IMG/VR virus record: IMGVR_UViG_3300030107_001155
Location: 1-42,168 of that record
Source: a virus
Length of the DNA stretch: 42,168 bases
Reading direction: 5' to 3' (one strand)
The notes under the pieces are model-generated. The model ran no database searches, was not told the origin of the DNA, and worked only from the letters and a program-made list of their open reading frames with translations. The translations under genes and the position numbers were made by a program. Below, one piece after another: positions 1 to 42,168 of the stretch (its first letter is position 1; each line of letters opens with the position of its first letter).

Positions 1-445
1 GTATCTTGTTCGTGCTCTTGGTTGTCGGTTTATCGTATTAGACCACATCTCTATATTGGTGTCCTCGCAAGAGAACAGTATGGATGAGCGTAGAACTATT
101 GATGCCTGTGTTACCAAGCTACGTACAGTTGTGCAAGAGCTTGGTATCACTCTCTTTATGGTGTCACACTTACGTAGACCTTCTACTGGTTCGCATGAGC
201 TAGGCTCTGCTACTGTAAGCTTATCTGACTTGAGAGGTAGCCACAGCATAGGTCAGTTAAGTGACATTGTAATAGGATTAGAACGTAATGGACAAGCAGA
301 TTGTGGTGTAGAAAGAAACACAACAATAACACGAGTAATAAAGAATAGATTTTCAGGTATTACTGGCCCATCAGGTGATCTTCTTTACGATACAGAAACA
401 GGACGTATGCAAGAAACTTATTTGAATAGTGATGATGAGTTATAA
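1..445 (+). CDS. Replicative DNA helicase, T7 gp4-like C-terminal part (5' partial)
   Basis: The reading frame is open from base 2, so the gene begins outside the window. What remains is the end of a RecA-fold hexameric helicase. A Walker B-type segment (RFIVLDHISIL) comes first, then a sensor strand (LFMVSHLRRP), a motif H4-like stretch (SLSDLRGSHSIGQLSD) and a late Arg-containing strand (RVIKNRFSG) that would carry the arginine finger. The order and spacing match T7 gp4 and the DnaB C-terminal domain, which unwinds DNA ahead of the replisome. Whether a primase domain is fused upstream cannot be seen. A TTG at 56 is an artefact of truncation, because the helicase sequence continues upstream of it. 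It is the first visible gene of the plus-strand operon. Confidence 0.9.
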   Translation, partial: YLVRALGCRFIVLDHISILVSSQENSMDERRTIDACVTKLRTVVQELGITLFMVSHLRRPSTGSHELGSATVSLSDLRGSHSIGQLSDIVIGLERNGQADCGVERNTTITRVIKNRFSGITGPSGDLLYDTETGRMQETYLNSDDEL

Positions 446-455
446 AGGAACTTTT

Positions 456-881
456 ATGCTAAAAAAATCTAAATATAAAAATTTAATAATAAAAGAAAAA
501 AAAGAAATTCCTATACATATGTCTCCTTTTTTAAAAGGAGATGTAGCAGAATTAAAAGCAGCAGCATGGTTAATGGAACAAGGGTTTTACATTTTTAAAA
601 ATCTTTCTAAAACATGTGGTATAGATCTTATTGCAGTACGTGAAGAGTTAGGAAATTGTGTAATATATCCTATTGATGTAAAAACATTAAATCATAATAG
701 TCGAAGAAAAGCTAGAGGATATAATACTTATACGCTTACACCTGTTCAAAAAGAAATGAATGTGCGTTTACTTTACTACTACCCTATATCTGGAAAATTT
801 ATGTTTCAAGATGAAGAAGCAAAATTATTACCAAAGCAAAGAGGTGGTACAAATAGATATGCGTTTGATGTAAAAGAATAG
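456..881 (+). CDS. PD-(D/E)XK-fold nuclease, Holliday-junction-resolvase-like
   Basis: This 141-aa protein starts at the ATG at 456, which has AAGGA five bases upstream; an in-frame ATG at 429 lies inside the helicase gene and lacks such a site. Residues that fit a PD-(D/E)XK core are Glu32 (AELKA), Asp57 (CGIDLIAV) and the Asp74-Val-Lys76 triad (PIDVKTL). An N-terminal Lys-rich tail precedes them. Archaeal-type resolvases and some phage nucleases share this pattern. In this operon, between helicase and endonuclease I, a role in branch resolution or host-DNA breakdown is likely. The exact substrate cannot be deduced. Confidence 0.65.
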   Translation: MLKKSKYKNLIIKEKKEIPIHMSPFLKGDVAELKAAAWLMEQGFYIFKNLSKTCGIDLIAVREELGNCVIYPIDVKTLNHNSRRKARGYNTYTLTPVQKEMNVRLLYYYPISGKFMFQDEEAKLLPKQRGGTNRYAFDVKE

Positions 882-882
882 A

Positions 883-1305
883 ATGACAGTACTTCAACTA
901 ACTAATTTTAACATACGAGACTTAGAATTAAATCCTAATGTTTTTGTTCTGTACTTAGAGAACGAGAATAGAAAAGGTGGAGATCGTTTGAGTATCTCTC
1001 TAAGAGATCATCACCGTTCTCTTAGCATTGTTGTTAAGAAATCTGGTGGAGTAGATGAAGAGAGCTACTACACAAATAGAGAGTTTGAGTGGGTAAGAGA
1101 AAGTCTTGAGAAAGACTTCAATACTGTCTTTAATGTTCTTAACAATCGACATGATGTTATCATACCTATGGAAATATTTACAACAAACCACTGGATAGAA
1201 AACGTAGCAAACAAAGTAGGTTATAAAATAGTACAATGTTTACATCACAAATGGAATGATATGCTACACAAATACAGTTCTAAAAAAATACAATCTAAAC
1301 AATAG
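883..1305 (+). CDS. Hypothetical protein, 140 aa
   Basis: I do not recognise this protein. It starts one base after the stop of the nuclease gene, with no clear ribosome-binding site, so translation is probably coupled. The sequence is soluble and mixed in charge. A middle part is rich in aromatic and acidic residues (ESYYTNREFEWVRES) and the C-terminus is basic (SSKKIQSKQ). Its last 50 bases overlap the start of the endonuclease I gene. The location implies a replication or recombination role, but nothing in the sequence proves it. Confidence 0.6.
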   Translation: MTVLQLTNFNIRDLELNPNVFVLYLENENRKGGDRLSISLRDHHRSLSIVVKKSGGVDEESYYTNREFEWVRESLEKDFNTVFNVLNNRHDVIIPMEIFTTNHWIENVANKVGYKIVQCLHHKWNDMLHKYSSKKIQSKQ

Positions 1306-1699
1306 GAAGAGTATTATTAAAATTATAAGATATAGGTCTAATTTAGAAGCTTGTTTTGCTAGAGATTTACAAGAAAAAAAATTGACATTTGATTACGAAA
1401 AGACTAGACTATCTTTCGTACCTAAAATAAAACATTATACTCCTGATTTTTATCTGGTAGATTATGATTTTTATATAGAAACAAAAGGTTTATTTATAGC
1501 TAGTGATCGAGCTAAACATCTACTTATTAAAGAACAACATCCTGATCTTGACATAAGATTTATTTTCTCCAGACCTACAAATAAACTTGACAAACGTTCC
1601 AAATCTACTTATGGTGATTGGTGCGATAAATATGGATTTTTATACGCAAAGGAAAGGATACCTGCCAAATGGCTGAAGACAACGAAGACGACAACATAG
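1256..1699 (+). CDS. Endonuclease I (T7 gp3-like Holliday junction resolvase)
   Basis: This is a 147-aa homologue of T7 endonuclease I (149 aa), a dimeric enzyme that resolves four-way junctions and trims branched DNA before packaging. All five catalytic positions of the family can be seen: Glu31 (SNLEACF), Glu48 (DYEKT), Asp64 (YTPDFYL), and Glu75 and Lys77 (IETKG). The stretch KHLLIKEQHPDLDIRFIF and the end IPAKWLK are family signatures. The ATG at 1256 lies inside the preceding gene and has a poor ribosome site, so a slightly later non-ATG start near 1313, just after AGGAAGAG, is possible. The 3' end overlaps the next gene by 31 bases. Confidence 0.93.
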   Translation: MICYTNTVLKKYNLNNRKSIIKIIRYRSNLEACFARDLQEKKLTFDYEKTRLSFVPKIKHYTPDFYLVDYDFYIETKGLFIASDRAKHLLIKEQHPDLDIRFIFSRPTNKLDKRSKSTYGDWCDKYGFLYAKERIPAKWLKTTKTTT

Positions 1700-2133
1700 C
1701 GGATAGAGCAAGAGATATCTTGGATAGTGAGCAAGATTTCATCGATAGTTTAAGTACTCTTGAAAACAAAGAAAGAGTATTTATTGTTCTTCAAGGTAGT
1801 GATAAAGATGAAGAGGGTTTTAGTATCCTTATCCTCGACTCTACGACTATACAAGAAGGACAGACAGAACCGCACATATGTACAGTCATGTCAGCAGGTA
1901 TCCTTGACTTACTCAACAACTCTTGTGATGAAGTATTACAAAGAGGTTTAAATTATATTAGAAGTATTAAAAAGGATACACAGCAAGAAACTAAAACAGG
2001 TGACGTTGTTTTATTAGATGATTATAGAAAAGCTGTAGCAAAAGATTTCTCTATTCCATCTAGCATAACAGTAAATGAGGATGATGGACAACTTGAGATT
2101 AAATTTACGATAGAGGATGATGATGATGTTTGA
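1669..2133 (+). CDS. Hypothetical acidic protein, 154 aa
   Basis: I do not recognise this protein. It is strongly acidic at both ends (MAEDNEDDNIAD at the start, TIEDDDDV at the end), with an alternating hydrophobic middle (RVFIVLQGSD, FSILILDS) that suggests a small alpha/beta fold. The start has AAGGATAC a few bases upstream, inside endonuclease I. The 3' end overlaps the DUF3310 gene by 17 bases, where a GATGATGATGATG run encodes the acidic tail and offers several ATGs to the next gene. It is probably a DNA-metabolism accessory protein, by neighbourhood only. Confidence 0.65.
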   Translation: MAEDNEDDNIADRARDILDSEQDFIDSLSTLENKERVFIVLQGSDKDEEGFSILILDSTTIQEGQTEPHICTVMSAGILDLLNNSCDEVLQRGLNYIRSIKKDTQQETKTGDVVLLDDYRKAVAKDFSIPSSITVNEDDGQLEIKFTIEDDDDV

Positions 2134-2356
2134 TGACGTTGATCACCCACAACATTACAAACTAAATGAACATGGCATAGAGTGCATAGATGCTATACAG
2201 GCTACGATGGATGACTATTCTTTTCAAGAGTACTTACGTGGTACGGTTATGAAATACTTGTGGAGATGCAACTACAAGAATAATAAAAAGAAAGATCTGT
2301 TAAAAGCACAATGGTACTTAAATAAGATAATAGAGAACATGAAGGATACAAACTAA
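2117..2356 (+). CDS. DUF3310 family protein (SaV-like/T7 gp1.7-type)
   Basis: This 79-aa protein has the DUF3310 pattern: an N-terminal DHPQHYK, then IECIDAIQA, and a C-terminal YLWRCNYKNNKKKDLLKAQWYL. Single-domain DUF3310 proteins are common in tailed phages. The same region is found in T7 gp1.7, which has nucleotide-kinase activity, so a nucleotide-metabolism role beside the ribonucleotide reductase is reasonable. Four in-frame ATGs open the gene and the true start may be any of them. Its stop codon shares one base with the NrdJ start (TAATG), which indicates tight translational coupling. Confidence 0.85.
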   Translation: MMMMFDDVDHPQHYKLNEHGIECIDAIQATMDDYSFQEYLRGTVMKYLWRCNYKNNKKKDLLKAQWYLNKIIENMKDTN

Positions 2357-4275
2357 TGCCGACTACGTTACCTACTGACTATCAAGCTTTTATACATAAG
2401 AGCCGTTACTCTCGATGGATAGATGCAGAACAAAGAAGAGAGACTTGGAATGAAACTGTAGAGCGTTACTTAACGTTTATGTGGGAGAATACTCCTATGT
2501 CACAGTTTGGTAAAAAATCTGACATATACAAAGAACTACGAGATGCTATTCTTAACTTAGAAATCATGCCTTCCATGAGAGCTATGATGACAGCCGGGCC
2601 AGCATTAAAACGAGAAAACATAGCTGGATACAACTGCTCTTACATTCCTATAGATAATCCTAGATCTTTTGATGAGATTGTCTACATACTAATGAACGGC
2701 ACTGGAGTAGGTTTCTCTGTAGAACAACAGTTTACTAACATGCTACCTTCTATTCCTGATGTTGACTTTGAGATTACTGACGACACAATCTCAGTAGCTG
2801 ACAGTAAGGAAGGATGGGCAAGAAGCTTCAGAGATTTGATAAGTTTCTTATACACAAATCGAATACCTACTATTAACTATGATAAAATACGTCCTGCTGG
2901 AGCAAGACTGAAAACATTTGGTGGTAGAGCTTCTGGCCCACAGCCTCTCAAAGACTTGTTTAACTTTACAATAGGAATATTTAAAAATGCTAAAGGACGT
3001 AAACTTACATCGTTGGAGTGCCATGACATTGTATGCAAAACAGGTGAAGTTGTGGTTTCTGGCGGTGTCAGGCGTTCTGCTCTCTTATCTCTCAGTGATC
3101 TGTCTGATGACAATATGCGTCATGCTAAAGCTGGTGATTGGTGGCATACTCAACCTCAAAGAGCGTTGTCAAACAACTCTGTTTGCTATTCACAGAAACC
3201 TAGTGCAGAAGCTTTTATGCAAGAATGGTTAGCTCTTGTAATGAGCAAGTCTGGTGAACGTGGTATATTTAATAGAGTAGCTTCTCAGAAACAAGCATCT
3301 CGATTTGAACGTAGACCTTTTGATGTATTGTACGGCACTAATCCTTGCAGTGAGATAATCTTAAAACCTAATCAGTTCTGTAATCTTACTGAGGTTATCT
3401 GTAAACCTTGGGACAGTGAAAAAGGATTACTATTTAAAGTTAAACTCGCTACAATCTTAGGCACAATGCAAGCTACGTTAACAGACTTTCATTATCTACG
3501 TAAGAGATGGAAAGACACAACAGAGGAAGAACGTCTACTAGGTGTGTCTTTAACTGGCATCATGGATAATGTTCTGTTAAATAAAAATACAGATGCATTA
3601 AGAAAAAGATTAAGTGATATGAGATTATGTGCTGTAAACACAAACAAGGAATGGGCTAAGAAGTTGAGCATACCAGAGTCTACTGCTGTAACGTGCATCA
3701 AACCTTCTGGTACTGTAAGCCAGCTAACAGACACTGCAAGTGGTATTCATGCTAGACACTCAAAGTACTACATACGTACAATACGAGGAGATAATAAAGA
3801 TCCTCTGACTATGTTTATGCGTGATATAGGAATACCTTGGGAAGCAGATGTTATGTCACCAGAATATAATTCTGTATTTTCTTTTCCAGTTAAATCATCT
3901 GCTCAAGCTGTTACACGTAAAGATATGTCTGCTATCGAACAATTAGAAATGTGGAGTGTGTACAGTGAGTTCTGGTGTGAACATAAACCTTCTATAACTG
4001 TTAGTGTTAAGGATGAAGAATGGATGGCTGTAGGAGCGTGGTGTTACGAACATTTTGATAAACTTAGTGGTGTAAGTTTCTTACCGTACTCTGACCACAG
4101 TTATCGTCAAGCACCTTATCAAGAATGTACTGAAGAAGAGTATGAGAAAGTTTATAAACTCATGCCTAAAAAAATAGATTGGGAAAAATTAAATGAATAC
4201 GAGACTACCGACATGACTAAATCAGCACAAGAATTAGCTTGTTCTTCTGGTTTCTGTGAGATTACAGACATATGA
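2356..4275 (+). CDS. nrdJ: Class II (adenosylcobalamin-dependent) ribonucleotide reductase
   Basis: This 639-aa enzyme converts ribonucleotides to deoxyribonucleotides with a B12-derived radical, feeding phage DNA synthesis without oxygen or an NrdB subunit. Visible residues match the monomeric Lactobacillus-type enzyme: the redox Cys94 (GYNCSY); Asn329, Cys331 and Glu333 in the NPCSEI active-site motif; a second redox Cys342 exactly eleven residues later (QFCNLTEV); and a C-terminal thiol pair Cys629 and Cys634 (ACSSGFCEI) for reduction by thioredoxin. GGVRRSALLSLSDLSDD is also typical. At 639 aa it is about 100 residues shorter than the Lactobacillus enzyme. AAGGATACAAA stands at a fixed distance before the ATG, as it does in two early genes at the other end of the window. 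Confidence 0.95.
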   Translation: MPTTLPTDYQAFIHKSRYSRWIDAEQRRETWNETVERYLTFMWENTPMSQFGKKSDIYKELRDAILNLEIMPSMRAMMTAGPALKRENIAGYNCSYIPIDNPRSFDEIVYILMNGTGVGFSVEQQFTNMLPSIPDVDFEITDDTISVADSKEGWARSFRDLISFLYTNRIPTINYDKIRPAGARLKTFGGRASGPQPLKDLFNFTIGIFKNAKGRKLTSLECHDIVCKTGEVVVSGGVRRSALLSLSDLSDDNMRHAKAGDWWHTQPQRALSNNSVCYSQKPSAEAFMQEWLALVMSKSGERGIFNRVASQKQASRFERRPFDVLYGTNPCSEIILKPNQFCNLTEVICKPWDSEKGLLFKVKLATILGTMQATLTDFHYLRKRWKDTTEEERLLGVSLTGIMDNVLLNKNTDALRKRLSDMRLCAVNTNKEWAKKLSIPESTAVTCIKPSGTVSQLTDTASGIHARHSKYYIRTIRGDNKDPLTMFMRDIGIPWEADVMSPEYNSVFSFPVKSSAQAVTRKDMSAIEQLEMWSVYSEFWCEHKPSITVSVKDEEWMAVGAWCYEHFDKLSGVSFLPYSDHSYRQAPYQECTEEEYEKVYKLMPKKIDWEKLNEYETTDMTKSAQELACSSGFCEITDI

Positions 4276-4496
4276 GCAGAACAGCCAAGACAGTACTTTC
4301 TGAAATAAAAGTAGTATTAAATAATGAAGGGAACCTAGAGGTTGAATACTCTAACGTTCCCTTAAAAGAATTTGAGTCTGAGATGAATAGAAAAGTTCCT
4401 GAATATGAAAACACACATATTATTGCAGGATTTATAAAGAAGTTACAAAAGTTATCTTCTGATTATTACAACGATATTAATAAACTTCTTATTTAG
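4272..4496 (+). CDS. Hypothetical protein, 74 aa, end of plus-strand operon
   Basis: I do not recognise this small soluble protein. It starts in an ATGA overlap with the NrdJ stop, so it is translationally coupled to it. It has a short beta-like N-terminus (VVLNNEGNLEVEYSNVPL) and a helical C-terminus (IIAGFIKKLQKLSSDYYNDI). Its stop codon lies inside the 3' end of the convergent holin gene: the two genes overlap by eight bases tail to tail. No terminator hairpin separates them. Confidence 0.65.
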   Translation: MSRTAKTVLSEIKVVLNNEGNLEVEYSNVPLKEFESEMNRKVPEYENTHIIAGFIKKLQKLSSDYYNDINKLLI

Positions 4497-4899
4497 TTCC
4501 TTTCATATTTTCTCTGGCAATACCTTTCCATTTCTCTGCACTTCTAAGACCACCGAGGCCGAGTAGCGATAGAGTCAATGTCATCAAACCTTCTGTTGGT
4601 ATTATAGGTAACACTACATCACTGCCAGCTACAGCTAAACTCCATAAAGCTACAGGTTGTAAAACATACTGCCAAGCTAATGCAAAACAACACACCCACA
4701 TAATAGCAGGTCTAGAACCTGATACGAATATAGATGGGTGTTTAGCTTGCTCTATGTTGGCTTGTGCTTGAGCTAAATCAAGGCTGACCATTTGTTGCTT
4801 GAGTTCAGCTTCTAACTTTGTCTTGAGATCTTTATCCTCAACAAACTTATCCAAGACCTTTCCAGCTACTCCAACAACACTTTCCGCTAATCCTAACAT
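4489..4899 (-). CDS. Holin of the three-transmembrane (3TM) family
   Basis: This 136-aa protein resembles the 3TM phage/gene-transfer-agent holins. A soluble amphipathic N-terminus with a Lys/Glu-rich helix (VEDKDLKTKLEAELKQQM) is followed by HPSIFVSGSRPAIMWVC, which leads into the first membrane helix. Further hydrophobic segments follow (ALWSLAVAG, LMTLTLSLLGLGGL), and the C-terminus is charged. Holins form lesions in the inner membrane at a set time to release or activate the endolysin. The gene is the last of the late block, about 22 kb downstream of the endolysin gene. A second holin-like protein lies at 15227-15403, so the division of labour is uncertain. Confidence 0.8.
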   Translation of the reverse strand: MLGLAESVVGVAGKVLDKFVEDKDLKTKLEAELKQQMVSLDLAQAQANIEQAKHPSIFVSGSRPAIMWVCCFALAWQYVLQPVALWSLAVAGSDVVLPIIPTEGLMTLTLSLLGLGGLRSAEKWKGIARENMKGTK

Positions 4900-4919
4900 A
4901 TGTTTTGTGTCTCCTCTAG

Positions 4920-5255
4920 TTATACTGAAGGATGCTTACCGTTGTGCATGTTCTTCAAGTAATCAATATCTCTTGTATTATTCTTTGTAATTTCTTTTAA
5001 AGCAGCTATTTCCTGATGGTTATTTTTTAAATTTGTAGGACTAAGTATACCACCTATAATATTACTCTGATGTTTTAACACACCTAACTCTGCTTCCACA
5101 CTATCTATACGGCTGTGAATATCTGATAACTCTTTGGCAATTCTAACTAATTCTTCAGCCAGTTTCTCTGTCTTGGCTTTGACCATAACAAAAGAACTAG
5201 CAATTGTTATAATTACTGTGCCTATAGTAATAAGTTCTCGTAGACCTAGTTCCAT
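4920..5255 (-). CDS. Small membrane-anchored coiled-coil protein, possible lysis accessory
   Basis: This 111-aa protein has one N-terminal membrane helix (residues about 7-27, ITIGTVIITIASSFVMV) followed by a coiled-coil-prone region rich in Lys, Glu and Leu (TEKLAEELVRIAKELSDIHS). The plan resembles an i-spanin or the small coiled-coil proteins often encoded next to holins. It sits directly upstream of the holin gene in transcription order. No embedded or overlapping lipoprotein partner (o-spanin) was found, so calling it a spanin would be a guess. Confidence 0.6.
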   Translation of the reverse strand: MELGLRELITIGTVIITIASSFVMVKAKTEKLAEELVRIAKELSDIHSRIDSVEAELGVLKHQSNIIGGILSPTNLKNNHQEIAALKEITKNNTRDIDYLKNMHNGKHPSV

Positions 5256-5275
5256 GTTAGTTATTCTTTTATATT

Positions 5276-8200
5276 TTATGTATTAGGTAAAGTAGAATAA
5301 ATATTTGTTTTAAGATCTTTTCTAGGTTTCATTAATCTTTTAAATCTTTCTCTAGGGTCTTGTTCTTGAATACCTTGTTTTATAAATACATCTTGTGCTT
5401 TTTGTTTTATATTTTTATCATCAAGATCAGAACTAAACATAAACTCTAGTAATTTACCTATTTGACGGTCATTAAACTGATTCATAGTATTTCCTATCAC
5501 AAGAAAAAATAATTTTTTCATATGTTTAACCTGTTCTTGAGAAGGAGGTTTTCTATTAACCATAATATCATGTACAACTGAAACTGATTGTGGATCTGTA
5601 AAAAGTTTAGATAAAAATTCAGCTTGTTTTCTATGAGTTGCTCTAATGATAGCATCAGTAAGTAAATATCGAGGACTTACAACTCCTCTTAATCCTGCAT
5701 ATATTCTTGACAAAATTCCTGATATTGCCATATCTTGTGTTACATTTTTTATAGCAACATTAGCTAATTTACTAACAGAAATTCTAGACATTTCATAAAT
5801 ATCTATTAATTTTTGAAAAGTTTGATTAGGATTATCTTGTCCTTTTTCAAATAAACCATATCTAGTTTTTATATTAGCTATTCTTTCGTATAAAGAATGA
5901 CTTTTATCTAAATTATCAGCCATAGCTTTTAAATCTATGTCTGTATATAAACCACTATTATCAAATTTACTCCAAAATCTATTTGGTTCTTGTCTAGGAA
6001 CACCTGTAGCACGATTAGGTGTTAATGTAAAAGATTTAGAATAATGATGTTGTATAACTAATGCTTCTAAAGATTCAATTAGTTCTTTAGCTTCTTTTTT
6101 ACTTTCTTTTGTTATTACACCATTTTTGTCAAATTTCATAATTTTATTTTCTACAAAATCAAAAAATGCATCAGATAATTTTATTCTTCCTTTAGATTCT
6201 GGAATATTTCTTACGGATACTTCTACAGCTTCATCTATAGCTTCTACACTATCTGTTCCTGTATTTCGTAATATATTTGATTTAGCTCTATCTACAACAT
6301 TTCTTTTAAAACCATATGTAATAGCTTCTTCTTCTAAAAGAGCTTGAACAAAATTATCTGAATTTGATAAATTTTGAATTTTGTCTCCAAATACATCAAA
6401 ATATTCTTTTTGAAGATGTTCTTGAAGAGGTTTAATATATTTTTTACTAACATTTCTTGCTAATTCTATTGCAATAGCACTTTTTGCTTTTTCACCCATA
6501 TCTACTTTTTTCTTAACTATAGACATTAATCTTGTTGCTTGAGAAGTTGTTATTAAATTTTCGGTTTTTAATGTAGAAATATCTTCAAAAGAAAGATTAT
6601 TTATAAAAGTACTTTTTGCTTTAGGAAAATCACCTGATAAAATTCTTCCAATTGTTTCTTGCAGTAGTTCTGTAGCATCTGTAAAAGATTCACCTTTTTT
6701 TCCAAATAATGTTTTAAATGTTCCTGCCATTTTTTCATAATTTTTTGAATTTAAAAACAATGTAAACATATCTTCAGGGCCAAGATCATTTACAGTTTTT
6801 AAAATATCTCTATTTTCTGCAGCTTCACTTATATCTTTTAATTGCGTAGAAAATTTATTTTTCCAAGGAACAACATTTTTTCTATAATAATCTGTTGCTG
6901 TTTTTCTAAGTTTTTCTAATTCTGGTCGATCATGTCGTAAACTTTCAAGTAATTCTCTTGTTGCATCATGTAATTGACCTGTTACGTATCCTTGAGAATT
7001 ACCATATTGTTGTCTATATTTATCTAACAAATCACTTTTAAAAGAAACAACATCAGAAATTTTTAATTCAGGTCGAAGAATATTATTTATTAAATTATCT
7101 GCATTTCCTCCAGTAATAGCATTTGTTACTCTCATTTCAGATAGTTCTTTAGTTATAAGAAGTTTTTGTCTTTTACCTATTTCTACTGCGTCAAAACCTT
7201 GTTCTGTTAATTCATCTGCTAAACTCTGTACATCACTTATTAATTCATCTACAGTAAAAGTTTCTCCATTTCGTTTTTGCATATTTAAATTTTGTGTATT
7301 TTCTAACTGTTTTAATTTAGATATTCTTGATTGTATTTGTTCTACAGTATCTTTTTCTAGTGCTGTTTTTCTAGCAAATGTTATAATTTTATCTTTACTA
7401 TTTACTCCTCTTGCATTTTTTGTAAATGAAGCAATTGCAGGTTCTGAATATTCATCTACAAATTCTCCTATTTTTTCTAAAAATTCATTTAAACTACTTC
7501 CTCTAATTGTTTCACCTTTAATAGCTTCTTTATATTTTTTATAATTTTTATCACTTGGATTTTTAACTTTTTGAAAAGAATTATTTATTCGTTTAACAAC
7601 TTTATCTTTAAAAGTTTTTTTGTTATTATTAATAAATTCAAATTGTTCTTCAACAGATAAACTAGAACTTGGAACATATTTATCATAGAAAAAAACTTCT
7701 TCTGCTGTTTGCCTAATGTCTTGTTGATCTGATAATTTTGTGTATACAGAGTTTGATGTAGCCATATCATCTAAAGTATCCATATTAAGATTATGTTCAT
7801 CTAATAAATCATCTAATGTAGAATCAACTTTAGTTAAAAGATTTTGTAAAACTTGTGAAGTTTCTTTTTTACCACCTGTATACTTTTCTATATCTTTAAG
7901 TATTTCTTTACGCAATAAAGTAATATTTGCTCCATTTTGTTTTTGCATTTGTTCTAATTCAGTAACACGTATAAAATCAGTAACTCTTGTTATCATACCT
8001 TGTTTTTCAGAAGCTGTTGTTATATTAATTAATCCTTGAGTATTAGCTAATCCAGTAACTTCACTTATATACAACATAAGTTTTCCTGTAGTTTCATCAC
8101 CTATTACATCTTTCATTTCCATAAATTTATCCCAAGCTTGCATAATTTCTTTTCTATATGCAGGTTCTAAACCTTGAACAGCTTCAGCTATTTTTTGTAA

Positions 8201-9607
8201 TCCTACATCACTAAATCTTGTTTCACCTAATAAATCATCTAATTTATCAGGTTGTGTTGAAAATGCTCTTGCTACAGGAACACCTGAACCCATTAAAACA
8301 AGACGTTTTCCAAAATTACTTTCTCTTAATGATTGAAAACCTACTTTTTTAACTAAAGGAATTTTTGAACCACCCCATATTAAAGCTGCAAAAACATGTC
8401 CTACTGATCGTCTTGTTATTGATGGCCCAAATAATGCAGCAGGTAAAGCAAATAAAGGAGCAACGTCTTTATATTGTTCAGGCAAAAAAGAATCAGCAAC
8501 TTGCCATCCTGTACCAGCAGAAGTTGCTATTGCAAAATCACCCCAAACATTTTGAAGTCTGTTAGATAAAGATCCTTTAACTGCTTTAGGAAAAGCTTTT
8601 GTTGTAGATTCTCCAGCTTTTTTTAATTGTTTAGTTAAACCTACTGTTTCTATAGTTGATTTAACACCTCCACTAAAAGGTAAAAAACGTCCATGTAGTA
8701 AACCTGCTTTATACATTAAACTTAATGCAATATTTCCTTTTAATTCTCTTTCTGAAAATTTACCACCCATTTGTCTTAATAAATGTTGATGTATAGGTTC
8801 AACATATTCTTCTAATGCATTTTGAAATGCTTTTTTCTGTTCTGGAATAAATGTATCAGCCCATTCTGTTTGAAAAACATCCATAGCAGTTGAAGGTAGA
8901 GGTTTATACCTATGATCTATATTTACTTCATTTATCAATGCATGCATCTCTGCAGGAACAGCTTCAGTCATATTGTAAAGTACAGGAAGGCCATACTCTT
9001 TTAAAGCATTTCCTAAAATATTTACACCATAAGTTCCATATTCATAAACTCCAAATCCAAATGTAGGAATATCTACAAAAACTTGTTGTAGTTTTCCTTC
9101 TGTAAAAGCTTTTGCAGGGCCAAGTATTCTTTCTACATCTTGTTCTTTTCTTGCTTCTCTTAAAGGATTTACTACAGCTTTTCCAGTAACACCTTTAACT
9201 CGTTCTCCTACAGTTCTAGTTTTTCCATCTACTGGAGCTTCAAGTGCAGTTTCTTCAACAGCCATTATTTCACGACCAGCAGCTTTATTTATTTCAGAAG
9301 CAATTCTATCTGTAGTTGTTTCTGTAGAAGTATCTGAAAATTCTAATTCATTATTAGCTAACTTAAAATATTCATCTAAATCGACTGTAGAACGTGCTCT
9401 AGCTAATCTGTCTGCAGAAACACCTGTTTGTTTTTTTACTTCAAGAGGTGGTTTATCTTTATCAGTAACATACTCTCCTTTTGGCAATATCATTTTTTGT
9501 TGAGAAGGTAATAATTGTCTCTCCTCATCAGGTTCTTTATAAAAATAATCATCATACTCATTAGTAAAACTATTTTGCATGTCTTGAGCTAATGTATTCT
9601 CTGCCAT
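5276..9607 (-). CDS. Very large internal virion (DNA-ejection-type) protein, 1443 aa
   Basis: This is the longest gene in the window. No catalytic domain is recognisable. The first 130 residues are polar and Asp/Glu-rich. A central part holds amphipathic and hydrophobic segments (PLFALPAALFGPSITRRSVGHVFAALIWGG near residue 390, followed by VGFQSL). The rest is long, Lys/Glu-rich and mostly helical. Size, helix content and position next to other large helical virion proteins match the T7 gp16-like class of internal core proteins that form a trans-envelope DNA channel. Unlike T7 gp16, no N-terminal transglycosylase motif is visible. The gene is visibly more AT-rich than the capsid and terminase genes. 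Confidence 0.7.
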   Translation of the reverse strand: MAENTLAQDMQNSFTNEYDDYFYKEPDEERQLLPSQQKMILPKGEYVTDKDKPPLEVKKQTGVSADRLARARSTVDLDEYFKLANNELEFSDTSTETTTDRIASEINKAAGREIMAVEETALEAPVDGKTRTVGERVKGVTGKAVVNPLREARKEQDVERILGPAKAFTEGKLQQVFVDIPTFGFGVYEYGTYGVNILGNALKEYGLPVLYNMTEAVPAEMHALINEVNIDHRYKPLPSTAMDVFQTEWADTFIPEQKKAFQNALEEYVEPIHQHLLRQMGGKFSERELKGNIALSLMYKAGLLHGRFLPFSGGVKSTIETVGLTKQLKKAGESTTKAFPKAVKGSLSNRLQNVWGDFAIATSAGTGWQVADSFLPEQYKDVAPLFALPAALFGPSITRRSVGHVFAALIWGGSKIPLVKKVGFQSLRESNFGKRLVLMGSGVPVARAFSTQPDKLDDLLGETRFSDVGLQKIAEAVQGLEPAYRKEIMQAWDKFMEMKDVIGDETTGKLMLYISEVTGLANTQGLINITTASEKQGMITRVTDFIRVTELEQMQKQNGANITLLRKEILKDIEKYTGGKKETSQVLQNLLTKVDSTLDDLLDEHNLNMDTLDDMATSNSVYTKLSDQQDIRQTAEEVFFYDKYVPSSSLSVEEQFEFINNNKKTFKDKVVKRINNSFQKVKNPSDKNYKKYKEAIKGETIRGSSLNEFLEKIGEFVDEYSEPAIASFTKNARGVNSKDKIITFARKTALEKDTVEQIQSRISKLKQLENTQNLNMQKRNGETFTVDELISDVQSLADELTEQGFDAVEIGKRQKLLITKELSEMRVTNAITGGNADNLINNILRPELKISDVVSFKSDLLDKYRQQYGNSQGYVTGQLHDATRELLESLRHDRPELEKLRKTATDYYRKNVVPWKNKFSTQLKDISEAAENRDILKTVNDLGPEDMFTLFLNSKNYEKMAGTFKTLFGKKGESFTDATELLQETIGRILSGDFPKAKSTFINNLSFEDISTLKTENLITTSQATRLMSIVKKKVDMGEKAKSAIAIELARNVSKKYIKPLQEHLQKEYFDVFGDKIQNLSNSDNFVQALLEEEAITYGFKRNVVDRAKSNILRNTGTDSVEAIDEAVEVSVRNIPESKGRIKLSDAFFDFVENKIMKFDKNGVITKESKKEAKELIESLEALVIQHHYSKSFTLTPNRATGVPRQEPNRFWSKFDNSGLYTDIDLKAMADNLDKSHSLYERIANIKTRYGLFEKGQDNPNQTFQKLIDIYEMSRISVSKLANVAIKNVTQDMAISGILSRIYAGLRGVVSPRYLLTDAIIRATHRKQAEFLSKLFTDPQSVSVVHDIMVNRKPPSQEQVKHMKKLFFLVIGNTMNQFNDRQIGKLLEFMFSSDLDDKNIKQKAQDVFIKQGIQEQDPRERFKRLMKPRKDLKTNIYSTLPNT

Positions 9608-9628
9608 TTTATCTCTTTCAACTACTGT

Positions 9629-12600
9629 TTAATCTTTAATATAATCATTATCTTCATCTAATAATTGTTTTATTCCTAAATTTAAAAACATATTTCTTGC
9701 CTGTTCTATCATATCAGCATGAAGTAAATATTGTTTATTTTCTGGTTTCAAAGTATCAAATGTTTGCATATTATTTTCTATGTCTAATATTTCTGTAATT
9801 GAAGGTTCTTTTCCTTGTTTTATATTAGTAGCTATGTCAAATACATTATTATATTTTCTTATATCTTTCATTTTGTCATTTGTTGTAAAACGCATACCAT
9901 TTGATAGAAAATTTTGATAGTCGGTATTACTAAATATATTATCTGTTAACCACTGAGTATGTTCAAGAAGATCTCCATTTATCATATTTTTAAATTCTTC
10001 TAAGGTAAATGTTTTATCAAGGTCTATTTCTTTAAAATATTTATTCTTTAAATAGTCTCCAACTTCATTTCTACCTTTTTGTAGTGCATCTTCTATTCCT
10101 CTTATTTCTTGAGTAGAAGTTGCTATATTTTCTATATGAAGAGGATACTCTGTATCTCCTATTTTTTGTAGTGTAGGTTTACTTGGATCTGCATATAATC
10201 TAAAAATATTTATTAATTCATCTCCTCTAGATACATTTTTTTGCAATGGTTCAAGAGCAAAAGATTTACTACCGCTTTGAATATTTTCTCTATTAAGGTC
10301 ATCATCAACGTTTCTCTTTGTTAGCTCTCTACTTAATACTATTTTTCTTGCTGGAGATACATTTGATCTATTTAAATGTAATGTTTGTGCTTGTGCTAAA
10401 CCTTCTAAACTAGGCATAACTTCACCATGATATCCTGTTCCAATTATACTTTGTTCAACATTTAAATAATCCATTGTAGATTTCATAGAATTTCCTATAG
10501 CTTGTACTACACCAAAAAATTCAGGGCCAGCACTAACAAATATAGCTGCATAGTTTTTAGCAAAATCAGTATCAGAAACAGTTCTAGAACCAGATGTTCC
10601 TCCTTGAACTGCAGCAGCATATTGATAGGCAAGAGTTATTTTATAAAAACTTAATGCTGCTCTTGAAAAATGTAACTCTCTTAAAGCTTGTGCATTATTA
10701 GCATTATCAGCTACATTTTGAGCAGCAAGTAAATGGTTTCTATATTTTTCTTTTTCATTTTCAAGCATACTTCCATATGATTGACCTTTAAAATTATTTA
10801 TTTCTTTTTGTGTTTCAAGAGAGTAAGGTGAACCTGCATTAAAGTTTACACTACTCATATTTTGATTTAAAATATTTTCAGTAAGTCCAGAAAATTGTTG
10901 TACTTTTTGTTTTAACATACCAGATAAAACATTTGTTATACCTTTTACGTTAGTTTTAAAATTAGAAAGAAAGAATTGTAAATTTGAAGCAGCAGGAGAT
11001 ACTTCTGCAGTTCCTTCTCTTTCTACAAAAAGTCTAATACTATCTATAATAGCTTTATTTTCTGTATTATTTACAAATTCAGAATCATTTAAAAGTTTAC
11101 GTAGAGTTTGTTTAAGATCTGATCCTTCTATTGATTTTACTGAATATTCGTTACCATTTGCATCTACTGCAGTTTCTGTTTTAGATTGAATTAAATTTTT
11201 ATTTAGAAAGAAATCTATATATTTAGCATGTTCGGTTTCAGATAATTTTCCTTTATCTATAGCTGTTATAAATTTATTTATACCTGCTTCAGTGTATATA
11301 TCTTTTATATTTTCTACTGTTTCTAAAGTTCCTTTAACAGAAGCTAATTTAGCTTTATGATCTTTTGAAAAAGTAGTTCTTTCTTTTAATTTTGATTCTT
11401 TTGTAGGAGCTATAGATACTGTTCTTTGATAACCTTCAGATTCAATAATTTCTTCTCGTTTTATTCTAGCTAATAAAAAATCTTTAGCTAACGAAAGAGC
11501 AGTAGTTTGATTTGAAATATTTAATTCGTCTTTAAGATCAGGACGTAGATTGTAAAAAATGTCTATAAATTTTTTAGATTGTTCTCTAGGATTAGAAGCA
11601 GCATTTCTGCTAAAATTTAAAGATGCTTCTAATAAAGATTTTGCACCAAATTTCCCATCTTTACTATCTAAATAATATGCATCATTTTGTTTATTTGGAT
11701 GTGCATATTGAAGTATACTATTAAATGGAGCAGAAAATTTATCACTATTAACATCTATTGTTGAAGAAATCTTATATCCCAAATCTTTTAAATATGGTTT
11801 TAATTGACCAACACTAAATATTTGTTGTACGTTATTTGGATCTATTTTTGCTCGTTCTTGTTTTGAAAGATCTCTTGTTATAGTTTCAGTGCCATCACCA
11901 TTATCTCTTCGTTTAGTTGATGTTATAGAATTTATTTGATCTGTATTATACCCTTGTCCAAAAGTTTCATTAACTAATGTATTCATATGGTTTATTATAT
12001 CTGAATCATCTTTAAACTGAATTGATACATTTGTTAATAAATGAGTTGCATTTGCTTTAGCTGCGTTTGAATTACGATCATTTATAAATCGTTTTAGAAA
12101 TCCATATTGTGAACTCAAAGCATTTTTTATATATTGTTTAAAACCTTCCTTATCTTTTGCTTTGTTTTTATTATTATTGTAAACTCTAGCTAACGAACTT
12201 AAGCTTGTATTAAATCCTTCTGTTGCTTGTGATAATTTTGTAATGCCATCATTAGGAATCTTACCACGTTGACTTATAAATGCGCTAACAGGTTTGAGAA
12301 CATTTATTCTCATTATGTTACCATCCTTTAGTTTAAGATTTGTAGCATAATGAGCTTCATTTCTTGTTGTTAGATCTGCTGCATTGTCAAGATGTTGTTT
12401 CAGATCATTTTGTTTTTTTACAAACTCACTCATCATTGTTCTTGCTTGATTAAACTGACCTGCATTAACAAGATTATTAAAAGTTTCACTCTCTATGCTA
12501 GTAAAACCTAGTTTTGCTCCTGCGTCTAATAATTTATTTGTTTGAGAAGTTTTTGCTTTTTTAGTTGCAGCATCAATTGTTAATTTTTTTTCAGCCATTG

Positions 12601-12673
12601 ATGCATCTGCAGCTTTTTCTGCTGCTAAATCAGCACTTAATCCTGTTCCTAAACCAAATAAAAATGCTGACAT
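9629..12673 (-). CDS. Large internal virion protein, 1014 aa
   Basis: This long, helical, Asn/Lys/Gln-rich protein opens with an Ala/Leu-rich hydrophobic start (SAFLFGLGTGLSADLAAEKA) that could be an amphipathic or membrane-inserting helix. No enzyme motif is visible. It is immediately upstream of the 1443-aa protein in transcription order (21-bp gap), and its start codon overlaps the stop of the 185-aa protein. By position and composition it fits the T7 gp15-like internal core proteins ejected with the genome. It shares the high AT content of its neighbour. Confidence 0.7.
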   Translation of the reverse strand: MSAFLFGLGTGLSADLAAEKAADASMAEKKLTIDAATKKAKTSQTNKLLDAGAKLGFTSIESETFNNLVNAGQFNQARTMMSEFVKKQNDLKQHLDNAADLTTRNEAHYATNLKLKDGNIMRINVLKPVSAFISQRGKIPNDGITKLSQATEGFNTSLSSLARVYNNNKNKAKDKEGFKQYIKNALSSQYGFLKRFINDRNSNAAKANATHLLTNVSIQFKDDSDIINHMNTLVNETFGQGYNTDQINSITSTKRRDNGDGTETITRDLSKQERAKIDPNNVQQIFSVGQLKPYLKDLGYKISSTIDVNSDKFSAPFNSILQYAHPNKQNDAYYLDSKDGKFGAKSLLEASLNFSRNAASNPREQSKKFIDIFYNLRPDLKDELNISNQTTALSLAKDFLLARIKREEIIESEGYQRTVSIAPTKESKLKERTTFSKDHKAKLASVKGTLETVENIKDIYTEAGINKFITAIDKGKLSETEHAKYIDFFLNKNLIQSKTETAVDANGNEYSVKSIEGSDLKQTLRKLLNDSEFVNNTENKAIIDSIRLFVEREGTAEVSPAASNLQFFLSNFKTNVKGITNVLSGMLKQKVQQFSGLTENILNQNMSSVNFNAGSPYSLETQKEINNFKGQSYGSMLENEKEKYRNHLLAAQNVADNANNAQALRELHFSRAALSFYKITLAYQYAAAVQGGTSGSRTVSDTDFAKNYAAIFVSAGPEFFGVVQAIGNSMKSTMDYLNVEQSIIGTGYHGEVMPSLEGLAQAQTLHLNRSNVSPARKIVLSRELTKRNVDDDLNRENIQSGSKSFALEPLQKNVSRGDELINIFRLYADPSKPTLQKIGDTEYPLHIENIATSTQEIRGIEDALQKGRNEVGDYLKNKYFKEIDLDKTFTLEEFKNMINGDLLEHTQWLTDNIFSNTDYQNFLSNGMRFTTNDKMKDIRKYNNVFDIATNIKQGKEPSITEILDIENNMQTFDTLKPENKQYLLHADMIEQARNMFLNLGIKQLLDEDNDYIKD

Positions 12674-13230
12674 TATTCTTTACTCCCTATTCTTTTAGCA
12701 AAACCTATATCTTCTTCTACATTCTCTTCTGCTAACATATTTAAAATTTCTTGACTATTTTGTAATTGTTCTGAAATTTTATTTGAATACTTTGGAAAAC
12801 GATCATTAGGAGATATTTGTTGCATTAATTGTATTCCTTCTTCCTCAGACATTCCTTCTTCATCTGGTATCGTATTTAATACACCAATCATATCGATATT
12901 TTCATCATCTCCTATTTCAACAAGATACATTATAAGAGGTGCTTTAATTAATTCTGCAACATTAACATCATATAATCCTTCTGAAACACCACCTAAAACT
13001 AATGCAGAAGCTATTGTTTCAGCAGTTAATCCTGCTTCTAATAAGTTTATAATAGTCTTTTTTGCAGCAGGTGTTTGTATATGCTCAACTAAAGAATTAA
13101 GAGCATTTTCAGGATTAGAAGTTAATGGAGGTTTTTCATAAGGAAATTGACCCGGATTAGCAGTTAAGGATTGTCCGGGAATTGCTGCTCCAAATATATC
13201 TAAATCATTATCTAATGGAATATTACTCAT
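12673..13230 (-). CDS. Virion-associated protein with GQSLT...EKPP N-terminus, 185 aa
   Basis: This protein has a Pro/Gly-rich N-terminus (IPGQSLTANPGQFPYEKPP) and a helical middle (KKTIINLLEAGLTAETIASA, LGGVSEGLYDVNVAELI) followed by an acidic tail. I recall the same order of a GxSLT segment, a proline patch with EKPP or EQPP and a GG(V/M)xEGxxxVxV segment from structural proteins of many marine phages, often next to internal core proteins. The function is unknown. The gene is coupled to the 1014-aa protein through a one-base stop/start overlap, so stoichiometric co-production is likely. Confidence 0.65.
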   Translation of the reverse strand: MSNIPLDNDLDIFGAAIPGQSLTANPGQFPYEKPPLTSNPENALNSLVEHIQTPAAKKTIINLLEAGLTAETIASALVLGGVSEGLYDVNVAELIKAPLIMYLVEIGDDENIDMIGVLNTIPDEEGMSEEEGIQLMQQISPNDRFPKYSNKISEQLQNSQEILNMLAEENVEEDIGFAKRIGSKE

Positions 13231-13240
13231 TAATCATATC

Positions 13241-13675
13241 CTATCCTGTTCCTATAGCAGTTGGAGCTTTTGTGTATCTTGGGCTTTTACCAGTTGGTTG
13301 TGTAACTTCTCCTGCATAATTTGTATAATCTACACTACCACTTTTTACCATTTGTAGATGTTTTTTAACTGCTGCTACTCTTTTATCTGTTCCTGCTGCA
13401 TTAACCATTCTAAAAAGAGTATTAGTAGATTTTGATCGTATATCTTTAGGTTTACTTAAAGGTTCCATTGGTAATTCTCGTTTAATATTTTCAGCAAAAC
13501 CTTCAACTTTTCCAACTGCAGTTTGAGCTTCTATAGCTCTTATAATTCTATCAGCTTCTTTTTGATCTCTAAGTTCTTGAGCAGTTGTTGGTTTACCAGA
13601 ACCTTCTCTAAGTAAATTAAAAACAAATTTTCCTCCTGCATGTAATGCTTCACCAATATCACTAAAAAATCCCAT
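13241..13675 (-). CDS. Hypothetical virion-region protein, 144 aa
   Basis: I do not recognise this protein. It is basic, with an amphipathic N-terminal helix (GFFSDIGEALHAGGKFVFN) that could associate with a membrane, a charged helix (TAQELRDQKEADRIIRAIEA) and a disordered Pro/Lys-rich C-terminus (SPRYTKAPTAIG). It lies between larger internal virion proteins in the same operon, so a minor virion or ejection component is a fair guess. Downstream to the right, a short gap carries an alternating TA run (about 13691-13702) and no clear signal. Confidence 0.6.
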   Translation of the reverse strand: MGFFSDIGEALHAGGKFVFNLLREGSGKPTTAQELRDQKEADRIIRAIEAQTAVGKVEGFAENIKRELPMEPLSKPKDIRSKSTNTLFRMVNAAGTDKRVAAVKKHLQMVKSGSVDYTNYAGEVTQPTGKSPRYTKAPTAIGTG

Positions 13676-13717
13676 GTTTATTTTCCTTACTTATATATAT
13701 ATATTTTATAATTTTTA

Positions 13718-15220
13718 TTAATCATCAGAACCAAATAAAGCATCACCTACTGATTCTATTAATGAACCAGTAACTGATTTTAAAGAACCTTGAACTAAAC
13801 TACCTAAATATGTGCCGATAGCAGCTTCTGATTTAGCATCCCATGTTAAATCAAACATTTCTTTTGAAAATTGATTTTGCATAACAGTTAATGCTAATTG
13901 TTGTGCTCTTTGATTAGCATTTTCTGTACTAGTAAAAGCATAATGCATTTCATCTCTATATTTTTGCCATAAGTTAGCTTGTGCTCCTGCAGTTATTCCT
14001 AATACACTAGCAGCATTTATTCTATTTGCATTATTTTCTTCAGCAGCATTAGCAGTATTTATTGTTCTTTGCCAAAGAGCATTTGCTTGTTGAATTTGTT
14101 GTTGCATAGTTGTATTAAATTTTTCTCTAGCATCTTGTAATTTAGCATTATACTTAACAATAGAATTAGTTTGATCTATATTAAATTGATCCATAGCTGC
14201 TGCACGATTAGCATTATTTGTTGCAACTGTTGATCCTAACTGATCGTAAAATTGATTAACTTGATTTTGTGATGTAGCATTAAACTGTTTAGCAGCGTTA
14301 GCAGCAGCTTGATCTGTAAACAATGACTGTACTTTACTCTGATAGTTTAACGTTTCTGTTGCTTGTCTGTTATTTAAATTAGAAATATCCATCTGCAAAA
14401 ATGTTTGAGCATTTTGTTGAGCAGCTTTCATTCTATTATCTAAATTTTGTTTATCCATAGTAGCAATAGTAGCTGCATTAGATAAAGCTGTTTGTTGTTC
14501 ATTAGTAAGATTTTGTAATTGTATTCTAGAATAAGCTTGAGCATCTGCAGCAGCTATAGGTATAGCACTTTCATTTATAGCTTGAACCATTGCAGCAGAA
14601 GCCATAGAAGATGAACTTAATCCACGTTGATTCATTATAGAACGTACTTTACGTACATTTGGTGCAGCCCATGCAGGTAATTCTGCACCAGAATCTAATG
14701 AAGCCATTAACTGTTCAACTTGATATTTTGTTGTAGCTTCTTGTGCTAAAGTCTGTGTTTTTGCTTCAGCTAAACTACCTCGTTCAAACATTTGTGTTTT
14801 AGTACGTTCATCAACAACCTGATTAGGATCAATAGTAGCACTTGTAGACAATGTACCTTGAGCAGCAGTAGACGTAGGTAAATTAGAATAAGAACGTTCT
14901 ACATTAGCAACAGTTGCTACATCAGGTTGTGTAGGACTTGTAACAGCAGCAGTGCTTGCAACTTGAGCAGGAGTAATATTTACACCTGTAGGACTTAATG
15001 TTGTTGGAGTTGTTAATAATTCATCTTGTTGAACTGTTTGTGCAGTTGGCTGATAAGCACCTTGTCCTAAATCTACACCAGAACTTATATCAGTTGCACC
15101 TGCAGTACCGGGAGTTACAGCACCTACTGCTTGCTGTCCCATGATATCTATTATAGGTTTATTTTGACCTTCAATAGTTGTTATATCTTCAGTAGGTGCT
15201 TGTTCTGTTTCTTCAGCCAT
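13718..15220 (-). CDS. Ala/Gln/Thr-rich internal virion protein, 500 aa
   Basis: The first 150 residues are low-complexity Thr/Pro/Ala/Gln (TTPTTLSPTGVNITPAQ), suggesting an extended or processed segment. The rest is an Ala/Gln/Asn-rich, probably coiled-coil region (NLNNRQATETLNYQ, QQIQQANALWQRTINTANAA). The C-terminus contains a Gly/Ser/Leu amphipathic stretch (YLGSLVQGSLKSVTGSL). T7 gp14-like internal virion proteins are similarly Ala/Gln-rich and form the outer-membrane part of the ejection channel, which would fit this position. AGAAGGTAAGAAAAT precedes the start and overlaps the end of the upstream holin-like gene. Confidence 0.65.
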   Translation of the reverse strand: MAEETEQAPTEDITTIEGQNKPIIDIMGQQAVGAVTPGTAGATDISSGVDLGQGAYQPTAQTVQQDELLTTPTTLSPTGVNITPAQVASTAAVTSPTQPDVATVANVERSYSNLPTSTAAQGTLSTSATIDPNQVVDERTKTQMFERGSLAEAKTQTLAQEATTKYQVEQLMASLDSGAELPAWAAPNVRKVRSIMNQRGLSSSSMASAAMVQAINESAIPIAAADAQAYSRIQLQNLTNEQQTALSNAATIATMDKQNLDNRMKAAQQNAQTFLQMDISNLNNRQATETLNYQSKVQSLFTDQAAANAAKQFNATSQNQVNQFYDQLGSTVATNNANRAAAMDQFNIDQTNSIVKYNAKLQDAREKFNTTMQQQIQQANALWQRTINTANAAEENNANRINAASVLGITAGAQANLWQKYRDEMHYAFTSTENANQRAQQLALTVMQNQFSKEMFDLTWDAKSEAAIGTYLGSLVQGSLKSVTGSLIESVGDALFGSDD

Positions 15221-15226
15221 ATTTTC

Positions 15227-15403
15227 TTACCTTCTTAATTTCTTAATACAACGTTGTACAGTTTTTGTTTCATAAATTCTTATTAAAGTCCACACAACAG
15301 TAAGGAGTGCTGCTAAAGGTGGTAGATAATTCATCATAGTTCCTGCTACTACTCCAATAGATGTAGCGTCAACTACAGTTTTTATTACGTTGTTACTATC
15401 CAT
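15227..15403 (-). CDS. Small holin-like membrane protein, 58 aa
   Basis: Read directly from the minus strand, this gene starts at the ATG at 15403 and stops at 15227-15229. It begins MDSNNVIKTVVDATSIGVV and contains a hydrophobic core with a Pro-Pro kink (NYLPPLAALLTVVWTLIRIYE), ending in a basic tail (CIKKLRR). This pattern of a DA(T/I)S(I/V)G helix, a PxxAAL...VWTLIRIYE helix and a basic C-terminus is one I associate with small class II holin-like proteins of marine podoviruses. The start overlaps the stop of the upstream gene by eight bases. It would act in the inner membrane, and it is unrelated to the 3TM holin at 4489-4899. Confidence 0.72.
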   Translation of the reverse strand: MDSNNVIKTVVDATSIGVVAGTMMNYLPPLAALLTVVWTLIRIYETKTVQRCIKKLRR

Positions 15404-15632
15404 CGTAAGGCAACATCTTCATAGGTCTGTAACTTCCGTCCATTGTCTTGTGCATTTCTAACTTACCTTTCATACAAACCCAACGTGGCCCTTGATATGT
15501 ATCACTCTCTCGTTCTATTTTACGTTTGACTTTTAAACATTCACTTAAAGATTTACGTGGTGTAAACTCCATAACTGTTCCACCTACACTTGCTATCATT
15601 TGCAATATAAATCCTGTAAATATTTCTATCAT
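15396..15632 (-). CDS. Small membrane or exported protein, 78 aa
   Basis: An N-terminal hydrophobic segment (residues about 2-20, IEIFTGFILQMIASVGGT) could be a signal peptide or anchor. It is followed by a short basic domain with two cysteines (SLSECLKVKRKI and RWVCMKGKL) that might form a disulphide in the periplasm. I do not know the family. It lies between the holin-like protein and two membrane coiled-coil proteins, so a lysis or envelope role is likely. The start overlaps the upstream stop (ATGA). Confidence 0.6.
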   Translation of the reverse strand: MIEIFTGFILQMIASVGGTVMEFTPRKSLSECLKVKRKIERESDTYQGPRWVCMKGKLEMHKTMDGSYRPMKMLPYDG

Positions 15633-16021
15633 TTTCCGTTAGTATACTTTAAGTTTCTTTGGCTATCTTTAAGATCTTCAATATTACCCATAGCTTTCTC
15701 AACATCTTTTTGTAACCGTGATATGTTAACAGCATTGTGTGCCATAGATTCTATAGTTGTTTGTATCTTCTCTACTTGACCAGAAAGATGCTCTATTAAC
15801 ATATACTGTTCTTTGTCTGTAGGACTCTGTGGTGTTTTTATACGAAACTCATTGTTTTTTTCTAAATCTGATTGCATTAACTGTCCATTAGTTTCTAGCT
15901 TATTAAGTCTTTCTACTACACCAAAGTAAGCCCACGTTCCTACAGCTACTGCACCTACAATACTAATAAGGTTTCGTATTGGCATTGCTACTGACGTATT
16001 AGAGTTTACTTCAGTTGCCAT
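15629..16021 (-). CDS. Membrane-anchored coiled-coil protein, 130 aa
   Basis: One membrane helix lies near the N-terminus (residues about 16-35, NLISIVGAVAVGTWAYFGVV). The remainder is a coiled-coil-prone, Glu/Lys/Gln-rich domain (LIEHLSGQVEKIQTTIESMA). The plan is the same as the protein at 4920-5255 near the other holin, although the sequences do not look closely related. It may be a spanin-like or holin-partner protein; no motif proves this. Confidence 0.6.
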   Translation of the reverse strand: MATEVNSNTSVAMPIRNLISIVGAVAVGTWAYFGVVERLNKLETNGQLMQSDLEKNNEFRIKTPQSPTDKEQYMLIEHLSGQVEKIQTTIESMAHNAVNISRLQKDVEKAMGNIEDLKDSQRNLKYTNGK

Positions 16022-16579
16022 TTATATACATCCTTTGCAAGCCCAGCTAATGTACCAATACATACCTAATGCTACACCTATAATTATTAATAGTTTACTA
16101 AACTCCTGTAGTGCTTTCTTAAACTTCTTTCTGTTTTCATAAGCTCTATCTTTAGCTTCTTCTGCTTGTCGTTTTAGTCGTTCATCTCTTTCTTTAATAC
16201 GTTCTTGTCTAGTTTTTAATATAGTAGTCCACGTATCTGCACCAAATCTAGCATTGAGCATTAGAGACATATTACGTATCTCTTTTTGTGCTTGTTTCTT
16301 TTCTATAATTTCAGCAGCTATTTCTTGTATACTCGTACCATCACCTTCATCACCGCCAATCTTTTTACCTATAAACGTTTGCCATTTACCAGCAATACTA
16401 GATTGAGCTTTCTTTTTCTTTTCAGCAATCTTTTTATCAATGTGTTCTTGACCACTAAACACATTGTCTATGTGATGGCTAATTTCATGTATATCTTGGC
16501 AAGTATGTATTACTTCCTTAATACCTGTTACAGCACTCTTAACTAATTGTATACCAACTAATGTTTCTGCTATTACCAT
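16022..16579 (-). CDS. C-tail-anchored charged coiled-coil membrane protein, 185 aa
   Basis: A long, highly charged helical region (KTRQERIKERDERLKRQAEE, preceded by QAQKEIRNMSLMLNARFGAD) ends in one C-terminal membrane helix (LLIIIGVALGMYWYISWAC). The C-terminus has two cysteines (CKGCI). With its tail anchor it would sit on the cytoplasmic side of the inner membrane. It belongs to the 15.2-16.6 kb membrane-protein cluster between the internal virion proteins and the tail fibres. The function is not recognised; a role in membrane disruption, spanin-type bridging or superinfection exclusion is possible. Confidence 0.6.
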   Translation of the reverse strand: MVIAETLVGIQLVKSAVTGIKEVIHTCQDIHEISHHIDNVFSGQEHIDKKIAEKKKKAQSSIAGKWQTFIGKKIGGDEGDGTSIQEIAAEIIEKKQAQKEIRNMSLMLNARFGADTWTTILKTRQERIKERDERLKRQAEEAKDRAYENRKKFKKALQEFSKLLIIIGVALGMYWYISWACKGCI

Positions 16580-16585
16580 TATATA

Positions 16586-16876
16586 TTAGCTCGGTTTTGT
16601 AGGCCACGTAACAGCAGCCGTTGGATCAGATATGGTTGATGGCAAATCTCTCAAATCAGTGCGGTATTTTTTTCTTGCATCTGTAAACGAATCAGACACA
16701 TCAGATGATGCCCACCAATCAGTATCTGCTAGTAATGAGTTTCTTTTTAATCTAATCTGAGCCATTTTTCTAGCTGAGTATCCATCTGAAAAAACTTTTT
16801 CTTCTGCATCTCGTGCAGTTTCTTCTGCATCTGTTAGTTGAATACGTTCACCATTAACTTTTTTATATCTTGGCAT
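16586..16876 (-). CDS. Phage tail assembly chaperone-like protein, 96 aa
   Basis: This protein contains the pattern of a short family found next to tail fibre genes in many phages: an N-terminal RYKKVNGERIQLT, then a helix, IRLKRNSLLADTDWWASSDV with its paired Trp residues, and YRTDLRDLP with a C-terminal WPTKPS. In that family the L(L)xxTDW...YRQ(A)LRDLP core marks putative tail-fibre assembly chaperones. It sits next to the fibre-like gene at 16886-17677, which is the expected partner. Confidence 0.75.
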   Translation of the reverse strand: MPRYKKVNGERIQLTDAEETARDAEEKVFSDGYSARKMAQIRLKRNSLLADTDWWASSDVSDSFTDARKKYRTDLRDLPSTISDPTAAVTWPTKPS

Positions 16877-16885
16877 TATCTTCTC

Positions 16886-17677
16886 CTACGCATGACTAAT
16901 TCCAAAAGCAGTAATTCTACCTGATGTTAAATTACCCGACTCAGCTAAAAACTGTGCTCTGTCACAAGTAATAACAGCATTCCTAACTCCAGCCATTACA
17001 ACAAATCCCAAGTGACCATCATTATAAAGGTGTGCAGATTGGCTTGTTATTAATGGTTTAATTACACCATCGGAAGGCTGATGAAGAAAAACAACACCCC
17101 CAAATCCTTCACCTGTAGCATTACCAACACCCCCATTACCTGCACCAGCCCCAACATTTAAATTAATTTGTGCTTCTGCACTATCGCCAGCCCCAGTTAA
17201 ATCTGGAGCACCATCGGTTGCTCTAAATACTCCTACCCATCTGTAGTCTGATGACCCTGAATCAAATCCACTGCTGTCACCTAATCGCATATAAATATCA
17301 GCATCGTCTGTGGCAATTTTTAAATCTGAAATAACAAAAGCATAGGTGTCATAAGTTGCACTTAAACCTGTGAAATCAGCAGAAGCATCATCATCAATTG
17401 CAGCCGTTGAAATTAAATTCCATGCTCCACCACCAGCAGCAGCAAATACTGGAACAGTACCAGCTCCTTGAGATTTTAAAAAATGTCCAGAAGTTCCTGC
17501 AGCCACAGTAGTAGGATTACCAGAAGCATCCCAAGTAATAAGTTCTCCATCAGTTCCATTTTTTAATTCTGTAAGACCAATAGCGTCATTAGCTACTTTA
17601 GCTTCGGTAATAGAATCATCAGAAATAGCAGACGTACCTATCTGTCCCTTAATAGGCTGTGGACCAATTATTCTCAT
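16886..17677 (-). CDS. Tail fibre/appendage protein, 263 aa
   Basis: The N-terminus has the repeat style of marine tail fibres (GTSAISDDSITEAKVANDAI), followed by a GTSGHFLKSQGAGTVPVFAA linker typical of the boundary before a C-terminal receptor-binding domain. The rest is a Gly/Ser/Asp-rich beta domain. The tail chaperone-like gene is directly downstream. It probably forms part of the trimeric adsorption apparatus. The host receptor cannot be deduced. Confidence 0.75.
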   Translation of the reverse strand: MRIIGPQPIKGQIGTSAISDDSITEAKVANDAIGLTELKNGTDGELITWDASGNPTTVAAGTSGHFLKSQGAGTVPVFAAAGGGAWNLISTAAIDDDASADFTGLSATYDTYAFVISDLKIATDDADIYMRLGDSSGFDSGSSDYRWVGVFRATDGAPDLTGAGDSAEAQINLNVGAGAGNGGVGNATGEGFGGVVFLHQPSDGVIKPLITSQSAHLYNDGHLGFVVMAGVRNAVITCDRAQFLAESGNLTSGRITAFGISHA

Positions 17678-17678
17678 C

Positions 17679-18026
17679 TTATGTAATCTCCATTACTGAA
17701 AGAACAACATCCAAAGCAGCACTTCCTGTTACAGAAAGCGTGTCTGTTGTTTCCATTACGACTTTATTGCCACTTAATATTTCAAGGGTAGTGTTTCCTG
17801 CAATTGCTGTTGTAGTTAAAAGCTCAACATCTTGGTTAGCTTCGTTGTTAGCACCTGCCCTGTTAGCTGTATCAGTACCTAATGTAACCGTTGCATTCGA
17901 TGATCCGCTAGTAGTATTGCCTAGCATCAAACCTAAAATTATTGTAGTTGTTGAACTAGCTACAGTATAGATAACATCAGATGATGTTACCCCTGCCTTG
18001 GTAATTACCTTAAATGTATTCGCCAT
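17679..18026 (-). CDS. Small beta-rich tail-region protein, 115 aa
   Basis: This Thr/Val/Ser/Ala-rich protein consists of alternating short beta strands (VIYTVASSTTTIILGLMLGN, VELLTTTAIAGNTTLEILSG). It has no enzyme motif or membrane helix. Between two fibre genes and separated from one by a single base, it is probably a tail or fibre accessory structural protein. I do not know the family, though similar small beta proteins with AGNTTLEI-type strands occur in marine phages. Confidence 0.6.
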   Translation of the reverse strand: MANTFKVITKAGVTSSDVIYTVASSTTTIILGLMLGNTTSGSSNATVTLGTDTANRAGANNEANQDVELLTTTAIAGNTTLEILSGNKVVMETTDTLSVTGSAALDVVLSVMEIT

Positions 18027-18069
18027 ATTATTTACTCCTTTGGGATACTTCCCCCATTGTTATTATTAA

Positions 18070-19380
18070 TTACCCAAGTGCAATAGCTAACGCTGTAGCT
18101 GTTCCTTCTGATATTAACGCACCTGCACTTGAAGTAGCTGTACCAGTTACGACCAAATTACCACCAACATTAAGATCACTCGCTAACGACACAACTCCAG
18201 CAGACGTTATCTCTAAGTCACTAGTATCGGCTAAAGCCGTACCTGAGTGTATCTTAAACTTTTCACTATCGGAGTCATCAATACCCACAGTAAATAATGT
18301 CGTACCAGCTTGTTGAAACTCAGTTGTAATGTCTCCACTACCTGCTCCTACAGTTAGTTTATAGCCAGCAGAAGTTATAACACCACTTGTTACGTCATTA
18401 CCACTATTAATTAAAAAAGCATCATCTACATTTAGTGTATTAGTAGAAAGAGAAATGTTAGTTCCTGCTACAAGAGCAGTTTTTGATATTGCTATAGCTG
18501 CACCAGAGGCAACACTTGCATCTACAACTGCATTAGCTGCTAACTGATCTGCACCTACCGCATCATCAGCAATTTTAGCTTGTGTAACATTATCATCAAC
18601 TATAGAAGCTGTTACTACAGCACTAGATGCTAATTGATCTGCACCTACCGCATCATCAGCAATTTTAGCTTGTGTAACATTATCATCAACTATAGAAGCT
18701 GTTACAACTGCGTTAGCTGCTAACTCATCTGCACCTACTGCATCGTCTGCTAACATAGCATTTTCTACTGCAGCATTAGCAATAGTAACAGCACCGTTAG
18801 ATGCTATCGTAACATCACCAGATACTGCAACAGGATTATAATTAGTACCATCTGCTACAAGGATATGTCCAGAAGTATTCGTACCCATTGTAAGATCATC
18901 ACCTGTAATAGTAAGATCTCCACCAACTGTTGTGTTACCTGATATGTCTACTGCACCATTAATATCTATTGTAGTTGCATTAATTTCTATTTCAGTATCT
19001 GATACTAAATCTAATACACCGTCTGCTGATTGATGAATGTAAGTTCCTGTATCACCAAATTGTAATCTGTTTGTGCTACTTACTAAAATTGCATCAGAAA
19101 ACTCAAAGTAATCTTCATCTTCCATCCATTTAAGTACACCGTCATTTGTTTCACCATCAAATGTCATAGTAATATCAGTACCTGCAGTTGCAGCACCAAT
19201 TGTAATAGAATTACTACCAGTTAACTTTGACAGAGCACCACCGTTACCTGCTGTACCATCATGCGTATGTCCAGACGTTCCAAAAGCAGTAATAATAGCA
19301 TCAAACTCTTCGTTTGTATCTTCTGCTTTAATTGTGTCTCCTGTAGTATATGTATTTTGTCTTGCTGAATATCCTGCCAT
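18070..19380 (-). CDS. Tail fibre protein with 30-residue repeats, 436 aa
   Basis: The N-terminus (residues 1-90; RQNTYTTGDTIKAEDTNEEF then TSGHTHDGTAGNGG) is the widespread fibre head pattern with an HTHDG motif. The middle (about residues 195-300) contains tandem 30-residue repeats of the form DDAVGADQLA...VTASIVDDNVTQAKIA, which likely build a trimeric beta-helical shaft. The C-terminus is beta-rich (LEITSAGVVSLASDLNVGGN). The protein should be part of the adsorption fibre. The repeats are near identical in DNA, so repeat number could change by slippage or recombination. Confidence 0.85.
   Translation of the reverse strand: MAGYSARQNTYTTGDTIKAEDTNEEFDAIITAFGTSGHTHDGTAGNGGALSKLTGSNSITIGAATAGTDITMTFDGETNDGVLKWMEDEDYFEFSDAILVSSTNRLQFGDTGTYIHQSADGVLDLVSDTEIEINATTIDINGAVDISGNTTVGGDLTITGDDLTMGTNTSGHILVADGTNYNPVAVSGDVTIASNGAVTIANAAVENAMLADDAVGADELAANAVVTASIVDDNVTQAKIADDAVGADQLASSAVVTASIVDDNVTQAKIADDAVGADQLAANAVVDASVASGAAIAISKTALVAGTNISLSTNTLNVDDAFLINSGNDVTSGVITSAGYKLTVGAGSGDITTEFQQAGTTLFTVGIDDSDSEKFKIHSGTALADTSDLEITSAGVVSLASDLNVGGNLVVTGTATSSAGALISEGTATALAIALG
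18541..18760. repeat. 90-bp tandem repeat inside the tail fibre gene
   Basis: Two full 90-bp units (18541-18630 and 18631-18720) and a diverged partial third unit (18721 to about 18760) lie head to tail in phase with the reading frame. A 70-base core is identical between the first two units (18546-18615 and 18636-18705). Each unit encodes 30 fibre residues. Identity at synonymous positions shows a recent duplication or ongoing homogenisation. Confidence 0.9.
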
Positions 19381-19381
19381 T

Positions 19382-21115
19382 TTACATTCTCGCTCCCGGT
19401 GTAAATTCTAACTCAAATCCTTTTAAGGTTATAGGTGGATTGCTACTTGTATCTGTTAAACGTATAACGACTGTAAATCCGCTTCCTTCTACTGATTGTC
19501 TTACAATTGGCATACCTTCTGCACCGTATACTGCAGAACCGTACAATGAACCTGAATTACCGTAGACAGCAGCAGTATCGGCTGTGGTTAATGTGTATGC
19601 TGCAGGTTGCGGTGTTCCAGCATCCTCAAAATCATACTTAACAAATAACGAGACATTTACTGCACCTTCAGGATCATAGTTTACATTAATACGTTGCATA
19701 GTTTTTCTTATACCAGCATCACCCATTGTTAAGTCTGGTGATCTGTAGAGGGCTGTCATAGCTGTTCCGGCAAATGTGTTTCCTGATTCTTGTTTGTATA
19801 CATAGCCATCGTATCCACCATGTATAATTGTTTCAACACCCGATACAAATCCAGAAACACAACAAGAAGGTTTTAGTCCTCGTATATCACTGTATTCCCA
19901 ACCTAGCTGTCCTTGAGGATTAGATTTAAGAACTCCTATTAATCCTTTAGCAGAAGTTTCTAAACCACCTGTTGTTGGATAAAACAAACGATATTGACTT
20001 TTACCTCGAATAACAACAGAGGATACATTGTCAAATCCTATGTTATTAATTCTATCCTGTATTTGTTTAGATACAGTTCCTAATTCTACGTCACCAATAC
20101 GTGCAGTACCAGCAACAGTACGTAAACCATCTGGTGCTAGAAAGAGAATGTCACCGCCTATTTCCTGCACACTAAAAGCATCTGAACATCCTACGTTACG
20201 TGAAACAGGTTCTATTGCAAAATCTGCTAACGCATTTCCTGTTAGTTTGTAGATACGATCTTCACAAAATATCATCAGTGATTCACGAAAAGATTTGATA
20301 GCAACAATAGTACTATCTACATTTAACGAACCTGCACCGTTGCCTGATGTAAAATCATTCTCATCACCAATAGCAGAAAATATTATTGTGTTAGGTTCAG
20401 CACTCATGCCAGCATAAAACATATGATTTTTAAAAGCTGCAATCATACTAGGATTTGTTGGGGCTGTGCCTAAACCTGCAAAAGTTACACTAGCACTGCT
20501 AATAGTACCTGTTGTAGCTACGGACATTGTTATAGTTGTACCTGAAACACTCGATACTTTAGCACCAGAACCAATGTTAGTACCGCCTATGTACATACCT
20601 TCAGCTATACCAGCAGCACTCGTTACACTTAATGATGTTGAAGAACTACTTGCTGATCCTGTTGCGGATATTGTTGTAGAACCTTTTATGTCAACAACAG
20701 TAGTGCCATTATAAAAACTTGCAAAGTTAGCACCATCAGCAAAGATAAGTCTATTCTCATTAGTAGTAAAGTTGTACTCTTCAAAACGATAACGTCCTGC
20801 ACTCGTTCTTCCTGTGTCTATACTCGACCAGCCACTGCCAGAACTTTCTTGAACAATCGTACCTGAAGCTGCTATAACCTTATCTGCAAATATAGCTACA
20901 CCCAATACTGTGTCCGTAGCTCCACCTAGTAAATTAGCGTCATATTTAGCTGTACCACTTAACCTACGATAACCACCTTTTACAGAAGGTTCAAAGTTTT
21001 GCAGTATTGTAGCTGCTCCAACTGGCATCGTATAAACATCTCTGTCTAGTACTAAACCACCTGATACCGTTACAACGTAAGGAGATATATATTCGGGTGC
21101 TGTTATCTCAGCCAT
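19382..21115 (-). CDS. Tail hub/nozzle-like protein with inserted Ig-like domain, 577 aa
   Basis: This large beta-rich protein has an N-terminus (DRDVYTMPVGAATILQNFEP) and core (FKNHMFYAGMSAEPNTIIFS, FRESLMIFCEDRIYKLTG) that match the style of P22 gp10 and T7 gp12-like tail hub proteins, which form a beta-propeller nozzle below the adaptor ring. Residues about 140-205 (SLSVTSAAGIAEGMYIGG then VSGTTITMSVATTG) look like a small Ig-like beta domain inserted in the core. It sits just downstream of the adaptor-like gene, two bases apart, as tail tube genes usually do. Confidence 0.75.
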   Translation of the reverse strand: MAEITAPEYISPYVVTVSGGLVLDRDVYTMPVGAATILQNFEPSVKGGYRRLSGTAKYDANLLGGATDTVLGVAIFADKVIAASGTIVQESSGSGWSSIDTGRTSAGRYRFEEYNFTTNENRLIFADGANFASFYNGTTVVDIKGSTTISATGSASSSSTSLSVTSAAGIAEGMYIGGTNIGSGAKVSSVSGTTITMSVATTGTISSASVTFAGLGTAPTNPSMIAAFKNHMFYAGMSAEPNTIIFSAIGDENDFTSGNGAGSLNVDSTIVAIKSFRESLMIFCEDRIYKLTGNALADFAIEPVSRNVGCSDAFSVQEIGGDILFLAPDGLRTVAGTARIGDVELGTVSKQIQDRINNIGFDNVSSVVIRGKSQYRLFYPTTGGLETSAKGLIGVLKSNPQGQLGWEYSDIRGLKPSCCVSGFVSGVETIIHGGYDGYVYKQESGNTFAGTAMTALYRSPDLTMGDAGIRKTMQRINVNYDPEGAVNVSLFVKYDFEDAGTPQPAAYTLTTADTAAVYGNSGSLYGSAVYGAEGMPIVRQSVEGSGFTVVIRLTDTSSNPPITLKGFELEFTPGARM

Positions 21116-21116
21116 G

Positions 21117-22205
21117 TTATGCGTTCACACCTACAAAACGTTTGGAAGCTCCTGTAATACCTGCAGGATAAAAATAGTTTTGATGATTTAACAACTCAAC
21201 TCTCATTCTTTTTACACCTTCCAGATAATCTTTTTCAGCTAACTGAGCACCAGCCATGTTTGCTCTCATCATGTACGCATAGTATTTAGCTCTGTTAACT
21301 ACGATGTCATTAAACCTATCAGGCAATGTAGGACTATCGTTATGTGCAGATAAATCTGTATGTGTTATAAAATAATCATAAGAAACAGAATACGTGCTCT
21401 TTTCTGGTATAGGACTAAAACCTATATTACTGTTATCTTGTGTACGATAAACATATCGAGGTAAACCAAACTGATCTGAACTTGTTGTGCTAAGATCACG
21501 TTCACTGTGGTTATCAAGCCACTCATTGTAAGAAAGATATGTTAAACGTTCTGGTTGAATATTTTCAGTAACTTCTACACTGCCTACGTCATAGTTGCTG
21601 GAAGCTGTATTAGCAAAACCTATGTATATGGTTGTAGCAGTTGCAGTGAATGTAGTTATATTATACTCTCCATCACCTGCATTGTCAACAGTTAATGTTG
21701 TACTAGATATTTCTGTACCACCAGAACTTGTACCTATTTTTAGAGTTATGTCTCCACCAAAAGTACGTGTTCTAACAACATAGTCTTTACCGTTTATTGT
21801 ACTGATAGATTGTGTAGCTTCAGCAGCATTTAGACGTAGAGCACCATCTGCTGAAGCTTTAGTGTAGAAAGGAGATCCTGATACTGTTGTCCAATTACTA
21901 ATGTTGTTTGTAAACGAACCATTTGTAATTAAATCAGTTGGTGTTAATACAAAACTATTAAAGTTTATCTTACGAGCATCAGAAGGATAACCATACGTTC
22001 TTTGACCTGCTGTCAAAACTTGTTCTTTGGCTTTATACAAAAATGACCATTCTACTTCTGAATTGTAAATATCGTTAATTCCTTTGTTAACGACATTCTT
22101 CACCATAGATTGCACACCTCTCGATGAACTAAAATTTGAAGAAGTTAACTCAACTTCATTTAATTCATTTAAAACTCTGTTCGTTAAGGTCAAGTATGTT
22201 GCCAT
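21117..22205 (-). CDS. Head-tail adaptor/tail tubular protein A-like, with inserted carbohydrate-binding-like domain, 362 aa
   Basis: The N-terminal 85 residues (LTNRVLNELNEVEL, then VNKGINDIYNSEVEWSFLYK) and the C-terminal helices (RFNDIVVNRAKYYAYMMRAN) match the T7 gp11/P22 gp4-like adaptor class that forms a ring under the portal. Between them, residues about 90-214 form a different module: it opens LITNGSFTNNISNWTTVSG and closes TTIYIGFANTASSNYDVGSV, the usual start and end of CBM4/9-type galactose-binding-like beta sandwiches. Such an insertion would decorate the outside of the neck. The adaptor role is a good inference from order (capsid to adaptor to hub). Confidence 0.72.
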   Translation of the reverse strand: MATYLTLTNRVLNELNEVELTSSNFSSSRGVQSMVKNVVNKGINDIYNSEVEWSFLYKAKEQVLTAGQRTYGYPSDARKINFNSFVLTPTDLITNGSFTNNISNWTTVSGSPFYTKASADGALRLNAAEATQSISTINGKDYVVRTRTFGGDITLKIGTSSGGTEISSTTLTVDNAGDGEYNITTFTATATTIYIGFANTASSNYDVGSVEVTENIQPERLTYLSYNEWLDNHSERDLSTTSSDQFGLPRYVYRTQDNSNIGFSPIPEKSTYSVSYDYFITHTDLSAHNDSPTLPDRFNDIVVNRAKYYAYMMRANMAGAQLAEKDYLEGVKRMRVELLNHQNYFYPAGITGASKRFVGVNA

Positions 22206-22211
22206 TAAACG

Positions 22212-22736
22212 TTATCCTTTATACTTTGCTACACGACCACCATACGCATACATTTTACCTTTTTTAATCATACCACCACCCATATAATACTGTGGCATCT
22301 TTTTCTTTTTTTCAGGTGAAGCCATCTTTTTAGCAGACATGTCAGAAGCACCTACCATACCGCCTGAAGCGTTAGCTTTCATTTCTTTTCGTTCTCTAGG
22401 TTCTTTTTGAGAAATATCTACATCTTTTCCAGTTGTATATTCTTTTATTTGTCTTTTACGTTGTGCTGCAGAAGGTGAATTTAGTTTTCTTTGTTTCTCT
22501 TTCTTTTTAAGGTTGAATCTCCTTGGGCCTAAATTAGCTCCTTGAGCTACTCTCAAATTAGCCCATGCTTTCTTCTCCTCTTCATTTGCTTTTTTATATG
22601 CTGAACTTTTTTTACCATATAAATTTTTAGCTTTGTTTGCTTTGTTCAGTGCTTTATCGTAAGCATCATGAGCTTTTTCTAAATTTTTTTCTTGTTCTTT
22701 TTCATGTCGCATTAACCTGCGTTCTTCATCATCCAT
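22212..22736 (-). CDS. Lys-rich protein with C-terminal YAYGGRVAK tag, 174 aa
   Basis: The first 110 residues are an extremely Lys/Glu/Ala-rich helical region (KALNKANKAKNLYGKKSSAY). The C-terminus changes to a Gly/Met module: ASGGMVGASDMSAKKM, then YYMGGGMIKKGKMYAYGGRV. The module recurs in proteins at 37420-37734 and, in part, 37031-37417 of this window. No enzyme motif is visible. Position between a structural protein and the adaptor suggests a virion or assembly protein, possibly bound to DNA or capsid through its basic region. Confidence 0.65.
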   Translation of the reverse strand: MDDEERRLMRHEKEQEKNLEKAHDAYDKALNKANKAKNLYGKKSSAYKKANEEEKKAWANLRVAQGANLGPRRFNLKKKEKQRKLNSPSAAQRKRQIKEYTTGKDVDISQKEPRERKEMKANASGGMVGASDMSAKKMASPEKKKKMPQYYMGGGMIKKGKMYAYGGRVAKYKG

Positions 22737-22753
22737 TTTATTCTCCTTTTAAG

Positions 22754-23245
22754 TTAAGTTGCAGCAAAGACACGTACATTAGCTGTACTGCCTGATGAGT
22801 TATAACATTCTATTCGGTCTATTGTATCTGCAGACCAATTTGTTTCCCACGTATCTATTTCACTTTGATGATTGCTCTCATTAAACGTACCAGCCATATT
22901 ACCCATGTTACGACTATCATCACTGCCTAGAACAAAAGGTACACCAGCAATTAATTTAACACAGAAACCGTTTTCTATATTATTTCCTGATAGTGTTCCA
23001 CCTTCATTACAAACGAGTTGTAGCTCTACAGTCTGATCTGCTTCTATCCACAAAAAATCAAAGTCTGATAAAAGATCATCATTCCATACTTCTGTAAGCG
23101 TTGAGTTAGTAATACTATAACGCTTATCAAAGTAATGTGTAATTGTTATTGAATCAGTAGCAGTAGTGCTTCCACCAGTAATAGTATGACTATCATCATC
23201 AGGAATATCTACTGTAAAGTGTGTAGTCAAACTTAATGTAGCCAT
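22754..23245 (-). CDS. Structural-type beta protein, 163 aa
   Basis: This polar, Asp/Ser/Thr-rich protein probably has an all-beta fold (TATDSITITHYFDKRYSITN, VELQLVCNEGGTLSG, GSTANVRVFAAT at the end). There is no membrane segment or catalytic motif. It lies two genes downstream of the capsid genes and next to the oxygenase. I do not recognise the family; a minor capsid, decoration or tail protein is most likely. GGAG precedes the start. Confidence 0.6.
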   Translation of the reverse strand: MATLSLTTHFTVDIPDDDSHTITGGSTTATDSITITHYFDKRYSITNSTLTEVWNDDLLSDFDFLWIEADQTVELQLVCNEGGTLSGNNIENGFCVKLIAGVPFVLGSDDSRNMGNMAGTFNESNHQSEIDTWETNWSADTIDRIECYNSSGSTANVRVFAAT

Positions 23246-23258
23246 TCGTCTTTACTCC

Positions 23259-23894
23259 TTACTTACCCCATTCTTTTTTAAGGTACGTTTGTATTAAAGT
23301 TGATTTAATAAATATTTCTTTGTTTTGATCCATAAGGTAAGAGTTTACCTCGTACATCGTGTGAAGAAGAAAAGATTGTTCGTATGTTACGTTAGAGGAT
23401 AACCATCCAATAATATTTTCTCTTTCACCTTTTATTATTCTTTTTACACCATGTGGATAAATTATAGGAAATATAACAGCTTCACCACTCGATAGCTTTC
23501 GTTCTATGTTTCCTAGAGGTGTCTGTAAAACAAATTCTCCACCTTCATAATCATCCGATAAATTTACACTAAAACCGTAATCAAAATATATGTTGTTAGA
23601 TTTAGGTTTAGCTTTAAAAGAATCTACGTGTATATCGTAAAAATCACCCTCAACGTATTTATTATAAAAATTTACAGAAACTCTGTTGGGACAATAAACT
23701 GAATCAATGTAGTGATTATCATAAAATTTATTTGTCAGTATTCTACGTACATTTTCAGGTATACCGATAGATTCTGTGTTACTTTTAGAATTTTTAATAG
23801 GTTGTGTAATTGAACCGTTTATAAATTTAGCTTTACGTATTCCTTTTGCACAATCTTTAACTTCATTATCTTCAAGCAGCTTTAAAAAAAACAT
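23259..23894 (-). CDS. 2-oxoglutarate/Fe(II)-dependent oxygenase (prolyl-4-hydroxylase-like)
   Basis: This 211-aa protein carries the facial triad of Fe(II)/2OG dioxygenases: His89 and Asp91 (YDIHVD), His148 (IIYPHGVKRI), and Arg158, ten residues later, to bind 2-oxoglutarate. EGGEFVL and SSGEAVIFP are typical strands of the P4H/PiuC group. These enzymes hydroxylate protein side chains or other substrates using 2OG and oxygen. Two of its three usual settings (host-like metabolism, DNA-base modification) have no partner here. Because the gene is embedded among head and tail genes, a virion-protein target is a reasonable inference. A terminator-like hairpin separates it from the capsid genes upstream. 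Confidence 0.85.
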   Translation of the reverse strand: MFFLKLLEDNEVKDCAKGIRKAKFINGSITQPIKNSKSNTESIGIPENVRRILTNKFYDNHYIDSVYCPNRVSVNFYNKYVEGDFYDIHVDSFKAKPKSNNIYFDYGFSVNLSDDYEGGEFVLQTPLGNIERKLSSGEAVIFPIIYPHGVKRIIKGERENIIGWLSSNVTYEQSFLLHTMYEVNSYLMDQNKEIFIKSTLIQTYLKKEWGK

Positions 23895-23921
23895 AATGTG
23901 TCCTTTCTGTCAAAACAATAC

Positions 23922-23959
23922 AATACAAAGAAAGTGTGGGATTTTTGCAGAACCCCACA
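23922..23959 (-). terminator. Terminator-like hairpin after capsid/decoration genes
   Basis: On the minus strand, TGTGGG (23954-23959) and CCCACA (23935-23940) form a six-pair GC-rich stem with a 13-base loop, followed by CTTTCTTTG. The stem is perfect but the U tract is interrupted, so it is more likely to attenuate than to stop transcription. It lies between the decoration-like gene and the oxygenase and could reduce transcription of tail genes relative to capsid genes. Confidence 0.45.
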
Positions 23960-23974
23960 AAACTGTATTAAGTG

Positions 23975-24451
23975 TTACGTGCCAGTAGACACCGTAGCCG
24001 ATTCAACTGGGTTAACTGAAACATCAGCTAACACAACATGAATACGGAAACGTAGAGCACTTTCACCAGTTGATCCACCATCTAAGATGAGAGCATCAAT
24101 AGTGTCAGCACTTGTGAGCATACGAGCATTAGATCCTGATGCTCCTACAGCAGCTTCTAGGAATGGTGAGAAACCTGCAGCACATGCAGAACCGTCAAGA
24201 AAACAGTCCACATCACCGCCAGTAAACCCAATATCCATAGTAATTTGACCATTGCCACGAGCTTCTAGAACTTCTAGACACCCTGCAATAATCATAGTAT
24301 CAGCAGGTACATCGATCAATTGAACGATGTCACCACCAGCACCACCATCTGCAGTATCCCACACAGGAGATGTTACAACATATGGAACAGCAGCATTAGA
24401 AGGATGCCCAGCAGTACCACCGCCTGTAACAGTACGATCATAAGTAGCCAT
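23975..24451 (-). CDS. Capsid decoration/head fibre-like protein, 158 aa
   Basis: This Gly/Ala/Asp/Thr-rich beta protein has no catalytic motif (AGGDIVQLIDVPADTMIIAG, LRFRIHVVLADVSVNPVE). It contains cysteines (GGDVDCFLDGSACAAG) that could stabilise it outside the head. It follows the major capsid gene by 14 bases and ends at a terminator-like hairpin, so it is made with the capsid protein in high amount. This position and composition suit a capsid decoration or stabilising protein, but the family is not recognised. Confidence 0.65.
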   Translation of the reverse strand: MATYDRTVTGGGTAGHPSNAAVPYVVTSPVWDTADGGAGGDIVQLIDVPADTMIIAGCLEVLEARGNGQITMDIGFTGGDVDCFLDGSACAAGFSPFLEAAVGASGSNARMLTSADTIDALILDGGSTGESALRFRIHVVLADVSVNPVESATVSTGT

Positions 24452-24465
24452 TTTTAATCCTCCTT

Positions 24466-25416
24466 TTAACTGTCTAGATCCATCAACCCTTTGAATACAC
24501 CTTTGTAGCCAGAACCTGATCCACGAATAACTTTACGTCCAAATACGTGAAGACCACGTACAATGTCAGCAAAACTATTCGGATCACGAATGACTTCCGT
24601 CTTAGCAATATGAGAAGCAGTTACTACTGCAGACATATGACCAAAGAGGATCAAAGTGTGTCCAGAGGTTGCAGAATCGTTGAAAACATGCGTTGCTGCT
24701 GAACCAGTAGTACCAACACCAATTGCATTAGACTGATACATATCAAATCCATGCAACTTCTGTTCTGTAACTTTGCCGTTAAGCAATGGAGACTGTGCTC
24801 CACCAGTTATAGACATGTCCATAATTTTAGAAGATGCTTTACGCAATACTTCATAAAATCCGGGTGCTGCTACTAACCATCTATTTTCTTCAGGAACATC
24901 GTTCTTATCTAGCTCCGCAGCAGCTTGTGCTACTAAGTCGGCAACTTCGTCACCAGTATTAGCAGATGTAGCTTGCGTTTGAAGCGTTCCTGAAGGAGTA
25001 GCTGCGTTATCAGCAATCGCTTTAAGAACATTGTAGTCATAAGCTTTCTTCAAGGTGTAAGCACCAGAAGATGTAGCTAATGATTCAAAGTTCAAGTGAC
25101 TATGACGCTCTTCAATGTCATCAACCTTAAAAGCAAAGTAGTTGCCTTGGTCTACGACAAGCTGAATTTGATCATCAGCAAGAGCTTCAGTATTTACTGT
25201 GCTACCACGAGTATAAGAGTTTACCGTGATGGTAGGCTCTTTTATGATATTCACAGTATCGCCAAAGTTTTCAATCTCTCCAGCGTAATCGGTATTCGTA
25301 ATTGCTTCCGCTACCGAGGCACGTCTAAAGAATTTGAGAACTTTTTGGCTATAGATTACAGGTACAAAATTACCACTAGGTAGATTTCCATATCCTGCTG
25401 CAGTCGAAAAAGCCAT
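24466..25416 (-). CDS. Major capsid protein, 316 aa
   Basis: Gene order (scaffold, capsid, decoration) and sequence point to the major head protein of HK97 fold. There is an extended N-terminal arm (YGNLPSGNFVPVIYSQKVLK), then RRASVAEAITNTDYAGEIEN, an acidic strand with FKVDDIEERHS, a P-domain-like helix (EVADLVAQAAAELDKNDVPE) followed by RWLVAAPGFYEVLRK, and a late strand (HTLILFGHMSAVVTASHIAK). Many P22- and T7-type marine capsids have the same PEENRWLV-AAPGFYE element. A good ribosome site (AGAAGGAGAAA) precedes the start. Codon and base composition here is less AT-rich than in the internal virion genes. Confidence 0.88.
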   Translation of the reverse strand: MAFSTAAGYGNLPSGNFVPVIYSQKVLKFFRRASVAEAITNTDYAGEIENFGDTVNIIKEPTITVNSYTRGSTVNTEALADDQIQLVVDQGNYFAFKVDDIEERHSHLNFESLATSSGAYTLKKAYDYNVLKAIADNAATPSGTLQTQATSANTGDEVADLVAQAAAELDKNDVPEENRWLVAAPGFYEVLRKASSKIMDMSITGGAQSPLLNGKVTEQKLHGFDMYQSNAIGVGTTGSAATHVFNDSATSGHTLILFGHMSAVVTASHIAKTEVIRDPNSFADIVRGLHVFGRKVIRGSGSGYKGVFKGLMDLDS

Positions 25417-25443
25417 TGTTTTTCTCCTTCTTATTCTATATTA

Positions 25444-26358
25444 TTACTCTACAGAATCCACAACTCGACCTTCCTTTACGGCTTTATCAATCTCTTTTTC
25501 TAAAAGCTCGTACTCTTTAGGTTTTAATCGTGAAATTTCTGCTATAGACCAAATCTTTGTGTCATCTTGAAAACTATCTAAGCTTCTGTTTGCTGTGGTC
25601 TTTGTCACAGATTGAGCAGCTTGGTTTTTAGATGAGCTAGATTGTGGACGTTTGTTGGCTTTCTGATTTGCACGTTTTGTGTTACGAGGAGCACCGATAT
25701 CTGCTTTGAAGAGATCGACAACTCTAGCTGCCCATTTTACGTCAGTATTGTTTTTAAAAATACCGTCAGATATATTGTTAGGCTGTTCTTCTAACCAGTT
25801 CAGAAAACTTTCATTTTCTTTGAGATCAACAAAATCAGGATGTATATTTAAAAGTTGTTTTTCGGCTGTTTTTACTACAGCTTCTTGTTCTTTGTAACGC
25901 AACTCTTCTAAACGTCCTTCAATATCTTTCACTCTGTCACTGGCTTGTAAAGCGGATATAGTTTCCACTACATCATAGACATCAGGATATTTTTCTTTGA
26001 AACTTTCTAACTCTTCTTCAGTCTTGGGCAACTTTTTTATGTCATGCTTTTTTGCCTCTACTGCAAGCTTTGCTTGAAACATTTCTTTTTCCTGTTTCCA
26101 CTCATTTAACTTAGTGTCGTAGTGACGTTTTAAATCACCGTAACGCTTTTTAAAATCGTGTGTCTGTTCTTTACTGGCCTTGGTCTGTGCTAATCCCTCA
26201 GTATCTTTTCGAGTAGTCTGCATATCTGCAGGGTCTTGAAGATCACTTTCATCGGAATCATCATCTATCGCAAGGTTTCGCCTATAATCATTCTGATATG
26301 GGGTAGGCTCTAAGTCTTCTCCTTCGTTATCATCAGTTTGTACATTTTCTCTAGCCAT
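25444..26358 (-). CDS. Capsid scaffold protein, 304 aa
   Basis: This acidic and Lys/Glu-rich, largely helical protein has a charged N-terminus (TDDNEGEDLEPTPYQNDYRR), a long coiled-coil (DLKRHYDTKLNEWKQEKEMF), and a basic C-terminal part with KRANQKANKRPQSSSSKN. A C-terminal charged helix (KEYELLEKEIDKAVKEG) could bind coat protein as in P22 and T7 scaffolds. It is directly upstream of the capsid gene. Its 5' leader holds two RNA hairpins, and GGAGAGG stands before the start. Confidence 0.85.
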   Translation of the reverse strand: MARENVQTDDNEGEDLEPTPYQNDYRRNLAIDDDSDESDLQDPADMQTTRKDTEGLAQTKASKEQTHDFKKRYGDLKRHYDTKLNEWKQEKEMFQAKLAVEAKKHDIKKLPKTEEELESFKEKYPDVYDVVETISALQASDRVKDIEGRLEELRYKEQEAVVKTAEKQLLNIHPDFVDLKENESFLNWLEEQPNNISDGIFKNNTDVKWAARVVDLFKADIGAPRNTKRANQKANKRPQSSSSKNQAAQSVTKTTANRSLDSFQDDTKIWSIAEISRLKPKEYELLEKEIDKAVKEGRVVDSVE

Positions 26359-26379
26359 AATACCTCTCCTTCATTGGGG

Positions 26380-26448
26380 CTACACTTGTTGTGTAGGTTG
26401 CCATCGGTAGGTTAACAAGCAGGGCCGAACTGTTGTTCAGGTAGCTGC
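26380..26448 (-). promoter_or_regulatory. Two RNA hairpins in the leader of the scaffold-capsid genes
   Basis: The 90-bp gap between endolysin and scaffold is the largest within the structural block, apart from the small-gene region. On the minus strand, CTACAC-AACAA-GTGTAG (26380-26396) is a perfect six-pair stem with a five-base loop. A second, imperfect stem pairs GCAG/CTGC and GAAC/GTTC (26419-26448). Neither is followed by a U tract, so they are not terminators. They may protect or mark a processed 5' end of the capsid mRNA. Confidence 0.5.
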
Positions 26449-26937
26449 TTACGAAAGAAACAACGTAAAAAATAATTCGTTACGTTGCTTCAATTCTTTC
26501 TTAGTGCCGTTAGCACTATAATATCTTTTATATTGTTGTCTCATACCTTCTAAATCATCATCACATACTGCTTTTACAAACTTAGGAAATTTTTTTAAAC
26601 CACCACCACCTAAGTTATAAGCAAAATCTATGATCATGCATTTACCGTTATCTGAGAGACTGTCAAAATCTTGATTAAAATGACTCTTCATAACTCTTCT
26701 AGCTACTTGCGTAGCATTGTCTACATCGTCCATAAACATCTGAGTAATAGCTGTCTCTGACAAACCTTTGTTTGCCGTTTCAACTTCGTCATCTAATAGT
26801 TTGTGTCCGTAACCAATTGTATCGTTACCACCTTCAGGTGATGCGTGAGGATACCAAACTTGTTCAGCTACGTGCCATCCAACTTTGTTACCGTTCTCTA
26901 CTTTTTTAAGAAAGTGTAAAAAATTATCGTAGATCAT
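26449..26937 (-). CDS. Endolysin, GH24-like lysozyme
   Basis: This 162-aa lysozyme cleaves the glycan strands of peptidoglycan at lysis. Glu14 (KKVENG) is the likely catalytic acid, and the GNDTIGYGHKL segment (Asp39, Thr40) matches the TxGxGH signature of T4-type lysozymes. Later segments include MIIDFAYNLGGGGLKKFPKF (the usual FN/NLG helix) and QRNELFFTLF (the R..E...F end). No signal peptide or SAR helix is visible, so release should depend on a holin. The gene is embedded among head genes, between a 430-aa protein and the scaffold, far from both holin candidates. The start abuts the upstream stop. Confidence 0.87.
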   Translation of the reverse strand: MIYDNFLHFLKKVENGNKVGWHVAEQVWYPHASPEGGNDTIGYGHKLLDDEVETANKGLSETAITQMFMDDVDNATQVARRVMKSHFNQDFDSLSDNGKCMIIDFAYNLGGGGLKKFPKFVKAVCDDDLEGMRQQYKRYYSANGTKKELKQRNELFFTLFLS

Positions 26938-26938
26938 T

Positions 26939-28231
26939 TTATGTTCTTACCGTCATAAATCCAACTGATTGTTGATCTGATTTTTTAGCTAATTCTTTCA
27001 TAGCTTTTTCATCAGATTTTTGTTTTCCTGTAAAAGACTCTTTAAAACTTGTTAATACATTTACAGCATCTTTAGCATTTTGTAACATATTATCTATGTT
27101 TTCAGCAGTAACATCTTCGCTAGTAAAACCTAAACCTTTCATAACATCTCCACCATTAGCGTAACCTGCTGGAGCACTGAAACCTTGTTGTATACGTTTA
27201 CCATCTGGTGTCATCATTGCTGGTTGTTGTGCTTTTAGTCTCGTTTGTTCTTGTGTTGTAGGAGCTTTATCTTTTTCCAGCATTGCAGCATCTTTATCCT
27301 TCGATAAGACGAAACCACCAGAAGCTTGCTCAAGAACGACATCCATTTGCTCACGTTCATGTCGTTCATGAACTTTTGCATTATGTGTCTGTTCAAATAT
27401 GTCTTTGTCAGTAAAATTATGTCGGCTTTTCATTTGAACATAAGCATTGTGTTTATCTACATCGCTAAGAATAATAGGTGGGCTGTCTGGTCTTCGTCCA
27501 AAAATTCTATTAAATCTTTTAAGTTCTTCTTTAGTAACGTCAGGATGGTCTTCATTTAGATACTCATCTTTATTTTCGACAAAACCACCTTCTTGCATCA
27601 TTGGTGGTGGTGGAGCTTCTTGTGGTGGCATCATAGGTGTTTCTGGTTGTTCTATCATACCTTGTGGTTGTGGTGGCATCATCATTGCTGGATCTGCTGT
27701 TTCGGGTGGAGCTTCTTCCATTTGAGGAGCTTCAGCTTCTTGCTCTTTCATCAAATCTGGCATACCTTCTTCTTGCAAACGTTTACGTAAATCTAAACCT
27801 TGCTTTTGTATTTTATCTAAATACTTTTTACCACCGCCAAAGAAAGGAACTAAAACTTTAGGAATATGGTATTCATAGTTACTGATCTTAATAGGAACAT
27901 CATCTGTAGGATCTAGTTGTGTACCGCTTAAATCTACATTATTTTCTGAAGCTAACTTCATAGCTTCTTTAGTATAACGGTTTAGTTGTTTTAAACCAAT
28001 TAACAATACAGTCTCGTAAGGAAGTATAAAATCACCTTCATCAGCTTCTCTAGGAATATCATCAGCTACAGACATCTCACCACCTTCTTGTGGTGGCATA
28101 GCGTTAGGATCATTTACAAAACCTAAGTTTTGCATATCTGCACCTTCTTGTGGTTGTGGTGGTGGCATCATTGGTGCGTCTAACACTTCACCACCTTCTT
28201 GTTTAAACTGAAAATCTGAATTTATACCCAT
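26939..28231 (-). CDS. Pro/Met/Gln-rich conserved marine-phage protein, 430 aa
   Basis: This modular, largely disordered protein starts with Pro/Met/Gln stretches (DAPMMPPPQPQEGADMQN). It contains an ordered segment DIPREADEGDFILPYETVLL near residues 58-77, which resembles the SEGEF-(V/I)xPAxVV motif of marine-phage virion proteins, and then IPKVLVPFFGGGKKYLDKIQ. Four short GG motifs occur (EGGEV, EGGFV, SGGFV, NGGDV), comparable to those in the tagged Lys-rich proteins. The C-terminus is helical and Lys-rich. It lies between endolysin and connector-region genes. The function is unknown; assembly or minor virion protein is likely. Confidence 0.65.
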   Translation of the reverse strand: MGINSDFQFKQEGGEVLDAPMMPPPQPQEGADMQNLGFVNDPNAMPPQEGGEMSVADDIPREADEGDFILPYETVLLIGLKQLNRYTKEAMKLASENNVDLSGTQLDPTDDVPIKISNYEYHIPKVLVPFFGGGKKYLDKIQKQGLDLRKRLQEEGMPDLMKEQEAEAPQMEEAPPETADPAMMMPPQPQGMIEQPETPMMPPQEAPPPPMMQEGGFVENKDEYLNEDHPDVTKEELKRFNRIFGRRPDSPPIILSDVDKHNAYVQMKSRHNFTDKDIFEQTHNAKVHERHEREQMDVVLEQASGGFVLSKDKDAAMLEKDKAPTTQEQTRLKAQQPAMMTPDGKRIQQGFSAPAGYANGGDVMKGLGFTSEDVTAENIDNMLQNAKDAVNVLTSFKESFTGKQKSDEKAMKELAKKSDQQSVGFMTVRT

Positions 28232-28261
28232 AGTATTGTTCCTTTGTTGTATTTATTTAAC

Positions 28262-29632
28262 TTACCACAGATTGCTATCACCCGGCATAGCTCCCATACC
28301 TGTACTACCTATATTTCCAGAAGCATCAACTGACATATCTCCAAATGAATCTCCTTGATAACTTTCTGTTTGCGTAGCCTGTAACATAGCTTCTTGAGTA
28401 GCCTTCATTTTATCTTCTTCACTAACATCCATACCTGCAAGATTAGGATCTAATAATCCAGTAGTTTCTTCATCAACACCATAATAATATGATTGTCCTG
28501 TTATTGCTCTAGCTTCTTTATCACTCATACCAAAACTGTTCATAAAACTTCCAAAACTATCCCAAGCATACATACCATCTATTAAAACTAAATTACCATC
28601 TTTATCTACAGCCATACCTAAACTGTTATATCCTGCTATTGAAGTAGACTGTGGATTATAGTTTCCGTCAGAATCAGGAACACCTGTACCATTTACAATA
28701 CCTGATCTACCTATTTGACTTTGAGCAAAAGATGAGTCATCGTCTAGTAATTGTTTAAATATAAAAGAACCCATCATTCCTAATGGTGTAGAATTAGTTA
28801 TAGATTTAAGAAATGTAGACACACCAAAAGCACCTATTGTAGTCCAAGGATTGTCTTTAAAATCTTGAATTGTTTCGCTTATGTATCCCCCTACGTATTC
28901 CCCTGCTTTTTCAAATGGTGAAGTTAACGTGTCATAAACTTTTTTAACAGAATCTTCAAAATTATCTTCACGTATAGTTACTCGATTTCCTATTGTTATC
29001 TTATCTTGATTAACATAGTCTTCCCAAGATAATATTGATGAAGAAGGCACTTGAGAAATAGTTTCTGCTTTTTCTTCTGGAGACATTTCACGTAATGCAC
29101 CAAATTCATCAACATTAGGATCTGCAAAAGGATTAATACTATCTACAAGATTCTGTACCTTTGCACCAATATCATACTCTTCTACAGGTTGTGCATAATC
29201 ATATAAACCTTCTCCAGAAGAATCATCTCCTAACTGTTCATCTTGTACTTGTTGTATTACATTTTGTAATTGTCTTGAAGATGAAAAAGACGATTGTTGA
29301 GATTGTGTTGTAGAAGGTGTTGACGTTGCTTGTTGTGCATAATCATACGTAGGTGTTTCAGGAGCTAACGGTTTAACAAAAAACTGTGAAGCACCAGAAG
29401 GCATAGCACCTAGTTGTGTAGCTTGTCTATAAAATGTAGAAGCAGGAACACCTTGAGGTACGGTAGGTAAACCTTCACCGGGTTTTAATGGTTTTCTTTG
29501 TTGTATTCTATCAAATGTATCAGACCAACTTAACTGATTCGTACCTACATTAACAGGAGACAGTGTACCGGGAGCTATAGTTGTTCCTTGCCCTCGTAAT
29601 GCATCTTCTAATTGTTCTGCTAATGTTGCCAT
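28262..29632 (-). CDS. Hypothetical virion-region protein, 456 aa
   Basis: I do not recognise this protein. It has a Ser/Thr/Gln/Pro-rich N-terminal part (STPSTTQSQQSSFSSSRQLQ), an acidic middle and a region with a short hydrophobic helix (TTIGAFGVSTFLKSITNSTP, then LGMMGSFIFKQLLDD) near residue 260-290. The C-terminus is Gly/Met-rich. The order portal, small overlapped gene, this protein and the 430-aa protein suggests a head or connector accessory, perhaps ejected. Translation starts one base after the stop of the overlapped 76-aa gene. Confidence 0.6.
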   Translation of the reverse strand: MATLAEQLEDALRGQGTTIAPGTLSPVNVGTNQLSWSDTFDRIQQRKPLKPGEGLPTVPQGVPASTFYRQATQLGAMPSGASQFFVKPLAPETPTYDYAQQATSTPSTTQSQQSSFSSSRQLQNVIQQVQDEQLGDDSSGEGLYDYAQPVEEYDIGAKVQNLVDSINPFADPNVDEFGALREMSPEEKAETISQVPSSSILSWEDYVNQDKITIGNRVTIREDNFEDSVKKVYDTLTSPFEKAGEYVGGYISETIQDFKDNPWTTIGAFGVSTFLKSITNSTPLGMMGSFIFKQLLDDDSSFAQSQIGRSGIVNGTGVPDSDGNYNPQSTSIAGYNSLGMAVDKDGNLVLIDGMYAWDSFGSFMNSFGMSDKEARAITGQSYYYGVDEETTGLLDPNLAGMDVSEEDKMKATQEAMLQATQTESYQGDSFGDMSVDASGNIGSTGMGAMPGDSNLW

Positions 29633-29633
29633 A

Positions 29634-29864
29634 TTATTTCTTTTTATTTACCTGTACTGTATCGTTAGCCGATTGTTTCAGTTTGAGGAGCATTTCCAGT
29701 AAAGCCAGCTTCCCCTGCAGTCTGCGTACCTCCAACTCCGATTCCTCCACCACCAACCGCTGTCTCATCATTGGGGCCAACTCCTTGAGGTACGCCTCCA
29801 GCCCCTCCCATGCCTGTTGGTTGTTGACCAGTGGCAGGAGCAACTTCGCCTGTTGTTCGTTCAT
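29634..29864 (-). CDS. Small helical protein overprinted on the 3' end of the portal gene, 76 aa
   Basis: This reading frame overlaps the last 200 bases of the portal gene in a different frame on the same strand. It has an excellent ribosome site (GAGAGG, five bases before the ATG at 29864) placed inside the portal gene. The product is a convincing helical protein (QQAKLLLPLVNNQQAWEGLE, LQGKLALLEMLLKLKQSAND), in the style of small LLPLV...LYLK...RLQGxLxxLxxLLxLK proteins seen near portals in other phages. In contrast, the portal frame here is Gly/Thr/Pro low complexity, so the small gene probably constrains the DNA. The function is unknown. Confidence 0.72.
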   Translation of the reverse strand: MNEQQAKLLLPLVNNQQAWEGLEAYLKELAPMMRQRLVVEESELEVRRLQGKLALLEMLLKLKQSANDTVQVNKKK

Positions 29865-31803
29865 TTAAACCTCTCAGTACTTCAGCAAACACTGCTGCTT
29901 CACTAACGTCATTGACTAGAGCATCAGGATCTATGTCTTGACTTATTGCTAGTTCTTTAATTAAATTTGGTATTTTAATAAATGGTGCTAACATTGGATT
30001 GGCAACAGTCTGTAACAAAGCTGTCAATCGTTGTGACCTAACTTCTTTCTGCACAACAGCACTTGTACCCTTTGGTTTAATTTCTAGGTCGCCTATCTTT
30101 TCTGGAGTTTCATCATTAAACTGCATATTCCATTGAAAGAAAGCTTCACCTAACGGTTTGAGCAAGGAATCATCGATATTTTTTATAACTGTTTTTACAC
30201 TGAGTCCTGCACTCGACATTAACATACTCAGTCCTGCAGCAGTACGACCAGTACCAGTAACACCTGTCTGTCCGTGTGATATACTCTGTATACCAGTTTG
30301 CTCGTCTGCTAGTTGTCGAGCTTTGTCGTACATCTGTATATTTTCACCTGCAGTGCTCGGAAACTTAATAGCATTAACAGCAGTGCCAGTAACACCTGAT
30401 TGTCTACGAAATACTTTACCGGGAAATACGTCATAGGATTGACCGGGTACAAGTTGTGTTTCGTCTATGTCAAATACTAAGTGTCCTGCTAGTGCAAGAT
30501 TGTCTATAGCCATACGAATGTGACCATTCATCAGCATCTGGCTATCTTCCATATTTTCAGCTACACCTACACCAAACAATTGATAGGGGTTAAGTTCGTA
30601 AGGAAAAGAGTGATAAGGAATACGAGCAGGAATAAAAGGATTAGCTACAAAACGAATAATTTCATTTCCACATATCCAGATATTTACCTGAATCGAGTCC
30701 AAGTCACTTTTAATTTCTCCCATATCCATGCCAAACTCTTCTGCAAGTTTCGTATCAAGGTTGCCCCAATACTCATACACTTCGTACCGATTACCTGCAT
30801 AAGTCGGATCATCTTCATTAGCATGGAGTGAGTGCTCGAAATAACGCTCTTGGTAATTCGGGCCACCACTGAGCACATTGCTGATAGCTTCTGGGTCAAA
30901 ATGAGGACGGTTTGTGAGATCACGTAATTGCTCCCTGTTCATTCTATGTCTTTGTATTACATACTCAGCATCATTAATATTAGTAGCACTAGGATCAGGA
31001 TAGAAATCCCAACAGCTAACTGCTTCTACTCTCGGTACAGTTTTCTCATAAGGATCGTAAGTTTTTCCTTGACCTTCTTCTCCCATTGACCAGTTGTGTA
31101 CAGTTTTTGTGTAATTGAACGGCCCTTTTATAACACCAGTACCTAACAATGCACACTCGAATATAGCATGACGTAACACAGTGATGGCACTGGTATCGAG
31201 AAGTTGGTCGTGGATGCACTTCTCCATGTTTCGTGCTGCATCGGCTGCAGGAGATATCTGAGGTTCTCCCATTCTTGCTGGCCCTGAAGCTAAGTTGGCT
31301 CCTTCGTACTTATCACTTAAACCACCTAAGTTTGCAGCTTGTGGCCCTTCTTGTTGTTTAGGTGTTGCTTCCATTGCTCCCGGAAGGAGTTCGTTGTCAT
31401 CACCTTCAAAACCATAAGGCCCAAAATCTTCTTGTACTGGCTGTTTACTTAAATGTGCAAACTCATCTATACCTTCTGGCATAGGTGTGCTTTCTACTGA
31501 GATAGGAAACTTATTATTAGCAAAGAGTATATCTACAATTTGTCCGTAAGCTGCTAGTACTTTTGTCTTGGTTATCTTAATAAAGACTTGACTACGTTCA
31601 TTGTTACGATATTGAGTAGTTGAATCATAGATTCCTCTATAATTCTTGTAGGATTTTAACCACCGTTGTTCTTCTAGTTGCCGACCATTCTCTGCATCAT
31701 TAAAACGTTGTTGTATTGTTCCTACAATACCTGTTGCTGCTTCCGCTTCTGGTACAGCGATCATACCTTCTGTATCTTCTAGTTCACCGTCATCAATTGC
31801 CAT
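29665..31803 (-). CDS. Portal protein, 712 aa
   Basis: This large portal forms the dodecameric ring for DNA entry and exit. The N-terminus is acidic, followed by RWLKSYKNYRGIYDST and KITKTKVLAAYGQIVDILFA, then EAVSCWDFYPDPSATNINDA and YVIQRHRMNREQLRDLTNRP, typical of marine podovirus portals. The segment GQTGVTGTGRTAAGLSMLMS, with a helix after it, matches the stem/crown region, and GDLEIKPKGTSAVVQKE follows. The last 70 residues are Gly/Thr/Ala-rich low complexity, where another gene is overprinted. It is longer than T7 gp8 (536 aa) and close to P22 gp1 (725 aa). It is downstream of terminase, as usual. Confidence 0.88.
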   Translation of the reverse strand: MAIDDGELEDTEGMIAVPEAEAATGIVGTIQQRFNDAENGRQLEEQRWLKSYKNYRGIYDSTTQYRNNERSQVFIKITKTKVLAAYGQIVDILFANNKFPISVESTPMPEGIDEFAHLSKQPVQEDFGPYGFEGDDNELLPGAMEATPKQQEGPQAANLGGLSDKYEGANLASGPARMGEPQISPAADAARNMEKCIHDQLLDTSAITVLRHAIFECALLGTGVIKGPFNYTKTVHNWSMGEEGQGKTYDPYEKTVPRVEAVSCWDFYPDPSATNINDAEYVIQRHRMNREQLRDLTNRPHFDPEAISNVLSGGPNYQERYFEHSLHANEDDPTYAGNRYEVYEYWGNLDTKLAEEFGMDMGEIKSDLDSIQVNIWICGNEIIRFVANPFIPARIPYHSFPYELNPYQLFGVGVAENMEDSQMLMNGHIRMAIDNLALAGHLVFDIDETQLVPGQSYDVFPGKVFRRQSGVTGTAVNAIKFPSTAGENIQMYDKARQLADEQTGIQSISHGQTGVTGTGRTAAGLSMLMSSAGLSVKTVIKNIDDSLLKPLGEAFFQWNMQFNDETPEKIGDLEIKPKGTSAVVQKEVRSQRLTALLQTVANPMLAPFIKIPNLIKELAISQDIDPDALVNDVSEAAVFAEVLRGLNERTTGEVAPATGQQPTGMGGAGGVPQGVGPNDETAVGGGGIGVGGTQTAGEAGFTGNAPQTETIG

Positions 31804-31827
31804 ACTCAGTTACCTTGTGTATATTTA

Positions 31828-32055
31828 TTAGATACTTTGTTTACTTGAAGCCATAATCATAGCAGCTTGACCCATGTGCTTGTTACCGCCCTCTGAAGGA
31901 AAGTCTTCTGTAAGAACACCTTGTTTTGTTCCGACACCAAACTCTAACTTCTCACGATAGAGTGCAGACTCATTTGCGTCACTAAATTCACCTTGCTTAC
32001 TCATTTGTCCCATGATGTACCCTTTTCCGTACATCTGTTTATTTCCCATTGGCAT
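31828..32055 (-). CDS. Small Met/Gly/Lys-rich protein, 75 aa
   Basis: I do not recognise this small soluble protein. It starts MPMGNKQMYGKGYIMGQM, then ALYREKLEFGVGTKQGVLTE and a C-terminal QAAMIMASSKQ. It lies between the 829-aa protein and the portal, with GGAG before its start. Tiny proteins next to portals are often head completion or assembly factors, but nothing specific is visible here. Confidence 0.6.
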   Translation of the reverse strand: MPMGNKQMYGKGYIMGQMSKQGEFSDANESALYREKLEFGVGTKQGVLTEDFPSEGGNKHMGQAAMIMASSKQSI

Positions 32056-32081
32056 AGTATTTACTCCTTGGTTGGTTGTTG

Positions 32082-34571
32082 TTATCTTCTAAATTCAGGA
32101 TTTCTTAAAACTTCATTCATTTGATCTGACATGTTACTTTCAAGAAATCTTCGTCCTTCTTCTTCATCTTCGGTATATATACCGTAAGCTTGTTTTGCTC
32201 GACCTACATTTTCTTCTGTAAGAGAAACATCAAATTTTGGATCTGCTGAATAATAGCCTTGTTCTCTTTCTCTTGCTTTAGCAAATCCTCTTAATCTACC
32301 TGCAACTGAATCTTCAGACTCGTCAAACATTTGTCTTTGTTGTTTTTGTGCTGCAAATCTTTTATCTAATTCAGGGCCATAATCCATTAATTTACCTGTA
32401 TCTCCCATACGTGCTCCAGATTCCATAGCCCCTAATAGATCTGAACTAAGCATATCTTCTGCAGGAATATTAGCGTACTTACCACCTATTTCTGAAACGT
32501 TTGTTGCAGCATCTACTGCATGAGCAGCTAATCCTATTCCTCCACCAATAAGTCCAACTGCTCCTTTTTTTATACCTTTTTTTACATCAGGATGACTAAA
32601 GTCAAACATTACTTGCGTACTCTTTTTTTGACCTAATTTATCAATTGCTTCTCCTTGTGCTTTTGTATCTGAAGGATCTATACCAGCTAACTCTGGAGGG
32701 TCTTCTCCATAATAAAACCTACCTTTAAGAGGTGTTATCTCAAGGTTTTGATTATCAGGAAATAATGTATTTAATGCTTTTTTACTTTTTGAACCAACTC
32801 TTGTTAAAGCCATAAAATTATTAAAGATTGGTTTTAATTTATCTGAGTATTGCTGAAACGGTAAATTATTAATATTTTCTTTATTACTTAAAAACTCATT
32901 CCAAGATCCCATACTTTTAAAATTATCTAAATCTACTTTACTATTAAAAAATTCATTAGAAATTTGTTCAGCTTTAGTAATATCAATGTTAGGAAGAGTG
33001 TGCATTAAATATTCTACACCTTCTTTTTTAACTTTAGATAATTTCTTTTGCATAGGTTTAAGAAGATCATCACTCAATATTTTTTTCTTTTGTACTATAT
33101 TATCTTGAGCTATAGAGTGAGTTCCTTCTAACTCTGGTGTAAAACTACTTCTTGTTCCTGATATTATTGGGATATTATTGTTACTTTCTCTAAAAAAATT
33201 AGAAACAGTATTAACATGTTTTCTTTCTTGTTGTGAAAATTCACCCGGTACTCTTGTAGCGTATCCTTGTGCTCCAGCACTAAAAGTTTCAGGAGAAATA
33301 CCTCTACCCTGTACAAAGTCTATATACTTACGAGGAATATCTTGAGAATCAGAAACAACAGTATGAACATTTCGTAATAAAGAATAACCTGTCTTAGTTA
33401 TTTTAGCTTGTGCTTTTGCTTGTGATTCTGATAAACCTCTTTGATTCATTAAAGCATCTACAATAACTTCTTTACTTGGATGAAAACTAGGTAATTTTAT
33501 TTTTAAATTATGATCATATATTAAATAATCTGAAGGATTTGATACATTATCTATATCAAGAACTATATTTTGTAAAACAGTGTTAACTGAAGTTGTATTT
33601 ACTTTACTACCATCAGCTTTAATAAAAATTGGTGCTTTTGGATTATTAGTGCCATATTTCTGTATGTATATAGGATTTTGATTATTTAATGCTATTTGTC
33701 GTTCTATTGCAGAGGAAGCTTCATCGTTAAGTGGAACAGACAAAGGTATTAAAGATCCTCTAGAACCTGCTTTTCCTAATCCTCTTCCACCACTTTTTTC
33801 AATAATCTTTCCTTGTTCTGTTAATTTTTCTAAACCTCCTGCCTGATCTAATAATTCTGCATATATAATTTTATTTTGTTTTGTAAAATCATTAGGATCA
33901 ATATACACAGATTGTCCAGCAGGATCATACTCTTGCAATGTTAATCCTAAGATAGTGTTTGGTCTAAATCCTGTGTTTACACCTGTTACAATTGCATTAG
34001 ACTCAGGAATTAAATCAACATTAACTAGAGGATTTATAAACTCTTCTAATTTTTGAAAAAACTTTCCGTAATTATTTTTTAAAAATGTTACACCAATAGT
34101 TGATTGTTCTTTTGCTGCTTCTTCACCTAATATTTTTATAGATTGTAAATCACCTTTTTCAGCAGAAGGTATAAAATTTAAAAAATCTAAGTTAGATCCA
34201 ATATTTTCTAAATAAGGTCTTAACAGTTGACCATACATAAATCTTACATTTTTTTGGTAATCTTTTAATCTAGCTGTTCTTGCTGTAGGATTTGCTTCTA
34301 TCTCTTTTTCTATATACCCTTTTAATTCTTCAAAAGGACTTATATTTGTACCTTCAGATGGAGTCATAAATTGTCTTAATGTCATTCTACCGTATGGCAT
34401 CTCTTCTTTATTATATATATTATTATTTAAAAAAGTCGTTATTTTTGTTTTACCAGTAGCGTTCCATGTTGCTGCAAGATCTGCTACAGTATTTTTATCA
34501 ATATCAAGTGTTTTATTTTCTTGTAAAGCACTTAAAAGTCTTTTTAAATTTACATCTTTTTTTGAAACCAT
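32082..34571 (-). CDS. 829-aa protein with a divergent tyrosine-recombinase-like domain
   Basis: Residues about 70-440 recall a tyrosine recombinase. A helical core-binding-like part is followed by a box I-like segment (AIVTGVNTGFRPNTILGLTL, Arg203), a PL strand (GSLIPLSVPLN), an IFIKADGSKVN segment, a box II-like helix with Arg400 (TGYSLLRNVHTVV), a QGRG in place of LGH, and Tyr437. His of HxxR and LGH are replaced, so activity is doubtful. The C-terminal half is unrelated: Lys/Asn-rich, with a Gly-rich hydrophobic helix (VGLIGGGIGLAAHAVDAAT) near residue 670, in the manner of virion proteins. It lies between terminase and portal, is more AT-rich than both, and is four bases from the terminase gene. 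It might be a structural or ejected protein. Confidence 0.55.
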   Translation of the reverse strand: MVSKKDVNLKRLLSALQENKTLDIDKNTVADLAATWNATGKTKITTFLNNNIYNKEEMPYGRMTLRQFMTPSEGTNISPFEELKGYIEKEIEANPTARTARLKDYQKNVRFMYGQLLRPYLENIGSNLDFLNFIPSAEKGDLQSIKILGEEAAKEQSTIGVTFLKNNYGKFFQKLEEFINPLVNVDLIPESNAIVTGVNTGFRPNTILGLTLQEYDPAGQSVYIDPNDFTKQNKIIYAELLDQAGGLEKLTEQGKIIEKSGGRGLGKAGSRGSLIPLSVPLNDEASSAIERQIALNNQNPIYIQKYGTNNPKAPIFIKADGSKVNTTSVNTVLQNIVLDIDNVSNPSDYLIYDHNLKIKLPSFHPSKEVIVDALMNQRGLSESQAKAQAKITKTGYSLLRNVHTVVSDSQDIPRKYIDFVQGRGISPETFSAGAQGYATRVPGEFSQQERKHVNTVSNFFRESNNNIPIISGTRSSFTPELEGTHSIAQDNIVQKKKILSDDLLKPMQKKLSKVKKEGVEYLMHTLPNIDITKAEQISNEFFNSKVDLDNFKSMGSWNEFLSNKENINNLPFQQYSDKLKPIFNNFMALTRVGSKSKKALNTLFPDNQNLEITPLKGRFYYGEDPPELAGIDPSDTKAQGEAIDKLGQKKSTQVMFDFSHPDVKKGIKKGAVGLIGGGIGLAAHAVDAATNVSEIGGKYANIPAEDMLSSDLLGAMESGARMGDTGKLMDYGPELDKRFAAQKQQRQMFDESEDSVAGRLRGFAKAREREQGYYSADPKFDVSLTEENVGRAKQAYGIYTEDEEEGRRFLESNMSDQMNEVLRNPEFRR

Positions 34572-34574
34572 AAC

Positions 34575-36221
34575 TTAGTATCCAAAGATCTGATTAATAG
34601 GTTGATAGGTCTGTTCTTTTACTTTATTCATCATACCTGCATGAGGTAGACCAGTTTGCCGTGTCATACACATATAACGCAATGCATCGTAAGCATGGTC
34701 TTCGGCTCTGGTATCTACATCTTCTGAGTTTGTTTTAGAAAGTGGCAAGGTAGGTAATGTCCTTATTAAGTTAGTACACGTAGAAAGTATACGTAGTCTC
34801 GGTTCACCGTTCTTTTCGTTTATACCTAATCTTCGGTGCAGTTCTATTTTACCTGCCATTCTATTTTTATCTGCAGGTATAAAACGTACACCGTTTCTTG
34901 TTAAGGTTTCAGCTATGCTAGGGCCAGTACCGTGTTTAGACCAGCAAGCTCCATCTAACACAGAAATATTCATAGGTGGATCATCGTACTCTAAAGCGTT
35001 GATCATTTCTGCCAGAGTTTCACCTGTATACCCTTTACTGTAAAGTTCTCGATAGATCCAGAAGTTGTTGTCCCAATCTACTGCACCCCAAAGTACACAG
35101 CTAGGGCTACTATAACCATAATCGGCTGCTCTAATACGAGGCCAGTTGTAAGGTATCTCAAATGGTTGTACCACATGCAAGTTTCTATCGAACTCTGAAA
35201 AGGCTGCACCGTCTGCAACATCCCAATCTCCTTCTAGTAAGCGTCTACGTTCTACTTCAGGAAGAGACAAAAGCATTGCTTCGTATTCTCCTGACTCTGC
35301 CAAGTGTGGATTATCTGTTAACCTAGCAGGAATAAATCGTCTTTGAAATAATGGCTCGTTAGGTTTTACAGGGTGATTCGGGCCATGTAATAAAGTACGT
35401 CCTGTCTCGTAATCTGTAGCCCAGAAAGGATCGTTAGGTGTGTTCGGGTCTATGAACATCTTCTTTATCCACCATCCACCACTACCACCGGGGTTAGCAG
35501 AAGCTCTCATGTACGTATCTATCGAGACATCTGTACTTCTAAGACGACTTCGTAGATAATCCCATACATACGGTGTAGGATAGTGACCTAGCTCATCAAC
35601 ACCAATCCAAGTAAAAGCTTGTCCTTGGTAACGTGTTACGTCAATGTCCTTGTCAACGTAACTGAAGAGTGCTGTTGCACCGCTAGGAAACGACCATGTA
35701 CTCTTAGACTCTCGAAACACAGCACCCGGAAATGCCTGTGGGTATATCTTTCGTGATTGATCGATAAGCTCTGTAAGTTCTGCTAACGTTCTTCTGAGGA
35801 GCAAAGCTCGATGATTTGTGTTGTGTGCGTAACGCAATAAATCCATTAACATTGCAAAGGATTTACCGCCACCTGCTGCACCACCGTAGAGTACTTCTTT
35901 TTCTGGAGCAGCTAAGAAGTCCGTTTGTGGGCCATCATTCGGACTAAAGAGTACTTGTGTGTTCTTGTCGAGTGTATTACGAACATGCTTCGGAAGTTTA
36001 CTTAACTTGTCTTCTAGGGCTAGACCACCCTTTTCCATTAACTTCTTTGCTGTGTTTAAACTCTTTTGTTGGTCTTGTAGCTTACTTAATTTTTTCTTGG
36101 CATCAAGCGTCTTCTGTTGCGAACTCTTGATTTTTTTTTTGGCCTCACGCTTCTTCTTTTCTATACGTGATAAGTTATATGAGCCTTTCTTGCCGAGTGT
36201 TAAACGTGGTCTACCTGCCAT
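34575..36221 (-). CDS. terL: Terminase large subunit
   Basis: This 548-aa packaging motor has an ATPase domain with Walker A (LYGGAAGGGKS, Lys120), Walker B (FTWIGVDELG, Asp209 and Glu210) and a coupling motif (SANPGG, 241-246). The RNase H-like nuclease domain shows acidic residues Asp367 (RAADYGY), Asp423 (SVLDGACW) and Asp508/Asp512 (AEDHAYDALRYM). It docks on the portal, cuts concatemers and pumps DNA. The first 80 residues are an unusual Lys-rich coiled-coil extension (KKKREAKKKIKSSQQKTLDA) ahead of the normal domain start. The start codon comes only two bases after the upstream stop, which suggests coupling. Confidence 0.95.
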   Translation of the reverse strand: MAGRPRLTLGKKGSYNLSRIEKKKREAKKKIKSSQQKTLDAKKKLSKLQDQQKSLNTAKKLMEKGGLALEDKLSKLPKHVRNTLDKNTQVLFSPNDGPQTDFLAAPEKEVLYGGAAGGGKSFAMLMDLLRYAHNTNHRALLLRRTLAELTELIDQSRKIYPQAFPGAVFRESKSTWSFPSGATALFSYVDKDIDVTRYQGQAFTWIGVDELGHYPTPYVWDYLRSRLRSTDVSIDTYMRASANPGGSGGWWIKKMFIDPNTPNDPFWATDYETGRTLLHGPNHPVKPNEPLFQRRFIPARLTDNPHLAESGEYEAMLLSLPEVERRRLLEGDWDVADGAAFSEFDRNLHVVQPFEIPYNWPRIRAADYGYSSPSCVLWGAVDWDNNFWIYRELYSKGYTGETLAEMINALEYDDPPMNISVLDGACWSKHGTGPSIAETLTRNGVRFIPADKNRMAGKIELHRRLGINEKNGEPRLRILSTCTNLIRTLPTLPLSKTNSEDVDTRAEDHAYDALRYMCMTRQTGLPHAGMMNKVKEQTYQPINQIFGY

Positions 36222-36223
36222 AG

Positions 36224-36391
36224 TTATTCTTCAAATGACTCAATAATATCTTTTCTACGTTTTTTGATACTTTCTTCTACGTCAAGTATCTGCTCTTCTA
36301 TAACCTCTTCCTTATTGTCACATGCACAAGGTTGATCTGGATCACACTTGCAACCTTTCTTACCACACTTCGGACAGAGATCATCTATCAT
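36224..36391 (-). CDS. Tiny Cys-rich (zinc-ribbon/knuckle-like) protein, 55 aa
   Basis: Read directly on the minus strand from the ATG at 36391. The first 24 residues carry six cysteines in LCPKCGKKGCKCDPDQPCAC, with CxxC and CxC pairs that could bind zinc. The rest is a charged helix (EEVIEEQILDVEESIKKRRK). The gene overlaps the upstream gene by one base (TAATG) and ends two bases before the terminase start. A DNA- or protein-binding accessory of packaging is an inference from position only. Confidence 0.62.
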   Translation of the reverse strand: MIDDLCPKCGKKGCKCDPDQPCACDNKEEVIEEQILDVEESIKKRRKDIIESFEE

Positions 36392-36561
36392 TATGCTCTT
36401 CTTTTTCTAATAGGTTTCTTAGCAGTCTTGGCAGATTGTATGAAGTTTTTCTTGGTAGGAGCACCCTTTGCACCTACTTTACGCATCTTCTCATTGCTAC
36501 CTGCAGCTATGCGTTTTCTCTTAGCGTGTATGTTTGCGTATAGTCCGGGTTTTGTTGCCAT
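36391..36561 (-). CDS. Tiny basic protein with PGLYANIHAKRKRI motif, 56 aa
   Basis: Read directly on the minus strand from the ATG at 36561 to the TAA at 36391-36393. It begins MATKPGLYANIHAKRKRIAA and continues with GSNEKMRKVGAKGAPTKKNF. I recognise this as the PGLYANIHAKRxRIxxGSxEKMRxxGxxGAPT pattern found in small basic proteins of many phages. The charge is strongly positive, so DNA or RNA binding is likely. The function is not established. Three bases separate it from the next basic gene upstream. Confidence 0.75.
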   Translation of the reverse strand: MATKPGLYANIHAKRKRIAAGSNEKMRKVGAKGAPTKKNFIQSAKTAKKPIRKRRA

Positions 36562-36564
36562 ATT

Positions 36565-36852
36565 TTAACACTTCCATCTTCTTCTTGCTTGTCGTATTCT
36601 GCTGTTAGGATTGTTTCTTGTCTTTGCAGAGGATCTTTTAAGTTGTCCTGCACTTCGAGCACAGTAACTCTTTCTCCTCTTAGCAGCTTTGCTGCCCTTT
36701 TTAACCTTGCCTGTTACGGCTGTTTTAAGTTTACTACCGGGATTTGCTCTTCGGTGTGCTTTTACACCTTCTCGTGTCATACCTGCACCACTCTCAGTAG
36801 AACGGTAATTCTTCTTAGTGCGTGGTATTGCTTTTTGTCTCCGTGGAGCCAT
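36565..36852 (-). CDS. Small Arg/Lys-rich protein, DUF6321-like, 95 aa
   Basis: This very basic protein contains GVKAHRRANPGSKLKTAVTG, KKGSKAAKRRKSYCARSAGQ and SAKTRNNPNSRIRQARRRWK with a C-terminal Cys. The VKAxRRxNPGSKLKTAV...SKAAKRRKSxCARxxG...SAKTRxxPNSRIxxAxRxWxC pattern is a widespread aquatic-virus family, which I recall as DUF6321; the number is from memory. The two cysteines and the clustered Arg/Lys suggest nucleic-acid binding, perhaps with a metal. It starts two bases after the preceding stop within a repeated gene junction. Confidence 0.78.
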   Translation of the reverse strand: MAPRRQKAIPRTKKNYRSTESGAGMTREGVKAHRRANPGSKLKTAVTGKVKKGSKAAKRRKSYCARSAGQLKRSSAKTRNNPNSRIRQARRRWKC

Positions 36853-37045
36853 TGTTAACGTCCAACTTTTTTCATCGCTATTTTATGAGCTTGTGTAAAT
36901 GTTTTTCCTTTAAGCATAAGTTTACGCATCTCTGTCATATGTTTCTTTGTATGATGTTCTGCGTGACGTTGCATTGTCTTCTTTTGTCTGTCTGTCAGAG
37001 TATCTTTTTTCTTTTTCTTCTCAGCCATTGTTAACGTCCAACTTT
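36847..37045. repeat. 23-base direct repeat at two successive gene junctions
   Basis: An identical 23-base sequence occurs at 36847-36869 and 37023-37045. On the minus strand each copy encodes the last residues KVGR, the stop, a CA spacer and the ATGGC of the next gene. Its core is the palindrome GTTAAC. A third junction (near 37410-37420) has a one-base-shorter version of CGTTAACAATGG. Such shared junctions allow recombination between neighbouring small genes. Confidence 0.85.
36855..37028 (-). CDS. Tiny His/Lys-rich protein, 57 aa
   Basis: Read directly on the minus strand from the ATG at 37028. It begins MAEKKKKKDTLTDRQKKTMQ, continues RHAEHHTKKHMTEMRKLMLK and ends GKTFTQAHKIAMKKVGR. The LTDxQKxTxxxHxxHHTxxHMxxMxxLMxxGxxFxxAHxxAxxxVG pattern is familiar from small marine-phage proteins. 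The clustered histidines and His/Met content suggest metal or nucleic-acid binding. The stop and the following start lie inside a 23-base repeat shared with the previous gene junction. Confidence 0.72.
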   Translation of the reverse strand: MAEKKKKKDTLTDRQKKTMQRHAEHHTKKHMTEMRKLMLKGKTFTQAHKIAMKKVGR

Positions 37046-37417
37046 ATCTTTTTTATATTTTGCCACACGACCACCGTAAGCATATACTTTTGTATAAGGA
37101 GAAGGTAATTTTTTCTTTTTAGAACCTTTATCTATTTTTGTATACATAGAAGGTAATTTTGGTTTCTCTTTATCAAGTTCTTTAATAAGTTTTTCAATTT
37201 GTGGATTAATTTTTTCAAGATCTTTAATATTATAAGGATTTATATTATCACTTTCAGGACTAGTATACTCTTGTACCATAGATACAATCTCTTCAGGATC
37301 TAATGCACTGAGTAATGATTTACCTTTTTTCATTAGTTCTTTAACACTTTTAACACCAATTTTACGGACTACTGCTGATGCGAATGGTGCTACGAGTGGT
37401 GCTAATTGAAGAACCAT
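37031..37417 (-). CDS. Lys-rich protein with YAYGGRVAK C-terminal tag, 128 aa
   Basis: The N-terminus is hydrophobic/amphipathic (LQLAPLVAPFASAVVRKIGV), with a helical Lys/Glu middle (NPQIEKLIKELDKEKPKLPS). An internal duplication, LPSMYTKI and LPSPYTKV, brackets KKKK. The C-terminus is VYAYGGRVAKYKKDKVGR, sharing YAYGGRVAKYK with the protein at 22212-22736. No enzyme motif is visible. It probably is a small virion or packaging-associated protein, judged only by position between terminase subunits. Confidence 0.62.
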   Translation of the reverse strand: MVLQLAPLVAPFASAVVRKIGVKSVKELMKKGKSLLSALDPEEIVSMVQEYTSPESDNINPYNIKDLEKINPQIEKLIKELDKEKPKLPSMYTKIDKGSKKKKLPSPYTKVYAYGGRVAKYKKDKVGR

Positions 37418-37419
37418 TG

Positions 37420-37734
37420 TTACGATTTCTCTGCTGAACTCTTTGCTACTCTGCCACCGTAGGCATATTTCTTAATCATGCCACCTTTATTCATCATCTT
37501 AAAATCTACACCACTAATCTTTCCATCTTTATTCTTGTCTAGTTTTGTTTGACCACCAACTAAACCACCTGATGCACTCCCTTTTTCTTTTTTTTCTATT
37601 CTTACACGAGTACTTTCTTTATTCATGCTCTCTTGTATTTCTTCATCAAATAATTTTTTAGCTTCTTTTAAATTTTTTGCTTTACCTTCATCTATATATC
37701 CTTGTAGAATATCTCTCATCATATCATCAGCCAT
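37420..37734 (-). CDS. Small protein with EF-hand-like loop and YAYGGRVAK tag, 104 aa
   Basis: After a charged helix (DEGKAKNLKEAKKLFDEEIQ), residues about 68-80 read DKNKDGKISGVDF, a good EF-hand/dockerin calcium-loop pattern (Asp1, Asn3, Asp5, Gly6, Ile8, Asp12). It is flanked by ASGGLVGGQTK and NKGGMIKKYAYGGRV, the same two modules as in the 22212-22736 protein. The calcium loop may fold the tag in seawater-like calcium. The gene overlaps the small terminase stop by eight bases. The function is unknown. Confidence 0.65.
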   Translation of the reverse strand: MADDMMRDILQGYIDEGKAKNLKEAKKLFDEEIQESMNKESTRVRIEKKEKGSASGGLVGGQTKLDKNKDGKISGVDFKMMNKGGMIKKYAYGGRVAKSSAEKS

Positions 37735-38155
37735 CGATTGTTACCTCCACATCTTTAGGTTGTTCTTTAGCAGGTAACATAACAATGCCATGTATGACTT
37801 CACCCTGCACTTCCGTTACTTGTTTACGTCCTATACCTACTCTATCGAGTACCGCTTCTGCACTCTTGAAACGCATATCCATCTGATTTGCAGGAACACT
37901 ACCATCAGAATCTAAACCTTCAGTTATACGATGAGCAGCTTTAACAGAGTACGAGGCCAGCATTGACCTCGTTCTCTCTAGTATTTCATCTCGTAAAGTA
38001 TTCATTAACCAAGAACGACTACTCTCTTTGTAGCCAGCCTCGATAACTGCGTCCTTTACTTTACCGCCATTAGCTATGAGACAGTTAACAAACTTTTCTT
38101 GTTTGTCAGTTAACTCACGTTGACGACTTCGTTGTTGTTGAGCACTAGGTAGCAT
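37727..38155 (-). CDS. terS: Terminase small subunit
   Basis: This 142-aa protein has the N-terminal helix-turn-helix pattern of the terminase_2-like small subunits: RELTDKQEKFVNCLIANGGK, then KDAVIEAGYKESSRSWLMNT, followed by a helix and a C-terminal strand region (GEVIHGIVMLPAKEQPKDVE). The small subunit recognises packaging DNA and stimulates the large subunit. It is about 1.5 kb upstream of terL with five tiny genes in between, an unusual insertion. The start overlaps the preceding gene's end by 11 bases. Confidence 0.85.
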   Translation of the reverse strand: MLPSAQQQRSRQRELTDKQEKFVNCLIANGGKVKDAVIEAGYKESSRSWLMNTLRDEILERTRSMLASYSVKAAHRITEGLDSDGSVPANQMDMRFKSAEAVLDRVGIGRKQVTEVQGEVIHGIVMLPAKEQPKDVEVTIDG

Positions 38156-38504
38156 GATCTGGTGTTAAACTTTCTTTTCTACGTGCCATAACATCTACGT
38201 CTTTGTATTCTTTTACATCGTGACCTAAGTCTTTATTCATTTTCTTTATTTCATCTTCTGTAAAACATCCAAACTTTACGATACCTTTTACAACCTTTTT
38301 AAAAGTTGTCATAATAGAACGATAGAACATGTATTCGTTTTCCTGAAGAGACACCATACATTCTTGCTTTGTCTGATAACTTGCTGAAAGCATCTGAATC
38401 CATCCTTGAGGTGGTACACCTTGAATATTTGTAGCTATCATGGCTGCTATGAAGAACTTAGTTGTAGCTTGTTGTGCTGCTACTAGATACAACAGCATCA
38501 TCAT
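38145..38504 (-). CDS. Hypothetical protein, possible exported/membrane N-terminus, 119 aa
   Basis: Three ATGs in a row open the gene (first at 38504), with GAGG a few bases before. The first 25 residues are hydrophobic (LLYLVAAQQATTKFFIAAMI) and could be a signal or anchor; the remainder is soluble, with cysteines (QECMVSL, KFGCFTEDE) and a Lys-rich end. The 5' 47 bases overlap the acidic leader gene. I do not recognise the family. As the second gene of the late transcript it might act at the membrane or in head formation. Confidence 0.55.
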   Translation of the reverse strand: MMMLLYLVAAQQATTKFFIAAMIATNIQGVPPQGWIQMLSASYQTKQECMVSLQENEYMFYRSIMTTFKKVVKGIVKFGCFTEDEIKKMNKDLGHDVKEYKDVDVMARRKESLTPDHAT

Positions 38505-38805
38505 CTTCCTCTTCTTCGTCTAAGTCTTCTTCTTCTTCCTCTTCATCATCTTCTTCATCTTCATCATCATCTTCTTGATCATCATCTTCAATCTCTTCAA
38601 TTTCTTCTTCATCTTCATCATCCTCGTCATCGTGAGCAACTTGAAGTTCTTTGAGTTTCTTTTCCAAGATGAGCATAGCTTCTACAGCACCTGTTATCTT
38701 GAGAGAACGAGCTTGTAGTTCTCTTTGTTGCTGGAGTAAATCTTCTTTCATCTTGAGAATTGTAGGAGTATCGAGAAGTGCTTCTTGTTGTTGTTGTTGT
38801 GCCAT
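38458..38805 (-). CDS. Acidic Asp/Glu-tract protein, first gene of the late block, 115 aa
   Basis: The N-terminal half is a Gln/Leu-rich helix (KMKEDLLQQQRELQARSLKI, VEAMLILEKKLKELQ). The C-terminal half (residues about 58-104) is almost only Asp and Glu, with short breaks, and it ends SSSSTTSYN. AAGGAA stands nine bases before the start. It is the first gene after the leftward promoter and its long leader. Highly acidic tracts may mimic DNA, bind basic phage proteins such as those at 36.4-37.4 kb, or inhibit a host DNA-binding protein; none can be proved. The low complexity makes homology hard to detect. Confidence 0.65.
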   Translation of the reverse strand: MAQQQQQEALLDTPTILKMKEDLLQQQRELQARSLKITGAVEAMLILEKKLKELQVAHDDEDDEDEEEIEEIEDDDQEDDDEDEEDDEEEEEEDLDEEEEDDDAVVSSSSTTSYN

Positions 38806-39080
38806 TGTAGTCTATTCCTTGTATGTTATATGATTATAGTAAGAGAAAAAGAGATACATATGTACGTACTTTTATGTCGAGTATTACGTTTGTATATTAT
38901 CTCAACCTTGTGTGTAAGGAAAGTCTACGATTTACGAACTACGTTCTTTTACGAGTACAAGAAAAATGCTCAATAGACACTAATCAAGTATGTACGTTTG
39001 TAGGTAAATTCTCTTTTTCTCTTTAATGAGGTAAAGTATAGTATATGTGTATTGCGTGTTAACTTCGACTACCTATTTTA
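38806..39080 (-). other. Long untranslated leader of the late transcript
   Basis: About 335 bases separate the leftward promoter start (near 39142) from the first late gene. Apart from a possible short leader peptide (39081-39131), I see no gene. Short palindromes occur (ACATATGT, GTACGTAC near 38858-38870), and a perfect TATAAT lies at 38833-38838 without a -35 partner. No terminator is visible, so the leader may serve RNA-based control or host factor binding. Confidence 0.5.
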
Positions 39081-39131
39081 TTACATTATAATTATTAGGT
39101 GAAGGTATGTAAGTAACACAACCAAGTACAT
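39081..39131 (-). CDS. Possible 16-residue leader peptide
   Basis: Just after the leftward promoter, AGGAGAGAG stands directly before an ATG at 39131. The frame encodes MYLVVLLTYLHLIIIM and stops at 39081-39083. The product would be a short hydrophobic peptide, possibly a regulatory leader. The expected 5' untranslated length is only about 11 bases. The purpose may be only ribosome binding to protect the RNA. Confidence 0.3.
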   Translation of the reverse strand: MYLVVLLTYLHLIIIM

Positions 39132-39148
39132 CTCTCTCCTAATATACT

Positions 39149-39176
39149 ATTATAGTGCAATAATGTAACATGTCAA
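39149..39176 (-). promoter_or_regulatory. Leftward sigma70 promoter (late block)
   Basis: On the minus strand, a perfect TTGACA (39171-39176) is followed after 16 bases by a perfect TATAAT (39149-39154). The expected start is near 39142. It points to the whole 34-kb block of packaging, structural and lysis genes. The bases 39177-39206, upstream of it, are an A/T tract suited to an UP element shared with the rightward promoter. Confidence 0.85.
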
Positions 39177-39206
39177 TAAAAAAAATAAAAAAATTATATT
39201 TTATTC

Positions 39207-39234
39207 TTGACAAGATGCTGTAGGGGTGTATAAT
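39207..39234 (+). promoter_or_regulatory. Rightward sigma70 promoter of the small RNA
   Basis: On the plus strand, TTGACA (39207-39212) is followed by a 16-base spacer and TATAAT (39229-39234). It is the mirror of the leftward promoter, 30 bases away. The start would be near 39241. No gene follows on this strand; instead a short structured RNA and a terminator do. Perfect -35 and -10 elements predict strong activity with host RNA polymerase. Confidence 0.85.
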
Positions 39235-39240
39235 ATAGAC

Positions 39241-39354
39241 ACAGTCTTCATATAAGAGAAGAATAAGAGATCAATATGATTCCTCTGAAGACAATATAAC
39301 TCATAGCACCGTAGAGCTACTACATAGTTAAAGTAGTCTACGGTGTATTTTTAT
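39241..39354 (+). ncRNA. Candidate phage small RNA, about 110 nt, two hairpins
   Basis: This short region has its own consensus promoter and terminator and holds no convincing reading frame. The 5' half folds as a bulged stem: GTCTTCA (39244-39250) with TGAAGAC (39286-39292), GAG with CTC (39256-39258/39283-39285) and GAAT with ATTC (39261-39264/39279-39282), around a 14-base loop (AAGAGATCAATATG). The 3' half is the terminator hairpin. The region between (about 39293-39306) is single-stranded and AT-rich. The arrangement is typical of regulatory RNAs. The target and function are unknown. Confidence 0.65.
39307..39354 (+). terminator. Intrinsic terminator of the small RNA
   Basis: CACCGTAGA (39307-39315) pairs perfectly with TCTACGGTG (39337-39345), and the inner CTAC pairs with GTAG with one bulged G. 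The stem is followed at once by TATTTTTATG. The other direction lacks a T-run, so it works on the plus strand. The next gene on this strand does not exist within the window. Confidence 0.8.
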
Positions 39355-39734
39355 GTATAAAGATGATTACTATGACTACAATACTACTCCAGAATAGTCA
39401 TCAAAGCCTAGATGTACTCTGAAAAATAAAAAAATAGAGCAGCTAGTAGTATAGAGGGGTACATAGGGGAGTGGCCCTATATGGGGTACAAAAGAAGAAC
39501 ACACGCACAAAGTCCTCTAAGAAAATTCTGTATAAATTGTATTGACTATATAAGCAACAGAACAATTACTGTGCAGTATACTTAGCCAACAACATAACGT
39601 AGGATATTTTTTTTAATTCTACTGACAAAAATGACTGTAGAGGGCAGGGAGGCGTAACTTAAACCCAGCACTCTATAGCTATCTTGTCCAATGTTATCAG
39701 CATCTAACTATATTATCTATATCGATTGAGTAGG
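39355..39734. other. Non-coding region with two imperfect hairpins
   Basis: This stretch of 380 bases holds no gene I can support. It contains a GC-rich island (39455-39490) with ATAGGG/CCCTAT (39463-39468/39475-39480) and GGGGTAC repeated at 39456 and 39484. A longer imperfect hairpin spans 39635-39678: eight pairs, two one-by-one mismatches, then GC and GGG/CCC pairs. Neither has a T-run in the proper place. Candidate uses are an origin or a regulator-binding site. Functions are not known. Confidence 0.45.
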
Positions 39735-39769
39735 CAAAAAAGAACCCTCTGCATTTACGCTACAGAGGG
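39735..39769 (-). terminator. Intrinsic terminator of the right-end minus operon
   Basis: On the minus strand CCCTCTG (39763-39769) pairs with CAGAGGG (39745-39751) with an 11-base loop, followed by TTCTTTTTTG. It is a strong Rho-independent terminator 35 bases after the 61-aa gene. It isolates the operon from the control region on its left. Confidence 0.85.
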
Positions 39770-39804
39770 CTAAGTTTAGGGAGGTATTCAGTGTATCTAT
39801 TTAG

Positions 39805-39990
39805 TTAGCAAATCTTTCTTATTTTCGTTACCTCCAAATACTTTTCCTTCTCTCCCTTGTTATTGCTTTTCATAAATTTTTCGCCAAAAGCATACTCAAA
39901 AACAATTTCTTTAATTTCGTTACTAACAAAATCAACTAATTTGTTTTCTAATATCACTATTATTTCCTTTTCAGTAATTCTATTACGCAT
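39805..39990 (-). CDS. Small charged helical protein, 61 aa
   Basis: I chose the ATG at 39990, preceded by AAAGG, because a longer frame to 40083 would run 70 bases into the upstream gene. The product is helical and charged (RITEKEIIVILENKLVDFVS, EIVFEYAFGEKFMKSNNK) with a basic end. No family is recognised. It is the last gene before the terminator of the right-end operon. Confidence 0.55.
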   Translation of the reverse strand: MRNRITEKEIIVILENKLVDFVSNEIKEIVFEYAFGEKFMKSNNKGEKEKYLEVTKIRKIC

Positions 39991-40012
39991 TGTTTTGCCT
40001 TTTTTTACGTTT

Positions 40013-40207
40013 CTAATAAGTATCTTCTCCATTAGGATCGAGAATACTATCTGCTCGTTTCTTAGCTTCGAGTATGATCTCATCGGGTGGTAAGCTATCG
40101 TTATCTGAATAGTTACCAGCTAACCAGTCTTGCTTAAACTCTGGAGTCATAAAGTTAGTAAGATGTGGTAACTGTTCTAAAAACTGTGTTGCGTTTTTCT
40201 TATCCAT
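40013..40207 (-). CDS. Small acidic hypothetical protein, 64 aa
   Basis: It starts at the ATG at 40207 (MDKKNATQFLEQLPHLTNFM), overlapping the upstream gene by eight bases; an in-frame GTG at 40216 is less likely. The C-terminal part (LPPDEIILEAKKRADSILDP) is helical and acidic. The product is not recognised. By position in the operon opposite the DNA-replication genes, it may be an early host-modifying factor. Confidence 0.6.
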   Translation of the reverse strand: MDKKNATQFLEQLPHLTNFMTPEFKQDWLAGNYSDNDSLPPDEIILEAKKRADSILDPNGEDTY

Positions 40208-40394
40208 AATATGCACATCCCTTTTTTGTGTTAGATTGCACGGCTACCATGAACAGTGCAGTGTTAAAGTTTGGATTGTCTTGTTTAAACATAACACAAA
40301 GATCAGTCAATATCTTGCCATCTGTTGCGTCTATTGCTTCCTCGTTATTACTGAGTATCTCTGCAATAGCTTTGTAGTGTTTTCTAGACATCAT
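40200..40394 (-). CDS. Small hypothetical protein, 64 aa
   Basis: The start ATG-ATG at 40394 has GGAG upstream. The product begins MSRKHYKAIAEILSNNEEAI and continues as a helical small protein (CVMFKQDNPNFNTALFMVAV) ending in a Lys/Gly/Tyr tail. The KHYKAIAxIL...LCxxFKxDNPxFxxxxFxxA pattern is familiar from short phage proteins of many environments, without known function. It overlaps the next gene by eight bases. Confidence 0.68.
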   Translation of the reverse strand: MMSRKHYKAIAEILSNNEEAIDATDGKILTDLCVMFKQDNPNFNTALFMVAVQSNTKKGCAYYG

Positions 40395-40425
40395 TTTTTT
40401 ATATCTCCTATATTGTAAATATTAT

Positions 40426-40629
40426 CTATAAAACAACACATAGCACACAAAAGCAAAACGTTGCAAGCGAAAAGACTGCAAAAGTTGTAATGAAGTCTCG
40501 AACCCTCATCATGCGTTTATGTTGTGTTAATTGTTCGTTCATTCTCTGGCGAGACTGTTCTAAAAGCTTTCTTCTTCTCATTAAACCATCCTCATATATT
40601 TGTGTTATGGATCTAGCTGTTCTTTGCAT
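40426..40629 (-). CDS. Small C-tail-anchored membrane protein, 67 aa
   Basis: An Arg/Gln-rich N-terminal helix (RRRKLLEQSRQRMNEQLTQH) is followed by one C-terminal membrane helix (residues 45-67, FITTFAVFSLATFCFCVLCV). The start is preceded at a set distance by AAGGATACAAA, as in the DUF932 and nrdJ genes. No promoter separates it from the upstream hairpin at 40665-40693, so it depends on read-through. The role is unknown; small membrane proteins of early operons often alter the host envelope or exclude other phages. Confidence 0.62.
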   Translation of the reverse strand: MQRTARSITQIYEDGLMRRRKLLEQSRQRMNEQLTQHKRMMRVRDFITTFAVFSLATFCFCVLCVVL

Positions 40630-40649
40630 TTGTTTGTATCCTTTTGACT

Positions 40650-40693
40650 AGTTAATAATAAAATAGGTTGTAATGCATTACACATTACAACCT
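40650..40693 (-). terminator. Attenuator/terminator hairpin downstream of the DUF932 gene
   Basis: On the minus strand AGGTTGTAATG (40683-40693) pairs perfectly with CATTACAACCT (40665-40675) with a seven-base loop TGTAATG, followed by ATTTTATTATTAAC. The 11-pair stem is strong, but the U tract is broken by A residues. It probably lowers transcription of the four small genes after the DUF932 gene. The loop repeats part of the stem (GTAATG), so alternative pairing is possible. Confidence 0.6.
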
Positions 40694-40717
40694 AATAAGT
40701 TAATAATCAATTAATAT

Positions 40718-40792
40718 TTATATTAAGATAAGAATGACCATAAAAACAACAATAACCATTCCAAGCCGATAGAGTTTAAGAAATAGTTCCAT
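40718..40792 (-). CDS. Possible 24-residue membrane peptide
   Basis: Four bases after the DUF932 stop codon, an ATG at 40792 opens a frame for MELFLKLYRLGMVIVVFMVI plus LILI, then a TAA at 40718-40720. A charged start and a hydrophobic segment form a single membrane helix. There is no strong ribosome site, but the closeness to the upstream stop would allow re-initiation. The short size makes this tentative. Confidence 0.4.
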   Translation of the reverse strand: MELFLKLYRLGMVIVVFMVILILI

Positions 40793-40796
40793 ATCA

Positions 40797-42011
40797 TTAC
40801 GCCACCATTTCGAGTGCTTTGATACCTGCCTTATTTTTGATATCATTCTGACTAGCTAATCTGCCACCACCGTAAAAAGCTTTGTCTAGTCTGATATCAT
40901 CGCCAAAGTCACGAACTGGTTTATGATCTGCCATCCACATGACAGTTTGATAAGCACCCCAAAGTGTACCTTCTGCACTATCTTTGTTCCAGCCAGCGTT
41001 GATAGTCTGATCGACTAACTCGACAGGTTTATCGTCACTGTCATCACTAACAAGCTTTTGAGTTTCTAATTTCTCAATCTGTTTTTGTGATATCTTTTTG
41101 CCTGACTTAATGGACGCAATAAGATCTTCGAGTGTATCATCTAGAAACTCAATTTCTTTATCTAAGCGGTCAATGATAGCCTGTTTGGTTTCACCCTTGG
41201 CAGTGCCAGTAATCGGAGCAAATGCTTGTCCTCGATTGTATGCAAGTGCTTTTCTAACACCCTCACTTTGGATAACCTTGCCATCTTTTTCACGCTCTTT
41301 ACCACCGAACACATACTTGAAGAACTCTAATTCCTCTTGACCGCTAAGTACCTTGCTTGCCATGTTCTTAGCAAACAACTCGAACTCTCCAAACTGTTCA
41401 GAGCTAATACCCAAAGCAATCTTGAGAGTCTCTGCGTCAAACATTGTCTTGTGGTTATGCTTCACAATGTCCTTTGCTTTCTCTCCAATCTGCATTGCCA
41501 AACGCATAGTATTATTGCACACAACTCTTATCGGTGTAATGAGTGCGGAGTTAGCTTCCTTGCCAGTATGATTGATAGTGAACAACAAGTTGTTAACTAC
41601 TTCGTCATCTTTACCTAATGTGAACCCTTCTTTAGTAGATGCCATGCACCAAACTTTACGACCACCAAACAGTGATCCAGCAGTGTGCAAGTACATTTCT
41701 TCTTTATCGATGAACTCTTGAAAGAAATTAAACATCTCTGCATTTTGGAAAGGCTGGTATTGTGTCCCAGCAACATACTCACCCAGAATAGAGCCATCAT
41801 TAGTACGCTCTATAAAATAACTTTCTGGAATAGGCTGACTTGGATGTGTTGAGTGAGATGGTGGGTAATGGTTCTGTGTTAACTGAACTTCCCAATCACA
41901 ACCAGAAGCTTCGAGCATTTCTTGAGCACTCATGTCATTATTAACTGGTGTACCCAAACCATGCCAAGGAACTTCGCCAGCGAAAGCCATCGTTTCTACT
42001 TCATGTGTCAT
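40797..42011 (-). CDS. DUF932 family phage/plasmid-type protein, 404 aa
   Basis: The start (HEVETMAFAGEVPWHGLGTP) and the segment LITPIRVVCNNTMRLAM are hallmarks of DUF932 proteins, which are common in phages and plasmids. Further blocks are EYVAGTQYQPFQNAEMFNFF and VVNNLLFTINHTGKEANSAL, and a C-terminal helix region ends AGWNKDSAEGTLWGAYQTVM. The length is near the family norm. The biochemical function is not established, though an effect on DNA or host takeover has been suggested by context. It is the first gene after the right-end minus promoter and has AAGGATACAAA before its ATG. Confidence 0.9.
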   Translation of the reverse strand: MTHEVETMAFAGEVPWHGLGTPVNNDMSAQEMLEASGCDWEVQLTQNHYPPSHSTHPSQPIPESYFIERTNDGSILGEYVAGTQYQPFQNAEMFNFFQEFIDKEEMYLHTAGSLFGGRKVWCMASTKEGFTLGKDDEVVNNLLFTINHTGKEANSALITPIRVVCNNTMRLAMQIGEKAKDIVKHNHKTMFDAETLKIALGISSEQFGEFELFAKNMASKVLSGQEELEFFKYVFGGKEREKDGKVIQSEGVRKALAYNRGQAFAPITGTAKGETKQAIIDRLDKEIEFLDDTLEDLIASIKSGKKISQKQIEKLETQKLVSDDSDDKPVELVDQTINAGWNKDSAEGTLWGAYQTVMWMADHKPVRDFGDDIRLDKAFYGGGRLASQNDIKNKAGIKALEMVA

Positions 42012-42047
42012 TTTTTTGTATCCTTCATTTGGTTAATGTTGGATCTT

Positions 42048-42075
42048 AAAATAGTTAAATTTACCCAAAAGTCAA
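42048..42075 (-). promoter_or_regulatory. Probable promoter of the DUF932 operon
   Basis: On the minus strand TTGACT (42070-42075) is followed after 16 bases by TATTTT (42048-42053), with a start expected near 42041, about 30 bases before the gene. The -10 is weaker than in the two control-region promoters, but the spacing of 16 is the same. An inverted repeat upstream (42105-42143) could be an operator. Confidence 0.55.
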
Positions 42076-42104
42076 GTTTATAATTATATATTATTACAGC
42101 ATAA

Positions 42105-42143
42105 GTGTATACTGAGTGTACCATTGCAGCACACTCAATACAC
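42105..42143. repeat. Inverted repeat upstream of the DUF932 promoter
   Basis: TGAGTGT (42113-42119) and ACACTCA (42131-42137) form a perfect seven-pair stem with an 11-base spacer. Outer GTGTA/TACAC extends it with a small asymmetry. About ten bases beyond (plus strand) comes a long T-run (42155-42163). It may be a terminator for plus-strand transcription from outside the window, or an operator. The sequence does not decide between these. Confidence 0.5.
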
Positions 42144-42168
42144 AACGATAAAGATTTTTTTTTATTTA

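Follow-up and report, generated by a model that had tools for sequence, protein, structure and literature searches.

The OOP RNA of phage lambda is a short transcript with its own promoter and is antisense to cII (its role is reviewed in PMC12197685), while PreS of lambda and VpdS of VP882 are trans-acting phage sRNAs that bind Hfq and have demonstrated targets or effects (PMC12197685). In the sea, HMO-2011-type phages have been described as both widespread and dominant (PMC9038755). Neither promoters nor non-coding RNA turned up in a term search of that paper, and the literature searched yielded neither a promoter or RNA map for phages of this type nor any match for pelagiphage sRNAs.

Here, we analyzed a virus record of 42,168 bases (IMGVR_UViG_3300030107_001155), the whole of which is referred to as the window. 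Its terminase large subunit is closest to those of Pelagibacter phage HTVC115P, Roseobacter phage CRP-2 and Puniceispirillum phage HMO-2011, and we therefore assign the window to the HMO-2011-type phages. It resembles these phages (PMC9038755) in its terminase genes and gene modules, and the isolates checked in carrying a divergent promoter pair. Because a search of the genome collection with TerS returned a single weak match, to Macrococcus, no host was inferred. Next to the promoter pair lies a predicted short RNA that, like OOP, has its own promoter, terminates early and adjoins a regulatory hub; unlike OOP, it is antisense to no annotated gene. With PreS and VpdS it shares a small size and the lack of translation, as judged from sequence alone. 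We regard these as resemblances of layout. In position, promoter and alignable 5′ end, the predicted RNA resembles the lipoprotein units of sister phages (L005, L006, L021, L156 and others), but the coding sequence of these units is missing in the window and in three sister contigs (L002, L003 and L004).

Divergent promoters upstream of the terminase genes

The perfect TTGACA/TATAAT promoter with a 16-base spacer that the original prediction had placed at this locus was confirmed (Table 1). We also identified a second perfect promoter, overlooked in that prediction, which is read on the opposite strand from 39176 to 39149 and stands back to back with the first. The window contains three perfect promoters with 15–18-nt spacers, compared with 0.115 per dinucleotide shuffle. 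The third, TTGACA-N17-TATAAT at 21688–21660 on the minus strand, lies within the coding sequence of the ORF at 21117–22205.

Scanning the viral collection for the promoter-pair pattern yielded at least 136 blocks in the loci examined, about 50 of them distinct, as the loci overlap and the blocks are not all independent. Among these, 95 blocks have a terminase gene within 6 kb, which is transcribed away from the pair in every case (95/95). The pair lies directly upstream of TerS in isolate HTVC115P, where both promoters are perfect, and is present in isolates HTVC033P and HTVC103P, where one of the promoters deviates at a single position. The window shows the same arrangement, with back-to-back consensus promoters upstream of TerS and the terminase leading away. 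Judged by these contigs and isolates, the predicted divergent promoter pair upstream of the terminase is a trait shared across the family of HMO-2011-type marine phages, and the conserved hub offers a concrete site for studying how early and late transcription are separated in them.

To the right of the hub, all credible genes of the window, from 39805 to the end, lie on the minus strand and head toward the hub. A 50-kb relative has the same layout: its hub-directed cluster ends near the hub, and replication genes diverge from the far end of that cluster. The genes past the rightward unit also head toward the hub in most of the relatives read.

Table 1. Features of the promoter hub and its surroundings in the window.
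Feature	Position	Strand	Basis
Hairpin in the leftward (late) leader, conserved loop containing TTCGTAA	38924–38947	−	Covariation analysis
Consensus promoter of the leftward late (terminase/structural) operon, divergent from the rightward one	39149–39176	−	Perfect match
Rightward (outward) consensus promoter, TTGACA-N16-TATAAT	39207–39234	+	12/12 consensus positions; kept in relatives
Short inverted repeat AGAC-ACA-GTCT, centred on the predicted start	39237–39247		Operator-like; inverted-repeat count
Predicted terminated transcript, ~113 nt, without credible ORF	39241–39353	+	Promoter/terminator/ORF analysis
First stem-loop, GTCTTCA/TGAAGAC plus weak inner helices	39244–39293	+	Not above chance, z −1.18
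AAGAG + ATG (39276–39278) + 7-codon frame MIPLKTI	39265–39299	+	Aligns near the lipoprotein start of relatives; ATG → ATA in L004
Intrinsic terminator, 15-bp stem with one bulge, U-rich tail	39306–39353	+	−21.1 kcal/mol, z −5.44
Conserved intergenic DNA element: A-tract, GAGCAGCTAGTAGTATA, G-runs, AGTGGCCC	39421–39490		Similarity to relatives restarts here
Terminator-like hairpin closing the leftward gene cluster that heads toward the hub	39743–39771	−	Sequence scan

A predicted terminated transcript without a credible ORF

Transcription from the rightward promoter is predicted to start at 39241. The original prediction had also described an excellent intrinsic terminator soon after the promoter, with no credible gene in between, and both points held. 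The terminator stem (39306–39346) carries a 10-nt loop and is followed by AUUUUUA, and none of 200 shuffles was equally good. No ORF of at least 40 aa was found in 39235–39353; the sole start codon preceded by a Shine-Dalgarno-like AAGAG (AAGAG-N6-ATG) opens the 7-codon frame MIPLKTI (39276–39299), which loses its ATG in L004. As far as sequence goes, the locus thus has the own promoter and intrinsic terminator of a stand-alone sRNA and is devoid of a translated ORF. A short, terminated and essentially untranslated transcript is well supported on these grounds, and the ~113-nt RNA from 39241 very probably exists.

The whole predicted RNA folds with a z-score of −4.15, which is due to the terminator, given the respective values of −5.44 and −1.18 for the terminator and the first stem. 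In the latter, GTCTTCA (39244–39250) pairs with TGAAGAC (39287–39293), and an inner GAAT/ATTC helix closes the AAGAGATCAATATG loop. The bulged stem-loop with this loop, as originally described, is present in the minimum-energy fold, but it is no better than chance: 31 of 200 shuffles of the 60-nt first-stem part were equally good, and the GAAT/ATTC helix is dropped from the centroid. The AAGAGATCAATATG loop has the appearance of a vestigial ribosome-binding site with its start codon, and the 5′ end of the window's unit can be aligned with the lipoprotein units up to the start-codon region.

No similar DNA was found in 50,697 phage records, and an Rfam search with the predicted RNA returned no families at the gathering score and sub-threshold matches only when relaxed. 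A strict search of viral contigs for the terminator hairpin recovered only the three sister contigs, to which a broader promoter/start-region pattern added L005. The ORF-less RNA is found only in the window and these three contigs, which are near-identical (97–100% TerS identity). Comparing the four copies, we found 2 variable positions within the 113 nt of the RNA and 6 within the 96 nt that directly follow, a difference that is not significant (Fisher p = 0.15). Both stems are invariant across these near-identical copies, and the two variable sites of the RNA, one of which accounts for the lost ATG, fall outside the centroid stem pairs. The low variation inside the RNA leans, non-significantly, toward constraint on the RNA itself and is compatible with it. 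Of the dedicated regulatory RNA proposed at the outset, the short, terminated, untranslated design stands, whereas its retention for the sake of its own fold is not borne out by the first stem.

A lipoprotein-like ORF in related phages

In all readable relatives with 73–94% TerS identity, the rightward promoter is followed by an ORF of 49–68 aa whose product has a hydrophobic stretch and a lipobox-like Cys, in most cases along with an AFS-P-V/I-EL-like motif (L005, L006, L008, L010, L011, L019, L021, L023, L103, L156, L158, L160 and L163). Contig L009 stops within the ORF, and the ORF of L012 has diverged and lacks the motif. The comparison of L019 with L160 gave a dN of 0.135 and a dS of 0.504, which places the ORF under constraint at the protein level; closer pairs are too similar to tell. 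Family searches with the ORF gave weak matches only, including an Rz-like spanin (E 0.024).

The ORF, and with it a lipoprotein mRNA, is absent only in the window, L002, L003 and L004, and similarity between the window and its relatives restarts at ~39422, just past the position of the ORF. Since the nearest sister, L005 (94% TerS identity), has the ORF, the simplest explanation is that the window's group lost it; by parsimony, it would have been lost rather than gained several times. The idea of a stand-alone sRNA retains its promoter/terminator layout, but this form is confined to four near-identical contigs, and in the next relatives the promoter drives the lipoprotein-like ORF. A small coding unit turning into a short untranslated RNA, as suggested by the window, is a possible route of origin for phage sRNAs.

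Outward flanks across the phage family

Using a terminator definition widened so that the window's own hairpin qualifies, we found that 18 of 48 distinct outward flanks have an intrinsic terminator no farther than 330 nt away; shuffles gave 4.3 and the leftward side 4. Several lipoprotein units of the sister phages have a terminator after the ORF. On the outward side of the isolated pelagiphage HTVC115P (L146), an intrinsic terminator comes after the promoter at +64 to +88, marking a further candidate short RNA. In most of the distant relatives read, the outward region contains no clear promoter-adjacent ORF and meets oppositely directed genes. Being mostly non-coding and varied, these regions suggest conservation of the outward promoter but not of what it produces.

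Inverted repeats with arms of at least 4 bp, located up to 18 nt past the −10 box, occur at 51% of 51 distinct outward starts; the corresponding shares were 11% for shuffles and 5% for the leftward side. The outward repeats comprise 13 different arm sequences, and many are centred on the expected start site. Symmetry that is kept despite differing sequence is what one would expect if the repeats were operators bound by different repressors. A hairpin at the 5′ end of the RNA was considered as the meaning of the repeat and rejected, because the left arm would remain untranscribed if transcription starts ~7 bases past the −10 box; for the same reason, an operator-like DNA site would fit the repeat better.

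Farther downstream, the conserved intergenic element is possibly a packaging or replication site; its order of A-tract, GAGCAGCTAG-like sequence, G-run and AGTGGCCC recurs in 50 of 75 distinct outward flanks when a loose pattern is applied. A wider reading of the family, which we consider quite unlikely, is that HMO-2011-type phages carry positionally conserved but fast-evolving short outward RNAs that are started at a palindromic, operator-like site, often terminated early and active in the early/late switch. The window's RNA would then be a member of this group and the lipoprotein units its coding derivatives.

Possible roles of the rightward transcript

We consider it reasonably likely that the rightward unit, descended from a lipoprotein unit, gives rise to a short untranslated transcript at the conserved promoter hub and that it probably acts in cis. 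The unit sits between its promoter and the end of the hub-directed gene cluster; its coding sequence is gone in the window and the three sisters, while the promoter and the strong terminator remain, together with a 5′ region that keeps what looks like a remnant of the ribosome-binding site and start codon. A host sigma-70-type polymerase would start near 39241 and stop near 39353, producing the ~113-nt untranslated RNA. In cis, the opposing transcription and the terminator may insulate the late promoter from the incoming leftward cluster, although this cluster already has a terminator of its own (39771–39743), which counts against such a role. Alternatively, the rightward promoter may be retained as one half of the pair, with the RNA as a by-product.

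An RNA acting in trans, through pairing of the first-stem loop or the linker with a phage or host mRNA, is possible, though unlikely. The order of promoter and terminator is of the stand-alone sRNA type and the two variable sites avoid the centroid stems, but the first stem is not above chance and the RNA is known from four near-identical contigs only. Among sites close to annotated gene starts, the strongest is one at which the purine-rich segment 39251–39286 would pair with the divergent late-operon leader (~38841–38863, −20.6 kcal/mol); this pairing is matched by 15% of shuffled loops, and the antisense strand has equally strong pairing sites. Pairing between the 12-nt linker and the start region of gene 429–881 outperformed 60 shuffles, the linker being one of several segments tried and the result uncorrected for multiple tests. 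Overall, target prediction for the RNA gave no pairing convincingly above controls.

The remaining readings call for translation, read-through or a local DNA process. A short mRNA for the 7-residue peptide MIPLKTI, serving as a leader or signal peptide, would agree with the AAGAG six bases ahead of an ATG positioned like the lipoprotein start; we judge it extremely improbable, as this ATG reads ATA in L004 and no plus-strand gene follows for a leader peptide to control. The orientation of the genes from 39805 onward, all on the other strand, likewise makes it very improbable that the unit is a leader or attenuator of a rightward gene downstream, read when termination is suppressed, even though the outward promoter can face rightward genes elsewhere (e.g., L213 and L217). 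Outward transcription might also serve replication priming, or packaging at the 39421–39490 element, which recurs past the outward promoter near terminase genes; this appears very improbable, given that the window's terminator ends transcription ahead of the element and that the pattern defining its recurrence is loose.

The late-operon leader

The hairpin in the leader of the leftward operon consists of a covarying stem around a constant 12-nt loop, with 5 of 6 pairs changing on both sides among 18 distinct sequences. Its covariation score was 0.455, compared with 0.212 in shuffles (0/500) and at most 0.204 when slid. The hairpin has no Rfam match. The model derived from it matches the window with an E-value of 2.4e-6, the window sequence being part of the model, and gives a strong match in three large relatives, though not in the isolates tested. 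The first ORF of the leftward operon (38458–38805, minus strand) has family matches that are weak and low-complexity-like only, and its product contains a highly acidic stretch of Asp and Glu.
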